From contig NZ_JAPVBQ010000004.1 in assembly GCF_026968045.1 (NCBI RefSeq), positions 62,001 through 126,000 on the forward strand: a stretch of 64,000 bases of DNA, written 5' to 3'. This stretch comes from Modestobacter sp. VKM Ac-2977. Its GTDB lineage: Bacteria; Actinomycetota; Actinomycetes; Mycobacteriales; Geodermatophilaceae. This document shows, piece after piece, positions 1 through 64,000 of this stretch; positions within the stretch are counted from its first letter, which is position 1, and the number at the start of each line of letters is the position of its first letter. The notes beneath the pieces are model-generated. The model was not told the origin of the DNA. It did no database searches and worked only from the letters and a program-made list of their open reading frames with translations. Made by a program: the position numbers and the translations under genes.

Positions 1-564
1 CGCACCGGCGTTGATGTGCACCGCGGTGCCGCCGGCGAAGTCGATCGCGGCCAGCTCGTTGGCGATCCAGCCACCGGTGTGGGTGACCACGCCGTCGTCG
101 TCGGTGAGGGTGAAGTCGAAGACCCAGTGCGCGACCGGGAAGTAGACGACCGTCGCCCAGATGCCGGCGAAGACCATCCAGGAGCCGAACTTGGCCCGGT
201 CGGCGATGGCGCCGGAGATCAGCGCGACGGTGATGATGGCGAAGACGGCCTGGAAGCCGACGAACGCCATGGCCGGCAGGCCGCCCTCCTCGGTCGTGAC
301 GTCCTCCATCAGACCGGCCAGGCCGAAGAACTCGGTCGGGTCGCCGAGCAGACCGAAGCCGACGTCGTCACCGAAGGCGAAGGAGTAGCCGTAGAGGACC
401 CACAGCACGCTGATCAGGGCCAGTGCGCCGAAGCTCATCATCATCATGTTCAGCACGCTCTTGGCGCGGACCATGCCGCCGTAGAAGAGCGCGAGGCCTG
501 GGGTCATCAGCAGCACGAGGGCGGCGCTGGTGAGGATCCAGGCGGTGTCGCCGGTGTTGACCAC
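1..564 (-). CDS. amt: Ammonium channel/transporter Amt (5' part only)
   Basis: Membrane channel for ammonium uptake. The 188 codons present read in frame to the left edge of the window, so the C-terminal half is missing. An N-terminal helix is followed by LALFYGGMVRAKSVLN and AFVGFQAVFAIITVALISGA, both characteristic of the Amt/MEP family. The visible part ends at TAVHINAGA, where the first of the family's twin pore histidines lies. I chose the GTG at 564 because AGGAGG sits 5 nt upstream and the first helix follows directly. A GlnR-like motif about 135 bp upstream suggests nitrogen control. In actinobacteria glnB and glnD usually follow, but they would be outside this window. Confidence 0.93.
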   Translation of the reverse strand, partial: MVNTGDTAWILTSAALVLLMTPGLALFYGGMVRAKSVLNMMMMSFGALALISVLWVLYGYSFAFGDDVGFGLLGDPTEFFGLAGLMEDVTTEEGGLPAMAFVGFQAVFAIITVALISGAIADRAKFGSWMVFAGIWATVVYFPVAHWVFDFTLTDDDGVVTHTGGWIANELAAIDFAGGTAVHINAGA

Positions 565-942
565 GGCAACCTCCTGAGGGTGTCGTCGGCCATCGGCCGC
601 AAGCGGGGGCCCCGAGGGGCCTCGGGCGAGCCACCGCCCCGGGAGGCGGTGCGGAGGAGACGGTGCCGCCATCGTGTTTCCGCCGACGGCGCGGACGTGT
701 TTCGCCACGGTGAACTCCGCAGCGCGTGTCGCCCGGTCGTGTTCCGGACGTGTTGCCGGCGCCCCATCCGCCCCCGCGGTGTGTCGGTCGGCGTGCGCTC
801 GGTCACGTCACCGGCCGTTCACCGGGCCTTCTTGCGAACCCTGTGCAGCTGCCAAGAAGGTGCAATAAGCTCCCCTGACGTACGACCGCGGGCACCCGTC
901 ACCGGCCGCGCAGCTCAGCAACCCGAGGTCCCGGAGGTCCGC
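565..942. other. Divergent intergenic region between amt and cbiM
   Basis: These 378 bases separate two divergent transport genes and hold no convincing coding sequence. The plus-strand frame is open through to cbiM but only as a high-GC shadow. The amt side carries the GlnR-like motif and the cbiM side ends in a GGAGG ribosome-binding site at 933-937. I looked for a cobalamin riboswitch (B12 box) ahead of the metal transporter and did not find one. Confidence 0.6.
676..715 (-). promoter_or_regulatory. Candidate GlnR box upstream of amt
   Basis: On the minus strand TTCAC, six bases, then GAAAC (714-699) fits the actinobacterial GlnR pattern GTnAC-n6-GAAAC except at the first base. A second GAAAC lies 23 bp further downstream (680-676), close to the 22-bp spacing of tandem GlnR sites. 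The position upstream of an ammonium transporter gene is where GlnR acts in Streptomyces and Mycobacterium. This is a motif match by eye; glnR itself is not in the window. Confidence 0.45.
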
Positions 943-1653
943 GTGCACGTCCCCGATGGCTTTCTCGACGCCACGACCAGCACCGGCACCGCCGTGGTCG
1001 CCGCCGCCGGCGTCGCCCTGGCCCTGCGCGGCGCGCGCCGCGAACTGGACGAGCGCACCGCCCCGATGGCCGGGCTCACCGCCGCCTTCGTGTTCGCAGT
1101 CCAGATGATGAACTTCCCGGTCGCCTTCGGCACCAGCGGTCACCTGATGGGCGGGGCGCTCACCGCGATCCTGGTCGGCCCCTGGACGGCGGTGCTGTGC
1201 CTGACCGTCGTCCTGATGGTCCAGGCCCTGGTCTTCGCCGACGGTGGCCTCACCGCCCTGGGCACGAACGTCACCCTGATCGGCCTGGTGGCGATCGCCG
1301 TCGGGTACGGGGTCTTCCGTGCGTTGCGCGCCGTGCTGCCGGCCACCCGCACCGGGCTGCTCACCTCGGCCGGGGTCGGCGCCTTCCTCTCGGTGCCCGC
1401 AGCAGCCCTGGTCTTCGTCCTGCTGTTCGGCCTCGGCGGCGTCGCCGACGTCGCGCTGGGGTCGGTGGGGATCGCGATGGTCGGCGTGCACCTGCTGATC
1501 GGCCTGGGCGAGGCGGTCATCACCGTCGCCGTCCTCGGTGCGGTGCTGACCGTCCGGCCGGACCTGGTCCGCGGCGCCCGGCACCTGCAGCGAGCCAGGA
1601 CGCTCGCCCCCCGCCCGGACCTGGCCGGCGCGACCGCGGTGGACGCGCGATGA
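943..1653 (+). CDS. cbiM: ECF-type cobalt/nickel transporter S component CbiM/NikM
   Basis: Substrate-binding membrane component of an energy-coupling-factor importer for Co2+ or Ni2+. The mature N-terminus Met-His-Val-Pro-Asp-Gly-Phe-Leu is the signature of the family, where the free N-terminus and His2 bind the metal, so the exact start matters. GTG at 943 gives Met1-His2, with GGAGG 5 nt upstream. The 236-residue protein has about six membrane helices and a conserved GTSGHLMGG. It overlaps the next gene by 4 bp (ATGA) and begins a cbiM-cbiN-cbiQ-cbiO operon. MHxPDG-type proteins include nickel (NikM) as well as cobalt transporters, so the metal is not settled. Confidence 0.9.
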   Translation: MHVPDGFLDATTSTGTAVVAAAGVALALRGARRELDERTAPMAGLTAAFVFAVQMMNFPVAFGTSGHLMGGALTAILVGPWTAVLCLTVVLMVQALVFADGGLTALGTNVTLIGLVAIAVGYGVFRALRAVLPATRTGLLTSAGVGAFLSVPAAALVFVLLFGLGGVADVALGSVGIAMVGVHLLIGLGEAVITVAVLGAVLTVRPDLVRGARHLQRARTLAPRPDLAGATAVDAR

Positions 1654-1985
1654 CCCGCACCCGCACCTTCGTGCTGATCGGGGTGGTCGTCGCACTGCTC
1701 ATCGCCGGCGTGGGCAGCTGGTACGCCAGCTCCGCCCCCGATGGGCTGGAAGCGACCGCCGAGGAACAGGGCTTCGGTTCCACCGCCCGGGACAGCGCGG
1801 CCGCCGAGTCGCCACTGGCCGACTACGCCGTGGCCGGGATCGGCGACGACCGGCTCTCCGGCGGCCTCGCCGGCGTGGTCGGCGTCCTCCTGGTGCTCGC
1901 GCTGGCCGGCGGCCTCACCCTGCTGGTGCGCCGGCGCCCGACCGAGGACGCCACCGCTCCCCCGGCCGACGCCCGCCAGCACTGA
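1650..1985 (+). CDS. cbiN: PDGLE-domain protein (CbiN/NikN-like ECF subunit)
   Basis: Small membrane protein of 111 residues. A first helix near residues 7-25 is followed directly by PDGLEATAEEQGF, the motif naming the PDGLE domain, and a second helix lies near residues 72-93. In metal ECF transporters this domain is either fused to CbiM/NikM or separate, as here, and is needed for transport with the S component. The start ATG overlaps the cbiM stop (ATGA), indicating translational coupling. The charged, Pro-rich C-terminus faces the cytoplasm by prediction. Confidence 0.82.
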   Translation: MTRTRTFVLIGVVVALLIAGVGSWYASSAPDGLEATAEEQGFGSTARDSAAAESPLADYAVAGIGDDRLSGGLAGVVGVLLVLALAGGLTLLVRRRPTEDATAPPADARQH

Positions 1986-1986
1986 G

Positions 1987-2769
1987 GTGGGCGCAGGACA
2001 CGGCGGGGGGCTGTCCGCGGCGTACGTGGCCGGCGACAGCCCGGTGCACCGGCTGGAGCCGCACACCAAGCTCGTCGCCGTCCTCGCCTTCGCCCTGGTC
2101 GTGGTGGCCACCCCGGTGGGCGCCGGCTGGGCTCCGATGGCCTACGCCGGGTTCCTGGTCCTGCTGCTGACCGTCGCCGCAGTGGCCCGGGTGCGGCCGG
2201 GCCGGCTGCTGCGGGGCCTGGTGGTGGAGGTGCCCTTCGTCTTCTTCGCCGTCCTCCTGCCGTTCGTCTCCCGCGGCCCGCGCACCGACGTGCTCGGGCT
2301 GTCGCTGTCCGAGAGCGGGCTCGCCGCCGGCGGCAGCATCCTGGCCAAGGCGACCCTGTCGGTGCTGGCCGCGACCCTGCTGGCGGCCACCACCGACGCC
2401 CGGGCCCTGCTGCGCGGGCTGGAGCGGCTGCGCCTGCCCACGGTGCTGGTCCAGATCCTCAGCTTCATGATCAGGTACACCGACGTCGTCGGCGGCGAAC
2501 TGCGCCGGATGCGGGTCGCCCGGGAGTCCCGCGGGTTCCGGGGTCGCCACCTCGGGGCCCTCAAGGTCCTCGGCCCGGCCGCCGGCTCGCTGTTCATCCG
2601 CTCCTACGAGCGCGGTGAGCGGGTGCACCTGGCGATGCTGTCCCGGGGCTACACCGGGCGGCTGCCCACCGGGCCGGTCGCGGTCGTCGGCGGGCGCGCC
2701 TGGGCGACCGCGCTCAGCCTCCCCCTGGCTGCGGTCGCCGTGCTGGCGGCGGGTTCACTCTTGGGGTGA
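1987..2769 (+). CDS. cbiQ: ECF transporter T component CbiQ
   Basis: Transmembrane coupling subunit of the cobalt/nickel importer, linking the CbiO ATPase to CbiM. The 260-residue protein has about five hydrophobic helices. Its two Ala-Arg-Gly-type coupling segments appear as VARESRGFRG and AMLSRGYTGR, the expected arginine-containing motifs that contact the ATPase. GTG at 1987 follows the previous stop by one base and is chosen because HRLEPHTKLVAVL begins soon after, as in CbiQ proteins. The stop overlaps the cbiO start by 4 bp. Confidence 0.88.
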   Translation: MGAGHGGGLSAAYVAGDSPVHRLEPHTKLVAVLAFALVVVATPVGAGWAPMAYAGFLVLLLTVAAVARVRPGRLLRGLVVEVPFVFFAVLLPFVSRGPRTDVLGLSLSESGLAAGGSILAKATLSVLAATLLAATTDARALLRGLERLRLPTVLVQILSFMIRYTDVVGGELRRMRVARESRGFRGRHLGALKVLGPAAGSLFIRSYERGERVHLAMLSRGYTGRLPTGPVAVVGGRAWATALSLPLAAVAVLAAGSLLG

Positions 2770-3515
2770 GCACCCCCGCCCCCTCGTTGCTCGTCGACGA
2801 CCTGGCGTTCGCCTACCCCGACGGGCACCAGGCGCTCTACGGCGTGGACCTGCGGCTGGAGCCCGGCGAGCGGGTCGCGCTGCTGGGGCCCAACGGGGCG
2901 GGCAAGACGACACTGGTGCTGCACCTCAACGGCATCCTGCGCGGTGGCCGCGGCCGGGTGGAGGTCGCCGGGCTGCCGGTCGAGGACCGGAACCTGCAGG
3001 AGGTCCGGCGCCGGGTGGGGATCGTCTTCCAGGACCCGGACGACCAGCTGTTCATGCCCACGGTCGGCGAGGACGTCGCCTTCGGCCCCCGCAACCTCGG
3101 CCTGCCCGAACCCGAGGTCGCCCGGCGGGTGGCCGACGCCCTGGCCGCGGTCGACATGGCCGACGCCGTCGACCGCGCGCCGCACCACCTGTCCTTCGGC
3201 CAGCGTCGGCGGGTCGCCGTCGCGACGGTGCTGTCGATGCAGCCCGAGGTGCTGGTGCTCGACGAGCCCAGCAGCAACCTCGACCCGGCCGGCCGGCGCG
3301 AGCTCGCCGAGGTGCTCCAGGCGCTGCCGATCACGCTGTTGATGGTCACCCACGACCTGCCCTACGCCCTCCAGCTCTGCCCCCGGTCGGTCGTGCTGGA
3401 CGGCGGGGTGGTGGTCGCCGACGGCACGACCCGCGAGCTGCTGGCCGACCCGGGGCTGCTGGCTGCCCACCGGCTGGAGCTGCCCTTCGGCTTCGACCCC
3501 CGCGCAGTCGGCTGA
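2766..3515 (+). CDS. cbiO: ECF transporter ATP-binding subunit CbiO
   Basis: ABC ATPase of 249 residues driving metal uptake. Walker A is GPNGAGKTT (near residue 38), the Q-loop region reads GIVFQDPDDQLF as in ECF ATPases, and Walker B is VLVLDEPSS, followed by the switch His in VTHDLPYAL. The ABC signature is LSFGQ instead of the usual LSGGQ, so the third position is a bulky Phe. The GTG start overlaps the cbiQ stop. The gene ends 13 bp before the phosphatase gene. Confidence 0.92.
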   Translation: MSTPAPSLLVDDLAFAYPDGHQALYGVDLRLEPGERVALLGPNGAGKTTLVLHLNGILRGGRGRVEVAGLPVEDRNLQEVRRRVGIVFQDPDDQLFMPTVGEDVAFGPRNLGLPEPEVARRVADALAAVDMADAVDRAPHHLSFGQRRRVAVATVLSMQPEVLVLDEPSSNLDPAGRRELAEVLQALPITLLMVTHDLPYALQLCPRSVVLDGGVVVADGTTRELLADPGLLAAHRLELPFGFDPRAVG

Positions 3516-3528
3516 CGGGCGGTCACCG

Positions 3529-5325
3529 ATGCCCGAGACGTCCCACGATCTGCCGGTACCCGACTTCGCCAAGGTCTTCGACGAGGCCCCGGCGCCGTTC
3601 CTGCTGCTCACCCCGGACCTGGTCATCGTGCACGCGAACCGGGCCCGGCTGGAGGCGACCGCGACCACCCTCGAGGACACCGTCGGCCGGCACCTGTTCG
3701 ACGTGTTCCCGCGCAACCCCGCCGACCCGGCGGCCGACGGCGTGGCGAACCTGGGCGCCTCGCTGGCCGAGGCGCGGGACACCCGCCGGCCGGTCACCAT
3801 GCGCATCCAGAAGTACGACATCCCGCTGCCCGACGGCAGCTGGACGGAGCGCTTCTGGAGCCCGCGGAACGTGCCGATCCTGGACGACGACGGGGAGGTC
3901 GTGCTGCTGCTGCACCGCTCGGACGACGTCACCGACTACATCCGCGACCGGGACGAGGCGCGCCGGGCGGCCGAGCGCGGCCAGGTCCGGGTGGAGCAGG
4001 TGGAGAGCGACCTCTTCGCCCGCACCCGGGAACTCGAGCAGTACAACGCCGCGCTCCAGCTCAGCAGCGAGCGGGAGCGGCGCACCGCCCGCTCCCTCGC
4101 CGGGCTGGCGACGACCGTGTCCGCCCTGGCCACCGCCGAGACGACGGAGGCGCTGCTGCACCTGTTGTTCGAGCAGGGCCGGTCGGCGCTGGGTGCCAGT
4201 GCCGCCTCGGTGGTCCTGCACACACCCGACGGGCAGGGCCTGACCCTCACCGAGGACCGCGGCAGCCGGTTGCTCTCCGCAGACGTCGCGGCGGACTCAC
4301 CGTTGCCGATGGCCCGCGCCGCGGTGCACGGCGAGCGGGTGCTCATCGAGGACACCGAGGCCGACCGGCCCGGGCACCCCGACGCCGTCCGCCTCCTCCA
4401 GGGTCTGGGCACCCGTTCGTGGGCCGCCCTGCCGCTGCGGTCGGGCGGACGACTGCTGGGCTCCTGGACGATCGGCTGGGCCGCCCCCCGGGAGTTCGAC
4501 GGCGACGACGTCCGGGTGCTGGAGGCCCACGCGGCCCAGTGCGGACAGGCGGTCGAGCGCGTCGCCCGGCTGGAGGCCGAGCGCCGGCGGGCGACGGCGA
4601 CCCGCAGCCTGGCCGAGGCCCTCCAGCGGTCGCTGCTCACCGCTCCCCCGCAGCCGCCCGGTCTGCGCATCGCGGTGCGCTACCGGCCCGCGGCGCAGGA
4701 GGCGCAGGTCGGCGGCGACTGGTACGACGCCTTCCTCACCCCCGGCGGCGCCACCACCCTGGTCGTCGGCGACGTCACCGGCCACGACCGGACCGCGGCG
4801 GCCGTGATGGCCCAGTTGCGCAACCTGCTGCGGGGCATCGCCCACTCCCTGGACGCGCCACCGGCCCCGGTGCTGACCGCCCTCGACCGTGCCCAGCAGG
4901 GTCTGGGGGTGACCACGCTGGTCACCGCGGTGCTCGCCCGGGTCGAGCCGGGCCCGGGCGACGGGGCGCGCCGGCTCCGCTGGTCCAACGCGGGTCACCC
5001 ACCGCCGCTGATCGTGCGGGCGGACGGGACGCCGGAGCTGCTGGAACGACCGCACGACCTGCTGCTGGGCGTGGACCCCGACCGGCTCCGCACCGAGCAC
5101 GTCGTCGAGCTGCACCCCGGCGACACCGTCGTGCTGTACACCGACGGCCTGGTGGAGCACCGCCGGTCGACGCTGGACGACGGCCTGGCCCGCCTGGTCG
5201 CCGCCGGGCAGGAACTGGCCGGCCGGCCGGTCGAAGAGCTGTGCGACGCGCTGCTGGCCCGGATGGCCCCGGAGCACGCCGACGACGTCGCGCTGCTCGC
5301 CCTGCGCGTCGAACCCGCCGGCTGA
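3529..5325 (+). CDS. PAS-GAF-SpoIIE (PP2C) serine/threonine phosphatase
   Basis: Signalling phosphatase of 598 residues. An N-terminal PAS domain (about 10-130) is joined by a helical linker rich in Glu and Arg (about 135-190) to a GAF domain (about 190-335) and a SpoIIE/RsbU-type PP2C domain (about 365-595). Metal-site motifs of the PP2C domain are present: GGDWYDAF, VVGDVTGHD, NAGHPPPLI, YTDGLVEHR and ADDVALLAL. Such proteins usually dephosphorylate anti-sigma-factor antagonists in partner-switching stress pathways. No kinase or STAS partner is adjacent. It follows cbiO by 13 bp and may share the transcript, but a functional link to metal uptake is only a possibility. Confidence 0.9.
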   Translation: MPETSHDLPVPDFAKVFDEAPAPFLLLTPDLVIVHANRARLEATATTLEDTVGRHLFDVFPRNPADPAADGVANLGASLAEARDTRRPVTMRIQKYDIPLPDGSWTERFWSPRNVPILDDDGEVVLLLHRSDDVTDYIRDRDEARRAAERGQVRVEQVESDLFARTRELEQYNAALQLSSERERRTARSLAGLATTVSALATAETTEALLHLLFEQGRSALGASAASVVLHTPDGQGLTLTEDRGSRLLSADVAADSPLPMARAAVHGERVLIEDTEADRPGHPDAVRLLQGLGTRSWAALPLRSGGRLLGSWTIGWAAPREFDGDDVRVLEAHAAQCGQAVERVARLEAERRRATATRSLAEALQRSLLTAPPQPPGLRIAVRYRPAAQEAQVGGDWYDAFLTPGGATTLVVGDVTGHDRTAAAVMAQLRNLLRGIAHSLDAPPAPVLTALDRAQQGLGVTTLVTAVLARVEPGPGDGARRLRWSNAGHPPPLIVRADGTPELLERPHDLLLGVDPDRLRTEHVVELHPGDTVVLYTDGLVEHRRSTLDDGLARLVAAGQELAGRPVEELCDALLARMAPEHADDVALLALRVEPAG

Positions 5326-5358
5326 GCCCGCTCCTCGGCCGCTGACGCTCCCTCGACG

Positions 5359-6561
5359 TCAGGCGTTCCCGACGAGTGCCTCGGCGAACGCCTCCGGCTC
5401 GAACGGCGCCAGGTCGTCGGGGCCCTCGCCCAGCCCGATCAGCTTCACCGGGATGCCCAGCTCGCGCTGCACGGCCACCACGATGCCGCCCTTGGCGGTG
5501 CCGTCGAGCTTGGTGAGGACGACGCCGGTGACCTCCACCGCCTCGGTGAACACCCGGGCCTGCACCACCCCGTTCTGACCCGTGGTGGCGTCCAGCACCA
5601 GCAGCACCTCGTCGACCGGCCCGTGCTTCTCCACGACCCGCTTGACCTTGCCGAGCTCGTCCATCAGGCCGGACTTGGTGTGCAGCCGCCCGGCGGTGTC
5701 GACCAGGACGGCGTCCACCTCGGCCTCGGTACCGGTGCGGACGGCCTCGAACGCGACCGAGGCCGGGTCACCGCCCTCGCGGCCGCGGACGGTGAGCACC
5801 CCGACCCGCTCGCCCCAGGTCTCCAGCTGGTCGGCGGCCGCCGCGCGGAAGGTGTCGGCGGCACCGAGGACCACGCTCTTCCCGTCGCCCACCAGTACCC
5901 GGGCGATCTTGCCGACCGTCGTCGTCTTCCCGGCGCCGTTCACCCCGACGACCAGGACGACGGCAGGGCGCCCGTCGTGCCGGGACGTGCGCAGGGTGCG
6001 GTCCAGGTCCGGGCCCAGGACGGCGGTGAGCTCCTGCACGACCAGGTCGCGCAGCTGCACGCCCGAGGCGGTGGCGAGCACCAGGCTCTGCGTGCGCAGC
6101 CGGTTCACGATCTGGGTGGTGGCAGCGACGCCGACGTCGGCGGCCAGGAGCGTCTCCTCGACCTCCTCCCAGTCGTCCTCGGTGAGCTTCTCCCGGGCCA
6201 GCACGGTGAGCAGGCCGCGGCCCAGCGAGGACTGTGAGCGGGCCAGCCGCGAGCGCAGCCGGATCAGCCGGCCGGCCGAGGGGGGCGGGGTCTCGAAGAC
6301 CAGGCCGGGCTCCGGCTCTGCCGGCGGCAGGTCCACGACGGCGTCCGGCTCGGCCCGCGCGGGAGCAGGTGGTCCGGTGTAGAGGTCGGCCGCGGTGGCC
6401 CCCGACGTCGGGTCCGGGGCGTTCGGCGGGCGGGTGAGCGTGGTGCCGAGCGCGTCATCGACGTCCAGCCGGGTGGTGCGCCGGCCACGACCGACGAGCA
6501 GACCGACCCCGAGGACCAGGGCGACGACGAGGATCGCTATCGCGATCAGCACGAACTCCAT
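5359..6561 (-). CDS. ftsY: Signal recognition particle receptor FtsY
   Basis: GTPase receptor that docks SRP-ribosome complexes at the membrane. The 400-residue protein starts with a membrane helix (EFVLIAIAILVVALVLGVGL), then an acidic Pro-rich linker to about 95, then the NG domain. GTPase motifs are GVNGAGKTTTVGKIA (G1), DTFRAAAADQLE, DTAGRLHTKSG (G3) and TKLDGTAKGG (G4). The N-terminal helix is typical of actinobacterial FtsY. It ends 33 bp from the convergent phosphatase gene and lies upstream of, but opposite to, the PhoD gene. Confidence 0.97.
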   Translation of the reverse strand: MEFVLIAIAILVVALVLGVGLLVGRGRRTTRLDVDDALGTTLTRPPNAPDPTSGATAADLYTGPPAPARAEPDAVVDLPPAEPEPGLVFETPPPSAGRLIRLRSRLARSQSSLGRGLLTVLAREKLTEDDWEEVEETLLAADVGVAATTQIVNRLRTQSLVLATASGVQLRDLVVQELTAVLGPDLDRTLRTSRHDGRPAVVLVVGVNGAGKTTTVGKIARVLVGDGKSVVLGAADTFRAAAADQLETWGERVGVLTVRGREGGDPASVAFEAVRTGTEAEVDAVLVDTAGRLHTKSGLMDELGKVKRVVEKHGPVDEVLLVLDATTGQNGVVQARVFTEAVEVTGVVLTKLDGTAKGGIVVAVQRELGIPVKLIGLGEGPDDLAPFEPEAFAEALVGNA

Positions 6562-6600
6562 GCCGACAGTCTCCCAGGATCATGCGGCAGGCTGTGCCCC

Positions 6601-8262
6601 ATGCCCGAGACCGTCGACACCCGGCCGCTCCTGCTGCTCGGGCCGCTCCTGCGCCACGTCGACCCGGTGTCGGCCACCATCTGGGTGGAGACGGACCGGC
6701 CCTGTGACGTGGTGGTGCTGGGCCAGCGGGCCCGCACGTTCTGCGTCAACGGCCACCACTACGCCCTCGTCGTCGTGGAGGGCCTGGAGCCGGGCAGCAC
6801 GACCCCCTACGAGGTGCACCTGGACGGCCAGCGGGTCTGGCCGACGTCGCAGTCGAGCGCCCCGCCGAGCCGGATCCGCACGACCGGGCGCCCGGGCCCC
6901 TTCCGGCTGGCCTTCGGCTCCTGCCGCTACGCCACGCCCACCTCGGTCGACCTGCGCGACGGCATCCCACCGGACGCGCTGGACAGCTACGCCCGCCGGC
7001 TGCTGGAGCTGCCCGAGGACCAGTGGCCCGACGCCCTGGTCCTGCTCGGCGACCAGGTGTACGCCGACGAGGTGACCCCGGCGACGAGGGAGTGGATGGC
7101 CTCCCGCCGGGACCTGTCCCAGCCGCCGGGCGCCCAGGCCGCGGACTTCGAGGAGTACAGCCGGCTCTACGCCGAGTCCTGGGGCGACCCGCAGGTCCGC
7201 TGGTTGCTGTCGACGATCCCGTCCTCGATGGTCTTCGACGACCACGAGATGATCGACGACTGGAACACCTCGGCCGCCTGGCGCGCCGAGGTCACCCCGA
7301 GCGACTGGTGGCACAAGCGGATCTGTGGCGGGCTGGTCAGCTACTGGGTGTACCAGCACCTGGGCAACCTCTCGCCGAACGAGCTGGCCGAGAACGAGAC
7401 CTGGCAGGCGATCCAGAAGCGCGCCGACGGCTCGGACGACGCCGGCCCGATGCTGGACGAGATGGCCCGGGCCGCCGACACGGAGCCGGAGACGGTGCGC
7501 TGGAGCTACGTGCGGCACTGGGGGTCGACCCGGCTGATCATGGTGGACACCCGCGCCGGCCGGGCGCTGGACGAGCACGACCGCAAGATCGTCGACGACT
7601 TCGAGTTCGACTGGGTCGACGCGGCGGTGCGCCGGTCTGTGGAGGACGGCGTCGAGCACCTGCTCATCGGCACCTCGCTGCCCTGGCTGCTGCCGCACTC
7701 GGTGCACGACATCGAGCGGTGGAACGAGACGTTGTCGGTGCGCCACCACGGCAGGCCGCTGGGCCGGCTGATGGAGAAGCTGCGGCAGGCGGCGGACCTG
7801 GAGCACTGGGCGGCTTTCGGGCAGTCCTTCGAGCGGCTGGGGCGGACCCTGGTGGCCGCCGCGCGCGGCGAGCTGGGGCACCCGCCGACCACGGCGCTCG
7901 TGCTGTCCGGCGACGTCCACCATGCCTACGCCGCCGAGCTGGTCGCCCCCGGCGACCTGGCCACCCGGGTGCACCAGCTGACCGTGTCGCCGCTGCACAA
8001 TCAGGCGCCGCACGTCATCGAGGTCGGCTTCAAGGTGGGCTGGAGCCGCTGGGCGCGGGTGGTGACCGGCGGGCTGCGCGCGCTCGCCCGGGTCGAGGGC
8101 AGCCCGCTGCAGTGGCGCAAGCAGGCCGGGCCCTTCTTCGGCAACGAGCTGGGTGAGCTGGTGCTGGAGGGCCGGGACGCCCGGTTCCTGCTCTGGGCGA
8201 CCAGCCGGGACGACGAGGGCACCGAGGCCTTCACCCAGGTGCTGGACACCCGGCTGTCATGA
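6601..8262 (+). CDS. PhoD-like metallophosphatase (alkaline phosphatase D family)
   Basis: Predicted phosphodiesterase/phosphomonoesterase of 553 residues. An N-terminal fibronectin-like part (about 10-95) precedes the metallophosphatase domain. Metal-ligand motifs are FGSCRYA, LLGDQVYADE, FDDHEMIDDW and LSGDVHHAYAAEL. No signal peptide or Tat motif is visible, unlike secreted PhoD, so this is probably a cytoplasmic member of the family. The stop overlaps the next start (ATGA), suggesting the two hydrolases act together. Confidence 0.88.
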   Translation: MPETVDTRPLLLLGPLLRHVDPVSATIWVETDRPCDVVVLGQRARTFCVNGHHYALVVVEGLEPGSTTPYEVHLDGQRVWPTSQSSAPPSRIRTTGRPGPFRLAFGSCRYATPTSVDLRDGIPPDALDSYARRLLELPEDQWPDALVLLGDQVYADEVTPATREWMASRRDLSQPPGAQAADFEEYSRLYAESWGDPQVRWLLSTIPSSMVFDDHEMIDDWNTSAAWRAEVTPSDWWHKRICGGLVSYWVYQHLGNLSPNELAENETWQAIQKRADGSDDAGPMLDEMARAADTEPETVRWSYVRHWGSTRLIMVDTRAGRALDEHDRKIVDDFEFDWVDAAVRRSVEDGVEHLLIGTSLPWLLPHSVHDIERWNETLSVRHHGRPLGRLMEKLRQAADLEHWAAFGQSFERLGRTLVAAARGELGHPPTTALVLSGDVHHAYAAELVAPGDLATRVHQLTVSPLHNQAPHVIEVGFKVGWSRWARVVTGGLRALARVEGSPLQWRKQAGPFFGNELGELVLEGRDARFLLWATSRDDEGTEAFTQVLDTRLS

Positions 8263-9020
8263 GCGCGATCCGGCTGGTCAGCTTCAACGTCCACCACGGG
8301 GTGGGCGGTGACGGCCGGCACGACCTGCCCCGGCTCGCCCATGTCCTGGCGGCCGCGGACGCCGACGTCGTCTGCCTGCAGGAGGTCGATCGGCACTTCG
8401 GCGACCGCAGCGAGCACGTCGACCAGGCGCTGCTGCTGTCCCGTGCGCTGGACATGGAGCTGGCCTGGGGGCCCTCGATCGACGAGCCGGGCGGCGGCAC
8501 CGATCGCCGGCAGTACGGCAACGCGCTGCTGTCGCGGCTGCCGCTGCTGGGCTCCGAACTGCACCGGCTGCCCGGGGAGGGTGAGCCACGCAGTGCGCTG
8601 CGCGCGCAGGTCCAGCTGGCCGGCGGGGAGCTGTGGGTGACCACGACGCACCTGTCCAGCCGGTCCGCGGCGGACCGGACCGTGCAGGCCGCCGCCGTCG
8701 CCGGGCTGCACACCGACCCGCGGGCGGCGGTGCTGGTCGGCGATCTCAACGCCGACGCCGGCGCCCCGGAGCTGGCGGCGCTGCGCGAGCGCCTCAGCGA
8801 CGCCTGGGAGCTGGCGGCCGAGCGCAGCGACCAGGCCGGGCGGTTCTCGCTGCACGCGCGCCAGGGGCTGACCCACCCGGCCCGCCGTCCGCGGGTGCGG
8901 ATCGACCAGGTGTGGGTGTCGGCGGGCGTGACGGTGACCGGCGCCCGGGTGCTGGACGGCGCGGGGGCGTCGGACCACCACCCCCTGCTGGTCGAGCTGG
9001 ACGTGCCGGTGACCGGCTGA
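8259..9020 (+). CDS. Endonuclease/exonuclease/phosphatase family protein
   Basis: Mg2+-dependent hydrolase fold of 253 residues (DNase I/exonuclease III/sphingomyelinase superfamily). Motifs include SFNVHHGV at the N-terminus, LQEVDRHFG with the metal-binding Glu, VGDLNADAG, and the C-terminal SDHHPLLVEL with the catalytic His. No signal peptide is seen. It is translationally coupled to the PhoD-like protein and ends exactly where the convergent smc gene ends, with no spacer. The substrate could be nucleic acid, phospholipid or inositol phosphate. Confidence 0.85.
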   Translation: MSAIRLVSFNVHHGVGGDGRHDLPRLAHVLAAADADVVCLQEVDRHFGDRSEHVDQALLLSRALDMELAWGPSIDEPGGGTDRRQYGNALLSRLPLLGSELHRLPGEGEPRSALRAQVQLAGGELWVTTTHLSSRSAADRTVQAAAVAGLHTDPRAAVLVGDLNADAGAPELAALRERLSDAWELAAERSDQAGRFSLHARQGLTHPARRPRVRIDQVWVSAGVTVTGARVLDGAGASDHHPLLVELDVPVTG

Positions 9021-12000
9021 TCAGGAGGCCTGCAGCTCGCGCAGCCGCTGGCTGATCACCCCGGTGATGCCGTCGCCGCGCATGCTCACGCCGTAGAGCG
9101 CGTCGGCGATCTCCATGGTCCGCTTCTGGTGGGTGATCACGATCAGCTGCGAGGTGTCCCGGAGCTGCTCGATCAGGGTGAGCAGCCGGCCGAGGTTGAC
9201 GTCGTCCAGCGCCGCCTCGACCTCGTCCAGCACGTAGAACGGCGAGGGCCGGGCGCGGAAGATGGCGACGAGCAGCGCCACGGCGGTCAGCGACCGCTCG
9301 CCGCCGGACAGCAGGGACAGCCGTTTCACCTTCTTGCCCGGCGGCCGGGCCTCCACCTCCACGCCGGTGGTCAGCAGGTTCTCCGGGTCGGTGAGGAAGA
9401 TCCGCCCCTCCCCTCCGGGGAACAGCGTGGCGAAGACCTGCTCGAACTCCCGCTGGGTGTCGGCGAAGGCCTCGGCGAACACCTGGTGGATGCGGGCGTC
9501 GACCTCGCGGACCACGGTCAGCAGGTCACGGCGCGTGGCCTTGAGGTCCTCGAGCTGGGTGGCCAGGAAGGTGTGCCGCTCCTCCAGGGCCGCGAACTCC
9601 TCCAGCGCCAGCGGGTTCACCTTGCCCAGCGCGGCGAGATCCCGCTCGGCCCGCGCCGCCCGGCGCTCCTGCGCGCTGCGGTCGTAGGGCACCGGCTGGG
9701 GCTCGGGCTCCCCCGCCGCGTCGGCTGCGGCCAGCTGCGCCTGGGTCGGGGCCACCGGTGCGGCCGGCCCGTACTCGGCGAGCAGGGTCGGCAGGTCGAC
9801 GCCGTACTCCTCGGCTGCCCGGGACTCCAGCGCCTCGATCCGCAGCCGCTGCTCGGCGCGGGCCACCTCGTCGCGGTGCACCTCGTCGGTGAGCCGGTCG
9901 AGCTCCGCGGTGTGCTCGCGCACCCGGGCCCGGACCACCAGCAGCTCGGCCTCCCGCCCGGTCCGCGCCTCGGCCAGCGCATCCCGCTCGGCGGCCGCCC
10001 GGGCGAGTGAGGTCGCCAGGGCGGTGAGCGCCTCCTCGGCGCCGGCCCGCACCTCCGCGGCCACCCGGGCACCGCGCTCGCGGGCGACCCGGGCGGCGGC
10101 GGCCCGCTCGCGCGCCGCCCGCTCCTGCCGGGCCTGCCGGCGCAGCGACTCGGCCCGGCCGGCCAGCGACCGGGCCCGCTCCTCGGCCGTGCGCACCGCC
10201 AGCCGGGCCTCGGTCTCGGCCTGCCGGGCAGCGGTCGCCTCGGCGCGCAGCCGGTCGCGCTCGTCGGTGGCGGGCTCCTCCTCCATCGGCGCGGCCTCGG
10301 CCGCGGCCAGCCGCTCCTCCAGCTCGACCAGCCCGGCCACGGCCTGCTCGCGCGCCTGCTCGGCGCGCACCCGGGCGGCGTCCAGCCGCTCTGCCTCGGC
10401 CACGGCCGACCGCGCCGCGGCACCGAGCTCGGCGAGCTCGGCAGCGGCCGCCGAGCGGGCCCGGTCGCCGGCCTGCCGGGCGGCGAGGGCGGCGTCGACG
10501 TCGGCCGAGCGGGCGGTGGCGGCCTCCCGGGCCCGGGTCAGCTCGTCGGCCAGCTGGACGGCGTGCGCGGCCGCCCGGTCGAGCTCGGCGGCGGCCTCGT
10601 CGACCCGCGCGCGCACCTCCAGCCCCGAGGGGGCGTTGGCCTGGCCCCCCACCGACCAGTCGGCGCCCAGCAGGTCACCGGTGTCGGTGACCGCCCGGAC
10701 ACGGGGGTGGGTGCGCACGAGGGAGACGGCGGCCGGCAGGTCGGGGACGACGGCGACCCGCTCCAGCGCCCGGGCCAGCGCCGGCGCGAGCTCGACGGGC
10801 GCCTCGACCAGGTCGAGGGCCCAGCGGGCGCCGGCGGGCAGCTCGGGCCAGCCGTCCCGGGAGACCGCCGGGAGCCCACCGGTGACCAGCAGGCCCGCGC
10901 GGCCCCCGTCGTTGCGGGCCAGGTGGGTGAGCACCGCGGCCGCCTGCTCGACCCCGGCGACCACGACCGCGTCGGCCAGCCCGCCGAGGGCGGCGGCCAG
11001 CGCGACCTCGGCCCCGGGCTGGACGGTCAGCCGGTCGGGCACCGGGCCCAGCACCCCGGGCAGGGCGGCAGCGAGCACCGCGGCGGCGCCGTCGGCCGGT
11101 GCCAGACCGAGGGCGAGGGCGTCGCGGCGCGCCTGCCAGCCGGCCCGGTCGCGCTCGGCGGCGCGCTCGGCCGCGGCGAGCTCGGTGACCGCCCGGGCGG
11201 CCTCGGTGTGCGCGGTGACGGCGGCGGCGTGCGCGGCGGCCTGCCCCTCGTCCCCGCCGGCGTCGGCGCTCAGTTCGTCGCGCCGGGCGGTCAGCCGGTC
11301 GCTGGCGACCTCGGCCCGGTCGGCGGCCTCGGTCGCGGCAGCGGCCAGCCGCTCGATCTCGGCCTCCCCGGCCGCGGCGCGGGACCGCCCCGCGGCCACC
11401 TGCCCGGAGAGGCGGGCCAGCTGCTCCCGCCGGTCGGCCAGTGCCCGGGCGGCGGCGACCAGCGCCCGTTCGGCCTCGGCCAGCGCCGTCTCGACCTCCC
11501 CGCGGACGGCCACGGCGGTGTCCAGCCGGGCCCGCTCGGCCTCCAGGGAGGCGGCCAGCTCACGCTCGGTGGCGTCGACCCGGTCCGCCTCGGCGTCCAG
11601 CTGGTCGGGGTCCCGGCCCCCGGGAGCGGCGGCCGGGACCGCAGCGAGGTGGCGGTGCCGCTCGGCGGCGAGCTGCGCGACGCTGCGGAACCGCTCGGCG
11701 AGCGTGGACAGCCGGAACCAGCTGTCCTGGGCAGCGGCCAGCACCGGGGCGTCGGCGGCGAGCTGCCGTTCCAGCGCCGACTCGTTGCCGGCGGCCTCGC
11801 CCAGCGCCGTCTCGACGATGGCCCGCCGGGCGCGGGCCGCGGTCTCGTCGGCGATGTCGGCGTCCAGTGCGTCGCGCAGGTCGACCAGGTCGTCGGCGAG
11901 CAGCCGCAACCGGGCGTCGCGCAGGTCGGCCTGGACCCCGGCGGCGCGGCGGGCGACCTCGGCCTGCCGGCCCAGCGGCTTCAGCTGCCGGCGCAGCTCG

Positions 12001-12587
12001 GCGGTGAGGTCGCCCAGGCGGTCGAGGTTGGCCTGCATCGCGTCGAGCTTGCGGAGCGCCTTCTCCTTGCGCTTGCGGTGCTTCAGGACGCCGGCGGCCT
12101 CCTCGACGAAGGCCCGCCGGTCCTCCGGGCGACCGGACAGCACGGCGTCCAGCTGCCCCTGGCCGACGATGACGTGCATCTCCCGGCCGATGCCGGAGTC
12201 GCTGAGCAGCTCCTGGACGTCGAGCAACCGCACCTTGTCGCCGTTGATCTCGTACTCGCTCTCCCCGGAGCGGTACATGCGGCGGGTGATCGAGACCTCG
12301 GTGTAGTCGATCGGCAGGGCGCCGTCGGCGTTGTCGATCGTGAGCGTCACCTCGGCGCGGCCGAGCGCCGGCCGGCCGGCGGTGCCGGCGAAGATGACGT
12401 CCTCCATCTTGCCGCCGCGCAAGCTCTTGGCGCCCTGCTCACCGAGCACCCAGGCGATGGCGTCGACGACGTTGGACTTCCCCGAGCCGTTGGGCCCGAC
12501 GACGGCGGTGATGCCCCGCTCCAGGCGCAGCGTCGTCGGTGACGCGAAGGACTTGAAGCCCTTGAGCGTCAGGCTGGACAGGTGCAC
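9021..12587 (-). CDS. smc: Chromosome segregation ATPase SMC
   Basis: Condensin subunit of 1188 residues that organises and segregates the chromosome. The N-terminal ATPase half has GPNGSGKSNVVDAIAW (Walker A). Long Ala/Arg/Glu-rich coiled coils flank a hinge near 490-640. The C-terminal half has LLSGGERSLTAVALL (signature) and FYVLDEVEAALDD (Walker B). The length matches the family. Its codons are extremely Ala/Arg-rich, which makes a false 805-residue frame on the other strand. ScpA and ScpB are not nearby. Confidence 0.98.
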   Translation of the reverse strand: MHLSSLTLKGFKSFASPTTLRLERGITAVVGPNGSGKSNVVDAIAWVLGEQGAKSLRGGKMEDVIFAGTAGRPALGRAEVTLTIDNADGALPIDYTEVSITRRMYRSGESEYEINGDKVRLLDVQELLSDSGIGREMHVIVGQGQLDAVLSGRPEDRRAFVEEAAGVLKHRKRKEKALRKLDAMQANLDRLGDLTAELRRQLKPLGRQAEVARRAAGVQADLRDARLRLLADDLVDLRDALDADIADETAARARRAIVETALGEAAGNESALERQLAADAPVLAAAQDSWFRLSTLAERFRSVAQLAAERHRHLAAVPAAAPGGRDPDQLDAEADRVDATERELAASLEAERARLDTAVAVRGEVETALAEAERALVAAARALADRREQLARLSGQVAAGRSRAAAGEAEIERLAAAATEAADRAEVASDRLTARRDELSADAGGDEGQAAAHAAAVTAHTEAARAVTELAAAERAAERDRAGWQARRDALALGLAPADGAAAVLAAALPGVLGPVPDRLTVQPGAEVALAAALGGLADAVVVAGVEQAAAVLTHLARNDGGRAGLLVTGGLPAVSRDGWPELPAGARWALDLVEAPVELAPALARALERVAVVPDLPAAVSLVRTHPRVRAVTDTGDLLGADWSVGGQANAPSGLEVRARVDEAAAELDRAAAHAVQLADELTRAREAATARSADVDAALAARQAGDRARSAAAAELAELGAAARSAVAEAERLDAARVRAEQAREQAVAGLVELEERLAAAEAAPMEEEPATDERDRLRAEATAARQAETEARLAVRTAEERARSLAGRAESLRRQARQERAARERAAAARVARERGARVAAEVRAGAEEALTALATSLARAAAERDALAEARTGREAELLVVRARVREHTAELDRLTDEVHRDEVARAEQRLRIEALESRAAEEYGVDLPTLLAEYGPAAPVAPTQAQLAAADAAGEPEPQPVPYDRSAQERRAARAERDLAALGKVNPLALEEFAALEERHTFLATQLEDLKATRRDLLTVVREVDARIHQVFAEAFADTQREFEQVFATLFPGGEGRIFLTDPENLLTTGVEVEARPPGKKVKRLSLLSGGERSLTAVALLVAIFRARPSPFYVLDEVEAALDDVNLGRLLTLIEQLRDTSQLIVITHQKRTMEIADALYGVSMRGDGITGVISQRLRELQAS

Positions 12588-12665
12588 GGTGGAGAGACTC
12601 CCGGGGAGGTACGACGGTCCTGCTCAGCGCAGGGCAGCCCCATCCTCACCCACGACGCGCCGATC

Positions 12666-12692
12666 ACCCCTCCCGCTGTGCACGGGAGGGGT
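12666..12692 (-). terminator. Hairpin downstream of the 63-aa coiled-coil gene
   Basis: A perfect 10-bp inverted repeat (ACCCCTCCCG and its complement) with a 7-nt loop lies 19 bp past the stop of the minus-strand gene that ends at 12711. There is no U-run, as is common for actinobacterial terminators. Confidence 0.6.
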
Positions 12693-12710
12693 GGGTGGGA
12701 CGGAGGTGGT

Positions 12711-12902
12711 CTACGCGAGGACGGGGTCGGCCGACTCGTGGGCCATGCTGAGCAGCTCGCGGGCGATCGCCGCGTCGCGCTCCTCGCGGAGGGCGGCGAG
12801 CTGCGCCTCGAGCCGGCGCACCTTCGCCCGGAGGGCGGCGTTCTCCTCGGCTGCTCGAAGCTCGTGCGGAGCGACGACGGAACCGAACAGGGCCTTGGCC
12901 AT
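12711..12902 (-). CDS. Small conserved coiled-coil protein (63 aa)
   Basis: A short protein starting MAKALFG and continuing with a single charged helix, residues about 15-50, rich in Glu, Arg, Ala and Leu at heptad spacing (ALRAKVRRLEAQLAALREER). The start ATG is preceded by an AAGG-containing stretch, and a strong hairpin follows the stop, so it looks like an independent gene. I recall similar short proteins beginning MAKALxG with one coiled coil in many actinobacteria, but I know no function for them. A role as an adaptor or in cell division is conceivable but unsupported. Confidence 0.75.
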   Translation of the reverse strand: MAKALFGSVVAPHELRAAEENAALRAKVRRLEAQLAALREERDAAIARELLSMAHESADPVLA

Positions 12903-13051
12903 GGCTCAGCGGCCTTTCACTGCAAGAGGGATGTCCCGTCGCACCGCCGGAGGGCGGTCTGCGCGGGCTGGCGTCCTCAGGGTGACACCAGCCACGACCT
13001 GGGTCAACGGCAGTGCGGGGGCGTCACCGTGTCAGGGGGATGTCGCCTTCG

Positions 13052-13327
13052 TCACCCCACGGTGAAGTCCGGCACCCCTTCGGCATCCTCGTCCCGGTGT
13101 TCCACCGCGGTCACCGAACCCGGGGCGCGCGGCCCGGAGAGCTCGGCGAGCACGGCCCGCACGTCGTCGTCCGGCCCCTCGAGGACCACCTCCACCCGGC
13201 CGTCGGGCAGGTTCGTCGCGGACCCGGTCAGCCCGCGCGCGCTCGCCGCCTCGCGCACGAACCAGCGGTAGCCGACGCCCTGCACCTGCCCGTCGACCAA
13301 CGCGACCACCCGCCGAGGCGTGCTCAT
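13052..13327 (-). CDS. acyP: Acylphosphatase
   Basis: Small enzyme of 91 residues hydrolysing acyl phosphates. The family motif [14 protein letters not shown] (residues 15-28) carries the catalytic Arg, and the Asn of [15 protein letters not shown] (about 37-51) supplies the second catalytic residue. The ATG at 13327 overlaps the mutM stop by 4 bp, so it is the last gene of the rnc-mutM-acyP run. The gene next to smc and mutM is a conserved actinobacterial position. Confidence 0.94.
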
Positions 13328-14202
13328 CGGGCCGAGCGGGCGCGCGGCCGGGGCTGGCACTGCGGGCAGCTGTAGCTGGACCGGTTCATGAAGGACTCCC
13401 GGCGGATCGGGGTGCCACACCGTGGACACGGTCGGTCCACCTGGCCGTACACGGCCAGGTGCCGGGAGAAGTACCCGCTCTGCCCGTTGACGTCGACGTA
13501 GAGCGAGTCGAAGGAGGTGCCGCCCTGCGCCAGGCTCTCGCCGAGCACGTCGCGCACCCCCTCCAGCAGGTCGCTCACCTGGGCGCGGGTGAGCTTGTCG
13601 GTCGGCCGGGCGCCGTGCAGCCGGGCCCGCCACAGCGACTCGTCGGCGTAGATGTTGCCGATCCCGCCGATCAGCGTCTGGTCCAGCAGCGCCCGCTTGA
13701 CCTCGGTGTGCCGGCGGCGGAGGGCGGCGCTGAAGGCGTCGACGTCGAACCCGGGGTCCAGGGGGTCGGTGGCGATGTGCGCCAGCCGCGCCGGGAGGCC
13801 ATCGCCCGGGGCATCCTCCACCGCCAGCCCACCGAAGGTCCGCTGGTCGACGAAGCGCAGCTCCCGGCCGCCGTCGGTGAACCGGAACCTGGCCCGCAGG
13901 TGCACCTCGTCGGGCTCGGCGGGCTTCTCCACCAGCAGCTGGCCGCTCATGCCCAGGTGGGCGACGAGTGCCCGCCCGGACGGCGCGCCGTCCGGCTCGG
14001 CCAGGGGCAGCCAGAGGTACTTGCCGCGACGGTGTGCGGCGGTGAGCGTCCGGCCGGTGAGCGCGGCGACGAAGTGCTCGGCCCCCTCCAGGTGCCGGCG
14101 CACCGCGCGGGGGTGGTGCACCTCGACCTGACGGACCGTCCGGCCGGCGACCCAGCGTTCCAGGCCCCGGCGGACGACCTCGACCTCAGGCAGCTCCGGC
14201 AC
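13324..14202 (-). CDS. mutM: Formamidopyrimidine-DNA glycosylase MutM (Fpg)
   Basis: Base-excision repair glycosylase/AP lyase of 292 residues removing 8-oxoguanine. The mature N-terminus PELPEVEVV supplies the catalytic Pro and Glu. [10 protein letters not shown] holds the conserved Lys, [15 protein letters not shown] forms the helix-two-turn-helix, and the C-terminal zinc finger reads CPRCGTPI and CPQCQ. All key residues are present. It overlaps acyP by 4 bp and follows rnc by 3 bp, so the three genes are probably co-transcribed. Confidence 0.97.
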
Positions 14203-14205
14203 GGC

Positions 14206-15024
14206 TCAGTCCCGCGTCGGTCCGCCGTCGGCCGACAGGGCGCGCCAGGCCGTCTCGGCGGCCTCCTGCTCGGCGGCCTTCTTCGTCTTGCCGGCCCCCG
14301 ATCCGCGCACCTCACCGGCCAGCAGCACGGCAGCGGTGAAGGTCTTGGCGTGGTCGGGCCCCTCGTCCTCCACCTCGTAGACCGGTGCGCCCAGCCCCCG
14401 GGACGCGCCGAGCTCCTGGAGGCTGGTCTTCCAGTCCAGGCCCGCGCCACGGGTGGCCGACTCGGCCAGCAACGGGTCGAACAGCCGGTGCACGACCGTC
14501 GCCGCGGTGTCCAGCCCCTGACCGAGGTGGACCGCACCGATCAGCGCCTCGAGCGCGTCGGCCAGGATCGAGTCCTTCTCCCGGCCGCCGGTGGCCTGTT
14601 CACCCCGGCCCAGCAGCAGGTGCGGCCCGATGCCCCCTTCGCCGAGGGACCGGGAGACCCGGGCCAGCGAGGTCATGTTGACCACCGAGGCACGCAGCTT
14701 CGCCAGCTGGCCCTCGGGCAGATCGGGGTGGCTGCGGTACAGCTCGTCGGTGACCACCAGGCCGAGCACCGAGTCGCCGAGGAACTCCAGGCGTTCGTTG
14801 GTCGGCAGCCCACCGTTCTCGTAGGCGTAGGACCGGTGGGTCAGGGCCAGCGCGAGCAGGTCACCGGAGAGCTCCAGGCCCAGCGCGTCGAGCAGCCAGC
14901 GGGCCGCCCGTTCGGCGTGGGCGGCACCGCCCGCGGGCACACGGACACCGGCGTCCTGGGCCCCGGACTCCCCGGGGAGGGAGTCCGGCACCGAGGACGC
15001 CGGTGCGCTGGTCGTCTGCGCCAC
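14206..15024 (-). CDS. rnc: Ribonuclease III
   Basis: Double-strand-specific endoribonuclease for rRNA and mRNA processing. The catalytic domain has [14 protein letters not shown] and the second metal site [14 protein letters not shown]; a double-stranded RNA-binding domain follows (about 185-262). The start is uncertain. GTG at 15024 gives 272 residues with a disordered N-terminus beginning within 20 bp of the rpmF stop. GTG at 14940 would give 244 residues, nearer the usual length, with AGGA upstream. Upstream extension into rpmF is rejected because rpmF is clearly coding there. Confidence 0.95.
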
Positions 15025-15040
15025 GCCGGAGCTGCGCAGG

Positions 15041-15220
15041 TCAGACCGAGAGGACCTGGCGACCGTCGTGCTGGCCGCAGGTGGGGCACGCCTGGTGCGG
15101 CGGCTTGAGCTCACGGCAGGCCGCGTTGGGGCAGGGTGCCAGCGTGGGGGCCGTGGCCTTCCACTGCGACCGGCGAGCACGGGTGTTGCTCCGGGACATC
15201 TTCCTCTTCGGAACGGCCAC
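15041..15220 (-). CDS. rpmF: 50S ribosomal protein L32
   Basis: Ribosomal protein of 59 residues: [20 protein letters not shown] is the family N-terminus. It keeps a zinc-ribbon (CPNAAC and CPTCG), so this is the zinc-binding (C+) form. GTG at 15220 starts 2 bp after the stop of the DUF177 gene, and its ribosome-binding site (GAGGAG) lies inside the last codons of that gene, so the two are translationally linked. The DUF177-rpmF-rnc order is typical of bacteria. Confidence 0.97.
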
Positions 15221-15222
15221 GG

Positions 15223-15948
15223 TCAGTTCTCCTCTGGGTCGGTGCGGTGGGTGGACCCCGGCTGGGGTCCGGCCGCGCTGTCGGTCGGTTCGGCACTGTC
15301 GGCCGTCCCGGTGAACCGGGCTGCGAGCCCTGCCCACCGGGGGTCGAGCACCTCGTGGGAGTGGTCGGCAGGGAGGTCGTCGAGCCGCTCGCCGCAGTCG
15401 ACGCACAGGCCGGCGCAGTCGGGCCGGCAGGTGGGCGACAACGGCAGGGTGAGGACGACGGTGTCACGGACCAGCGGAGCGAGGTCGAGCCGGTCGCCGT
15501 CGATGCGGCGCACCTCGTCCTCGCCGCTGGTGGCCTCGGTGGTGCTGCCCGCGTAGGCGTACAGCTCCTGGACGTCGAGCGTCAGGGTGTCCTCGACCGG
15601 CTCGAGGCAGCGGGCGCACTGGCCGGTGACCGGCAGCTCGACCTGGCCGCTGACCAGGACGCCCTCCATCACCGACTCCAGGCGCAGGCGGAGCTCGACC
15701 GGAGCGCCCTGGGGGACCCCGATCATCTCCACTCCCCAGCCGCTCAGGGCCGGGAGGGTCTTCTCCCACTCGCGCATCGAGCCGGCGCGGCGACCGAGCT
15801 CCCGGAGGTCGACCTTCCAGGCCTTCTCGGCGGCCTTCTCGGCCGGCGTGGGGAGCGGCTTGTCGACGGGGTCGCCGACCGGACGCCGGACGTCGGTGGA
15901 CGCAGCGTCGGAGGACGGCCCCGTGGAGCGCGCAGAGGAAGCAGGCAT
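15223..15948 (-). CDS. DUF177 (YceD) family protein
   Basis: Conserved protein of 241 residues, encoded upstream of rpmF in most bacteria and linked to 23S rRNA or ribosome biogenesis in E. coli and plants. Two Cys pairs are visible: GQCARCLEP (about 109-117) and [16 protein letters not shown] (about 171-187), the second matching the C-terminal motif of the family. The N-terminal 40 residues and the C-terminal 35 are Ser/Pro/Asp-rich and probably disordered. Rv2926c is the corresponding gene in Mycobacterium tuberculosis. Confidence 0.92.
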
Positions 15949-16091
15949 GTCGGTACTCGTCGTCGTCGATGGTGGGGGCGCCGGCGCGGGGCCCGCGCCG
16001 GACGGGCACGCGGGACGGCAGCAGCCGGACAGACGTCCAGCCTACCCGATCCCCCGGTCCGCCCTTCCCGGTCAGGGGGTGGGCGGAGCGG

Positions 16092-16781
16092 TCACGGGCT
16101 GCGGAGGTTGTCCCGGGCCTTGTCCACCGAACGCGCCATGTGCGCCAGGGTGTTCCCGAAGTCGGCCAGCCGGCTGTCGACGTAGTCGTCGACCTCGGCC
16201 CGCATCCGGGCCACCTCGGCCACGGTCTGGGCACCGAGCTCGTCGGCCCGGTCGACCGCGGTGCGGTACACCTCGGTCTCGGTGAGCAGCCGCTCGTGCT
16301 CGGCCTGGCCGGCGGCGATCAGCTCGGCACGCTGCTCCTGGCCGTCCTGCACCAGCTGGTCGCGCAGCCGGCGGGCCTCGGCGAGCAGCTCCTCGGCCTC
16401 CTCCTCGGCCTGGGCCAGCAGCTCGTCGGCCTGGGCCTGCGCCTCGGTGAGGATCTCGTCCCGCTGGCGGCGGGCGGTGCCGACCAGCTCCTCCCGCTGC
16501 CGGCGGGCGGCCACGACGACCTGCTCGCTCTCGCTGCGGGTGCGGCCGGTGAGCCGCTCGGCCTCGGCCTGCGCCTGCTGCAGGATCTCGGCGCGTTGCT
16601 CGACGATCGCCCCGGCCTGCTGGACCTCCTCGGGGAGGTTCTCCCGGAGGTCGTCGAGCAGGTCGAGCAGGTGGTCGCGCGGCACCATGCAGGAGCTGGA
16701 CATCGGCACGCTGCGGGCGTTCTCGATGACCGTCGTCAGCTCGTCGACGGTCTCGTAGAGCCGGTACACGACCTCGGTCAC
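16092..16781 (-). CDS. sepIVA: DivIVA-like septation factor SepIVA
   Basis: Cytoplasmic coiled-coil protein of 229 residues. A short N-terminal segment (MTEVVYRLYETVDELTTVIE, then a short loop) leads into a continuous helix from about 45 to 225, rich in Glu, Ala, Arg and Gln. It matches the Rv2927c/MSMEG_2416 family, named SepIVA in Mycobacterium, which is needed for septation and polar growth. Its place between coaD and DUF177 agrees. The stop of coaD overlaps its start by 4 bp. The assignment rests on sequence type and neighbourhood. Confidence 0.82.
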   Translation of the reverse strand: MTEVVYRLYETVDELTTVIENARSVPMSSSCMVPRDHLLDLLDDLRENLPEEVQQAGAIVEQRAEILQQAQAEAERLTGRTRSESEQVVVAARRQREELVGTARRQRDEILTEAQAQADELLAQAEEEAEELLAEARRLRDQLVQDGQEQRAELIAAGQAEHERLLTETEVYRTAVDRADELGAQTVAEVARMRAEVDDYVDSRLADFGNTLAHMARSVDKARDNLRSP

Positions 16782-17263
16782 GACTGCCTCCCCCTCGACT
16801 GGGCCACCAGCCGGTCGTTGACCGCCTTGGGGACCAGGGACGACACGTCGCCGCCGAAGCGGGCGATCTGCTTGACCAGGCTGGAGGACAGGTGCCCGAC
16901 CTGGGGTGCGGTGGGCACGAACAGCGTCTCGACCGCGGCGAGCTCACGGTTCATCTGGGCCATCTGCAGCTCGTACTCGAAGTCACCGACGGCCCGCAGA
17001 CCCTTGACGATGACCGGGATCTGGTTGGCCAGGCAGTAGTCGACGAGCAGTCCCTCGAAGCTGTCGACCGTGACGTTGGGCAGGTCGACGACCGCCTCAC
17101 GCAGCAGCGACATCCGCTCGTCGACGTCGAACAGGCCCGCCTTGCCCGGGTTGACCAGCACGGCCACGACCAGCTCGTCGTACAGGCCGGCGGCGCGCGC
17201 GATCACGTCGACATGGCCGTTGGTGACCGGGTCGAACGAACCGGGACAGACCGCTCGCCTCAC
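16778..17263 (-). CDS. coaD: Phosphopantetheine adenylyltransferase
   Basis: Penultimate step of coenzyme A synthesis: 4'-phosphopantetheine plus ATP gives dephospho-CoA. The 161-residue protein has the nucleotidyltransferase motif CPGSFDPVTNGHVDVI (residues 6-21, with the TxxH-like NGH), KGLRAVGDFEYELQMAQMNR, and the C-terminal SSSLVKQIARFGGDV. The length is standard. It overlaps both neighbours by 4 bp (rsmD upstream, sepIVA downstream), so the run rsmD-coaD-sepIVA is one coupled unit. Confidence 0.98.
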   Translation of the reverse strand: MRRAVCPGSFDPVTNGHVDVIARAAGLYDELVVAVLVNPGKAGLFDVDERMSLLREAVVDLPNVTVDSFEGLLVDYCLANQIPVIVKGLRAVGDFEYELQMAQMNRELAAVETLFVPTAPQVGHLSSSLVKQIARFGGDVSSLVPKAVNDRLVAQSRGRQS

Positions 17264-17814
17264 GACAAGCGACCGTACCGGAGCACCGCCTCTCCGTACC
17301 GACGATCACGCAGTCCGTCGAAGGGTGTCGGCCACGCGAAGGGGTGGTCACGGCTGGACCGCTCCACCACGACGACCGCATCCGGGGCCAGCCACCCCCG
17401 TTCGACCAGCGAACCGAGCACGCCCAGCACCTCCTCGTCGGGGGTGGAGTAGGGCGGGTCGGCGAACACCAGGTCGAAGGCGGCCGGGGGCTGACCCCCG
17501 ACGACCGTCGGCACGCTGCCGGGCAGCACCACGGCACCGGGCAGCCCCACGACGGCGATGTTGGCGCGCAGCACCGGCAGCACCCCGCCCCCGGACTCGA
17601 CGAAGAACGCCTCCGCCGCCCCGCGGGACAGGGCTTCCAGCCCGAGGGCACCCGAGCCCGCGTAGAGGTCGAGCACCCGGGCGCCCTCGACGTCCAGCAG
17701 CGACCCGAGGGAGTTGAACAGGCCCTCCCGGGCGCGGTCGCCGGTGGGCCTGACCCCGGTGCGGGGGACCTTGAGCCGGCGGCCACCCGCGACCCCGGAG
17801 ATCAGCCTGGTCAT
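17260..17814 (-). CDS. rsmD: 16S rRNA m2G966 methyltransferase RsmD
   Basis: SAM-dependent methyltransferase of 184 residues acting on the 30S subunit. MTRLISGVAGGRRLKVP is the family N-terminus and fixes the start at 17814. VLDLYAGSGALGLEALSRGA binds SAM and DLVFADPPYSTP is the DPPY catalytic motif. It follows recG by 7 bp and precedes coaD with a 4-bp overlap. Confidence 0.96.
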   Translation of the reverse strand: MTRLISGVAGGRRLKVPRTGVRPTGDRAREGLFNSLGSLLDVEGARVLDLYAGSGALGLEALSRGAAEAFFVESGGGVLPVLRANIAVVGLPGAVVLPGSVPTVVGGQPPAAFDLVFADPPYSTPDEEVLGVLGSLVERGWLAPDAVVVVERSSRDHPFAWPTPFDGLRDRRYGEAVLRYGRLS

Positions 17815-17821
17815 GCGCTCT

Positions 17822-20020
17822 TCATGCCTTCTCCAGGTAGGTGGCGCGCTCGTCCAGGGCGAGGGCGGCGACGGCGGCGGCCAGCTCGGGGTGGTCGGCG
17901 AGGCCACGGCCCTGCTCGACCAGCGCCGTGGCCTCGACCCGGGCCTCGGCGATGAGCGCCTCGTCGTGCAGCAGGGACAGCAGCTTCACGTTCGAGCGGC
18001 GGCCGGACTGGGCCGCGCCGAGCACGTCGCCCTCCCGGCGGGTCTCCAGGTCGAGCCGGGCCAGGGCGAAGCCGTCGGTGGTCGAGGCGACCGCGGCCAG
18101 TCGCTGCCCGGTCGGTGAGGTGCTGGGGGCCTCGGTGACCAGCAGGCACAGCCCGGCGTGCTTCCCGCGGGCCACCCGGCCGCGCAGCTGGTGCAGCTGG
18201 CTGACGCCGAACCGGTCGGCGTCCATCACCACCATCACCGTGGCGTTGGGCACGTCGACGCCGACCTCGACCACGGTGGTGGCGACCAGGACGTCGATCT
18301 CCGCGGCGGCGAAGGCGCGCATCCGGGCCTCCTTCTCCTCCGGCGGAATCCGACCGTGCAGCACCTCGACCCGCAGCGCCGACAGCGGGCCGGCGCGCAG
18401 CCCCTCGGCGACGTCGAGCACCGCCAGCGGCGGGCGCTTGTCGCTCGCGCCGGCCTTCTCCTCCTCCGGCGGCGGGGCGCCGTCCGCGCCGTCCGGGCCG
18501 TCGTCGTCCTTGCCGCTGCCGCCGTCGTCGAGGTCGCCGATCCGGGGGCAGACGACGTAGGCCTGCCGGCCGGCGGCGACCTCCTCGCGGACCCGCGCCC
18601 AGGCACGGTCCAGCCAGGCCGGCTTCTCCCCCACCGGCACGACCGAGCTGGAGACCCCACCGCGGCCGGCCGGCAGCTGCCGGAGCGTGGAGGTCTCCAG
18701 GTCGCCGTAGACGGTCATCGCCACGGTGCGCGGGATGGGGGTGGCGGTCATCACCAGCACGTGCGGCGGCTTCGTGCCCTTGGCGCGCAGCGCGTCCCGC
18801 TGTTCCACCCCGAACCGGTGCTGCTCGTCGACGACGACCAGCCCCAGGTCGGCGAACTCCACGCCCTCCTGCAGCAGCGCGTGGGTGCCCACGACGATGC
18901 CGGCGCTGCCGTCGGCGACCGCGGCCCGCGCCTCCCGGCGGACGGCGGCCTTCTGCGAGCCGGTGAGCAGCACCACCCGGGTGCCGGTCGGGTCCCCGTC
19001 GAGCTCGCCGGCCCGCCCCAGCGGGCCCAGGATCGCGGCCAGGCTGCGGGCGTGCTGGGCGGCGAGCACCTCGGTGGGGGCGAGCAGCGCAGCCTGCCCA
19101 CCGGCGTCGACCACCTGGGCCATCGCCCGCAGCGCGACCACCGTCTTGCCCGACCCGACCTCGCCCTGCAGCAGCCGGTTCATCGGCTGCTCACGGGCCA
19201 GCTCGGCGGCCAGCTCCTCCCCGACCTCGCGCTGGCCGTCGGTCAGCGAGAACGGCAGGGCGGCGTCGACCGCGTCCAGCAGCCCACCGCTGCGCGGCGG
19301 CCGGGCGATCCCCGGCTCCAGTGCAGCGGCCCGGCGGCGGGCGGCCAGCGTCGCCTGCAGGACGAGCGCCTCGTCCCACTTCAGCCGCTCGTCGGCCTCG
19401 TCGACCTGCTCCTGGGTCTCCGGCCGGTGCTTCTGCCGCAGCGCCGTGGCCAGGTCGACCAGGCCGTGCCGCTCGCGGACGGGTGCCGGGATCGGGTCGT
19501 CGAGCAGCTGCTCCAGCGAGTGGGCGTCGTCCATCAGCAGCTTGACCGACTTCTGGACCACCCAGCTCGAGACGTCCTTGCTCGCCGGGTAGAGGGGCAC
19601 CATCGCCCGCGCCCAGTCGTCGTCGTCCCCGGTGATGATGTGGCAGTCGGGGTGGGTGAACTGCTTGTCGCCCCGCCACAGCCCCACGGTGCCGGCGAAC
19701 AGCCCCCACTCGCCGACGTCGAGGTGCGCGTGCCGGTTGTTGAAGAAGACCAGCCGCATGCTGCCCGCGCCGTCGCCGACGGTCACCTCGGTGAGGGTCC
19801 CGCGGCGCTGCTGCATCCGCCGGGTGCTCACGCTCTTCACCTGGGCCAGCACGGTCACCCGGTCGCCGACCTCCAGGCCGTCGAGCCGGGTCATCTCCCC
19901 GCGCCGGGCGTAGCGGCGGGGGTAGTGCCGCAGCAGGTCGCGCACCGTGTGCAGCGCCAGCTGCTCGGCCATGACCTTCGCCGTCTTCGGGCCGAGCACC
20001 CGGGTCAGCGGCGTGTCCAT
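17822..20020 (-). CDS. recG: ATP-dependent DNA helicase RecG
   Basis: Branch-migrating helicase that remodels stalled replication forks, 732 residues. An N-terminal OB/wedge domain (to about 230) precedes the helicase core: QGEVGSGKTVVALRA (Walker A), VVVDEQHRFGVEQR (DEQH box) and MTATPIPRTVAMT, then ATTVVEVGVDVPNA and GRVARGKHAGLCLL. An acidic, Gly/Asp/Pro-rich insertion of about 35 residues (DLDDGGSGKDDDGPDGADG) lies between the two helicase lobes. I use ATG at 20020; a GTG at 20032 that overlaps the upstream stop codon is the alternative. Neither has a clear ribosome-binding site. Confidence 0.96.
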   Translation of the reverse strand: MDTPLTRVLGPKTAKVMAEQLALHTVRDLLRHYPRRYARRGEMTRLDGLEVGDRVTVLAQVKSVSTRRMQQRRGTLTEVTVGDGAGSMRLVFFNNRHAHLDVGEWGLFAGTVGLWRGDKQFTHPDCHIITGDDDDWARAMVPLYPASKDVSSWVVQKSVKLLMDDAHSLEQLLDDPIPAPVRERHGLVDLATALRQKHRPETQEQVDEADERLKWDEALVLQATLAARRRAAALEPGIARPPRSGGLLDAVDAALPFSLTDGQREVGEELAAELAREQPMNRLLQGEVGSGKTVVALRAMAQVVDAGGQAALLAPTEVLAAQHARSLAAILGPLGRAGELDGDPTGTRVVLLTGSQKAAVRREARAAVADGSAGIVVGTHALLQEGVEFADLGLVVVDEQHRFGVEQRDALRAKGTKPPHVLVMTATPIPRTVAMTVYGDLETSTLRQLPAGRGGVSSSVVPVGEKPAWLDRAWARVREEVAAGRQAYVVCPRIGDLDDGGSGKDDDGPDGADGAPPPEEEKAGASDKRPPLAVLDVAEGLRAGPLSALRVEVLHGRIPPEEKEARMRAFAAAEIDVLVATTVVEVGVDVPNATVMVVMDADRFGVSQLHQLRGRVARGKHAGLCLLVTEAPSTSPTGQRLAAVASTTDGFALARLDLETRREGDVLGAAQSGRRSNVKLLSLLHDEALIAEARVEATALVEQGRGLADHPELAAAVAALALDERATYLEKA

Positions 20021-20031
20021 GGAGATCGCCA

Positions 20032-21633
20032 CTACTCGACGCCGATCAGCAGGGGCACCGCCCCGGGCCCGCCGGGGTACCGGACCACCTCGACCGTCGG
20101 GTGCACCGCCGAGAGGTGGGCGCACACCGCGTCGCCGAGCGCGAGGTCCTCCCCCACGACGACGGTGGCCATCTCCCCGCCCGCCGACAGCAGCCGGTCC
20201 AGCAGGTCCCGGGCGACGGTCACCGGGTCGGCACCGATCACGACGACGTCACCCTCCGCGCTGCCCAGCACGTCCCCGGGCGCGCAGCGGCCGGCCGAGG
20301 TGAGCGCCTCCTGCTCGGCGACGGTCACCTCCGCCCACCGGGTCGCGGCCGCGGCCTCGGCCATGGCGATGACGTCGTCACCGAACCGACGGGCCGGGTC
20401 GGCGACGGCGAGCGCCGCGAGGCCCTGCACGGCCGACCGGGTGGGGACGACCACGACGTCCCGGCCCTGCTCGCGGGCCCGGTCGGCGGCGCGGGCGGTG
20501 ACCGCGGTGACCTCCCAGTGGTTGGGCAGCACGACGACCTGCTCCGCCCCGGTGTCCAGCACCGCCTGCAGGACGGCGTCCTCGTCGACAGCGTCGACCG
20601 GCGCGGTCAGCACGGTGACCCCCTCGGTGCCGAAGAGCTCGGCGAGCCCACCGGAACAGGCCAGCGCGAGGACGGCGCGCGTCCCTGCGGCAGCGGCCGG
20701 CGCTCGCACCGGCGCCAGCGGGGTCACCGAGATCCGGTGCGGCCGACCGGCCTCGATCCCCGCCTCCACCGCCGCGCCGACGTCGCTCACGTGGACGTGC
20801 ACGTTCCACTCCCGGCCGTCCGGGGTGTCGACCCCGACGACGACCAGGCAGTCGCCCAGCTCGGCCAGCCGGGCCTGCAGCCGGGCGACGGCGGCGTCGT
20901 CGGAGTCGGCGAGGAGGAACTGCACCTCACTGCCCGGCCCTGGCGCGGGGGCGGCCGGCACCGACCACGGTGACCGGCGGGGACGGGCGGGCCGCCCGTC
21001 CAGCGGCGCGCGGACCGGCGTCGTACCGGTGACCGTGCCGACCAGCGCGTCGAGCACCAGACACCAGCCGGCACCCCCGGCGTCGACCACCCCGGCGTCG
21101 CGCAGCGCGGCCAGCTGGCCGGTGGTCGCCCGCAGCGCGGTGAGCGCGCCCTCGGCTGCTGCCCGGACGACGTCGGCCAGCCCGGCCTGCCCGTCGGCGA
21201 CGGCGGCCGTCGCTGCGTCGGCGCCGGCCCGGGCCACGGTGAGGAAGGTGCCCTCCTCCGGATCGGCGACCGCGGCGTAGGCGGCGCCGGCGGCCGCGGC
21301 CAGCGCATCGGCGAACACCGGCCCGTCGACGCGTGGGGCGCCGGCCAGCCCGTCGGCGAGGCCGCGCAGCAGCTGCGCCAGGATCGCCCCGGAGTTGCCC
21401 CGGGCGCCCAGCACCGCGCCGCGCGCCAGCACGCTCCACGCGGACTCGGTGCCGTCGGCGCTGGTCAGCGCCGCGTCCCCGGCCTGGGCGGTCATCAGCA
21501 GGTTGGTGCCGGTGTCCCCGTCGGGGACGGGGAAGACGTTCAGTTCGTCGAGCCGACCACGCGCCTGCGTCAGCGTGTCGACGACGGCGGAGCTCCACCG
21601 GCCGACCGCGGCCTCGTCCAGCGCCTCCAGCAC
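20032..21633 (-). CDS. DAK2-domain protein, YloV/FakA family
   Basis: About 533 residues. The N-terminal DhaL-like ATP-binding domain carries NVFPVPDGDTGTNLLMT and GARGNSGAILAQLLRG, whose Asp residues bind Mg-ATP in dihydroxyacetone kinase and in the fatty-acid kinase FakA. The C-terminal part (about 260-530) matches the YloV region. FakA phosphorylates fatty acids bound to FakB in Firmicutes; whether this protein does so is not known, and no FakB (DegV) gene is adjacent. The start is uncertain: GTG at 21633 begins LEALDEAAVGRW, which fits the family, and GTG at 21657 or 21663 are alternatives. It is followed directly by recG. Confidence 0.85.
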   Translation of the reverse strand: MLEALDEAAVGRWSSAVVDTLTQARGRLDELNVFPVPDGDTGTNLLMTAQAGDAALTSADGTESAWSVLARGAVLGARGNSGAILAQLLRGLADGLAGAPRVDGPVFADALAAAAGAAYAAVADPEEGTFLTVARAGADAATAAVADGQAGLADVVRAAAEGALTALRATTGQLAALRDAGVVDAGGAGWCLVLDALVGTVTGTTPVRAPLDGRPARPRRSPWSVPAAPAPGPGSEVQFLLADSDDAAVARLQARLAELGDCLVVVGVDTPDGREWNVHVHVSDVGAAVEAGIEAGRPHRISVTPLAPVRAPAAAAGTRAVLALACSGGLAELFGTEGVTVLTAPVDAVDEDAVLQAVLDTGAEQVVVLPNHWEVTAVTARAADRAREQGRDVVVVPTRSAVQGLAALAVADPARRFGDDVIAMAEAAAATRWAEVTVAEQEALTSAGRCAPGDVLGSAEGDVVVIGADPVTVARDLLDRLLSAGGEMATVVVGEDLALGDAVCAHLSAVHPTVEVVRYPGGPGAVPLLIGVE

Positions 21634-21855
21634 GTGCCGGAGGGTACCGGGGCCCACCGACACGACCCGGCGCCCAGGACCTCCCGCTGCCGCCCCGGCC
21701 CCCGGGGACGGGGCGGTCCGACACGGCAGGGGAGCACCGGCTACAGTGGTCTCCAGTTGTGCGTGGCTGGACCATGCCCTGGGCTCTCGCCTCGGGTCTC
21801 CGCCGAGCACCGCGACCTGACTTCAGCTGGACCAATTCTCTGGGAGTGATCGACC

Positions 21856-22047
21856 GTGGCTGCCGTGTGCGATGTGTGTGGCAAGGGCCCCGGTTTCGGC
21901 ATGTCGGTGTCGCACTCGCACCGCCGCACGCCGCGCCGTTGGAACCCGAACATCCAGTCCGTCCGTGCCGCGCTGACCGGCGGTGGCCGCCAGCGCATGA
22001 ACGTCTGCACCTCGTGCATCCGCGCGGGCAAGGTCGCTCGGGCCTGA
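21856..22047 (+). CDS. rpmB: 50S ribosomal protein L28
   Basis: Ribosomal protein of 63 residues beginning MAAVCDVCGKGPGFGMSVSH. Four cysteines in two CxxC pairs (CDVC and CTSC) show the zinc-binding form. GTG at 21856 has GGGAG at the expected distance. It is divergent from the DAK2/recG run and ends in a very strong terminator. Confidence 0.97.
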   Translation: MAAVCDVCGKGPGFGMSVSHSHRRTPRRWNPNIQSVRAALTGGGRQRMNVCTSCIRAGKVARA

Positions 22048-22073
22048 GAGAGGCCTGGCAAGACTGAGCTGAC

Positions 22074-22107
22074 AAGACCCCGGAGGTCCTCGGACCTCCG
22101 GGGTCTT
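22074..22107 (+). terminator. Strong bidirectional terminator between rpmB and the cytidylate-kinase-like gene
   Basis: A perfect 16-bp inverted repeat (AAGACCCCGGAGGTCC and its complement) with a 2-nt nominal loop stands 26 bp past the rpmB stop. It ends in TTCTC on the plus strand and serves the convergent gene ending at 22126 equally well. Confidence 0.9.
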
Positions 22108-22125
22108 CTCGTGTTCCCGGGCGGC

Positions 22126-22752
22126 TCAGCGGCCGATCCCGCGAGCCTGGGCCGCGGTCACCACCAGGTCGACCACGGTGGCGTGCGGCAGCGCCGTGCT
22201 GTCCACCACCAGGTGGTAGTGCCGGGCCTCCGCCGGATCGCAGCGGTAGAAGTGCCGCACGTAGGCCGTCCGGGCGGCGTCGGCGGCCTCCTGCTCCCGG
22301 CGCACCTCCTCGACGGGCAGGTCCAGGTGCTCGACCGCGGCGGCCAGCCTGCGCTCCGGCGGGCCGTCCAACCGCACGTGCAGGACGTCGGGCCGGTCGT
22401 GCAGCACCATCGCCCCTGCCCGGCCCAGGACGACGCCCCCCGGACCGGCGGCGATCTCGGTCAGCACCCACTCGGTCTGCTGCCGGTAGGCCCGCTCGTC
22501 GGGCAGCGCCCCGGTGGGCAGCACCCCGCCCACCGGGTCGGGCATCGTGCCCAGCGAGCTGACCAGCCGCCACAGCCCGCGGGTGATGGTCTCGTCGTTG
22601 GCCTCGGCCTCGGCCACCGGCACCCCGAGCCGACCCGCCACCTGAGCCGGGATGACCCGGTCGTGGAAGGGCAGGCCGAGCCGCTCGGCGACGGCCGGGG
22701 CGATCTCCGCGCCGCCGGCGCCGAAGGACGCCGAGAAGGTCACGACGCCCAT
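22126..22752 (-). CDS. Cytidylate kinase-like family protein
   Basis: P-loop kinase-like protein of 208 residues. The N-terminus TFSASFGAGGAEIAPAVAERLG is the AAA/cytidylate-kinase-like P-loop of PF13189, with no classical GKS/T lysine. LGRAGAMVLHDRP and HVRLDGPPERR follow, and the end is DPAEARHYHLVVDSTAL, the usual family layout. Its substrate is unknown and need not be CMP. It overlaps the upstream GNAT gene by 13 bp. Confidence 0.8.
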   Translation of the reverse strand: MGVVTFSASFGAGGAEIAPAVAERLGLPFHDRVIPAQVAGRLGVPVAEAEANDETITRGLWRLVSSLGTMPDPVGGVLPTGALPDERAYRQQTEWVLTEIAAGPGGVVLGRAGAMVLHDRPDVLHVRLDGPPERRLAAAVEHLDLPVEEVRREQEAADAARTAYVRHFYRCDPAEARHYHLVVDSTALPHATVVDLVVTAAQARGIGR

Positions 22753-23243
22753 GCGTCCTCCTCCGGTGCGGGCCGGTCGGCACCCAGCTCCTTGCCGAGG
22801 AAGACCGCCTCGGGCGAGTCCGCGTAGATGCCGTAGCCGGCCACCGCCGTGTACCCCGCCCGGTCGTAGAGCGCCAGGGCCTCCGGCTGCCGGTCACCGG
22901 AGTTCAGCAGCAGCCGCTCGTGCCCTGCTGCGGCCGCGGTGCGCTCCAACTCGGCCAGCAACAGCGCCGCCACCCCCCGGCGCCGGAAGCCGGGCTCCAC
23001 GTACATCCGCTTGAGTTCGGCCACCCCGTGACCGTGCGCCCGCCAGCCACCGCAGCCGGCCGGCACCCCGCCGACCTCGGCGACCAGGAACAGCCCCAGC
23101 GGCGGGGAGAACTCCGCCGGGTCCACCACGGCGGCGTCCCGGCCGCCGTACCGGACGACGTACTCCTGCTGCACCCGCTCGATCAGGTGCTGGGCCACCG
23201 GGTCCGCGTACCCGACGGCGCGCAGCTCAGCCGAAGTGGACAT
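22740..23243 (-). CDS. GNAT family N-acetyltransferase
   Basis: Acetyl-CoA-dependent acyltransferase fold of 167 residues. The core reads LKRMYVEPGFRRRGVAALLLAELE, where RRRGVA is the acetyl-CoA loop, followed by LNSGDRQPEALALYDRAGYTAV. ATG at 23243 is preferred over the longer frame, which would run far into thiL. It overlaps thiL by 17 bp upstream and the kinase-like gene by 13 bp downstream, so the three are coupled. The substrate is unknown. Confidence 0.88.
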   Translation of the reverse strand: MSTSAELRAVGYADPVAQHLIERVQQEYVVRYGGRDAAVVDPAEFSPPLGLFLVAEVGGVPAGCGGWRAHGHGVAELKRMYVEPGFRRRGVAALLLAELERTAAAAGHERLLLNSGDRQPEALALYDRAGYTAVAGYGIYADSPEAVFLGKELGADRPAPEEDAWAS

Positions 23244-24267
23244 GCCCCGCCCCCTCCCCCAGTTCCTCGGCAACCCGGCTCGCGGGCACCCCGTCCACCT
23301 GCACCCCCGGCCCGTCGTCGGCCGGCTCGTGCACCGCGCCGACGACCGTCCAGCCGTCCGGCAGGTCCACCCCGGCCGGGAAGGTGGCCACCAGCGCGTG
23401 GTCCTCACCGCCGGTCAGCACCCATGCCATCGGGTCACCGCCCAGCGCTGCCGCGACCTGCGGGAGCGGTCCGGCCGGGTCGACGAACGCCTGCTGCAGC
23501 GCGGCCCGGTCCAGCTCGATCACCACCCCACTGTCGGCGGCCAGGTGACCGGCGTCGGCGAACAGCCCGTCACTGGTGTCGCACATCGCGGTCGCCCCGG
23601 CGTCCGCGGCGGCCGGGCCGGCGGCGTAGGGCGGGGTCGGCCGGCGGTGCGCGCGCACGGCGGCGATCGGCGAGGAGAAGCCCCGGCGCAGCACGGCCAG
23701 CCCGCAGGCCGACCAGCCCAGCCGCCCGGCGACGGCGACGACGTCCCCCGGACGGGCGCCGCTGCGCAGCACCGGTGCGCGACCACCCAGGTCGCCCAGC
23801 GCCGTCACCGACAGCACGACGGCCTGGGAGTCCGGCGCACTGGCCGAGGTGTCCCCGCCGACCACGGCCGCACCGAAGGGGGCGCACTCGGCGGCCATCC
23901 CGACGGCGACGTCCTCCAGCCAGGCGGTCGGGGTGCCCGCCGGGCAGGCGAGCCCGACCAGCAGAGCGGTCGGCACGGCGCCCATGGCGGCGATGTCGGC
24001 CAGGTTCGCGGCGGCCGCCTTGTGCCCCACGTCCTCGGCGGAGGACCAGTCGCGGCGGAAGTGCCGCCCCTCCACCAGGACGTCGGTGCAGGCGACCACC
24101 CGGCCGTCGGGGGTGCGCAGCACCGCGGCGTCGTCGCCTGGGCCCACGTCGGCCACCGCGGCGGCACCGGAGCGGGCCACGACCCGGTCGATGACGGCGA
24201 ACTCCCCGACCGCGCCGACGCTGTCGTCCGGGTCGGGCCGGAGGCCCAGGGGGCGGGGCCGAGTCAT
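23227..24267 (-). CDS. thiL: Thiamine-monophosphate kinase
   Basis: Last step of thiamine diphosphate synthesis (ThMP plus ATP gives ThDP), 346 residues. ATP/Mg motifs are VGPGDDAAVLR, CTDVLVEGRHF, HKAAAANLADIAAMGA, VVGGDTSASA and CDTSDGLFADAGHLA, all as in ThiL. The product is the cofactor for the decarboxylase-like enzyme encoded at 47.4-49.0 kb, though the two are not linked genetically. It is divergent from the AsnC-domain gene. Confidence 0.96.
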   Translation of the reverse strand: MTRPRPLGLRPDPDDSVGAVGEFAVIDRVVARSGAAAVADVGPGDDAAVLRTPDGRVVACTDVLVEGRHFRRDWSSAEDVGHKAAAANLADIAAMGAVPTALLVGLACPAGTPTAWLEDVAVGMAAECAPFGAAVVGGDTSASAPDSQAVVLSVTALGDLGGRAPVLRSGARPGDVVAVAGRLGWSACGLAVLRRGFSSPIAAVRAHRRPTPPYAAGPAAADAGATAMCDTSDGLFADAGHLAADSGVVIELDRAALQQAFVDPAGPLPQVAAALGGDPMAWVLTGGEDHALVATFPAGVDLPDGWTVVGAVHEPADDGPGVQVDGVPASRVAEELGEGAGHVHFG

Positions 24268-24389
24268 CGGTCACTCCCCCCGACTGGGGTACGTTGCCGA
24301 TCGGCCCGCTGCTCGGCAGGCCGGTCGCACCCCCAGCCGTTGCCGACGTGCCAGCCGGCGTCGAAGCACTGCCCGAGGAAGGTCAACCC

Positions 24390-24623
24390 GTGGTCCACGC
24401 CTACATCCTGATCCAGACCGAAGTCGGCAAGGCAGCCGCGGTCGCCGCGAGCATCAGCGAGATCGCCGGCGTGACCAAGGCAGAGGACGTCACCGGCCCC
24501 TACGACGTCATCGTGCGGGCCGAGGCGAACACCGTCGACGAGCTCGGCCGGCTCGTGGTGGCCCGGGTGCAGTCGGTCGACGGGATCACCCGCACGCTGA
24601 CCTGCCCCGTCGTCAACCTCTGA
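24390..24623 (+). CDS. AsnC/Lrp ligand-binding domain protein without HTH
   Basis: A 77-residue protein consisting only of the Lrp/AsnC effector-binding (RAM) domain: VVHAYILIQTEVGKAAAVAA, then YDVIVRAEANTVDELGRLV and ending TRTLTCPVVNL. There is no DNA-binding domain. GTG at 24390 has AGGAAGG about 7 nt upstream. Stand-alone RAM proteins assemble like Lrp and may bind amino acids or modulate full-length regulators. The gene next to thiL and DUF3515 is a common actinobacterial position. Confidence 0.85.
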   Translation: MVHAYILIQTEVGKAAAVAASISEIAGVTKAEDVTGPYDVIVRAEANTVDELGRLVVARVQSVDGITRTLTCPVVNL

Positions 24624-24628
24624 GCCGC

Positions 24629-25243
24629 TTGAGCACCCCCGCCCCCGACCAGCCCGCCGCGCCGCCTCCCGACCCGTTGCGGCGGGCGGCGCTGATCGCC
24701 ACCGCCGTCCTGGTGCCGCTGGTGGTCGCCCTGCTGGTCCTGGTGAACGTGGTCGGCCGCGACGCCGAGGACGAGCCGGGCGCGGTCGCGGAGATCTCCG
24801 GCACGACCTCGGCGCCGCGTGCCGACCTGCCCCCGCTGCCCGTCGAGACCCCGCCGATCACCCCCGAGGCCGACCTGGCCTGCCCGGCGCTGATGGGCCA
24901 GCTGCCGCTGGAGCTGGCCGAGGAGACGTCGCGCCCGGTCGACTCCGACAGCCCGTTCGCCTACGCCTGGGGCGACCCCGCGACCGTGCTGGTCTGCGGC
25001 GCCGAACCACCGGCCGGCTACGTGGTGGGCGGACCGCAGACGCTGGTGGTCTCCGGGGTGGAGTGGTTCGTCGACACCACCGACCCCGACGTCTACGTGT
25101 GGACGACGGTCGACCGCAACGTCCCGGTCCAGGTGCGCGTGCCGGTCAGCTCCGACAGCGCCGCCCCCACCGCGCTCAGCCCGCTCATCGCCGGCTCGAT
25201 CCCCTACACCGAACCGACGCCGGCGCCGCTGCCCGCCGACTGA
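24629..25243 (+). CDS. DUF3515 family membrane-anchored protein
   Basis: About 204 residues with one N-terminal membrane helix (AALIATAVLVPLVVALLVLVNVV, about 18-40), a Pro/Thr-rich linker and an extracytoplasmic domain with CPALMGQLP and VLVCGAEPPAGY, whose two cysteines may pair. TTG at 24629 is the only suitable start after the previous stop, 5 bp away. The family is actinobacterial, sits beside thiL (Rv2980 in M. tuberculosis) and has no known function. Confidence 0.8.
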   Translation: MSTPAPDQPAAPPPDPLRRAALIATAVLVPLVVALLVLVNVVGRDAEDEPGAVAEISGTTSAPRADLPPLPVETPPITPEADLACPALMGQLPLELAEETSRPVDSDSPFAYAWGDPATVLVCGAEPPAGYVVGGPQTLVVSGVEWFVDTTDPDVYVWTTVDRNVPVQVRVPVSSDSAAPTALSPLIAGSIPYTEPTPAPLPAD

Positions 25244-25261
25244 GGAAGGAGCTCCGTGCCC

Positions 25262-25287
25262 CCCGCCACTCGCGCGCTCGCGGCGGG
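25262..25287. terminator. Possible terminator between convergent DUF3515 and lipoprotein genes
   Basis: CCCGCC and GGCGGG pair across a GC-rich 14-nt loop in the 70-bp gap between two convergent genes. Outer bases CCGTGC and GCACGG can extend the structure. There is no U-run. Confidence 0.4.
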
Positions 25288-25313
25288 ACCCTGCACGGGG
25301 GCCACCGCTCCGT

Positions 25314-25970
25314 TCAGCCGGCCGGGAGCCGGGCGAGCTGCGCGGTGGTGACCGCTGCCAGCTCGCGTCGGGCGTCCTCCGGGGTGTCCCCGACGGCCGC
25401 GACCGCGACGGTGAACACCCCGGCCGAGCACCAGGCGAAGGCGGCCGGGCCGGCCATCCGGTGCTCCGGCGCCGGGTCGTCCTGGGCCAGCAGCACGCAG
25501 TCGTCCGGCAGCCCGCTCGGGGAGCGGTCCAGCACACCGCCGTAGTGCTCGGCGTCGTTGCGGGCCAGGTCGTCGGCGTAGGTGACCGCGCCGGACGGGT
25601 CGGCGAACTGGTCGAGGAAGACGCTGGTCAGCTCCTCCTCCGACCGCCAGAAGCGCTCCCAGCCACGGGTGTACCCGTAGTCGGCGAGCACCTCCTGCTC
25701 GCGCTCCGCGTCCTGCCCGTAGCGGGCGACGTCGTCGATCGTCTTCTCCCCCGCCGGCGGGTCCAGCTCGTCGTCGGGCACCCGCGGCAGCCCGGACGGG
25801 ACGTCGTCGACCAGCAGCGCCTCCAGCTCGGCCGGGCTGGCCGGGATCGCCGCCGTCGTCGCGGCCTCCGGTGCCGGTACGGCCTCCGAGGACGAGCAGC
25901 CGGCGCACACCGGGGCGACCAACAGCAGCACTGCCGCCGTGGCGCCCGGCAGCAGCCGCCGGGAGGTCAT
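25314..25970 (-). CDS. Putative lipoprotein, unrecognised family
   Basis: A 218-residue exported protein. The N-terminus TSRRLLPGATAAVLLLVAPVCAGC is a lipoprotein signal peptide with lipobox VCAGC, Cys near residue 24. A Ser/Ala/Pro linker follows, then a mixed domain with VDDVPSGLPRVPDDELDPP, SVFLDQFADPSGA and FAWCSAGVFTVAVAAVGDT. I do not recognise a family. Its ATG overlaps the ddl stop (ATGA), so it is made with Ddl and may act at the cell envelope. Confidence 0.75.
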   Translation of the reverse strand: MTSRRLLPGATAAVLLLVAPVCAGCSSSEAVPAPEAATTAAIPASPAELEALLVDDVPSGLPRVPDDELDPPAGEKTIDDVARYGQDAEREQEVLADYGYTRGWERFWRSEEELTSVFLDQFADPSGAVTYADDLARNDAEHYGGVLDRSPSGLPDDCVLLAQDDPAPEHRMAGPAAFAWCSAGVFTVAVAAVGDTPEDARRELAAVTTAQLARLPAG

Positions 25971-27145
25971 CCGGCGCCCAACACGGCGCCGTCCGGCGAG
26001 GCGGTCGCGGCCGGGGCGGTGACCGGTTCCCGGCCGGCCAGGGCGCTGGCCACCAGCCGGTCGACCAGCTCCGGGTAGCTCACCCCGGAGGCGGCCCACA
26101 TCCGCGGGAACATCGAGATCGGGGTGAAGCCGGGCATCGTGTTGACCTCGTTGACGACCCACCGGTCGGCACCGGTCGCCGGGTCGGTGGTCAGGAAGAA
26201 GTCGACCCGGGCCAGCCCGGCGCAGTCCAGCGCCAGGTACGCCCGGCGGGACATCTCCTGCACCGCCCGGACCTGCTCGGTGGTGAGGTCGGCGGGCACG
26301 TCGAACTCGACGGCGTCCTCGAGGTACTTGGCGTCGAAGTCGTACCAGTCGGTGCCCGGCCGCAGCCGGATCTCCGCCGGCAGGCTGGCGTCGGGCAACC
26401 CGGCACCGGGCGCGGCGAGCACCCCGCACTCGATCTCCCGGCCGGGCACCGCGGCCTCGACCACGACCTTCGGGTCGACCGCGGCCGCCGTCGCGACGGC
26501 GGCCGGGAACTGCGCCCAGTCGGTGACCTTGGTGATGCCGATGCTGGAGCCGGCGCGGGAGGGCTTGACGAAGACCGGCAGCCCGAGCCGCGCCCGCGCC
26601 GCCTCGTCGAGCACCGCCGGGTCAGCGCACAGGGCGCCCGCGGCGTCGCGCAGCACCACGTGGTCACCCTGCGGGATGCCCGCCGCGGTGAGCAGCTTCT
26701 TGGTGAACTCCTTGTCCATCGAGGCGGCGCTGGCGAAGACCCCGGAGCCGACGTAGGGCAGCCCGGACATCTCCAGCAGGCCCTGGATGGTGCCGTCCTC
26801 GCCGTAGGCGCCGTGCAGCACCGGGAAGACGACGTCGACCTCGGTGAGCCGGCCGATCGCCTGCCCGGCGTCCAGCACCGCCAGCCCGCGGCCGGCCGGG
26901 TCGCCCACGAGGGACACCGCGGTGCCGTCGGCGACCTCGGGGAGCTGCCCGCCGTCGATGGCCAGGGCCTTGCCGTCGTGCAGCAGCCAGCGGCCGTCCC
27001 GGGTGATGCCGACGGGCACCACCTCGTACCGCTCCGGGTCCAGCGCGGCGAGCACGCTCCCGGCCGACACGCAGGAGATCGCGTGCTCCGCGCTCCGCCC
27101 GCCGAAGACGACAGCGACCCTGGTCTTGCGCGCCTTCCCGGTCAT
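25967..27145 (-). CDS. ddl: D-alanine--D-alanine ligase
   Basis: ATP-grasp ligase of 392 residues making the D-Ala-D-Ala end of peptidoglycan precursors. VAVVFGGRSAEHAISC is the N-terminal motif, LHGAYGEDGTIQGLLE and GLPYVGSGVFASA follow, FVKPSRAGSSIGI is the ATP-grasp segment, and VVNEVNTMPGFTPISMFP the C-terminal catalytic loop. The 25-residue C-terminal tail is Ala/Pro-rich. It follows the cystathionine-lyase-type gene by 11 bp and is coupled to the lipoprotein gene. Confidence 0.97.
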   Translation of the reverse strand: MTGKARKTRVAVVFGGRSAEHAISCVSAGSVLAALDPERYEVVPVGITRDGRWLLHDGKALAIDGGQLPEVADGTAVSLVGDPAGRGLAVLDAGQAIGRLTEVDVVFPVLHGAYGEDGTIQGLLEMSGLPYVGSGVFASAASMDKEFTKKLLTAAGIPQGDHVVLRDAAGALCADPAVLDEAARARLGLPVFVKPSRAGSSIGITKVTDWAQFPAAVATAAAVDPKVVVEAAVPGREIECGVLAAPGAGLPDASLPAEIRLRPGTDWYDFDAKYLEDAVEFDVPADLTTEQVRAVQEMSRRAYLALDCAGLARVDFFLTTDPATGADRWVVNEVNTMPGFTPISMFPRMWAASGVSYPELVDRLVASALAGREPVTAPAATASPDGAVLGAG

Positions 27146-27156
27146 CGCCGCCGACC

Positions 27157-28317
27157 CTAGCCGAGGGTCCCGAGCGCGGATGTCAGGTCGGCCACCAGGT
27201 CGGTGGTGTCCTCGATGCCGCAGGAGAACCGCACGAACCCGGCCGGGACGGCGTCCCCGCCCCACTGGGCCCGCCGGTCGACCGTGGTGTGGATGCCACC
27301 GAAGCTGGTCGCCGCCGCGACCAGCCGGCTGCTGCGCACCAGCTGCGCCACGGCGTCCTCGTCGGCGAGCTCGGCGGAGACCACGCCGTTGGGGCGCAGC
27401 ATCTGCCGGGTCGCCAGCGCGTACGACGGGTCCTGCGGCCGCCAGGGCCACCGGACGCCACTGACCGCCGGGTGCGCGGCCAGCAGCTCCGCCAGCGCGG
27501 CGGCGTTGGCGGCCTGCCGGGCCAGCCGCAGGTCCAGGGTGCCCATCGACCGGTGGGCCAGCCAGGCCTCGAACGCGCCGGGGGTGTTGCCGGTGGTCTT
27601 GCGCCAGGCGGCGATCCGGGTGTGCAGCTCCCGGCCGCGCTCGGTGCGGGCCGTGCTGACGTGCCCGAGCAGCACGTCGCTGTGCCCGGTCAGGGCCTTG
27701 GTGTCCGAGCCCACGGTGACGTCGGCACCCAGGGCCAGCGGGCGCTGCCCGATCGGTGAGGCCGTGGTGTTGTCCACCACCAGGAGCGCACCCGAGGCCT
27801 GGGTGGCCCGGGCGACGGCGGCGATGTCGCAGACGTCCAGCTGCGGGTTGCTGGGGGTCTCCAGCAGCACCAGCCGGACGCCGTCGAGGTCCCCGCGGGC
27901 GGCGACGTCCTCGATCTCCAGGGTGGGCACCAGCTGCACCTGGACGCCGAACCGGGCCAGCTCGTCGCGGGCGAGCACCCGGGTGGCGTAGTAGCCGTCC
28001 GACGGCAGCACGACGCGGTCGCCAGGACCGACCAGCGCCAGCACCGCGGAGCTGATCGCCGCCATGCCGGTGGCGAAGGACAGGCAGTCGCCGCCGTCCA
28101 GCTCGCCGACCGCACGTTCGAACACCCGCAGCGTCGGGTTGTCCGGGCGGGCGTAGCCGTCGGCGCCCTGCCAGCCGGGGGCCTCGTCCCCGAGGTGGTA
28201 CGGCGCGGCGAAGACCGGCGACGGACGCAGCGGGGTGCCCGGCACGGCCGGGTCGTCGCCGGCGTGGACCAGCCGGGTGCCGTCGCCGAGGTCGGCGGGC
28301 AGGTCAGGAGTGGTCAC
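27157..28317 (-). CDS. Cys/Met metabolism PLP enzyme (cystathionine gamma-lyase type)
   Basis: PLP-dependent enzyme of 386 residues. GYARPDNPTLRVFERA, CLSFATGMAAISSAVLAL, VVDNTTASP (PLP-binding Asp) and GSDTKALTGHSDVLLGH with the Schiff-base Lys place it in the CGS/CGL family. It probably cleaves cystathionine to cysteine or acts as a methionine gamma-lyase; the family members are hard to tell apart. GTG at 28317 has a GGAGG site upstream. It lies between gpsA and ddl on the same strand. Confidence 0.88.
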   Translation of the reverse strand: MTTPDLPADLGDGTRLVHAGDDPAVPGTPLRPSPVFAAPYHLGDEAPGWQGADGYARPDNPTLRVFERAVGELDGGDCLSFATGMAAISSAVLALVGPGDRVVLPSDGYYATRVLARDELARFGVQVQLVPTLEIEDVAARGDLDGVRLVLLETPSNPQLDVCDIAAVARATQASGALLVVDNTTASPIGQRPLALGADVTVGSDTKALTGHSDVLLGHVSTARTERGRELHTRIAAWRKTTGNTPGAFEAWLAHRSMGTLDLRLARQAANAAALAELLAAHPAVSGVRWPWRPQDPSYALATRQMLRPNGVVSAELADEDAVAQLVRSSRLVAAATSFGGIHTTVDRRAQWGGDAVPAGFVRFSCGIEDTTDLVADLTSALGTLG

Positions 28318-28356
28318 GGACGGTCCTCCACGGGTGTGCGACGGCGCCCCGGGGAG

Positions 28357-29352
28357 CTACTCCGGCTTGGCCTCTCGGGACATCATCTCCCGCACCATCT
28401 GCGCGGCGGACTCCCCCTCGTGGCAGACCCGGACGACCGCCTCGGTGATCGGCACGTCGACCCCGTGCGCGCGGGCCAGGTCCAGCACCGAGCGGCAGCT
28501 CTTCACGCCCTCGGCGGTCTGCCGGGTGATCTGCTCCACCTCGGCGACCGACATGCCCTGGCCGAGGTGCTCACCGAAGGTGCGGTTGCGCGACAGCGGT
28601 GAGGAGCAGGTGGCGACCAGGTCGCCCAGCCCGGCCAGCCCGGCGAAGGTGGTCACGTCGGCGCCGAGGGCGATGCCCAGCCGGGCGGTCTCGGCGAGAC
28701 CGCGGGTGATCAGCGAGGCGCGCGTGTTGTCCCCGAAGCCGAGACCGGCGGCGACCCCGCAGGCCAGCGCGATGACGTTCTTGACCGCGCCGCCCAGCTC
28801 GCAGCCGACCAGGTCCGGGTTGGTGTACGGCCGGAAGTAGCGGGTGTGGCAGGCCGCTTGCAGCGCCGCGGCCCGGTCGTCGTCGGAGCAGGCGATCACC
28901 GTGGCCGAGGGCTGCTCCTCGGCGATCTCCCGGGCGAGGTTGGGGCCGGACAGCGCCGCCACCCGGTCGGCACCGGCGCCGGTGACCTCGCGGATCACCT
29001 CGCTCATCCGCTTGGTCGTGCCGAGCTCGACGCCCTTCATCAGCGACAGCAGCGAGGAGTCGGCGGGCAGCAGCGGCGCCCAGCCGGTGAGGTTGGCCCG
29101 CAGCGTCTGGCTGGGCACGGCCAGCACGACGACCTCGGCACCGTCGAGCGCCTCGGCCGCGTCCCCGGTGGCGCGCACCGCGTCGGGCAGCCGCACCCCG
29201 GGCAGGTAGTCGGCGTTCTCCCGGCTCGCGGTGATCGACGCGACCAGCTCGGGACGGCGGGCGTGCAGCGTCACCGAGCACCCGGCGTCGGCGAGCACCT
29301 TGGCGAAGGTGGTGCCCCAGGAGCCGGCGCCCAGCACCGCGGCGCGGGTCAT
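28357..29352 (-). CDS. gpsA: Glycerol-3-phosphate dehydrogenase [NAD(P)+]
   Basis: Makes sn-glycerol-3-phosphate for phospholipids from dihydroxyacetone phosphate, 331 residues. [21 protein letters not shown] is the dinucleotide fold, [19 protein letters not shown] and [15 protein letters not shown] hold the catalytic Lys, and [19 protein letters not shown] is the C-terminal substrate motif. The start at 29352 is set by the nucleotide-binding strand beginning at residue 3. In many actinobacteria a plsC gene precedes gpsA; here an amidohydrolase does. Confidence 0.97.
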
Positions 29353-29529
29353 GCGGCCGCCCCGGCTCGCGGGGTGGGCACGGTGGCCGTGTGCGGCGAC
29401 GACTGCTCGGACACCGGACCCCTTCCGTCTCGTGGCCCGCCGGCGATGCACCGACGACCCGGCCCATGATCGTGCCCTCCGGCCCGGATCGGCCGGCACG
29501 CGGCCCCGGGGTGTCGGGCGGCGTCCTCC

Positions 29530-31074
29530 TCAGCCGAGGCCGGGTGCCCGGTGGGTGAACCGCCCGCCGACCAGGGTGGCCAGCACCTCCGTTGCCCGCA
29601 GGCCGTCGGCGCCGTCGCGGGCGAGGACCGTCGCGGGCGGCTCGGCCACCACCACCAGGTCCGCCACGTCCCCGACCCGGACCCCGCGCCGTCCCCCGCT
29701 GGCTGCGGCCAGCGCGGTGTCCAGGTCCAGGTGCTGCTCGGGGTGCCAGGCCGGGCGGTCGTCCAGCGACCGGTGGACGGCGCTGGCGATGCCGTCCCAG
29801 GGGTCCAGCGGTGCGACCGGCGCGTCGGAGCCCAGCACGATCTCCGCGCCGGCGTCGACCAGCGCCCGGTAGGGGAACGCCCGCGCCGTCGCGGCGGCCC
29901 AGTGCTGGTCGGCGGCGTCCCGGTCGTCCAGGGCGTGCCGGGGCTGCACGCTGGCGACCACCCCCAGCTCGGCGAACCGCGGCAGGTCGGCGTCGTGCAC
30001 CTGCTGGGCGTGCTCGATCCGCCCGGTGCAGCCGGCGGCGGCGAAGCCGTCCAGCGCGACCGCGGTGGCCCGGTCGCCGATGGCGTGCACGGCGAGGTCC
30101 AGCCCGGCCGCGCTCCCCCGGCGGAGCAGCCGCTCCAGCTCCTCCGGCGGGGTGCGCAGCACCCCGTGGGCGTCCGCTCCCGCGGCCCCCGGGTACGGGT
30201 CGTGGCAGAAGGCGGTGCGGGTGCCGAGGGAGCCGTCGACGAAGACCTTCAGCGGGCCCATCCGCACCCGGTCGGCGGCGACCGGGTCGACCACCCCGGG
30301 CAGCGGGTCGCCGCTGCGCAGCCCGGCGGCGATCGCCTCCTCCAGCCGGTCGATCCAGACCCCGGCCCGCACGCGCAGTGCGGGACCGCCCTCCCGCAGC
30401 CCGGCCCGCCGGGCCCAGGAGCCGATCAGGTCGCCGTACTCGAGGTCGACGACGGAGGTGAGGCCGCGCGCCGCCGCCGCGGCCATGGCGTCCAGCACCC
30501 AGCCGTCCAGGACTGCCGGGTCGACGCGGGCGGCCCGGGCCACGACGTCCATCGCCTCCTGCTCCAGCACGACCCCGGTCGGGGTGCTCAGGCCGAAGCG
30601 CCGGGTGGCGGCGGTGTTCGCCCAGGTGGTGTGCAGGTCGCCGCTGACCAGGACGACGCTGGTGTCCGGCGGCGCCACCCCGGCGAGGGCGTCGTCCAGG
30701 ACGGCGGCGGTGGCCGGCTCGGTCCAGAGCGCGTCCCGGAAGCCGTGGCCGAGCACCACCGCTGCCGGCGCGGGCGGCGCGGCCTGCAGCGCCGCGGCCA
30801 TCAGGGCCGCGGCCTCCTGCGCCGACTGCGCCGCGGAGACGTCGACCCGCCGCTGGGTCGCGGCCCACTGCTCCAGGTGGGTGTGCGCGTCCTGCAGACC
30901 GGGCAGCAGCACGGCGCCGGCCAGGTCCACGACCTCCAGCGGGACGGGGAGCCGGTCGAGGCCCGGGCCCCCGGAGGACAGGTCGTCGGCGATCGCCACC
31001 ACCCGCCCGTCGGCGACCAGGACGTCGCGGGTCCGGGCGCCCAGCCGGGCCGAACGCAGCAGCACCGCGGTCAT
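29530..31074 (-). CDS. Amidohydrolase family protein (YtcJ-like)
   Basis: Metal-dependent hydrolase of 514 residues. VVDLAGAVLLPGLQDAHTHL carries the HxH metal motif, LAVHAIGDRA and RIEHAQQVHD the further His ligands, and VLGSDAPVAPLDPW the C-terminal Asp. This is the Amidohydrolase_3 arrangement (N-acyl-D-amino-acid deacylase/YtcJ group). Its ATG overlaps the stop of the upstream serine hydrolase, so the two hydrolases form a pair. The substrate is unknown. Confidence 0.87.
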   Translation of the reverse strand: MTAVLLRSARLGARTRDVLVADGRVVAIADDLSSGGPGLDRLPVPLEVVDLAGAVLLPGLQDAHTHLEQWAATQRRVDVSAAQSAQEAAALMAAALQAAPPAPAAVVLGHGFRDALWTEPATAAVLDDALAGVAPPDTSVVLVSGDLHTTWANTAATRRFGLSTPTGVVLEQEAMDVVARAARVDPAVLDGWVLDAMAAAAARGLTSVVDLEYGDLIGSWARRAGLREGGPALRVRAGVWIDRLEEAIAAGLRSGDPLPGVVDPVAADRVRMGPLKVFVDGSLGTRTAFCHDPYPGAAGADAHGVLRTPPEELERLLRRGSAAGLDLAVHAIGDRATAVALDGFAAAGCTGRIEHAQQVHDADLPRFAELGVVASVQPRHALDDRDAADQHWAAATARAFPYRALVDAGAEIVLGSDAPVAPLDPWDGIASAVHRSLDDRPAWHPEQHLDLDTALAAASGGRRGVRVGDVADLVVVAEPPATVLARDGADGLRATEVLATLVGGRFTHRAPGLG

Positions 31075-32504
31075 CGGCCGGTCCCGCCGGCGTGCCCGGC
31101 GCGCACCTGGGCGGCCCGCTGTGCGCGGAAGACCTCGGCCGGCCAGGCCGAGATGCCACCGAACCGCACCGCGGCGGCGGTGCCGTCGTCGGCCCAGGTG
31201 TACTCGACCGTCTCACCGGCCGCCCCGAACCCGGCGACCGCCTCCTGGCGCAGGGTGTCCGGGCCCTCCACCGTGAGCTCGAGGTGGTCCTCGGCCGGCT
31301 CGGGGGCGCTGGGGTGCAGCAGCACCAGCCGGCCGCCCAGCAGCGCGACGTCCGTGGCGCCCCAGAGGTTGACGAAGCGGCCGGCGTAGCGCGCCAGCTC
31401 GGCCGCCGGCGGCTGCGGCACGTCGGCGGGTGCAGCCAGGGCGAGGTCGAGCAGCGCGAACAGCCCCCGGGCCAGCACGTCGGCCGGCCCGTCCACGGCG
31501 TTGGTCAGCACGGTGACGACGACCTGGGCCTCCGGGTCGATCCAGGTGCGCGTGATGTGCCCCGGGAAGCCGCCGCTGTGCCCGACCAGCCGGCGCTCGC
31601 CGACGGTCCGCAGGTCCAGGCCCAGCCCGTAGTGCCGCGGCGGGGCGCCGTGCGCGCGGATCTCGGACTCGGGCCGGCGCATCAGCCGCTTGGTGTCCTC
31701 GCGCAGCAGCCGGGTGTCGCCGGTGGTCAGGGCCGCGCCGAAGGCGGTGAGGTCGCGGGCGGTCGACCAGAACCCGGTCGCCGCGGCCATCGCCCGGGTG
31801 TCCACCGCCGGGATGGTCAGCCGGGTGTCCTCGCCGTCCAGCAGGCCGGTGTGCCCGGTGGCGTGCTCGCCGGCCCGGGCCGGGTCCCACTCCGGTCCGG
31901 TGTCGACCAGGCCCAGGGGGTCGATCACCGTGCGTTGCACGTGCTCGGCGTAGGAGGTGCCGGTGACCGCCTCGATCGCCGAACCGAGCAGCGAGTAGCC
32001 GATGTTGGAGTACTTGAAGTGCTCGTTGCGCTGGAGGACCGCTCCCTCCTCGACCGCGATGCGCAGCAGCAGCTCCGCGTCCGGGAAGGGCCGGCCCAGC
32101 TGCCAGTGGTCGTTGTCCCGGCCGTCCCGGATGACACCGCCCTGGTGCCCGAGCAGCTCGCGGACGGTGACCTCGGCCACCGCCGACCCCTCGAGCGCCG
32201 GCACCCACTGACCGATCGGGTCGTCCAGCCGCAGCCGCCCGGCCTCGACCAGCTGCAGCACCGCGGTGGCGGTGAAGGTCTTGGAGTGCGAGGCGATCCG
32301 GAACAGGTGGCCGGCGGTCAGCGGTGCCCCGCTGTCCAGGTCGGCCACGCCCAGCGCGGTGTCCAGCACCAGCTCGCCACCGACCCGGACGGCGGCCTGC
32401 ACGCCCGGCACCCGCAGCCGGCGGCGCTGGTGGTCCAGCCACGACTCCAGGTGGCCCGCCGCTGCGGTGGCGACCTCGGCGGTGCGCTCAGGGGTGGTGC
32501 TCAT
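31071..32504 (-). CDS. Serine hydrolase, beta-lactamase/PBP4* family
   Basis: Class C beta-lactamase-like hydrolase of 477 residues. The catalytic SxxK is SHSKTF (near residue 76), the YxN motif is YSNIGYS, and GHSGGFPGH supplies the HxG motif. A C-terminal beta-rich domain of about 110 residues (from about 360) follows, as in esterase or D-aminopeptidase relatives. No signal peptide is seen. ATG at 32504 is chosen for its GAGGAGC site 9 nt upstream over a start 15 codons earlier. It is coupled to the amidohydrolase gene. Confidence 0.87.
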
Positions 32505-32647
32505 CGCGGCGAGCTCCTCGGGGCCGGCGGACTGTGGTGGAGGGAGCACATCACCTCACGCCGCGACGGCGGCAGCGGGCCCCCGGCGCGGGCCTGCCGT
32601 ACCCGGCCGCGCAGCTCACCCCGGCCCCGGTGTGTTGAGCTTGCCCG

Positions 32648-33289
32648 GTGCAGCGGTGGTCGGTCGTCGTCCCGGCGAAGCGGCTCGACGCGGCCAAGAC
32701 GCGGCTGGCACCGCTGACCGCGACGCTGTCCGGTGGCAGCCCGGCCGCACACCGGGAACTGGTGCTGGCCCTGCTGGGCGACACCGTCGCCGCCGCGATG
32801 GCCAGCCCCGCCGTCGGCCTGGTGCTGGTGGTCACCGACGACCCGCGGGCCGCCGCCGTCGTCACCGGACTGGGCGCCCGGACCGTCGAGGACCGGCCCG
32901 GCCGGGGACTCAACGCCGCCCTGGAGCACGGCGCCCGGGTCGCCCGGACCGGCGGCGCCGGCCCGCTGGCCGCGCTGAACTCCGACCTGCCGGCCCTGCG
33001 GGCCACCGAGCTGTCCGATGCGCTGGCCGAGGCGGCGGGCCGGCCCCGCAGCTTCGTCGCCGACACCGCCGGCACCGGGACGACGCTGCTGGCCGTCCCC
33101 GCCGGAGGGCTCGACCCGCGCTTCGGCCCCGGTTCCGCCGCCGCCCACACCGCGACCGGGGCGATCTCCCTGACCGGCGACTGGCCCGGGCTCCGCCAGG
33201 ACGTCGACACCCCCGCCGACCTGGCGGCCGCCCGGCACCTCGGGGTCGGGCCCCGGACGACGGGGTTCCTCTCCTCCACCGCCTGGTGA
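32648..33289 (+). CDS. cofC: 2-phospho-L-lactate (phosphoenolpyruvate) guanylyltransferase CofC/FbiD
   Basis: Coenzyme F420 synthesis enzyme of 213 residues. The nucleotidyltransferase motif [18 protein letters not shown] is at the N-terminus, LVVTDDP in the middle, and [11 protein letters not shown] plus [14 protein letters not shown] are the GTP and metal sites. In actinobacteria the acceptor is reported to be phosphoenolpyruvate. GTG at 32648 is the only reasonable start. It lies just before ppk, as in Mycobacterium (Rv2983-Rv2984). Other F420 genes are not in the window. Confidence 0.93.
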
Positions 33290-33303
33290 GGCAGGATCGA
33301 CCC

Positions 33304-35376
33304 GTGCCCGCTGCCTCTCCACCGCTGCCCGCCGACCGCTTCCTCAACCGCGAGCTCTCGTGGCTGGACTTCAACTCCCGGGTGCTCGAGCTGGCCGAGG
33401 ACGACGCGCTGCCGCTGCTGGAGCGGGTGAAGTTCCTGTCGATCTTCGCCAGCAACCTCGACGAGTTCTTCATGGTCCGCATCGCCGGGATGAAGCGGCG
33501 GCAGAGCACCGGGCTGACCGTGCGCTCCCCCGACGGCCTGACCGTCCGGGAGCAGCTGGCCCGGGTCACCGAGCGCACCCAGGCCCTGGTCCACCGGCAC
33601 GCCAGCGTCTTCGACAAGGACGTGGCGCCGCGGCTGGCCGAGCAGGGCATCCGGATCATCCACTGGTCGGACCTGGCCGAGGCCGACGCGATGCGGCTGC
33701 GGGAGTACTTCCGGGACCAGGTCTTCCCCGTGCTCACGCCGCTGGCGGTCGACCCCGCGCACCCCTTCCCCTACATCAGCGGGCTCTCGCTGAACCTCGC
33801 CGTCTCGGTGCGCGACCCGGACACCGGCGCCCCCCGCTTCGCCCGGATCAAGGTGCCCAACAACGTGCCGCGGTTCATCCCGATCGGGACGAACACCCGC
33901 AGCACGGACGCCGAGGCGGTGTTCCTCCCGCTGGAGGACCTGATCGCGGCGCACCTCACCGCGCTGTTCCCCGGCCTGGACGTGATCGACCACCACCTGT
34001 TCCGGGTCACCCGCAACGCCGACCTGGAGGTCGAGGAGGACCGCGACGAGGACCTGTTGCAGGCGCTGGAGCGGGAGCTGGCCCGGCGCCGGTTCGGCCC
34101 GGCCGTGCGCCTGGAGGTCACCGAGACGATGGACCCGCAGATCCTCGACGTCCTGGTGCACGAGCTGGAGATCAGCCCGGCCGACGTCGTCTCGGTGCCC
34201 GGGCTGCTCGACCTCGGCTCGTTGATGGCGCTCTACGACCTGGACCGCCCGGAGCTCAAGGACGAGCCGTTCGTGCCGGCCACGCACCCCCGGCTCAGCG
34301 AGGGCGAGACCCCCAAGAGCGTGTTCGCCACGCTGCGCGAGGGCGACGTGCTGGTGCACCACCCCTACGACTCCTTCGCCACCAGCGTGCAGCGGTTCAT
34401 CGAGCAGGCCGCGGCCGACCCGGACGTGCTGGCGATCAAGCAGACGCTGTACCGCACGTCCGGTGACTCCCCGATCGTCTCGGCGCTGATCGAGGCGGCC
34501 CAGGCGGGCAAGCAGGTGGTCGTCCTGGTCGAGATCAAGGCCCGGTTCGACGAGGAGGCCAACATCAGCTGGGCCCGCTCGCTGGAGCGCGCCGGCTGCC
34601 ACGTCGTCTACGGGCTGGTCGGCCTGAAGACCCACTGCAAGACCGCGCTGGTCGTCCGGATGGAGCACGGGGTGATCCGCCGGTACTGCCACATCGGCAC
34701 CGGCAACTACAACCCGAAGACCGCGCGGATCTACGAGGACCTCGGCATCCTCACCGCCGACCCCCGGGTGGGCGCGGACCTCACCGACCTGTTCAACACC
34801 CTCACCGGCTACTCCCGGCAGACCACCTACCGCTCGCTGATGGTCGCCCCGCACGGGATCCGCACCGGCCTGGTCGAGAAGATCCGCCGCGAGGCCCGGC
34901 ACGCCGCGGAGGGCAAGCCCGCAGGCATCCGGATCAAGGTGAACTCGCTGGTCGACGAGCAGATCATCGACGCGCTGTACGAGGCGTCACTGGCCGGCGT
35001 GCCGGTCGAGCTGGTCATCCGGGGCATCTGCGCCCTGCGACCGGGCGTGCCGGGGCTGAGCGAGAACATCCGGGTCCGCTCCATCGTCGGCCGGTTCCTG
35101 GAGCACTCCCGGGTCGTCAACTTCGCCAACGACGGTTCCCCGGAGTGGTGGCTGGGCAGCTCCGACCTGATGCACCGCAACCTGGACCGGCGGGTCGAGG
35201 TGCTGCTGCGGGTCAACGACCCGGTGGCCGCCCGCCAGCTGAAGCGCATGTTCGACGAGGCGATGGCCCCGGACGTGCGCAGCTGGCAGCTGGCCGGCGA
35301 CTCGACCTGGACCCGCACCGGTGAGCGCGACAACCAGAAGGAGCTGCTGGCGCTGCGGGGTGAGAACGCTGGCTGA
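33304..35376 (+). CDS. ppk: Polyphosphate kinase PPK1
   Basis: Reversible synthesis of polyphosphate from ATP, 690 residues. [20 protein letters not shown] is the N-terminal motif, [19 protein letters not shown] and [19 protein letters not shown] lead into the catalytic core, and [20 protein letters not shown] contains the phosphorylated His. The length is normal. GTG at 33304 is 14 bp after cofC. The last 17 bases overlap the mutT1 gene. Confidence 0.97.
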
Positions 35377-36328
35377 GGACGACCGGTTGATCCCCGCCGC
35401 CGGCGGCGTGGTCTGGCGCACCGCGGACGACGGCACGGTCGAGACCGCGGTGGTGCACCGGCCCAAGTACGACGACTGGTCGCTGCCCAAGGGCAAGCTG
35501 GACGCCGGAGAGCACCCGCTGGTCGCCGCGGTCCGGGAGGTCGGCGAGGAGACCGGCCTGCAGGTCGCGGTCGGCCGGCGCAGCGTGCAGACCCGGTACG
35601 CCCACCGCCAGGGCCCCAAGCGGGTCGACTACTGGGTGATGCAGGCCACCGGCGGCGCCTTCGCGCCCAACGACGAGGTCGACGAGCTGCGCTGGCTGCC
35701 GGTGCCCGAGGCCGTCGACCTGGTCAGCCACAGCCACGACCGGGCCGTGCTCGAGGACCTCGCCCGCACCGACGCGCCCCGGGCACCCCGGGTGCTGCTG
35801 GTGCGGCACGCCTCGGCCGGCGACCGGTCGGACTGGGACGGCCCGGACGACACCCGCCCGCTGGACCGCCGGGGCCGCGCGCAGGCCGCGACGCTGGCCG
35901 CCGTCCTGCCGGTCTTCGCGCCGTCCCGGCTGCTGGCTGCCCCGCCGGTGCGCTGCGGACAGACCCTCGACCCGCTGGCCCGCGAGCTGGGGCTCCCCGT
36001 GGGGCCGGTGCCCGAGCTGGGCGAGGAGGGGTTCGACGCCGACCCGCAGGCCGGCGTCGAGCTGGTGACCCGGCTGCTGGCGGACACCGCCGCCGCCGGC
36101 CCGGTGGTCATCTGCAGCCAGGGCGGCGCCATCCCCGCGGCGCTGCTCGCGCTGGGGGTGCGGTGGCACGACACCGCCGGGGCGCTGTGGCCGCCGTCGG
36201 CGAAGGGCAGCGTGTGGGCGCTCGGCGGCCGGCCCGGCGCCCTGGTCGCCGACTACTACCGCGACTTCACCGCCGACCCCGCGGCCCCGGCCGGCACGCT
36301 GACGCCCAGCAGCGCCGGCCGGGGCTGA
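35360..36328 (+). CDS. mutT1: Nudix hydrolase fused to histidine phosphatase, MutT1 type
   Basis: Two-domain protein of 322 residues. The N-terminal Nudix domain has the box [18 protein letters not shown] (about 48-66). The C-terminal histidine-phosphatase domain begins [15 protein letters not shown], with RHA in place of the usual RHG, and also has the second Arg (PPVRCGQTL) and the His/Gln-rich CSQGGAIP. Mycobacterial MutT1 has the same fusion and hydrolyses 8-oxo-dGTP and diadenosine polyphosphates. It overlaps ppk by 17 bp, linking nucleotide sanitation and polyphosphate synthesis in one transcript. GTG at 35360 is used. Confidence 0.92.
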
Positions 36329-36331
36329 CGC

Positions 36332-36351
36332 CGGCCCCCTCTCGGGGGCCG
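36332..36351. terminator. Bidirectional terminator between mutT1 and leuD
   Basis: An 8-bp stem (CGGCCCCC and GGGGGCCG) with loop TCTC fills the 27-bp gap between the two convergent stop codons. Confidence 0.75.
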
Positions 36352-36355
36352 ACCC

Positions 36356-36961
36356 TCAGGCGGGGAGCGCCGGCAGGGAGCGGGGCAGCCAGGCCGGGCG
36401 CGCGGCCTCGAACGCGGTGATGTCGTCGAGGTGCCGCTCGGTGAGGCCGACGTCGTCCAGCCCCTCGAGCAGCCGCCAGCGGGTGTAGGGGTCGACCTCG
36501 AACGGCACGGTGACCGAGCCGTAGGTGACCTGCTCGGCCCGCAGGTCCACGGTGACCGGGGTGGCCGGGTCGGCCTCGATCGTGGCCCACAGCGCCTCGA
36601 CGTCCGGCTCGGACATCAGCACGGTGAGCAGCCCGGACTTGGTCGAGTTGTTCTTGAAGATGTCGGCGAACCGGGAGCTGATGACCACCCGGAAGCCGCC
36701 GTCCAGCAGCGCCCAGACCGCGTGCTCCCGGGAGGAGCCGGTGCCGAAGTCGGGCCCGGCGACCAGGATCGAGGCGTCGGCGTACTGCGGCTGGTTGAGC
36801 ACGAAGTCGGGCTCGTTGGTGCGCCAGGCGACGAACAGCCCGTCCTCGAACCCGGTGCGGGTGATCCGCTTGAGGTACTCGGCCGGGATGATCTGGTCGG
36901 TGTCGACGTTGCTCCGCCGCAGCGGGGCGGCGGTGCCGGTGTGCGTGGTGAAGGCGTCCAT
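36356..36961 (-). CDS. leuD: 3-isopropylmalate dehydratase small subunit
   Basis: Leucine pathway: with LeuC isomerises 2-isopropylmalate to 3-isopropylmalate. The 201-residue protein has [39 protein letters not shown] and [18 protein letters not shown], the family motifs. ATG at 36961 starts 5 bp after leuC, and the two are co-transcribed. Confidence 0.98.
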
Positions 36962-36966
36962 GTCGG

Positions 36967-38391
36967 TCAGACTCCAGCGGGGATCGGGGCGTCGGGCAGG
37001 TCGGCGGGGGCGGTGAGCCGGCCGGTGAGCGCGGTCGCCGCGGCGACGGCCGGGGAGACCAGGTGGGTGCGCCCGCCCTTGCCCTGCCGGCCCTGGAAGT
37101 TGCGGTTGCTGGTGGAGGCCGCACGCTCGCCCGGCTTCAGCTGGTCGGGGTTCATGCCCAGGCACATCGAGCAGCCCGCGCCCCGCCACTCGGCGCCGGC
37201 GTCGAGGAAGACCTGGTCCAGGCCCTCGGCCTCGGCCTGCAGCTTCACCTGCACCGAGCCGGGGACGACGAGCATCCGGGTGCTGGCGTCGACGTGCTTG
37301 CCCTTCAGCAGGGCGGCGGCGACCCGGAGGTCCTCGATCCGGCCGTTGGTGCACGACCCCAGGAAGACGGTGTCGACGTCGATCTCGCGCAGCGGGGTGC
37401 CGGCGGTCAGGCCCATGTAGGCCAGCGCGGACTCGGCGGCCCGGCGCTCGTTCTCGTCGGCGATCGTGGCCGGGTCGGGCACCGCGGCGTCGATCGGCAG
37501 CCCCTGGCCGGGGTTGGTGCCCCAGGTGACGTAGGGGGTCAGCGAGGCCGCGTCGATGTGCACCTCGTGGTCGAAGACGGCGTCGTCGTCGGTGGTGAGG
37601 GTCGACCAGTGCGCGACGGCGGCGTCCCAGTCGGCGCCCTGCGGGGCGTGCGGGCGGCCCTGCAGGAAGTCGAACGTCGTCTGGTCGGGGGCGATGAGCC
37701 CGGCGCGGGCGCCGGCCTCGATCGACATGTTGCAGATCGTCATCCGGGCCTCCATGGACAGCGCCTGGATCGCGCTGCCCCGGTACTCGATGACGTGGCC
37801 CTGGCCGCCGCCGGTGCCGATCTGGGCGATGACGGCGAGGATGACGTCCTTGGCCGAGACGCCCGGGGGCAGCTCGCCGTCGACGGTGACCGCCATCTGC
37901 TTGGCCGGCAGCTGCGGCAGCGTCTGGGTGGCGAGCACGTGCTCGACCTCGCTGGTGCCGATGCCGAAGGCCAGCGCGCCGAAGGCGCCGTGGGTGGAGG
38001 TGTGACTGTCGCCGCAGACGATGGTCATGCCCGGCTGGGTGAGCCCCAGCTGCGGGCCGATCACGTGCACGATCCCCTGGTCCCGGTCGCCCATCGGGGC
38101 CAGCCGGATGCCGAACTCGGCGGCGTTGCGCCGGAGCGCGTCCACCTGGGCCCGGCTGATCGGGTCGGCGATCGGGGACAGGATGTCCAGGGTCGGGACG
38201 TTGTGGTCCTCGGTGGCCATGGTGAGGTCCGGACGACGCACGGTGCGGCCGGCGGCCCGGAGCCCGTCGAAGGCCTGCGGGCTGGTCACCTCGTGCACGA
38301 GGTGCAGGTCGATGTAGAGGAGGTCGGGCTCTCCCGTCGTCCGCCGGACGACGTGCTGCTCGTACACCTTCTGCGCCAGGGTCCTGCCCAC
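36967..38391 (-). CDS. leuC: 3-isopropylmalate dehydratase large subunit
   Basis: Aconitase-family [4Fe-4S] enzyme subunit of 474 residues. [13 protein letters not shown] and [17 protein letters not shown] open the protein. Cluster-binding cysteines are in [27 protein letters not shown] and [14 protein letters not shown] at 38391 has GAGGAGGA upstream. The gene diverges from the IclR regulator with 49 bp between starts, the classic arrangement for leuCD control by NdgR/LtbR. Confidence 0.98.
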
Positions 38392-38440
38392 GGGGTCCTC
38401 CTCGTTGCCATCTCACATGTTGGGATGCGAGTATTGCTAC
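38392..38440. promoter_or_regulatory. leuCD / IclR divergent promoter region
   Basis: Only 49 bp lie between the leuC and IclR start codons, so both promoters and any shared operator must be here. GAGTAT at 38429-38434 ends 6 nt before the GTG at 38441, a spacing that fits a -10 box for a leaderless transcript of the regulator. I see no clean palindrome. Confidence 0.45.
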
Positions 38441-39142
38441 GTGGGACAGCCTAACCCCGTCGCGGTCCTGGACAAAGCCGTGGCCATCCTCCGCGCCGTG
38501 TCGGCCGAGCCGGCCAGCCTCGCTGAGCTGGTGGCGCGTACCGAGCTGCCGCGGGCGACCGCACACCGGCTCGCCACGGCCCTGGAGGCGCACCGCCTGC
38601 TGCGGCGCACCGACACCGGTGCCTGGGCCCCCGGCCCGGCGCTGGCCGAGCTCGGGCGGGGTGGCGTCGACCTCGGCGACCTGGCCGGCCGGCACCTGGC
38701 CGTGCTGCGCGACAGCACCGGTGAGAGCGCCCAGTTCTACGTGCGGGACGGCAGCAGCCGGGTGTGCATCGCCGTCGCCGAACGCGCCAGCGGACTGCGC
38801 GACACCGTGCCCCTGGGTGCCCGCCTCCCCCTGACCGCCGGGTCGGCGGCGCACGTGCTCCTGGCCTTCTCCCCCGCCGAGGAGGTCACCGCCCTGCTGC
38901 CGGCGGCGAGCTTCACCGCCCGCACCCTGCTCGACGTCCGCCGCCGCGGCTGGGCGCACAGCGTCGCCGAGCGCGAGGCCGGGGTCGCCTCGCTGTCCGC
39001 CCCGGTGCGCGACGGTGCCGGTGGCGTGCTGGGTGCCGTCTCGATCTCCGGCCCGGTCGAGCGACTGGGCCGCCGCCCCAGTCCCGAGGTGGTCTCCGCC
39101 GTCCTGGACGCCGCCGTCGCCGTCTCGCGGGCAGCCCGCTGA
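38441..39142 (+). CDS. ndgR: IclR-family regulator, NdgR/LtbR type
   Basis: Transcription regulator of 233 residues. An N-terminal winged helix ([16 protein letters not shown] through [19 protein letters not shown]) precedes an IclR effector domain with [14 protein letters not shown] and [19 protein letters not shown]. Divergent position to leuCD is conserved for NdgR in Streptomyces and LtbR in Corynebacterium, which control leucine, tryptophan or antibiotic-linked genes. GTG at 38441 is preferred to an in-frame ATG 12 codons upstream because the family starts just before PVAVLDKA. Confidence 0.88.
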
Positions 39143-39147
39143 CACGC

Positions 39148-39182
39148 TTGTTCGTTCCTACGTACTTTCGTACTATTGGCGC
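39148..39182 (+). promoter_or_regulatory. Leaderless promoter with tandem repeat upstream of the ArsR-like gene
   Basis: TTGTTC (39148-39153), a 17-bp spacer and TACTAT (39171-39176) form a good sigma-70 type promoter. The ATG at 39183 is 6 nt after the -10 box, so the transcript is probably leaderless. Two 8-bp direct repeats, CGTACTTT and CGTACTAT (39161-39176), overlap the -10 box and could be an autoregulatory operator. Confidence 0.6.
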
Positions 39183-39692
39183 ATGGACGACGCCCGCCTG
39201 ACCCGGATCGAGGAGCGGCTCGCCGCGCTGGAACAGCAGCGGTCACAGCCACCCGGCCCCGTGCCACCGGACCGCGAACGGTTCTGGCTGCTGCACGGGC
39301 TGGCCGCCGAGGCGGCCGAGCTGCCAGGTGGTGCGGTCGCCTACGGCGGGCAGGTGCGCCTGCCCGGCGGCGAGGAGTACGCCTGGCAGCGCACCCACGA
39401 CGCCGAGGGGCTGCGCGCGGCCGGGCCGGACGACGACGAGACCCTCACCACCGCGCTGTCGGCCCTCGCCCACCCGGTCCGGCTGCGGCTGCTCCGGGAG
39501 GTGCTGGGCGGGCACACCACGACCGCAGCGCTGGCCGCGCTGCCGGGCCTGGGCACCACCGGACAGCTGCACCACCACCTGCGCCAGCTCACCGCCGCCG
39601 GCTGGCTGCGCACGGCCGGCCGGGGCACGTACGCGGTACCGGCCGAGCGGGTCGTGCCGCTGTACGTCGTGCTCGCGGCGGTGGCCCCGTGA
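39183..39692 (+). CDS. ArsR-type winged-helix regulator
   Basis: A 169-residue regulator. A short helical N-terminus (RIEERLAALEQQ) and a beta-rich segment (VAYGGQVRLPGGEEYAWQRT) precede a winged-helix domain from about 95: ALSALAHPVRLRLLREVLGG, then LGTTGQLHHHLRQLTAAGWL as recognition helix. No metal-binding Cys pair of classical ArsR is seen, so it probably senses something else. The stop overlaps the M23 peptidase start (GTGA), making a regulator-effector pair. Confidence 0.85.
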   Translation: MDDARLTRIEERLAALEQQRSQPPGPVPPDRERFWLLHGLAAEAAELPGGAVAYGGQVRLPGGEEYAWQRTHDAEGLRAAGPDDDETLTTALSALAHPVRLRLLREVLGGHTTTAALAALPGLGTTGQLHHHLRQLTAAGWLRTAGRGTYAVPAERVVPLYVVLAAVAP

Positions 39693-40501
39693 CCGGCGCG
39701 ACGCTCCAGCGACTGGTGGCCCGTGCCCGTCCGCCGCTGCCCGCGCTCGGCGTGCTGCTGATCCTGGCGGACACCGTGGGCCTGCTGGCCTGGGGTGCGC
39801 TGGCCGGCATCGTCGTCCTGGTCGGGTTCGGCCTGCTCGACCGGGTGCGCCCCCCCGCCGCCCCGGTGCGCGTGGTCGACCCCCCGGTGCGCGGCCCCTG
39901 GCGGGCCCTGAACTCCCCGGCCACGAAGGTCCCCTCGCACGGGACCAACAGCCTGGGGCAGACCTACGCGATCGACCTGGTGCTGGACCCGCCCGACGGC
40001 AGCCGCCCGGAGTTCGGCTCCGGCGGGCACTGGCGCCGGCCCGAGGAGTACCCGGCGTTCGGGCAGCCGGTGCTCAGCCCGGTGGACGGCGTGGTGGTGC
40101 GCGTGCACCAGCGGCGGCGCGACCACCGGGCCCGCAGTGGCTGGCTCTCGATCCTCCACCTGCTGGTGGTCGAGAGCTTCGTCCGGCAGGTGGGCGGCGC
40201 GCGCTGGCTCGCCGGCAACCACGTCGTCGTCCGGGCCGACGACGGGGCGTTCGCCGCCCTCGTCCACCTGCGCCGCGGCTCGGTCCTGGTGGAGCGGGGT
40301 CAGCGAGTCGTCGCCGGGCAGCAGCTGGCCGAGTGCGGCAACTCGGGGAACAGCAGTGAACCGCACCTGCACGTCCAGCTGTGCGACTCCCCGGGGCTGG
40401 GTGGTGCCACCGGCGTCCCGATGGCCTTCCGCGCCGGTGCCGCCGACGGCGCCGACGGGCTACCGGCCGACGGCGAGCTGCTCGGCGTGGCCGTCCGGTG
40501 A
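39689..40501 (+). CDS. Membrane-anchored M23-family peptidase-like protein
   Basis: A 270-residue protein with one or two N-terminal helices (LPALGVLLILADTVGLLAWG and ALAGIVVLVGFGLL) and a LytM/M23 peptidase-like domain. Zinc-site motifs visible are SHGTNSLGQTYAIDLV (HxnD) and EPHLHVQL (HxH). LSPVDGVVVRVHQ is the typical beta-barrel strand. M23 enzymes cut peptidoglycan cross-bridges; some membrane-bound members act elsewhere. It is co-translated with the ArsR-like regulator and ends in a strong terminator. Confidence 0.85.
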   Translation: MTGATLQRLVARARPPLPALGVLLILADTVGLLAWGALAGIVVLVGFGLLDRVRPPAAPVRVVDPPVRGPWRALNSPATKVPSHGTNSLGQTYAIDLVLDPPDGSRPEFGSGGHWRRPEEYPAFGQPVLSPVDGVVVRVHQRRRDHRARSGWLSILHLLVVESFVRQVGGARWLAGNHVVVRADDGAFAALVHLRRGSVLVERGQRVVAGQQLAECGNSGNSSEPHLHVQLCDSPGLGGATGVPMAFRAGAADGADGLPADGELLGVAVR

Positions 40502-40504
40502 CGC

Positions 40505-40543
40505 ACGACGGCCCGCGGTGGGGTCCCCACCGCGGGCCGTCGT
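40505..40543. terminator. Very strong bidirectional terminator
   Basis: Two perfect complementary arms of 19 bases (40505-40523 and 40525-40543) fold into a GC-rich hairpin between convergent genes. The stem core is CGGCCCGCGG. It follows the peptidase stop by 3 bp and the minus-strand membrane-protein stop by 16 bp. Confidence 0.9.
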
Positions 40544-40559
40544 CGGGTGTCCTGCCGGG

Positions 40560-40883
40560 CTACCGGCCGGCGGTGTCCGCTCCGCCGGTCGGGTCCTCGA
40601 CCGCCTCGCCGCCCTCGACGACCACCGGCCGCAGCCGGGTCCAGGCGACGAAGACCAGGGCGAAGACCAGCATGCCGATGCCGGCCCACAGGTTGGCGTT
40701 CACGCCACCGGTCTTGGCGGCCTCGGCCGCGCCGTAGTCGACGATGCCCAGGACGACCAGGACGACGCCGTAGAGCCCGATCAGGGCCGCGATGACGACC
40801 CGGACGTCGTAGGCGCCCGCCGTGTGCCGACCACCGGTCGCCGGCGCCTCACCCGGGTCCTGCCCGTTGCTCGGAGTGCTCAT
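40560..40883 (-). CDS. Small membrane protein, partner of the symporter
   Basis: A 107-residue protein with two predicted helices (about 29-48 VVIAALIGLYGVVLVVLGIV and about 64-84 LWAGIGMLVFALVFVAW). The N- and C-termini are charged and Pro/Gly-rich. ATG at 40883 has GAGAGGAGC about 6 nt upstream. It lies 32 bp behind the sodium/solute symporter gene on the same strand. The family is not one I recognise; an accessory subunit role is inferred from position only. Confidence 0.75.
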   Translation of the reverse strand: MSTPSNGQDPGEAPATGGRHTAGAYDVRVVIAALIGLYGVVLVVLGIVDYGAAEAAKTGGVNANLWAGIGMLVFALVFVAWTRLRPVVVEGGEAVEDPTGGADTAGR

Positions 40884-40915
40884 GGGGGTGCTCCTCTCGG
40901 GAACGCTGGCCACGG

Positions 40916-42592
40916 TCAGCGGAAGATCAGGTTCAGCGCGATGACGAGCACCAGCGAGATGCCGGCGAGCTTCGTCGGCGACTGGTACCAGGGCAGCTCG
41001 TGCGCATCGGGGTCGGTGCGCACCTCCTTCGGCGTCTCGGAGTAGACCAGCCCGGCCAGCTCGGAGACCGGCTTCGGCGCGGTCACCATGCTCACCGCGA
41101 CGCTCACCGCGATGTCCACGACGAAGGCCGCACCGGCGGCCACGAAGCTGGCGCCCTGCCCTTCCAGCCCGATCACGCCGACCTCGCTCAGCGACCACAC
41201 GAGCACCGCGGCGAGCGTGCCGGAGACCAGTCCGGCCCAGCCGGCGGTCGGGGTCATCCGCTTCCAGAACATGCCCAGGATGAACGTGGCGAACAGCGGG
41301 GCGTTGAAGAAGCCGAAGAGCGTCTGCAGGTAGTCCATCAGGTTGTCGAAGCCCGCGGCGATGAGCGCGGTGAAGATGGCCGTCACCGTGGCCCCGACGG
41401 TCGCCAGCCGGCCGACCTTGAGGTAGTACTCGTCGGGGCGGTCCTTCTTCACGTACTGCTGCCACAGGTCGTAGCTGAAGACGGTGTTGAAGGCAGAGAT
41501 GTTGGCCGCCATGCCCGCCATGAACGACGCCAGCAGGCCGGCGATCGCCACGCCCAGCAGGCCGTTGGGGAGCACGTCGCGGATCAGCAGCAGGATCGAG
41601 TCGTTGTAGGTGACCCCGGGGTCACCGCCGGCCTTCAGCTCCTGCACCTCGTTGACCAGGACCGCGGCGATCATGCCGGGGACGATCACGATGAACGGGA
41701 TGAACATCTTCGGGAACGAGCCGATGATCGGGGTGCTCCGTGCGGCCGACATCGACTTGGTGGCCATCGCCCGCTGGACCTCGACGAAGTTCGTCGTCCA
41801 GTAGCCGAAGGAGAGCACGAAGCCCAGGCCGAAGACGATCCCGATGACCGACAGCACCGGGTTGTCGATGCTGGTCAGGTCGCTGGCCGGCCAGGAGCTG
41901 AGGTCGTTCTCGTTGCCGCCGTCGCGGATCGAGTCGATCAGCCCGCCGACGCCGCCCACCCGGTTCAGACCGATCAGCGTCAGCGGCAGCAGCGCGGCCA
42001 CGATGACGAAGAACTGCAGCACCTCGTTGTAGATGGCCGCCGACAGGCCGCCGAGGGTGATGTAGCTCAGCACGACCGCCGCGGCGACGATCAGCGAGAT
42101 CCACTGCGGCCAGCCCAGCAGGGCGTTCACGACGGTCGCCAGCAGGTAGAGGTTGATGCCGGCGATGAGCACCTGGGCGAGCGCGAAGCTCAGCGCGTTG
42201 ACCAGGTGGGCGCCGGTGCCGAAGCGGCGGCGCATGAACTCCGGGACGCTGCGCACCTTCGACCCGTAGTAGAAGGGCATCATCACCACGCCCAGGAAGA
42301 GCATGGCCGGCACGGCGCCGATCCAGAAGTAGTGGAACGTGGCCATGCCGAACTGGGCGCCGTTGGCCGACATGCCGATGATCTCGACGGCGCCGAGGTT
42401 GGCCGAGATGAACGCCAGACCGGTCACCCAGGCCGGGAGAGACCGGCCGGACAGGAAGAAGTCGAGGCTGTCGGACACCCGGCTGCGGGCGGCGAAGCCG
42501 ATGAGCAGGACGACAGCGAAGTAGGCGGCGACGAGCGCGTAGTCGACGAGGTTCGCGTCGAGTCGCAGGCTCTCCTCCGCGGCGAGGACCAC
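40916..42592 (-). CDS. Sodium:solute symporter (SSS family, sugar/SGLT-like)
   Basis: Na+-coupled importer of about 558 residues with 13-14 helices. GFAARSRVSDSLDFFLSGRS, FISANLGAVEIIGMSANGA and PFYYGSKVRSVPEFMRRRFG are typical of SGLT-like members, and FGYWTTNFVEVQRAMATKSM lies at the substrate site region. GTG at 42592 has GGAGGG 7 nt upstream; GTG at 42634 would add 14 residues and has no clear site. The sugar or inositol-type substrate cannot be told. A 14-bp inverted repeat about 100 bp upstream suggests control by a repressor. Confidence 0.9.
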   Translation of the reverse strand: MVLAAEESLRLDANLVDYALVAAYFAVVLLIGFAARSRVSDSLDFFLSGRSLPAWVTGLAFISANLGAVEIIGMSANGAQFGMATFHYFWIGAVPAMLFLGVVMMPFYYGSKVRSVPEFMRRRFGTGAHLVNALSFALAQVLIAGINLYLLATVVNALLGWPQWISLIVAAAVVLSYITLGGLSAAIYNEVLQFFVIVAALLPLTLIGLNRVGGVGGLIDSIRDGGNENDLSSWPASDLTSIDNPVLSVIGIVFGLGFVLSFGYWTTNFVEVQRAMATKSMSAARSTPIIGSFPKMFIPFIVIVPGMIAAVLVNEVQELKAGGDPGVTYNDSILLLIRDVLPNGLLGVAIAGLLASFMAGMAANISAFNTVFSYDLWQQYVKKDRPDEYYLKVGRLATVGATVTAIFTALIAAGFDNLMDYLQTLFGFFNAPLFATFILGMFWKRMTPTAGWAGLVSGTLAAVLVWSLSEVGVIGLEGQGASFVAAGAAFVVDIAVSVAVSMVTAPKPVSELAGLVYSETPKEVRTDPDAHELPWYQSPTKLAGISLVLVIALNLIFR

Positions 42593-42693
42593 CGGGGTTC
42601 CCTCCAGGTTCGGTGAGATCGGGTCTCCGGCCACGGACGGCCGGGACCCCTGCCTGCCTCACAGGGCGGGCACGGTGGTGCGGCGCGATGATC

Positions 42694-42707
42694 AGCTTTG
42701 CGAAGCT
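42694..42707. promoter_or_regulatory. Inverted repeat upstream of the symporter gene (operator candidate)
   Basis: AGCTT-TGCG-AAGCT is a 5-4-5 inverted repeat lying 102 bp upstream of the symporter start, in an unusually AT-rich patch. Its size fits a LacI- or GntR-type operator. No regulator gene is adjacent. Confidence 0.4.
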
Positions 42708-42796
42708 AACAAAGTAGTGCGATCCCGGCACTTCGTTGGTCACCGCAACCGGGGGTTCTGTGACCAGACCCACGGCGGCGCGCCCCGAGGACGAGC

Positions 42797-42828
42797 AGAG
42801 CCCCCGACCCGTGGGGGTCGGGGGCTCT
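42797..42828 (-). terminator. Terminator of the first tRNA-Glu gene
   Basis: A 14-bp stem (AGAGCCCCCGACCC and complement) with loop GTGG lies 8 bp past the tRNA 3' end. An identical copy follows the second tRNA-Glu. Confidence 0.85.
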
Positions 42829-42836
42829 GTCAGGTG

Positions 42837-42909
42837 TAGCCCCGAAGGGATTCGAACCCTCGCTACCGCCGTGAGAGGGCGGCGTCCTGGGCCGCTAGAC
42901 GACGGGGCC
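42837..42909 (-). tRNA. tRNA-Glu (anticodon CTC), copy 1
   Basis: 73 nt without encoded CCA. Acceptor GGCCCCG pairs with CGGGGCT (one G-U pair), the D arm holds TCTAGCGGCC, the anticodon loop reads CCTCTCA with anticodon CTC, and the T arm contains GGTTCGAATCC. Identical to copy 2. Confidence 0.97.
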
Positions 42910-43030
42910 AGGTGGTGCGGCGCTGATTCTGCCAGACGGCCGGGGCCGGCTCGCGAGACCCCTCTCCCGTGGCGCCGTCTCCGTGGTGCCCGGCGGAACG
43001 AGGCTGCCCGGAGAGCGCACAGAGACGACG

Positions 43031-43062
43031 AGAGCCCCCGACCCGTGGGGGTCGGGGGCTCT
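43031..43062 (-). terminator. Terminator of the second tRNA-Glu gene
   Basis: Same 14-bp GC-rich stem and GTGG loop as at 42797-42828, 8 bp past the tRNA 3' end. Confidence 0.85.
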
Positions 43063-43070
43063 GCCAGGTG

Positions 43071-43143
43071 TAGCCCCGAAGGGATTCGAACCCTCGCTAC
43101 CGCCGTGAGAGGGCGGCGTCCTGGGCCGCTAGACGACGGGGCC
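43071..43143 (-). tRNA. tRNA-Glu (anticodon CTC), copy 2
   Basis: Sequence identical over all 73 nt to the copy at 42837-42909. It is 44 bp downstream of tRNA-Gln on the same strand, so the three tRNAs may be read from one or several promoters, each with its own terminator. Confidence 0.97.
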
Positions 43144-43169
43144 AGGTGGTGCAGTGGTGCGGTCGTGCT

Positions 43170-43186
43170 GAGGAGCCGTGCTCCTC
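43170..43186 (-). terminator. Hairpin after tRNA-Gln
   Basis: GAGGAGC, loop CGT, GCTCCTC: a 7-bp stem starting 1 nt past the tRNA 3' end. Confidence 0.65.
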
Positions 43187-43187
43187 G

Positions 43188-43259
43188 CTGGGGTACCAGG
43201 ACTCGAACCTAGACTAACGGAACCAGAAACCGTCGGGCTGCCAATTACCCCATACCCCA
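43188..43259 (-). tRNA. tRNA-Gln (anticodon CTG)
   Basis: 72 nt without encoded CCA. Acceptor TGGGGTA pairs with TACCCCA, discriminator G. The anticodon loop TTCTGGT gives anticodon CTG, and the T arm has GGTTCGAGTCC. Actinobacteria lack GlnRS, so it is expected to be charged with Glu by GltX (encoded 1.4 kb away) and amidated by GatCAB. Confidence 0.96.
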
Positions 43260-43344
43260 TTGGCCGTGCAGCACCTTGCGGCGCCGGGAAAGAACACTAC
43301 CCGATCCCCCGGGAGCCAGCACGGGCACCCCCCTCGTGGGCGCG

Positions 43345-44658
43345 TCAGCCCCCCGGTGGCCGGCCCCAGCCGCCGGAGGACGGCGGCGCGGTCCAGGCAC
43401 CCGGCGCCGCCGGGGGGCCCCACGGCAGCTGGGCAGGTGGCATGCCCCACGCCGGACGACCGGGGGCCGCCGTGAGGGCAGGCGCCGGCAGTTGCAGCGC
43501 GGGGCTGAGCAGCTCCGGCCGCAGCCGCCGGCTGGCGACGGCCACCCAGGCGAGGAAGGCGACCATCCCGGACATCCCGAGCAGGGTGGTCACCCAGCTC
43601 AGGGCGCCGCCGGGGTCGGCGGTGGCCAGCTCCTCGCCCAGGGCGCCGGCCAGCACGAAGATCACCACGTTGTTGACCGCGTGCAGCGCGATGGCGGCCT
43701 CGAGCCCCCCGGTCAGCCAGACGACCCCCGACAGCACCAGGCCGATGACGAACCGGTAGAGGAACGACTCGGCGTCCGGCGGCAGGTGGGCGGCAGAGAA
43801 CAGGGCGGCCGTCAGCACCGCCGCGACCACCGCGCCGGCCTGTGGTCGGCCCACCCAGCCAGCGATCGCCTGGCTCAGGTAGCCGCGGAAGACGTACTCC
43901 TCGGCCGCGCACTGCAACGGCGTCGTCAGCAGCACGACCAGCAGGAGCCAGCCGAAGGAGGAGGTCGGCCCGGTGATCGACAGGTCGGTGGCCGCGACGG
44001 TCAGCAGCAGGCCGGCGGCGACCGCCAGCCCGAGGGTCGCCAGTGCCCGCCAGGTCCAGGGCAGCAGCATCCGCCAGCGCAGTCGGCCCAGCACCGAGGA
44101 CGACCAGCCGATCCGCAGCCCGTGCGGTACCAGCCAGCACACCCACACGATCGGGATCGCCACGATCAGCGAGGCGTTGGTGAACAGCAGGACCCAGACG
44201 TCGGTGAGGTCCGTCATGGCGAGGTCGGGCACCACGCCGGTCAGGTAGACGACCAGCACCAGCACCACCGCCGCCACCCCGTAGAGGACGGTGAACAGCA
44301 GCAGGCCCAGCAGCGGCCGCCACCAGGCCCAGTCCCGCGTCCGCATCAGCAGCTCGTACCGCTGCGGGGTGTCGTGCGGCGGCGCCCCGGGCGGGGTCAC
44401 CGGCCGGGCCGGTCGCGGAGGGCGCTGCGCCGGAGGTGGGTAGGTGCCCAGTGCCGGAGGTGGGTAGGTGCCCAGTGCCGGAGGTGGGTACGGCGGGAGC
44501 CCGGCTGCCGGGTACGGCCCACCGGGAGGCGCCCACCCGGGACCGCCCGGCGGCGGGCCGAGCGGGACCCGGGGCGGGGCGCCGTACCGGCCGGTCGGCG
44601 GCGGGCCCGCGTACGGCGGCTCACCCTGCCCCCAGGCGGTCCAGCCCCCGCCGGTCAT
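43345..44658 (-). CDS. CPBP-family intramembrane metalloprotease
   Basis: A 437-residue membrane protein. Residues 1-110 are Pro/Gly/Tyr-rich and include a tandem TYPPPALG repeat. Then come about eight helices with the CPBP/Abi motifs [11 protein letters not shown] (EExxxR), LFSAAHL (FxxxH) and ALHAVNNVV (HxxxN). The C-terminal 60 residues are again Pro/Ala-rich. ATG at 44658 overlaps the gltX stop (ATGA). CPBP proteases process membrane substrates or give immunity to peptides; the target here is unknown. Confidence 0.87.
44430..44490. repeat. 24-bp tandem repeat inside the CPBP gene
   Basis: Two full copies (44430-44453 and 44454-44477) and a 13-bp partial copy encode a repeated TYPPPALG on the minus strand. 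The copies are identical, so the number may vary by slippage. Confidence 0.9.
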
Positions 44659-46139
44659 CCGGTCGCGATCCCCCGGGCAGCGGCGAGCCGGCCCAGGGTG
44701 CGCTCGCGGCCCAGCAGCTCCATCGACTCGTACAGCGGTGGGGAGACCGTCCGGCCGCTGACCGCCACCCGGACCGGGCCGAAGGCCTGCCGTGGCTTGC
44801 GGCCCAGCCCCTCGACCAGGGCCTCCTTGAGCGCCGTCTCGATCGCCGGGGTCGTCCACTCCGGCAGCGCCTCCAGCGCCGCCGATGCGGCGTCCAGCAC
44901 CTCACCGGCACCGGCGCCCAGCTGCTTGTCCGCGGCCGCCGGGTCGATCTCGACGTCCTCGGCGAACAGGAAGCCGAGCAGCCCGACCGCGTCGGACAGC
45001 ACGATCATCCGCTCCTGGGCCAACGGTGCGATCGCCTCGAGCGTGGCGGCCTGCTCGGCGGTGGGCGGGTCGGCGACCAGCCCGGCGCCGGCCAGGTATG
45101 GGGCGACCCGGGAGATGAACTCGTCCACCGGCAGCGCCCGCAGGTGCGTGGCGTTGATCGCCTCGGCCTTCTTCAGGTCGAAGCGGGCCGCGTTGGCGTT
45201 GACGCTGTCGACGTCGAAGGCGGCAGCCATCTCCTCGGGCGAGAAGACGTCCCGGTCCTCGGCGATCGACCAACCCAGCAGCGCGAGGTAGTTGACCAGG
45301 CCCTCGGGCAGGAAGCCGCGATCGCGGTAGACGTCGAAGTTCGACTGCGGGTCCCGCTTGGACAGCTTCTTGTTGCCCTCGCCCATCACCAGGGGCAGGT
45401 GCCCGAAGCGGGGCGTGCCGGCCGCGACCCCGATGTCGGTCAGCGCGGCGTACAGGGCGAGCTGGCGCGGGGTGGAGGACAGCAGGTCCTCCCCGCGCAG
45501 CACGTCGGTGATGCCCATCAACGCGTCGTCGACCGGGTTCACCAGCGTGTACAGCGGGGTGCCGTTGCCCCGGACGAGCACGAAGTCGGGAACCGCACCG
45601 GCGGCGAACCGGACCTCGCCGCGCACGTGGTCGTGCCAGGTCAGGTCGGCGTCGGGCATCCGCAGCCGGACGACGGCCTCCCGGCCCTCCGCGAGGAAGG
45701 CGGCCCGCTGCGCATCCGTCGTCGTCCGGTCGGCGTTGTCGTACCCGAGCTTGGGGTCCTGGCCGGCCGCGGCCCGCCGGGCGTTGACCTCCTCCGGCGT
45801 GGAGAACGACTCGTAGGCGTGCCCGGACTCCAGCAGCCGGGCGACGACGTCGCGGTACACCTCGCTGCGCTCGGACTGCCGGTAGGGGCCGTGCGGACCG
45901 CCGATCTCGGGGCCCTCGTCCCAGTTCAGCCCGAGCCAGCGCAGGCAGTCCAGCAGGTGGCGCTCGGACTCCAGGGTGTTGCGAGCGGGGTCGGTGTCCT
46001 CGATCCGGACGACGAACGCGCCCCCCGTGTGCCGGGCGTAGGCCCAGTTGTAGAGCGCCGCCCGCATGACGCCGACGTGCACGGTGCCGGTCGGGGACGG
46101 GCAGAACCGGGTGCGCACCGGGCCGGTCGGGGCGGTCAT
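44655..46139 (-). CDS. gltX: Glutamyl-tRNA synthetase
   Basis: Class I synthetase of 494 residues. [20 protein letters not shown] holds the HIGH-type motif (HVGV), [10 protein letters not shown] follows, and [10 protein letters not shown] is the KMSKS-type loop. The C-terminal anticodon-binding domain is complete. In organisms without GlnRS the enzyme is non-discriminating and also glutamylates tRNA-Gln; both tRNAs lie just downstream. The gene overlaps its upstream and downstream neighbours by 4 bp. Confidence 0.97.
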
Positions 46140-46945
46140 CGGACGCCTGACGTGGAGGTCGGGTCAGCGCCGGCGACGGTGCTGGTCAGCGTGCCCAGGC
46201 CCTCGATCGTGCACTCGACCCGCTGCCCCGGGGCGATCGGGCCGACGCCGGCCGGGGTGCCGGTCAGCACCACGTCACCGGGCAGCAGGGTCATCACCTG
46301 GGAGATGTGGGAGATCAGGGTCGGCACGCCGAACAGCAGCTGGCTGGTCCGGCCGGACTGGCGCAGCTCGCCGTCCACGCTGCAGGTGATCTCCAGGTCC
46401 GCCGGGTCCTTGCCGAGGCCGGCCAGGTCGGTCTCGATCCACGGGCCCAGCGGGCAGAAGGAGTCGAAGCCCTTGGCCCTGGTCCACTGCCCGTCGTTGC
46501 GCTGCATGTCCCGCTCGGTCACGTCGTTGCCGATCGTGTAGCCGAAGACGCTGGACAGCGCCTGCTCCGGGCTCACCTGACGGGCACCGCGCGCCCCGAT
46601 GACGACGGCGAGCTCGACCTCGTGGTGCACGTTCGTGCTGCCGGCCGGGACGCGGATCGCGTCGCCCGGGCCGATCACCGTGGTGGAGGGCTTGAGGAAG
46701 ACCAGCGGCTCCTTGGGAGCGTCCCCGGTCGCCATCTCCTGCACGTGGTCGGCGTAGTTCTTGCCGATGCCGACCACCTTGCTCGGGAGGATCGGTGAGA
46801 GCAGCCGGACGTCGGCCGCGGCGTACCGCTGACCGCTGAAGGAGATCTGACCGAACGGGTGGCCTTCGATCTGGGCGACCTGGCCGTCCCCGTCGAGGAC
46901 CCCGAAGGACATGCCGGCTGGGTGGGCGAAGCGGACGATGCGCAC
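46136..46945 (-). CDS. Fumarylacetoacetate hydrolase family protein
   Basis: A 269-residue protein of the FAH superfamily, which hydrolyses, decarboxylates or isomerises oxo-dicarboxylic acids. [40 protein letters not shown] (metal Glu residues) and [12 protein letters not shown] are the core motifs. The gene before gltX is a conserved actinobacterial position (Rv2993c-Rv2992c). It could be 2-hydroxyhepta-2,4-diene-1,7-dioate isomerase-like or an acylpyruvase. Confidence 0.9.
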
Positions 46946-46975
46946 GTCCTCAGGCTAGTCGGGGCTCTCGATCCG

Positions 46976-47014
46976 GCTACCGTGCGGCATCCCCCGGTCG
47001 CTACCGTGCGTCAT
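46976..47014. repeat. 15-bp direct repeat at the VOC gene promoter
   Basis: GCTACCGTGCGGCAT (46976-46990) and GCTACCGTGCGTCAT (47000-47014) differ at one base and are 24 bp apart. Each contains TACCGT, a possible -10 box; the second ends 5 nt before the ATG at 47013, which would make the mRNA leaderless. Confidence 0.8.
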
Positions 47015-47411
47015 GGCCGCCCGGATCACCGCCGTCACCGTCGACAGTCGCGACCCCGTCGCCCTCGCCGCCTGGTGGGCGGGTGTGCTGGGCTACGAGG
47101 TCCTCGACCGGGCGGACGACGGGTACACCGAGATCGGCCCGCCGGGCGCACCCGAGAAGGGGCCGGTGCCGACGCGGGCCTTCGTGCCCGTCGCCGACCG
47201 CACCCCCGGCAAGGTGCGGCTGCACCTGGACCTCAACGCCACCGACCGGTCGCAGGCCGAGGAGCTGGACCGGCTGCTCGCCCTCGGCGCCACCCCGGTG
47301 GACGTGGGCCAGGGCCCGCTCACCGAGGAGATGACCTGGCACGTGCTGGCCGACCCGGAGGGCAACGAGTTCTGCCTGCTGGCCAGCACGGTGGCGCCGA
47401 TCAGGGGTTGA
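47013..47411 (+). CDS. VOC/glyoxalase-superfamily protein
   Basis: A 132-residue single-fold protein. ITAVTVDSRDPVALAAWWAG at the N-terminus and HLDLNATDRSQAEELDRLLA and HVLADPEGNEFCLL at the end are typical of the glyoxalase-like domain. The DPEGNEFCLL motif is shared by dioxygenase and bleomycin-resistance relatives. Its reaction is unknown. The stop is 4 bp from that of the convergent decarboxylase gene. Confidence 0.88.
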   Translation: MAARITAVTVDSRDPVALAAWWAGVLGYEVLDRADDGYTEIGPPGAPEKGPVPTRAFVPVADRTPGKVRLHLDLNATDRSQAEELDRLLALGATPVDVGQGPLTEEMTWHVLADPEGNEFCLLASTVAPIRG

Positions 47412-47415
47412 CCGC

Positions 47416-49047
47416 TCAGGGGTTGAAGTCGGCCTCCGGCGCCACCTCGACGTCCAGCAGCAGCGGGGCATCGAGGTCCCGGAGTCGGGGCAGCACGTCG
47501 TCCAGCACCTCCAGCAGCTCCTCGTGGGTGCTGATCCGCCGGGCCGGGCAGCCCAGCGCTGTGGCCAGGCTGGAGAGCCGGACCTCCGGGAAGCTCGGCC
47601 ACGGCGCCTTGCCCGCCCCCTGCCGCTCGACCAGCTTGTCCATGATCGCGTAGCCGCCGTTGGCGAAGACGACGAACAGGACGCCGACGCCGTAGCGGGC
47701 CGCCGTCCACAGCGACTGGACGGCGTACATCGACGAGCCGTCGCCGAGCACCGCCACCACCGGCCGGTCCGGGCGGGCCATCCGGACGCCGATGGCGGCC
47801 GGCATCCCGAAGCCGAGGCCGCCCATGGCCACGCCCAGGTACCCCAGTGGCTGCCGCGAGGGGACCATCTCCTCCAGCACCTGGCGGGTGGACGGCGACT
47901 CCTCCACCACCACCGTGTCCGGGTCCAGGCGCCGGGCGAGCTGGGCGTAGACGTGCGGCGCCCGCAGCGGCTCCCCCGGTGCCGGCGGCGGCACGGTGAC
48001 CGGCTCCCGCGGTGGACCGGCGGGCAGGCCTCGGTCGGTCACCCGCTCGGCGAGTGCGGTGCAGAAGACGCCCGGGTCGGTGAGCACGGCCAGGTCGGCG
48101 GGGCTCCGGTGCACCTCGGCCGGGTCCTGGCTGACCTGCACGATCCGGGCGCCGGGGTCGACGAAGGGCCCGGGCTGGTAGGGGTACTGCCGGAAGGCCG
48201 GGCCGCCCACCACCAGCACGAGGTCGTGGCCGGCCAGCACCCCGCGCAGCCGCTCCCGCCCGGCGGGCAGGAGCCCCTGGTACTGCGGGTGGTCCTGGGG
48301 GAAGCCGGCCCGGGCGCCGAAGGCCTCCTGCCGCACGGGCGCGGCCAGCCGTTCGGCCAGCTGCACCAGTGCGGCCCGGGTGACGGCGGTGTCCGCGCCG
48401 GCGCCGACCACCAGCACCGGCGACGTCGCGCCGTCGAGCAGTTCGGCGACCTCGGCGACCGTCGCCTCGTCGACCCCGACCGGCCGTCGCACCACGGTCG
48501 CAGCGGCCAGCGGTCCGGCGTCGGACATCGGCTGCGCCCAGTCGTCCATCGGGACGACCACGATCGCCGGGCCGCGTCCGGTGACCGCCTCGTGGTGGGC
48601 CCGGGCGATCGACCCCGGGACGTCCTGGGCCCGGACGGGCTGGTCGACCCAGACCGGGTAGTCGCCGGCCAGGCCGGCGAGCCGGCCGGCCAGGAAGGGC
48701 TCCAGGGCGAGGTGCCGCCGGTCCTGCTGGCCGACCACGACCACCAGCGGCGCGCGGTTCACCCGGGCGGTGGCCAGCGCGCCGACTGCGTTGCCCAGGC
48801 CCGCGGTGGTGTGCAGGTTGACCAGGGCGGGCCGGTCGTGGGCGATGGCCCAGCCGGTGGCGATGCCCACCACCGACCCCTCGTGCAGCGCCAGCACGAA
48901 CTCGATGTCGTCAGGGAGCCCGGCGAGGAAGGGCACCTCGGTCGAGCCCGGGTTGGCGAACATCGTGGTCAGGCCCAGCCGGCGCAGCACGTCGAACGTG
49001 ACGTCCCGGACCGTCGGCGTCACCGGAGGGGTGGTGGGGTCGGGCAC
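47416..49047 (-). CDS. mdlC: Thiamine-diphosphate enzyme, benzoylformate decarboxylase-like
   Basis: A 543-residue ThDP enzyme, probably converting an aryl 2-oxo acid to the aldehyde. Residues important in Pseudomonas benzoylformate decarboxylase are present at equivalent places: Ser in FANPGSTEVPFL, the ThDP Glu in ALHEGSVVG, His in NLHTTAGLGN, and His in FPQDHPQYQGLLP. The C-terminal ThDP motif is LGDGSSMYAVQSLW to NGG. It starts 2 bp after the ABC solute-binding gene, as last gene of that operon. The exact substrate is open; no aldehyde dehydrogenase is nearby. Confidence 0.8.
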   Translation of the reverse strand: MPDPTTPPVTPTVRDVTFDVLRRLGLTTMFANPGSTEVPFLAGLPDDIEFVLALHEGSVVGIATGWAIAHDRPALVNLHTTAGLGNAVGALATARVNRAPLVVVVGQQDRRHLALEPFLAGRLAGLAGDYPVWVDQPVRAQDVPGSIARAHHEAVTGRGPAIVVVPMDDWAQPMSDAGPLAAATVVRRPVGVDEATVAEVAELLDGATSPVLVVGAGADTAVTRAALVQLAERLAAPVRQEAFGARAGFPQDHPQYQGLLPAGRERLRGVLAGHDLVLVVGGPAFRQYPYQPGPFVDPGARIVQVSQDPAEVHRSPADLAVLTDPGVFCTALAERVTDRGLPAGPPREPVTVPPPAPGEPLRAPHVYAQLARRLDPDTVVVEESPSTRQVLEEMVPSRQPLGYLGVAMGGLGFGMPAAIGVRMARPDRPVVAVLGDGSSMYAVQSLWTAARYGVGVLFVVFANGGYAIMDKLVERQGAGKAPWPSFPEVRLSSLATALGCPARRISTHEELLEVLDDVLPRLRDLDAPLLLDVEVAPEADFNP

Positions 49048-49049
49048 GG

Positions 49050-50018
49050 TCAGTCGGTCGCGAGCAGCGCGTCGACGTCGGCGGTCTCCTCGGTGATCCC
49101 GTACTCCGCCATCAGCTCGGCGACCGTCTCCATCGACTCCACGTTGATCTCCTCGGGGAAGGCCGGGAGGGCGATCTGCTCGGCGGTCTCCGGTGTGATG
49201 CTGGTGTAGGTGGTGATGATCCGGCGCAGCTCGTCCGGGTTGTCCTGGGCGTACTGCAGCGACTCGGCCATGGCGGCCTGGAAGTCGTCGACCAGCTCGG
49301 GGTTCTCGGCGAGCATCTGCTCGGTGGTGAAGTAGGTCGCCACGGTGAGGTCCTCCACCGGCTCGGCGAAGTTGCGCACCACGGCGCGGGCGCCCTGGCC
49401 GGTGGCGACGGTGACGAACGGCTCGACCACCCAGGCGGCGTCCACGTTGCCGTTGGCCACCGCGGCCGGCATGTCGGGGAAGGCCAGCTCGACGAAGTCG
49501 ATGGTCGAGGAGTCACCGCCGGCGTCCTCGACCGCCTTGCGGATCGTGACCTCGCCGATGTTCTTGAGGTTGTTCACCGCCACGGTCTTGCCGGCCAGGT
49601 CGGCCGCGGTCTGCACCGGGCTGTCCGCGGGCACCACGACGGCGGAGAAGTCGGTCTCGGGGTCACCGGTGGAGGCGGTCCCGTTGGAGACGACCTGCAG
49701 CGGCAGGCCCTGCGTCTGGGCCAGCAGCAGGGAGGTCACGTTGCCGAAGGCGAAGTCGAAGTCCCCGGCGACCACACCCGGCACGGCGGCGGCGCCGCCG
49801 GACCCGGGCACCAGTTCCAGCTCGATGCCGCGCTCCTCGAAGAAGCCCTGCTCCTGACCGAGGTAGATGGGGGCGACGTCGATGATCGGGATGATCCCGA
49901 CGGAGACCTGGGCCAGACCGCCCTCGGTCTCGGTGGCCGGCTCGTCGGACGAGCCGCCGCAGGCGGCGGCGGTGGTGAGCAGCGTGAGAGCGGTGATCGG
50001 GGCGAGCAGGCGACGCAT
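49050..50018 (-). CDS. ABC transporter solute-binding lipoprotein (NitT/TauT, NMT1/SsuA-like)
   Basis: Extracytoplasmic binding protein of 322 residues. The signal peptide MRRLLAPITALTLLTTAAAC ends in a lipobox with Cys at residue 20. VSVGIIPIIDVAPIYLGQEQ and GFFEERGIELELVPGSGG are the family opening, followed by FAFGNVTSLLLAQ and AAVANGNVDAAWVVEPF. Family members bind sulfonates, taurine, nitrate, aromatic acids or pyrimidine precursors. It is 49 bp after the ATPase gene. Confidence 0.92.
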   Translation of the reverse strand: MRRLLAPITALTLLTTAAACGGSSDEPATETEGGLAQVSVGIIPIIDVAPIYLGQEQGFFEERGIELELVPGSGGAAAVPGVVAGDFDFAFGNVTSLLLAQTQGLPLQVVSNGTASTGDPETDFSAVVVPADSPVQTAADLAGKTVAVNNLKNIGEVTIRKAVEDAGGDSSTIDFVELAFPDMPAAVANGNVDAAWVVEPFVTVATGQGARAVVRNFAEPVEDLTVATYFTTEQMLAENPELVDDFQAAMAESLQYAQDNPDELRRIITTYTSITPETAEQIALPAFPEEINVESMETVAELMAEYGITEETADVDALLATD

Positions 50019-50067
50019 GGTGGCTCCTTTGCCGGACGTACGGGGTGGAGAGGGGGCGGAGCCTGGA

Positions 50068-50931
50068 CTAGTGACCGGGGTCCGCGGCCACGGTGGGCTG
50101 CCCGGCCCGGTGGCTGCCGGTGGTGAGCTCGTCGCGCTGGTGCTGGTCGCCCTTGCGGTGCTTGGCCAGCTGGATCTGCTCGTAGACGTGCCCGCGCAGC
50201 TCGGCGAACCGCGGGGAGGAACGGGTCTCCAGCTGGTTGCGCTCGTCGGGCAGGTCGATGGCGAGGTCCTCCATGATCACGGTGGGCGAGGAGGAGAGGA
50301 CCAGCACGCGCTGCCCCAGGTAGACCGACTCGTCGATGTCGTGGGTGACGAAGAGGATGGTCACCCCCAGCTTGTGCCACAGCGACCGGATCAGGTCCTC
50401 CAGGTCGGCGCGGGTCTGGGCGTCGACGGCGGCGAACGGCTCGTCCATCAGCAGCACCTTGGGCTCGTACGCCACCGCCCGGGCGATCGCCACCCGCTGC
50501 TGCATGCCGCCGGACAGCTGCCACGGGTAGGCGCTGTGCACGTCGGCCAGGCCCACGGCCTCCAGCGCGTCGCGCACCAGCTCCCGCCGGCGGGCCTTGT
50601 CCAGCTTCTTCTGCTTCAGCGGCAGCTCGACGTTGCCCTCCACCGTCAGCCACGGGTACAGGCTGCGGCCGTACTCCTGGAAGACCACCGCCATCGCCTC
50701 CGGCGGCCCGTCGACCCGCGAGCCGGCGAGGGTGACCGTGCCGGAGGTGGGCTCCAGCAGCCCGGCGATGCACTTGAGCAGCGTCGTCTTCCCCGCGCCC
50801 GAGGGGCCCACGATGCAGACCAGTTCGCCGTCCCCGACGGAGAAGGTCAGGTCACGGACGGCCTCGACGGTGCGGCCAGAACCGGTGTAGGTCTTCTGCA
50901 CCCCGGCGACGTCGAGCAGCGGCTGGGTCAT
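50068..50931 (-). CDS. ABC transporter ATP-binding protein (SsuB/TauB-like)
   Basis: A 287-residue ATPase. Walker A is GPSGAGKTTLLKCIAG (near 43), VFQEYGRSLYPWLTV holds the Q-loop, LSGGMQQRVAIARA is the signature, LLMDEPFAAVD Walker B and FVTHDIDESVYL the switch His. ATG at 50931 shares one base with the permease stop (TGATG). The 40-residue charged C-terminus is extra. Confidence 0.95.
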   Translation of the reverse strand: MTQPLLDVAGVQKTYTGSGRTVEAVRDLTFSVGDGELVCIVGPSGAGKTTLLKCIAGLLEPTSGTVTLAGSRVDGPPEAMAVVFQEYGRSLYPWLTVEGNVELPLKQKKLDKARRRELVRDALEAVGLADVHSAYPWQLSGGMQQRVAIARAVAYEPKVLLMDEPFAAVDAQTRADLEDLIRSLWHKLGVTILFVTHDIDESVYLGQRVLVLSSSPTVIMEDLAIDLPDERNQLETRSSPRFAELRGHVYEQIQLAKHRKGDQHQRDELTTGSHRAGQPTVAADPGH

Positions 50932-51719
50932 CAGTTCTCTCCTCGCTGAGATCGGCGCAGGCCGTGGTACCAGCGCAGGGTGCGCCGTTCGAAGAGCTGG
51001 AAGAGCAGGGACAGGACGAACCCGAGCAGGCCGAGCAGCAGGATGCCGCTCCACATCTCCGGGATGGCGAAGCTGCGCTGGAACTGGATCACGCTGAAGC
51101 CCAGCCCGTTGGTGGAGGCGAACATCTCGCTGATGACCATGAGGATGATCGAGATCGACAGCGCCTGGCGCATGCCGGCGACGATCTGCGGGCTGGCGGC
51201 CGGGAGCACCAGGTGGCGCAGCCGGGCCAGGCCGGTGACGCCGTAGGACCGGGAGGTGTCGGACAGGACGTCGTCGACCGCGCGCACCCCCTCGACGGTG
51301 TTCAGCAGCACCGGCCAGACCGCGCCGGAGATGATCACGATGACCTTCGCGGTGTCCCCGATGCCGGCGAACAGGAACAGGATCGGGATCAGCGCCGGTG
51401 GCGGGATGGCTCGGAAGAACTCCAGCACCGGCTCGGTCACCCGGCGCAGGGTGCGGTTGGCGCCCAGCAGCACGCCCAGCCCGACCCCGACGACGACCGC
51501 ACCGGTGTAGCCGATCAGCAGCCGGGTGACGCTGGGCAGGACGTCGGCGCGCAGCCGCTCGGAGAACCAGACGTCACCGAAGGTCGTCAGGATCGTCTGC
51601 AGCGGTGGTGCGTAGTAGCTCGTGCTGTCCGCCGACCACACCCACCACAGCGTGACCAGGACGACGGGCAGGGTGAGCGCGTAGCCCAGCGTCCTGCCCC
51701 AGCGCAGCACCGGGTTCAT
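50931..51719 (-). CDS. ABC transporter permease (SsuC-like), first copy
   Basis: A 262-residue permease with about six helices and the binding-protein-dependent EAA-type loop SRSYGVTGLARLRHLVLPAASP. ATG at 51719 is one base after the second permease gene; the longer frame upstream is rejected because it overlaps that gene. The two permeases are different, so the importer is probably a heterodimer. Confidence 0.92.
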   Translation of the reverse strand: MNPVLRWGRTLGYALTLPVVLVTLWWVWSADSTSYYAPPLQTILTTFGDVWFSERLRADVLPSVTRLLIGYTGAVVVGVGLGVLLGANRTLRRVTEPVLEFFRAIPPPALIPILFLFAGIGDTAKVIVIISGAVWPVLLNTVEGVRAVDDVLSDTSRSYGVTGLARLRHLVLPAASPQIVAGMRQALSISIILMVISEMFASTNGLGFSVIQFQRSFAIPEMWSGILLLGLLGFVLSLLFQLFERRTLRWYHGLRRSQRGEN

Positions 51720-51720
51720 G

Positions 51721-52554
51721 TCAGCCCCCCACGTCCGCGCGCACCGACGAGTGCCATGCCAGCGTCCGGCGCTCCAGCACCCGTGCCGCCAGGTTGACCA
51801 CCACACCGAGCAACCCGGTGAAGATCACCAGGCCGTAGACCAGCGGGACGGCGTTCGACGACTGGGCCAGCGCGATCTCCGCGCCCAGCCCGGTGCCGAT
51901 GCCGACCAGGCCGGCGGTCACGGCCAGGATCAGGGCGACCGCCGCACCCAGCCGCACGCCGGTCATCACGTAGGGCAGCGCCGTCGGCCAGATCAGGTAC
52001 CGGACCCGGGCCCAGCGGCCCAGGTGGTAGGAGCGCGCCGTCTCCCGGGCCACCGGGTCGACGTCCTGCACCCCGTAGATCACCTGGATCAGGATCTGCC
52101 AGAACGAGGCGTAGACCACCAGCAGCAGCGTCGACTGCAACCCCAGGCCGAGCAGCAGCACCGCCAGCGGGATCAGCGCCACCGACGGCACCGGCCGCAG
52201 GAACTCGATCGTCGAGGCGGTGAACCGGCGCAGGACCTCGACGCTGCCGATCAGCAGGCCGAGACCGATGCCGGCGAGCAACGCGATCCCCAGCCCGATG
52301 CCCCACGCCTGGACCGTCTCCGCGGTCGCGGCCCAGAAGCGGTCGGTGCCGGCCGCCTCCACCAGCGCCCGGACCATCTCGCTGAACGGCGGGAAGTAGT
52401 CGGCCGACACGATGCCGGTGCGGGGCAGCAGCTCGAGCAGCGCGGCGAAGGCGATGAGGCCGACCAGGCCGAGGACCGACGACGGGAGCTCGGGACGGCG
52501 CCGTCGAGCGGGCTCGGCGCCCGCGCGGGCGGGGCGCACCTCCGTCGCGCTCAT
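51721..52554 (-). CDS. ABC transporter permease (SsuC-like), second copy
   Basis: A 277-residue permease. A charged N-terminus (about 1-25) precedes six helices; the EAA-type loop reads ARSYHLGRWARVRYLIWPTALP. It is the first gene of the permease-permease-ATPase-binding protein-decarboxylase operon and is divergent from the IclR regulator. Confidence 0.92.
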   Translation of the reverse strand: MSATEVRPARAGAEPARRRRPELPSSVLGLVGLIAFAALLELLPRTGIVSADYFPPFSEMVRALVEAAGTDRFWAATAETVQAWGIGLGIALLAGIGLGLLIGSVEVLRRFTASTIEFLRPVPSVALIPLAVLLLGLGLQSTLLLVVYASFWQILIQVIYGVQDVDPVARETARSYHLGRWARVRYLIWPTALPYVMTGVRLGAAVALILAVTAGLVGIGTGLGAEIALAQSSNAVPLVYGLVIFTGLLGVVVNLAARVLERRTLAWHSSVRADVGG

Positions 52555-52674
52555 GGCGCCGCCCGGGTGAGCAGGTGCATCAGGTGCCTGTCCTCCACGG
52601 TGAGGGCGGGTGGCCGAACCTGTCAGCCGATGGGGTGGACGACCACGTCGGTTCCACTACGGTGTGCGCCATAC

Positions 52675-52686
52675 GAACATGCGTTC
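52675..52686. promoter_or_regulatory. GAAC-ATGC-GTTC palindrome between IclR and the ABC operon
   Basis: A 4-4-4 inverted repeat in the 223-bp divergent region. The sequence GAAC/GTTC resembles half-sites bound by PcaR-type IclR regulators. A further GAAC follows at 52694. The IclR start is 92 bp away and the permease start 121 bp away. Confidence 0.4.
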
Positions 52687-52777
52687 AGCTAGAGAACGTA
52701 GGTCGTGAGGCCAGTCACGTCAACGCTCGTGATGGAGCCGTGATCGGGCGCCGAGGCAGCCGCCCGGGAGGAGTTCG

Positions 52778-53584
52778 ATGGACGCGACGGCACCCCCCGT
52801 CGACGAGGGCGGCAGCGAGCGACCGGCCGCCTTCGTCCAGTCACTGGAGCGCGGTCTCGCCGTCATCCGTGCCTTCGACGCCGAGCACACCCAGCTGACT
52901 CTCAGCGAGGTCGCCCGGCAGACCGGCCTCACCCGGGCAGCTGCCCGCCGGTTCCTGCTCACCCTGGTCGAGCTGGGGTACGTCCGCTTCGACGGCCGGC
53001 TGTTCGCGCTGCGACCGCGGGTGCTGGAACTGGGCTACGCCTACCTCTCCGGGCTGTCCCTGCCCGAGGTCGCCCGCCCGCACATGGAGCAGCTGGCCGC
53101 CGACGTGCACGAGTCGTGCTCGCTGTCGGTGCTGGACGGCGAGGACATCGTCTACGTCGCCCGGGTGCCCACCAAGCGGATCATGACCGTCGCCATCAAC
53201 GTGGGCACCCGGTTCCCGGCGTACGCGACCTCCATGGGCCGCGTGCTGCTGGCGTCCCGGCCGGAGACCGAGCGCGAGCGCTACCTGCAGACCGCACGAC
53301 TGGCGGCGCTGACCCCGTTCACCGTCACCGACCCCGACCGGCTCCGCCGGGCCCTCGAGGAGACCCACGCCCAGGGCTGGGCACTGGTCGACCAGGAGCT
53401 CGAGGAGGGGCTGCGGTCGATCGCCGTGCCCGTGCGGGACGGCGACGGCGCGGTGCTCGCCGCCATGAACATCTCCGCCTCCGCCCGGCACAGCACCCCC
53501 GAGGCGGTCCGGGACGAGCTGCTCCCCCCGCTCCGGGCGGCGGCCCGGGAGATCGAGCTGGACCTGCGCCGCAGCCCGGGCTGA
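52778..53584 (+). CDS. IclR-family regulator, PcaR/PcaU/PobR subgroup
   Basis: A 268-residue regulator. VQSLERGLAVIRAFDAEHTQ and QTGLTRAAARRFLLTLVELG form the winged helix in the style of the protocatechuate-pathway regulators. The effector domain contains ATSMGRVLLAS and ELEEGLRSIAVPVRDGDG. It diverges from the ABC/decarboxylase operon and probably controls it in response to an aromatic acid or the transported compound. GGGAGGAG upstream sets the ATG at 52778. Confidence 0.88.
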   Translation: MDATAPPVDEGGSERPAAFVQSLERGLAVIRAFDAEHTQLTLSEVARQTGLTRAAARRFLLTLVELGYVRFDGRLFALRPRVLELGYAYLSGLSLPEVARPHMEQLAADVHESCSLSVLDGEDIVYVARVPTKRIMTVAINVGTRFPAYATSMGRVLLASRPETERERYLQTARLAALTPFTVTDPDRLRRALEETHAQGWALVDQELEEGLRSIAVPVRDGDGAVLAAMNISASARHSTPEAVRDELLPPLRAAAREIELDLRRSPG

Positions 53585-53599
53585 CCGGGTCGGGTCAGC
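53580..53599. terminator. Hairpin holding both stop codons of IclR and cimA
   Basis: GCTGACC-GGGTCG-GGTCAGC: a 7-bp stem in which the plus-strand TGA (53582-53584) and the minus-strand TGA (53597-53595) sit in opposite arms. It is the only space between these convergent genes. Confidence 0.6.
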
Positions 53600-55199
53600 G
53601 GCGCCGCACCGCGTAGGTGAACGCGTCGACCAGGGCGTGCCAGGAGGCCTCGACGATGTTGTCGTGCACCCCGACGGTGGTCCACTCCCCCACGCCGTCG
53701 CTGCTGTCGACGAGCACCCGGGTGGTGGCGCTGGTGCCGCCGTTCCACCCCAGGATGCGCACCTTGTAGTCGGCCAGCGAGACGTCGGCCAGGTGCGGGT
53801 ACCGGCTGACCAGGGCTTGGCGCAGCGCGTTGTCCAGGGCGTTGACCGGGCCGTTGCCCTCGCCGGTGCTGATCACCCGCTCCGTCGTCCCGTCGTCGTT
53901 CGGCACGTGGACCTTGACCGTGGCCTCGCTGACCACGACCCCGTTCCCCCAGTGCTCCACGGAGGTGCGGTAGCTCTCCAGCTCGAACAGCGGCGCGGGG
54001 GCACCAGGCAGCTGCGCGCGCAGCAGGAGTTCGAACGAGGCATCGGCGGCCTCGAAGGACCAGCCGTCGGCCTCCAGCACCTTGACCTGGTCGACCACCC
54101 GGCCGATCGCGTCGGCCTGCCCGGCCAGGTCGACCCCCAGCTCCCGCCCCTTGAGCTCGATCGAGGCCCGGCCGGCCATCTCGGTGACCAGGATGCGCAT
54201 GTCGTTGCCGACGACGGCGGGGTCGAGGTGGTTGTAGAGCTCCGGGCTCACCTTGATCGCGCTGGCGTGCAGGCCGGCCTTGTGCGCGAACGCCGAGGCG
54301 CCGACGAACGGCTGGTGGTCGTCGGGGGCGATGTTGGCCAGCTCCGCGATGGCGTGGCTGACCCGCTTGAGCTCCGGCAGGCACTCGGGCGGCACGACCG
54401 GCAGGTCCATCTTGGTGACCAGGTTGCCGATCAGCGCGAACGTGTCGGCGTTGCCGGCCCGCTCGCCGTAGCCGTTGGCGGTGCCCTGCACGTGCGTCAC
54501 CCCGGCCTCGACGGCGGCCAGGGTGTTGGCGACCGCGCACCCGGTGTCGTCCTGGCAGTGGATGCCGAGCTTGCCGGTGGTGCGCGCGCGGACGTCGGCG
54601 ACCACGCGGCCCACGCCCATCGGCAGCATGCCGCCGTTGGTGTCGCAGAGCACGCCCACCTCGGCGCCGGCGGCGAAGGCGGCCTCCAGCACCGCGACGC
54701 CGTGGTCGGGGTCGGCGGCGTACCCGTCGAAGAAGTGCTCGCAGTCGAGGAAGACCCGCCGTCCGTGGGAGACCAGGAAGGCGACGGTGTCGGCGACCAT
54801 CGCGAGGTTCTCCTCGGGCGTGGTGCGCAGCGCCTCCCGCACGTGCCGCACGTCGGACTTGGCCACCAGGCACACCACCGGGGTCTGCGCGTCCAGCAGG
54901 GCGCGCACCTGCGGGTCGTCCTCGACCCGGACGCCGACCTTGCGGGTGGCGCCGAAGGCCACCAGCTGCGCGTGCTGGAGGTCCAGCTCGGTGCGCGCCC
55001 GGGCGAAGAACTCGGTGTCCTTGGGCATCGCCCCCGGCCAGCCGCCCTCGATGAAGCCGACCCCGATCTCGTCGAGCAGCCGGGCGACGGCGAGCTTGTC
55101 GGCGACCGAGTAGCTCACGCCCTCGCGCTGGGCGCCGTCGCGCAGCGTCGTGTCGAAGACGTGGAACGAGGTGGTGTCAGTGGCGGGGGGCTTGGCCAC
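53595..55199 (-). CDS. cimA: (R)-citramalate synthase
   Basis: Condenses pyruvate and acetyl-CoA to citramalate, the first step of isoleucine synthesis from pyruvate; 534 residues. VFDTTLRDGAQREGVSYS is the HMG-lyase-like active-site motif, HCQDDTGCAVANTLAAVEAG and VQGTANGYGERAGNADTF the metal site, and the C-terminal LeuA dimer/regulatory domain covers about 400-530. It could be mistaken for 2-isopropylmalate synthase, but the GAQREGVSYS and HCQDDTGCAV variants fit CimA, and an Ile-codon leader precedes it. GTG at 55199 has GGGAG 6 nt upstream. Confidence 0.93.
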   Translation of the reverse strand: MAKPPATDTTSFHVFDTTLRDGAQREGVSYSVADKLAVARLLDEIGVGFIEGGWPGAMPKDTEFFARARTELDLQHAQLVAFGATRKVGVRVEDDPQVRALLDAQTPVVCLVAKSDVRHVREALRTTPEENLAMVADTVAFLVSHGRRVFLDCEHFFDGYAADPDHGVAVLEAAFAAGAEVGVLCDTNGGMLPMGVGRVVADVRARTTGKLGIHCQDDTGCAVANTLAAVEAGVTHVQGTANGYGERAGNADTFALIGNLVTKMDLPVVPPECLPELKRVSHAIAELANIAPDDHQPFVGASAFAHKAGLHASAIKVSPELYNHLDPAVVGNDMRILVTEMAGRASIELKGRELGVDLAGQADAIGRVVDQVKVLEADGWSFEAADASFELLLRAQLPGAPAPLFELESYRTSVEHWGNGVVVSEATVKVHVPNDDGTTERVISTGEGNGPVNALDNALRQALVSRYPHLADVSLADYKVRILGWNGGTSATTRVLVDSSDGVGEWTTVGVHDNIVEASWHALVDAFTYAVRRR

Positions 55200-55238
55200 G
55201 GTGTCTCCCGGGTCGGCTCGGTACTGGGCCCAGACACG

Positions 55239-55265
55239 AAAAAACCTCCCGGGGTACGGGAGGTT
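55239..55265 (-). terminator. Intrinsic terminator of the cimA attenuator
   Basis: On the minus strand AACCTCCCG, loop TACCC, CGGGAGGTT and then four more T make a 9-bp stem with a six-T run. Unlike the other terminators in the window it has a true U-run. It lies between the leader ORF and cimA, 39 bp before the cimA start. Confidence 0.9.
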
Positions 55266-55294
55266 GCGCGCAGTCCGGGGAGGTGACTGCGCGC
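55266..55294 (-). promoter_or_regulatory. Leader hairpin of the cimA attenuator
   Basis: GCGCGCAGTC, loop ACCTCCCCG, GACTGCGCGC: a perfect 10-bp stem whose 5' arm starts at the last base of the leader stop codon and whose 3' arm touches the terminator. The loop repeats ACCTCCC, the sequence of the terminator 5' arm, so it could pair with the terminator 3' arm when the hairpin is opened. Confidence 0.8.
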
Positions 55295-55326
55295 TAGCTG
55301 ATGATGATCGTGCGGGTGGCGTCCAT
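55294..55326 (-). CDS. cimA leader peptide (MDATRTIIIS)
   Basis: A 10-codon ORF, ATG to TAG, with three consecutive ATC (Ile) codons at positions 7-9 and two Thr codons (4 and 6), 127 bp ahead of cimA. It ends exactly where the leader hairpin begins. TTCCAC, 18 bp, TGTACT stands upstream as a weak promoter, which would place the start of RNA at or near the ATG. The arrangement is that of a transcription attenuator sensing charged tRNA-Ile. Confidence 0.8.
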   Translation of the reverse strand: MDATRTIIIS

Positions 55327-55357
55327 CACCACCAGTACAGCACGCCGGGTCCCTGGA

Positions 55358-55375
55358 GTGGAACCGGCGTTCCAC
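55358..55375. promoter_or_regulatory. 7-4-7 inverted repeat upstream of the cimA leader
   Basis: GTGGAAC-CGGC-GTTCCAC is a perfect palindrome about 32 bp upstream of the leader ATG, overlapping the candidate -35 box TTCCAC. It may be a repressor operator or, less likely, a terminator for the gene ending at 55399. Confidence 0.5.
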
Positions 55376-55398
55376 CCCCTGGGACGGCGGACACCGGG

Positions 55399-56364
55399 TC
55401 ACCCGACGTCGATCACCACGCTGCCGGTCTTCTGTCCGCGCTCGACGTACCGGTGGGCCTCGACGATCTGCGCGAGAGGCCAGCGCCGGTCGTCGAGGAC
55501 GGGCCGGAAGGCGCCCGAGGCCAGGAGGTCCCGCAGGTCGGTGGGCATGGCCGGGTCCTGTACCGGGACGGGGAAGACGACCCGGCGCCGGCGCAGCAAC
55601 GGCGTGACCGCGGCCAGCACCGGGTTCTGCGCCAGCCGCCCCAGGTCGGTGGACACGTAGCGGCCGCGGGGGCGCAGGAGCCCACGGCACTGGCGGAACG
55701 AGCTCTTCCCGACCGCGTCCACGACGACGTCGTAGCGGTGCGGGTCGGCCCGGAAGTCCTCGGTCGTGCGGTCGATGACCCGTTCGGCGCCCAGGCTGCG
55801 CACCAGGTCGGCCCGGGCCCCGTCGCAGACGGCGGTGACGTGTGCACCGAGGTCGCGCAGCAGCTGGACCACCGCCGAGCCGATCGCCCCGGTGGCGCCG
55901 TGGACGAGGACGTCCTCACCCGCCCTGATCCGCGCCCGCCGCAGGACCGCCACCGCGTAGTGGGCGCCCTCGGTGGCGGCCGCCGCGACGTCGTCGGGGA
56001 CGTCGTCGGGCACCCGCGCCAGGAAGCCGTCGGCGGGGACGGTGAGGAACTGCGCGTGCGCACCGAACCGGCCCTCGACGTAGCCGAACACCCGGTCACC
56101 GACCGCGAGGTCACCCACCCCGGCACCGACCGCCGCCACCACGCCGGCGAACTCGGTGCCCAGGACGGTCGCGCGGGGCCGGCGCACCCCGGTGAGCAGC
56201 CGGGTGAGCAGGGGTGTGCCCGCCCGGTACGCGCAGTCGGTGCGGTTGACCGTGGTGCAGCGCACCCGGACCAGCAGCTCGCCCGGGCCGGCGACCGGCA
56301 TCGGCACCTCGGTGACCCGGACGACGTCCGGCGGACCGTAGCGTTCCCGCACCGCAGCCAGCAC
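55399..56364 (-). CDS. Zinc-free MDR oxidoreductase (quinone oxidoreductase-like)
   Basis: A 321-residue NAD(P)-dependent medium-chain reductase. VLGTEFAGVVAAVGAGV and GDRVFGYVEGRFGAHAQF form the GroES-like domain, and VLVHGATGAIGSAVVQLLRD the nucleotide fold. No structural zinc cysteines are seen. PhaA-type or quinone reductase activity is possible; the substrate is unknown. It lies between leuB and cimA on the same strand, without evidence of a role in amino acid synthesis. Confidence 0.88.
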   Translation of the reverse strand: MLAAVRERYGPPDVVRVTEVPMPVAGPGELLVRVRCTTVNRTDCAYRAGTPLLTRLLTGVRRPRATVLGTEFAGVVAAVGAGVGDLAVGDRVFGYVEGRFGAHAQFLTVPADGFLARVPDDVPDDVAAAATEGAHYAVAVLRRARIRAGEDVLVHGATGAIGSAVVQLLRDLGAHVTAVCDGARADLVRSLGAERVIDRTTEDFRADPHRYDVVVDAVGKSSFRQCRGLLRPRGRYVSTDLGRLAQNPVLAAVTPLLRRRRVVFPVPVQDPAMPTDLRDLLASGAFRPVLDDRRWPLAQIVEAHRYVERGQKTGSVVIDVG

Positions 56365-56409
56365 GGCGGTGACGCTAGCGCCGGGGCGACCCGGCCGGTA
56401 GCTCCCCGC

Positions 56410-57429
56410 TCAGCCGGCGAGGGCGGCCAGTCGGTCGCCCACCTCGGTGGTGCGTATCGTCGCCTTCGGGTCGCGGGTGGAGAGGTCGAAGGCGACGGCG
56501 GCGTTGACCTTCTTGGCCAGCTCCGGCCGGCCCAGGTGCTCCAGCAACAGCCCGACCGAGAGCACGGTGGCCGTCGGGTCGGCGATGCCCTGCCCGGCGA
56601 TGTCCGGCGCGGAGCCGTGCACCGGCTCGAACATGCTCGGGTTGGTGCCCGACACGTCGAGGTTTCCGCTGGCGGCCAGCCCGATCCCGCCGGTGACCGC
56701 GGCGGCGACGTCGGTGACGATGTCGCCGAAGAGGTTGTCGGTGACGATCACGTCGTAGCGGCCCGGGTCGGTGATGAAGAACATCGCCGCGGCGTCGACG
56801 TGCTGGTAGGCCACGCTGACCTCGGGGAACTCGGCGGAGAGCTCCTCGACGGTGCGCGACCACAGCGAGCCGGCGTGGGTGAGCACGTTGGTCTTGTGGA
56901 TCAGCGTGAGGTGCTTGCGCGGCCGTGCGACCGCCCGCTCGAAGGCGTACCGGACGACGCGCTCCACGCCGAAGGCGGTGTTGAGACTGACCTCGGTGGC
57001 CACCTCGTGCGGCGTGTCCCGCCGCAGGACACCGCCGTTGCCGACGTAGGGACCCTCGGTGCCCTCGCGCACGCAGAGCATGTCGATCTCACCGGGCTCG
57101 GCCAGCGGGCTGCGCACGCCGTCGAAGAGCCGCGCCGGGCGGAGGTTGACGTGGTGGTCGAGCTCGAAGCGCAGCTTGAGCAGCAGCCCGCGCTCCAGGA
57201 TGCCGCTGGGCACCCCGGGGTCACCGACCGCACCCAGCAGGATCGCGTCGTGCTGCCGTAGCTCCTCCAGCACCGAGTCCGGGAGCAGCTCACCGCTGCG
57301 GTGCCAGCGGGCCGCCCCCAGGTCGTAGAAGGTGCTCTCGATGTCCGGGGCGACCGCGCCCAGGACCTTGAGGCCCTCGGCCACCACCTCGGGACCGATG
57401 CCGTCTCCAGGGACCACTGCCAGGCGCAT
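56410..57429 (-). CDS. leuB: 3-isopropylmalate dehydrogenase
   Basis: Oxidative decarboxylation of 3-isopropylmalate in leucine synthesis, 339 residues. [20 protein letters not shown] is the N-terminus and sets the start at 57429. [28 protein letters not shown] (catalytic Lys), [11 protein letters not shown] and [19 protein letters not shown] complete the active site. The same enzyme may act on citramalate-derived 3-methylmalate in the isoleucine branch, which would fit cimA close by. Confidence 0.96.
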
Positions 57430-57479
57430 GAGGCCAGAGGTTAGTGGGCGCCCGGCTCGGGCCCCGCACCCGCACACGC

Positions 57480-57518
57480 CGGACGCCCCCCGCAGGTGGT
57501 GCTCGCGGAGGGCGTCCG
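57480..57518 (-). terminator. Terminator of the S8 protease gene
   Basis: CGGACGCCC and GGGCGTCCG form a 9-bp outer stem; inside, CCGC and GCGG extend it with an 11-nt loop. It starts 16 bp after the protease stop codon. Confidence 0.7.
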
Positions 57519-57533
57519 GGTCGTGCGGTGTGG

Positions 57534-60500
57534 TCAGGGCGCCGTGGGCGCCCCCGGCCGCACTGCGATCGGGACCGTCAGGGCCCGGCCGGTGCCGGTG
57601 TCGTTGTGCGACACCACCACCATCGCCCCCTTGAAGCCGCCGACCGACGTGTCGGCCGCGTACGACGCGCTCTGGGTGACCGCGATCGTCGTGCCGTTCA
57701 TGGCCGGGACGAGCACCGCCGGTGCGCCGTCCACGGTGAACGACAGCCCCGGGTCCAGCGGGTCGAAGCTCATCCGCTCCGAGGCCAGCTCGGCCTCACC
57801 CGTCAGGCTCAGCACGGTGCCCACGCCGTCGACCGTGCCGTACGCGCTGGCGGACTGGACCCCGAAGGAGATCCGGCCCTGCACCAGCGGCATGACCGAC
57901 GTCGGCACGCCCATGACCTGGACGTCGGAGTCGTACACGTTGGTGTCGACCGTGCCGTCGGCCACGTTGAGGAAACCGATGTACGGGTCCGCGGCCGGCA
58001 GCAGCTGGTACTGACGGTCGGTGACGACCACCAGCGGCACGTCGTAGTCGGGGATCCGGGTGGTGGTCACCTGGTAGTCCCACGCGCCGTCACCGGTCGC
58101 GTCGACGTAGACGCCGTAGTTCACGGCCGTCTCCGGCGAGGTGGACCGGCCGTGCGCGGTGACCCCGAAGTACAGCCACGGGTCCGCCGGGCTGGCTGCC
58201 ACGTCGGAGGCCACCCCCACCATCGCCAGGTCGACCGACCGTTCCAGCTCGGACTTGTAGCAGTCCGGGAGGGCGGCGTCGACGCACCGGGGCATCTCCG
58301 GGCTGCGGCCCAGGCCCTCGAAGGCGGTGGCCAGCGAGGTGTAGGACGTCGGCTCGAACGCCGGGCCGTTGCTCACGCCCCGACCGACCAGGGTGATCGA
58401 GGTGCCGCCCCGGCGGTCCTGCGCGATCAGGTTCGACGCCGGCTCCGGGTTCGCGTGCACCGGCACCCGGAGCGTCGGTGCGTCGCCCTTCTGCGGGGTG
58501 AGCACCACCCGGCCACTGGCCTCGCCCAGGAACTGCCGGCCGTCGTCGGTGACCATCGTCGGGTCGGCCACCTTGCGCAGCTGGTCCCGCTTGACGGTCA
58601 GGACGACGTTGACCACCGTCTTCGTGTTCGGCGCGACGTGCACCACCGAGGGCTCCACCCGGTAGCTGGCACCGGGCTGGTCGACCAGCGCCTCGTACCG
58701 GAGCTTGTAGCCGACGGTCCGGTCACTCTTGTTGGAGACGGTGATCTGCTTGTTCTGCACCAGCTTCGGGTCGACCGCCTCGATCACCCCGAACGAGGCG
58801 GACACGACGCCGGAGCCGGCGTCGGCGTAGGCCAGCACCTGGTTGTCCAGGGCCGCCCGGGCGTCGATGCGGCCGGCGCCCTGCCGGTTCGGGCCGTAGA
58901 CGACCCCGTCGGCGGTGCGGATGTCGTGGACGGCGGTGTTCATCAGGTCGGCCTTGACCTCCTCCGTCGTCCAGTCCGGGTGCGCGGCGCGGATCAGCGC
59001 GGTGACCCCGGAGGTGACCGGGGCGGCCATCGACGTGCCGGACTGGCTGACGCCCTCGTCGCCGGTGCCGACCGCTGCGGAGTACACCGTCACGCCGGGC
59101 GCGGAGACGTCCGGCTTGAGGCCACCGGCCTGGCGGGTGCCGCGCGAGGAGAACGACGCGAGCAGGTCGACCTGCGCCGGGTCGTCGACGGTGGCGGCGT
59201 CCTTGAGGCTCGGGCCGAAGGTGACCGTCACCGGGCCGGCCTGGACGGCGGCGGTGAGCGCCGCACCGTCGGTCGCGGTGATGAGGATGCCCGGGATCTC
59301 CGGGACCCCGGTGATCCCGGTCTCGAGCAGGTCGTCGTCACCGATGATCATGAACCCGACGGCGCCGTGGTCCCGGGCGTTGGAGCCCTTGGCCACCGAA
59401 CCGCAGGCGAACCCGTCGGCCTCGATGAGGACGATCTCGCCGGTGTAGTCCCCGCTCCACGGAGCGCAGCCGGTCGGGTCGTCCCCGGCCTCGGGCAGGA
59501 CGACCGGGCCGGTCACGTCCGGCTTGAGCTCCCCTGCCTCGTCGCGGTCGCTGTAGGCGATCGAGCGCAGGCCCGGCCGGATGCCGCTGGGCCCCCCGCC
59601 GGAGACGACCTGCCAGCCGTCGAAGATGCCGTAGCCGTCGTTGGACGCGGCGACGCCGATCCCGCGCGGGGCGTTGCCCGGCGAGCCGCCGATGTCGTAG
59701 CTGTCACCGGCGTTGCCGGCGGACATGACGACGAGCATGCCGTGCTCCATCGCCTCGTTCGCGACCATCGCGTCCGCGTCGTCGGCCAGGCCGTAGTCCG
59801 AGCCGAGGGAGAGGTTGACGACGTCGAGGTGGTCGTCGATCGACCCGTCGCCGTTGGGGTCCATCGCCCACTCCAGGGCCTGGATGGTGACGTCGGTCGA
59901 GCCGTCGCAGCCGAACACCTTGAGCGCGTACAGCGAGGCGTCCGGCGCCATCCCGGGACCGATCCGCAGCGGGCCCGGGTCGAAGGACTCGTCGTAGGCA
60001 CCGGTGTAGGTCTGCCCGTCCGCGGTCACGCCGTAGCCCGCTGCGGTGCCGGCCACGTGGGTGCCGTGCCCGTTGCAGTCCAGCGGGTTGTCGTCGGGCA
60101 TGGCCACCGGCTGGTGGTCCGGGGAACTCGGATCGGCGTTGTAGCTGTCGCCGACGAAGTCGCGCCCGCCGACCACCTTGGCGTTCGGGTAGACCCCGGC
60201 GGGGGCGGGGGCTGCCTCGGCGGCCTGGAGCGCCGCGTACTGCGCGACGTCGCCGCTGCCGCCGAAGTCGGCGTGGGTGTAGTCGATGCCCGTGTCGATG
60301 ATGCCGATGGAGACGCCCTCGCCGGTGTTGCCCAGCGCCTGCCAGGCCTCGACGGCCCGGACGACCTCGGCGGCGCCGGTGTTGCTGATCTCCTTCGGCG
60401 TGATCGCGTGCACCGCGGTGACCCCGGGCAGCGCGGTCAGCGCCTCGTAGTCGCTGGCGTCCGCGGACACCGCAACGCCGGGCACGACCGTGGAGGCGGT

Positions 60501-60926
60501 GTAGAGCACCTCGGCGTCGGCCACCGAGTCCGGCAGGTCGGCGACGACCTGGTCGGCGGCGGCCTCGACCTCCGGCTTGGCGGCCCGGGCCGCGTCCGCG
60601 GCCTGCGCCTGCCCCTCCCCCTCGTCGAGTGCGTCGGAGTAGACCTGCGAGGTGCCGGTCTCGTCGATCTCCAGGAAGAAGGACGTCGGACCGCTCTGCG
60701 GCAGGCCCGCCGGCCGCGCCTGGGCGGCCAGCTGGGACCTGAGCTGGTCCAGCTGACCGGCGCTCAGGTCGGCCTGCCCCCGGTCGGCCACCGGTGCGGC
60801 GGGCGCGGCCAGCGCACCGCCGACGCCCCCCGTCGTGACCAGGGCGGCCGTCATGGCGACGACCCCCGTCCGGACGGCGACGCGTCGGCGTCCCGCCCGG
60901 TTCGTGTGCGTGCTGCTCGGACCCAC
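57534..60926 (-). CDS. Secreted S8 (subtilisin-like) serine protease with PA domain
   Basis: An exported protease of 1130 residues. A basic N-terminus ([11 protein letters not shown]) and hydrophobic core lead to an ALA-AP cleavage site near residue 43. A propeptide inhibitor domain runs to about 180. The triad is [15 protein letters not shown] (Asp), [15 protein letters not shown] (His) and [15 protein letters not shown] (Ser). A protease-associated (PA) insertion with [20 protein letters not shown] separates His and Ser; a fibronectin-like region and further beta domains follow from about 700. GTG at 60926 is chosen because AGGGG lies 5 nt upstream; 16 more residues are possible. Confidence 0.92.
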
Positions 60927-61247
60927 GGGCACCCCTGTCAGTGATTCGTGCGGGAGGACCGCCCGACCGACCACCTGGAGCGGTGACCAGCTGAGACGGA
61001 CCAGTCACACGGTGCTCGCCGTGGTCACCAGCGGCCAATAGGCCGTTCGGCGCAGAGCAGCGCGTCGCGCAGCGCATCTGCGCGGTGTTCCCCGGCATCG
61101 ACCCGGCACCGGAGCCATCGACATCCGGTTCCCGGCGTGCCGCAGACCGTTCGGCGGAACGAGATCGGGCAGACGACACGTTGAGTCAGCGCTCAACCAC
61201 CATTCGGCCCAGTCGGCTGTCCGCCGGATCGACCCCGGACACGACGA
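60927..61247. other. Intergenic region upstream of the S8 protease
   Basis: These 321 bases hold the promoter of the protease and the inverted repeat at 61180-61197. I found no coding sequence or RNA gene. Confidence 0.5.
61180..61197. promoter_or_regulatory. GTTGAG-n6-CTCAAC inverted repeat
   Basis: Perfect 6-bp arms around TCAGCG, about 255 bp upstream of the protease start. The size and symmetry fit a TetR-type operator. No regulator is nearby. Confidence 0.35.
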
Positions 61248-61279
61248 GGCCGCGTCGTCCCCGTGGGGACGACGCGGCC
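61248..61279 (-). terminator. Terminator of serA
   Basis: A perfect 15-bp stem, GGCCGCGTCGTCCCC and its complement, with a 2-nt nominal loop, 25 bp past the serA stop. Confidence 0.85.
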
Positions 61280-61304
61280 GGTGGTCGCGCGCGGTACGAG
61301 TGGG

Positions 61305-62906
61305 TCAGCTCGGGTTGAGGTCGGCGGTCCGGGCCTGCCGGGCGCCGATCCGCTGGCCGATGTCGGCCAGCAGCTCCCCGCTGACCGGGCTGTCGACGGT
61401 CACGGCCATCAGCGCCTCACCGCCCTGGGTGGTGCGGCTGACCTGTGCGCCGGCGATGTTGACCCCCGCCTCGCCGAGCGCGGCCCCGACCGTACCGACG
61501 ACGCCGGGCCGGTCGGCGTAGACGAAGAACATCAGGTAGCCGTCAGCGGCCAGGTCGATCTCGAAGCCACCGACCTCGGTCAGCTTGGGCACCTGGTTCT
61601 TGCCGTAGAGCGTGCCCGAGACGGTCACCTCCGTGCCGTCGGCCATCGCCCCCCGCACGGTGATCAGGTTGCGGTAGTGCGGGCTCTCGGTGCTGCTGGA
61701 CAGCGTGACGTCCAGGCCCCGCTGGTCGGCCAGCAGCGGCGCGTTGACGTAGGTGACCGGCTCCTCGACGACGTCGGAGAAGACGCCGCGCAGCACCGCC
61801 AGCTGCACGACGGAGACGTCGAACTCGGCGATCTTGCCCTGCACCTCCACGTGCACCGACTGGGCCAGCCCACCGGCGACCGCGGTGAACACCCGGCCCA
61901 GCTTCTCGGCCAGCGGCAGCCCGGGGCGGACGTCCTCGGCGACGATGCCGCCGGCCTGGACGTTCACCGCGTCGGGCACGAAGTCGCCCTGCAGCGCCAG
62001 CCGGACGCTGCGTGCCACGGCGGTGCCGGCCTTGTCCTGCGCCTCGGTCGTGGAGGCGCCCAGGTGCGGGGTGACCACCACGTTCGGCAGGCCGAACAGC
62101 GGGCTGTCGGTGCAAGGCTCCTTGGAGTACACGTCGATGCCGGCGGCCCCCACCTGCCCCGACTGCAGCGCCTCGGCCAGGGCGGCCTCGTCGACCAGCC
62201 CACCCCGGGCGGCGTTGACGATGATCACACCGCGCTTGGTGGCGGCGAGCTGCTCGGCGCCGATCAGCCCGAGGGTCTCCGGCGTCTTGGGCAGGTGGAC
62301 GGTGATGAAGTCCGACTCGCGCAGCAGCTCGTCCAGGGACACCAGGCGGACACCGAGCTGGGCGGCCCGGCCGGGCTGGATGTAGGGGTCGTAGGCGATC
62401 AGGGTGACGCCGAAGGCGGCCAGGCGCTGGGCGACCAGCACCCCGATCCGGCCCAGCCCGACGACGCCCACGGTCTTCTCGGTGACCTCGACGCCGGTGA
62501 ACTTCGACCGCGCCCACTTCCCCTCCCGCAGCGAGGCGTCGGCAGCCGGGATGTGCCGGGCGGCGGCGAGGAGCAGCGCGACGGCGTGCTCGGCGGCGCT
62601 GACGATGTTGGAGGTCGGGGCGTTGACGACCAGGACACCGCGCTCGGTGGCCGCGGGGACGTCGACGTTGTCCAGGCCGATGCCGGCCCGCGCGACGACC
62701 TTGAGCTGCGGCGCCGCCGCGAGCGCTTCGGCGTCGATCTGGGTGGCGGAGCGGATGAGCACGGCCGAAGCGTCGGCCAGTGCGGGCAGCAGGGCGCCCC
62801 GGTCGGCGCCGTCGACGTGGCGGATCTCGACGTCGCCTCCCAGCACCTCCAACACGCTGGGCGCGAGCTCTTCGGCGATCAGGACGACGGGCGTGGTCGT
62901 GGTCAC
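61305..62906 (-). CDS. serA: D-3-phosphoglycerate dehydrogenase (long form with ASB and ACT domains)
   Basis: First step of serine synthesis, 533 residues. NAD-binding motif VGVVGLGRIGVLVAQRLA, active-site NAARGGLVDEAALAE (Arg), and PHLGASTTEAQDKAG (His). After residue about 315 come the allosteric substrate-binding domain and the C-terminal ACT domain (FFVYADRPGVVGTVGAALGE), as in the type-1 enzyme of Mycobacterium, which serine inhibits. GTG at 62906 has GGAG just upstream; the long upstream extension in the same frame is a shadow. Confidence 0.97.
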   Translation of the reverse strand: MTTTTPVVLIAEELAPSVLEVLGGDVEIRHVDGADRGALLPALADASAVLIRSATQIDAEALAAAPQLKVVARAGIGLDNVDVPAATERGVLVVNAPTSNIVSAAEHAVALLLAAARHIPAADASLREGKWARSKFTGVEVTEKTVGVVGLGRIGVLVAQRLAAFGVTLIAYDPYIQPGRAAQLGVRLVSLDELLRESDFITVHLPKTPETLGLIGAEQLAATKRGVIIVNAARGGLVDEAALAEALQSGQVGAAGIDVYSKEPCTDSPLFGLPNVVVTPHLGASTTEAQDKAGTAVARSVRLALQGDFVPDAVNVQAGGIVAEDVRPGLPLAEKLGRVFTAVAGGLAQSVHVEVQGKIAEFDVSVVQLAVLRGVFSDVVEEPVTYVNAPLLADQRGLDVTLSSSTESPHYRNLITVRGAMADGTEVTVSGTLYGKNQVPKLTEVGGFEIDLAADGYLMFFVYADRPGVVGTVGAALGEAGVNIAGAQVSRTTQGGEALMAVTVDSPVSGELLADIGQRIGARQARTADLNPS

Positions 62907-63065
62907 GGCTCCACAGCGTAGGGACGCCGCCCACCCCGCGGCGCGCCGGTGTCCGCTGGTCCCACTGGGTGGACACACGGACGGACCCCCGTGCTTGCCC
63001 GGCCCTGCGGGCACCGCCAAGCTGACGGCGAAGCGCCGGTACCACCGGCCTCGTCGGAGGAGACC

Positions 63066-64000
63066 ATGAGCAGCGACCGGGACGACGCCCAGGGCCGTCA
63101 CGAGACGACCCCGTTCGGCCAGCAGCCGGAGGAGGGGGTGCCGCCGCAGGCCCCGAGCAACACCGGCTCCACCGCGTTCGGGCAGGGCTCCCAGCCCGGC
63201 GAGCAGTACGGCGAGCAGTACGGCGAGCAGCAGCACGGCCAGGAGCAGTACGGGCAGCCCTCGTACGGGCCCCCGGCCGGCCAGAACCCGTACGAGCAGC
63301 CGGACCCGCAGTACGGCCAGACCGGGTACGGCCAGGCCCAGTACGGGCAGCCCCAGTACGGCCAGCCCCAGTACGGCCAGGGCCAGTACGGGCAACCGCA
63401 GTACGGCCAGCAGCAGTACGGCCAGTACGGGCAGGCTCAGTACGGGCAGGGTCAGTACGGGCAGCCGCAGTACGGACAGGGCCAGTACGGCCAGCCCGAC
63501 CCCTACGGCCAGCAGCAGTACGGCCAGCAGGGCCAGTCCTACGGGCAGTACGGGTATGGGGAGCCCCCGTCGACCGCGCGCCCCGGCGCGGTGATCACCG
63601 CCGCCGTCCTGGGCTTCGTGCTGGCGGCGTTCGGCGTCCTGGTCGGCTTCTTCCTGATCGTCTTCGGCGCTGCGGCCCTCGCCGGCGCCGAGGGCTTCGA
63701 CGAGGAGCTCTTCGACGTCGCCGGCGGCGGGCTCGGTGCGGTCGGCGGGATCTCGCTGGCCTTCGGGTTGATCACCGTGCTCTGGACGGTGCTGATGATC
63801 TGGGGCTCGGTCTGGGCGCTGACCGGCCGCAACCGGGTGCTGCTCATCGTCGGCGGGTCGATCGCCATCGCGTTCACCGGCCTGACCCTCATCGGCGCCC
63901 TCGGCGACGGGGACGGCGGGGCCATCCTCTTCTCCCTGCTGCTGGTGGCCGCCGCGGTCGCGACCGTCGTGCTGGTGTGCCTCAAGCCGGCCGGCCGCTA
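63066..64000 (+). CDS. Membrane protein with N-terminal Tyr-Gly-Gln repeat domain (edge of window)
   Basis: 311 codons to the window edge. The last two bases are TA, so the stop may be the next base. Residues 1-45 are polar. Residues about 46-166 are a low-complexity stretch with 17 copies of YGQ, mostly as QYGQ. Then four hydrophobic helices follow ([64 protein letters not shown]). GGAGGAG precedes the ATG. Actinobacteria have many DUF4190-like membrane proteins with such a tail, of unknown role. It is not a secreted protein by prediction; the tail faces the cytoplasm if helices are as drawn. Confidence 0.85.
63201..63563. repeat. Tandem CAGTACGGC-type repeats
   Basis: About 360 bp of short tandem units built on CAGTACGG(C/G)CAG, mostly 12-15 bp per unit, encoding the YGQ repeats. 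Synonymous changes (GGG, GGC, GGA) between units show age rather than a fresh expansion. Confidence 0.9.

Follow-up and report, generated by a model that had tools for sequence, protein, structure and literature searches.

The citramalate synthase gene cimA is very probably preceded by an isoleucine-responsive attenuator, which lies on the minus strand of the window (the whole stretch of DNA that was analysed, 64,000 nt in length) and consists of a short leader ORF with adjacent isoleucine codons, a GC-clamped hairpin that begins on the leader stop codon (hairpin 1, HP1) and an intrinsic terminator that directly adjoins it. The anatomy, the isoleucine codons, the covariation in both stems, the fixed geometry and the association with cimA are all observed, and they extend through many lineages of the Actinomycetes. 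The explanation proposed for them as a whole, namely a ribosome-mediated attenuator that ties cimA to charged tRNA-Ile and in which HP1 is an antiterminator by virtue of abutting the terminator, is put forward at a shade under even confidence.

Anatomy of the element

The preliminary description had reported a leader ORF, a 10-bp hairpin on its stop codon, a terminator and then cimA with its own ribosome-binding site, and all of these parts can be read directly on the minus strand (Table 1). Counted along the leader, the three isoleucine codons start at positions 19, 22 and 25, the stop codon at 31 and HP1 at 33, the first base of HP1 being the G of the TAG stop codon. The HP1 arms are GCGCGCAGTC and GACTGCGCGC, with a GCGCGC/GCGCGC clamp at the base and the loop ACCTCCCCG, in which the repeat ACCTCCC pointed out in the preliminary description is genuinely present. 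The terminator consists of the 5' stem AACCTCCCG, the loop TACCC and the 3' arm CGGGAGGTT. It was likewise claimed at the outset, and is the sole terminator in the 401 bases searched (shuffled sequences average 0.0); over both strands of the window, it is also the sole match to the combined criteria of a hairpin below -10 kcal/mol and a T-run. The 221-nt region folds with a z-score of -4.6. The downstream product scores 611.2 bits against NCBIfam TIGR00977 (cut-off 450), and the other 21 models listed all stay below their own cut-offs. An Rfam search over the window returned three tRNAs only at gathering score and no known RNA family at the element, where seven weak matches all fell under their gathering scores.

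Table 1. Features of the cimA leader region, in the coordinates of the window
Feature	Position	Strand	Basis
Extended -10-like promoter element, TGC-TGTACT	55334..55342	-	sequence; predicted transcription start on the leader ATG or no more than about 2 nt from it
Leader ORF MDATRTIIIS*, 10 codons (ATG GAC GCC ACC CGC ACG ATC ATC ATC AGC TAG)	55294..55326	-	sequence; leader ORF in 46/50 family loci and class-wide
Sensor codons, three adjacent ATC (Ile)	55300..55308	-	at least 2 Ile within 33 nt of HP1 in 141/150 leaders
Hairpin 1 (HP1), 10 bp, proposed antiterminator (protector in the preliminary description)	55266..55294	-	fold -19.0 kcal/mol
Intrinsic terminator stem-loop, 9 bp, adjoins HP1 with gap 0	55243..55265	-	fold -14.7 kcal/mol; 1 found, 0.0 expected
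Terminator U-run, six T, of which the first two U also end the stem	55239..55244	-	sequence
cimA ribosome-binding site, GGGAG	55205..55209	-	sequence; five bases before the cimA GTG at 55199
cimA, citramalate synthase, 534 aa	53595..55199	-	NCBIfam TIGR00977 citramal_synth

Within the promoter-like element, TGTACT occupies 55339-55334 (-) and the leader ATG follows 7 nt downstream, so that leader translation probably proceeds with no ribosome-binding site. The pattern TGnnnnAnT followed by a start codon 4-9 nt later occurs in 69 of 123 upstream regions, against 2% in shuffled sequences, which suggests, at the level of sequence, that the transcript begins at or adjoining the leader ATG. An inverted repeat further upstream, at about 55378-55355, is present in the fold and was dropped as a part of the element because it is altered in the same-genus loci L003 and L004. 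As for the surroundings, a gene resembling quinone oxidoreductases (55399-56364, minus strand) lies between leuB (56410-57477) and cimA in the window, and in several relatives the end of a leuB-like gene is seen by eye just upstream of the attenuator.

Conservation and distribution

The suggestion that cimA is preceded by an isoleucine leader-peptide attenuator is borne out far beyond the close relatives of this genome. cimA is present in 51 of the 56 genomes of the family, seemingly the Geodermatophilaceae, and in the upstream regions of 50 of these genes (the split copy in G053 was left out) the element was found at 46 loci and was absent at four, L024, L044, L045 and L047. By eye, cimA directly follows an apparent leuB end at these four loci, and at the further element-less loci L157, L160-L162 and L165 it directly follows a leuB-like or aminotransferase-like gene, as if co-transcription with the preceding gene replaced the element there. 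The closest named relative over cimA, among the best 80 entries of a longer list, is L185, with 90% identity.

Of 394 genomes in the class, 186 contain a match, at E values up to 0.01, to a covariance model that comprises HP1 and the terminator and was built from 40 distinct family elements; a cimA match at E 1e-110 exists in 310 of the 394. Besides the cimA element of the window, 90 model matches were taken, mostly from the top of the matches listed, and their genes were assigned by tblastn and by reading: 77 lie upstream of cimA (one of them, L054, duplicates the family locus L026), 12 upstream of ilvB and one upstream of leuA (L110). The model is also not the limit of the distribution, as a model-free search, for hairpins that adjoin a terminator, recovered the element in 28 of 40 cimA loci picked for having no or only a weak model match, some Streptomyces-like ones among them having matched at E 6e-5 to 0.01. 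This is the count of the script, which missed the element that L178 carries by eye and which in five of the 28 chose another hairpin, so that HP1 was split by hand; five of the 28 finds have leaders that match named Streptomyces leaders.

In named genomes (the best 80 of a longer list), the element occurs at 41 of the 78 cimA loci long enough to be judged, with at least two isoleucine codons in 38 of the 41, and the carriers include Micromonospora, Kutzneria, Amycolatopsis, Pseudonocardia, Streptomyces, Nonomuraea, Cellulomonas, Kribbella and Demequina. The same search did not find it at any of the 11 loci with the titles Acidimicrobi-, Ilumatobacter-, Coriobacteriia, Nitriliruptorales or Aerophobetes (L248, L249, L252, L253, L256, L257 and L260-L264); being strict, with six outer HP1 pairs and a gap of 0-3 nt required, a miss in it does not prove absence. 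Taken over the class, the element is probably a common control of cimA in actinobacteria.

Covariation and fixed geometry

Both stems covary, as the preliminary description would have predicted for a conserved structure. In 90 elements aligned by fitting to the covariance model, 96.9% of the cells pair, against 83.9% in shuffles and 36-59% with slid partners, and 14 of the 19 pairs change on both sides (seven of ten in HP1, seven of nine in the terminator). HP1 is the more stable of the two hairpins in 99 of 116 elements.

What varies and what does not is sharply divided. The first three pairs of HP1, GCG, are invariant (129 of the 129 longer HP1s) and the fourth is nearly so, while the loop is not fixed and HP1 differs in length, spanning 22-65 nt in one set and reaching 71-73 nt in loci of the Streptomyces-like kind. 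Among 134 elements, HP1 and the terminator adjoin with no gap in 42, stand 1 nt apart in 85 and 2 nt apart in 7; this count drops L135, whose hairpins are nested in the fold, and owes part of its elements to a model in which the gap is short. The gap is 0, 1 or 2 nt in 37, 3 and 1 of the 41 named elements, in a search that allowed 0-3 nt, and 0-2 nt in the 23 model-free loci with HP1 correctly picked, where up to 7 nt were allowed. Upstream, the last isoleucine codon starts 7-9 nt before HP1 in 127 of the 148 leaders that have one, and the stop codon as parsed falls between 4 nt before HP1 and well inside it, never earlier, in 150 leaders.

Two features of the stems may be recorded separately. 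The GCGC at the HP1 base (55294-55291 and 55269-55266 in the window) hardly ever varies across families, beyond what pairing needs, for which polymerase pausing or the prevention of slipped pairing are guesses. In the terminator stems of unique cimA elements, wobbles with U in the 5' arm and G in the 3' arm number 106, against 8 of the opposite kind, a bias that HP1 stems do not share (10 against 15) and for which no other terminators were found in the window to serve as a control.

Sensor codons and other target genes

Conserved isoleucine codons were a further expectation, and 141 of 150 leaders have two or more of them in the 33 nt that precede HP1, compared with 3.5% for shuffled upstream sequence; in both cases, the frame with most isoleucine codons was taken. 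The 150 leaders are 149 of cimA plus that of leuA (L110), without L068, where no start codon was parsed, and without the duplicate L054. By the parser, eight of the 149 cimA leaders have fewer than two isoleucine codons, the ninth such row being the leuA leader. In the 46 family elements, two, three and four isoleucine codons near HP1 occur in 22, 23 and one case, respectively. The proposal that two threonine codons add sensing of a second isoleucine precursor is not supported: threonine comes second among the eight amino acids counted, with two or more codons in 60 of the 150 leaders, close to serine at 55 and far from isoleucine at 141. As a side observation, ATT makes up 139 of 367 leader isoleucine codons, a share that seems high for GC-rich genomes; rarer isoleucine codons may sharpen stalling.

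That the leader is a sensor of its own amino acid is supported most strongly by codons that fit the pathway inside an unchanged RNA frame. At ilvB the leaders read like VRFGILVLH or VARILVLP and at leuA MTNLLLT, that is, the codons switch to leucine, valine and isoleucine or to leucine, and the frame is kept. The layout of the ilvB elements, a GCGC-based HP1 adjoining a terminator with sensor codons just before it, is common to cimA and to the 12 of 90 matches that lie at ilvB. One of these belongs to the same genome as the window: locus L084 (G000:C11:129857-129922, minus strand), with the leader VPRTRLLVAIH*, lies beyond the window, at a distance of about 12.6 kb from the cimA element, and is matched by the cimA model at E 6.7e-10. 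Two further matches to an exact-motif pattern in this genome fall inside long ORFs (one nusA-like by eye), look like chance and were set aside. The leuA element (L110, G089:C27:88390-89080; leader MTNLLLT*) has the same layout, and the parts available of PMC1262725 and PMC8079986 describe the actinobacterial leuA leader without a typical terminator. The three genomes taken from the family to which L110 belongs (f13) are absent from the cimA carriers among the matches listed.

Proposed action of HP1 on the terminator

For the working of the element, we infer the transcription start, the ribosome positions, the polarity and, above all, the abutment step. A transcript beginning on or beside the leader ATG would take on a ribosome at once. 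With isoleucine plentiful, this ribosome would pass the isoleucine codons and reach the stop codon on or inside HP1, where it would cover the 5' arm of HP1; HP1 would be blocked, the terminator would fold and cimA would be off. With isoleucine scarce, the ribosome would wait at the first isoleucine codon, upstream of HP1, and HP1 would form and antiterminate. HP1 would do so while sharing no base with the terminator, its GC-clamped base standing 0-2 nt away: the lowest terminator pairs would close inside the polymerase exit channel, which a clamped helix 0-2 nt off could not enter, and, because the two bases adjoin, HP1 would have to unzip before those pairs could close. The formation of HP1 on starvation, with read-through promoted, is given even chances. 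That abutment is the reason why HP1 antiterminates, as its geometry suggests, is a tentative proposal, made because a strong HP1 base and a near-zero gap are conserved throughout.

The assignment of HP1 as the antiterminator follows from the ribosome positions, since a ribosome at the first isoleucine codon would leave HP1 whole and one at the stop codon would remove it. Under the occlusion of 26 nt centred on the codon that is assumed in the portion available of PMC13236596, the ribosome reaches into HP1 by about 1 base from the first isoleucine codon, about 7 from the last and about 13 from the stop codon, extending in the latter case past the HP1 5' arm. The mechanism turns on which of these three reaches counts. 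The same polarity has been proposed for ilvB1 of Mycobacterium tuberculosis, where, according to that portion, the antiterminator would be masked by a ribosome sitting on the stop codon and would form when one stalls at LVVI, and swapping LVVI abolished the response (PMC13236596). Against this counts the case of the Streptomyces coelicolor ilvB leader, in which codon changes had no effect, as reported in PMC1262725, in the part available.

A mismatch-free extension of HP1 into the terminator exists in one of 120 unique cimA elements, the overlap being 0 nt in 119; if one mismatch is allowed, 1-3 nt overlap in 74 of the 120. HP1 and the terminator are predicted to coexist (mean terminator probability 0.98 with HP1 free), so that their exclusion would rest on the steric argument.

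Other explanations

The preliminary description had sought the switch in the loop of HP1 instead. HP1 would then be a protector, a ribosome stalled at the last isoleucine codon would free its C-rich loop to pair with the terminator's G-rich 3' arm, and a ribosome at the stop codon would mask the start of the loop too and let the terminator form. In the window this pairing is predicted: the loop ACCTCCC is the exact complement of GGGAGGT, and the terminator probability, 0.96 with HP1 free, falls to 0.13, 0.03, 0.01, 0.01, 0.02 and 0.13 as 6 to 11 nt of the HP1 5' arm are masked and returns to at least 0.81 with 12 or more nt masked. Such a profile fits a ribosome at the last isoleucine codon and at the stop codon if the leading edge lies 13-14 nt past the first base of the codon, and the 7 or so nt masked from the last isoleucine codon under the 26-nt footprint (PMC13236596, portion available) also lie within the favourable range. 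In the family, whose HP1 loops are 72% C and 4% G, 19 of 46 elements have at least one mask of 4-10 nt under which the probability drops below 0.5, against 12% for shuffled loops, and the loop-arm duplex energy of 37 unique elements is -12.6 against -10.0 for shuffles (mean p 0.22); pairing of a P1 loop with the terminator shoulder has also been proposed for the Corynebacterium ilvB-II motif in the accessible text of PMC10272879. The full logic of last isoleucine and stop codon, however, is predicted in only 4-6 of the 46 family elements at an edge of 13-14 nt and in none at 11-12. In the class, the probability falls below 0.5 in only four of 76 cimA elements (three of 70, against 5% for shuffled loops) and in none of 12 ilvB elements; the class set includes L110, and the isoleucine/stop counts omit 27 of the 76, where the stop codon is too deep in HP1 or no isoleucine was parsed. 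The duplex energies of 75 unique class elements, -9.7 against -9.2 (mean p 0.44), show no excess complementarity. Individual loops argue in the same direction, as in HP1 interiors such as CAACCTAGTTG, the 71-nt Streptomyces-like ones or the ACCCCCC loops of the L037 kind, which no longer match an arm that reads GGGAGG, and terminator loops are C-rich as well (55%). Pairing in four of 76 elements cannot make this a switch of the whole class unless pseudoknots or kinetics come to its aid; that it is what operates in this genome is rather unlikely, and in the close relatives of the window the predicted pairing may add a second, classical route to the abutment proposed above.

HP1 also stands where a pause hairpin would, and might synchronise polymerase and ribosome, with read-through arising via coupling or a NusA/NusG-like factor. 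The unvarying GCGC, which exceeds what pairing needs, and the lack of any predicted class-wide shared-strand antiterminator agree with such a role, but a pause hairpin need not abut a terminator, whereas here the gap holds at 0-2 nt even though the loops vary freely; this explanation is improbable. Abutting helices can stack, so HP1 might conversely strengthen the terminator, a stall at the last isoleucine codon, so regularly 7-9 nt before HP1 (127 of 148 leaders), opening its base and weakening termination. This is very improbable, as the terminator is predicted without HP1 (mean probability 0.98 in cimA elements with the HP1 5' arm and loop masked) and as a ribosome at the stop codon would open HP1 with isoleucine plentiful too. 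Short ORFs are common, and one might precede an ordinary terminator by chance with no regulatory meaning; the conservation, the codon specificity and the covariation leave this reading practically no room.

Relation to known attenuators

The attenuators of the Escherichia coli trp, his and ilv operons combine a terminator and segments that overlap throughout with a leader peptide in which the sensed amino acid occurs in runs, whereas no such overlap of segments is predicted class-wide in the elements described here. The kind of control is known, and the layout, as far as the parts available of both sources describe them, belongs with the actinobacterial ilvB leaders (PMC1262725) and the leader peptides of Streptomyces lividans (PMC8079986). 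New in the present case are cimA as the target, a code of isoleucine alone, the wide distribution and hairpins that abut with no strand shared class-wide. The actinobacterial ilvB leaders likewise have a short ORF with branched-chain codons, a hairpin and a U-run terminator, but their code is a mixture of leucine, valine and isoleucine; the abstract and section 4 of PMC1262725 (Seliverstov 2005) report no cimA element and term the ilvB mode unclear. In the leader-peptide table of S. lividans in the form available, alaS, ilvBHC, thrS, trpS, leuS, leuA, trpE and metNIQ appear and cimA is absent (PMC8079986). The belief that an attenuator of cimA had gone undescribed finds agreement in the literature matches listed, none of which names one in its title or abstract opening, subscription papers lying mostly outside this coverage.

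Three relatives come closer in structure, in the sections available of the respective papers. The 'fast attenuator' of Corynebacterium glutamicum ilvBNC also has antiterminator and terminator side by side, with their bases deciding, and its leader start lies one nucleotide from the transcript start (PMC11857589); its stems, however, share the trinucleotide GCC, a 3-nt overlap that is needed, as opposed to the 0 nt shared in nearly all cimA elements (PMC11857589). In M. tuberculosis ilvB1, the target is ilvB and not cimA, and antiterminator and terminator are described as mutually exclusive folds (PMC13236596). The Corynebacterium ilvB-II motif has a uORF with branched-chain codons and two hairpins, P1 and P2, the latter being the terminator, and its pairing of the P1 loop with the P2 shoulder resembles the loop repeat of the window; its uORF spans most of P1, in contrast to the cimA sensor codons, which lie upstream of HP1 (PMC10272879).

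Biological meaning

By these results, leader-peptide control would extend to cimA, and would do so in many lineages of the class, Streptomyces and Micromonospora included. Citramalate synthase catalyses the entry step of the route to isoleucine that does not depend on threonine, and this genome also has a threonine deaminase match above the family cut-off, so that cimA looks like a second route, the use of which would be set by isoleucine itself. For the Actinomycetes more widely, it is conceivable, if short of probable, that there is a class of attenuators in which the antiterminator acts by position and not by base competition, with exchangeable sensor codons in a constant RNA frame. The natural set of elements already splits what is fixed (the distance from codons to hairpin, the GCGC clamp and the gap of 0-2 nt) from what is free (the loop and the length of HP1), and this separation makes the idea of abutting hairpins directly testable.
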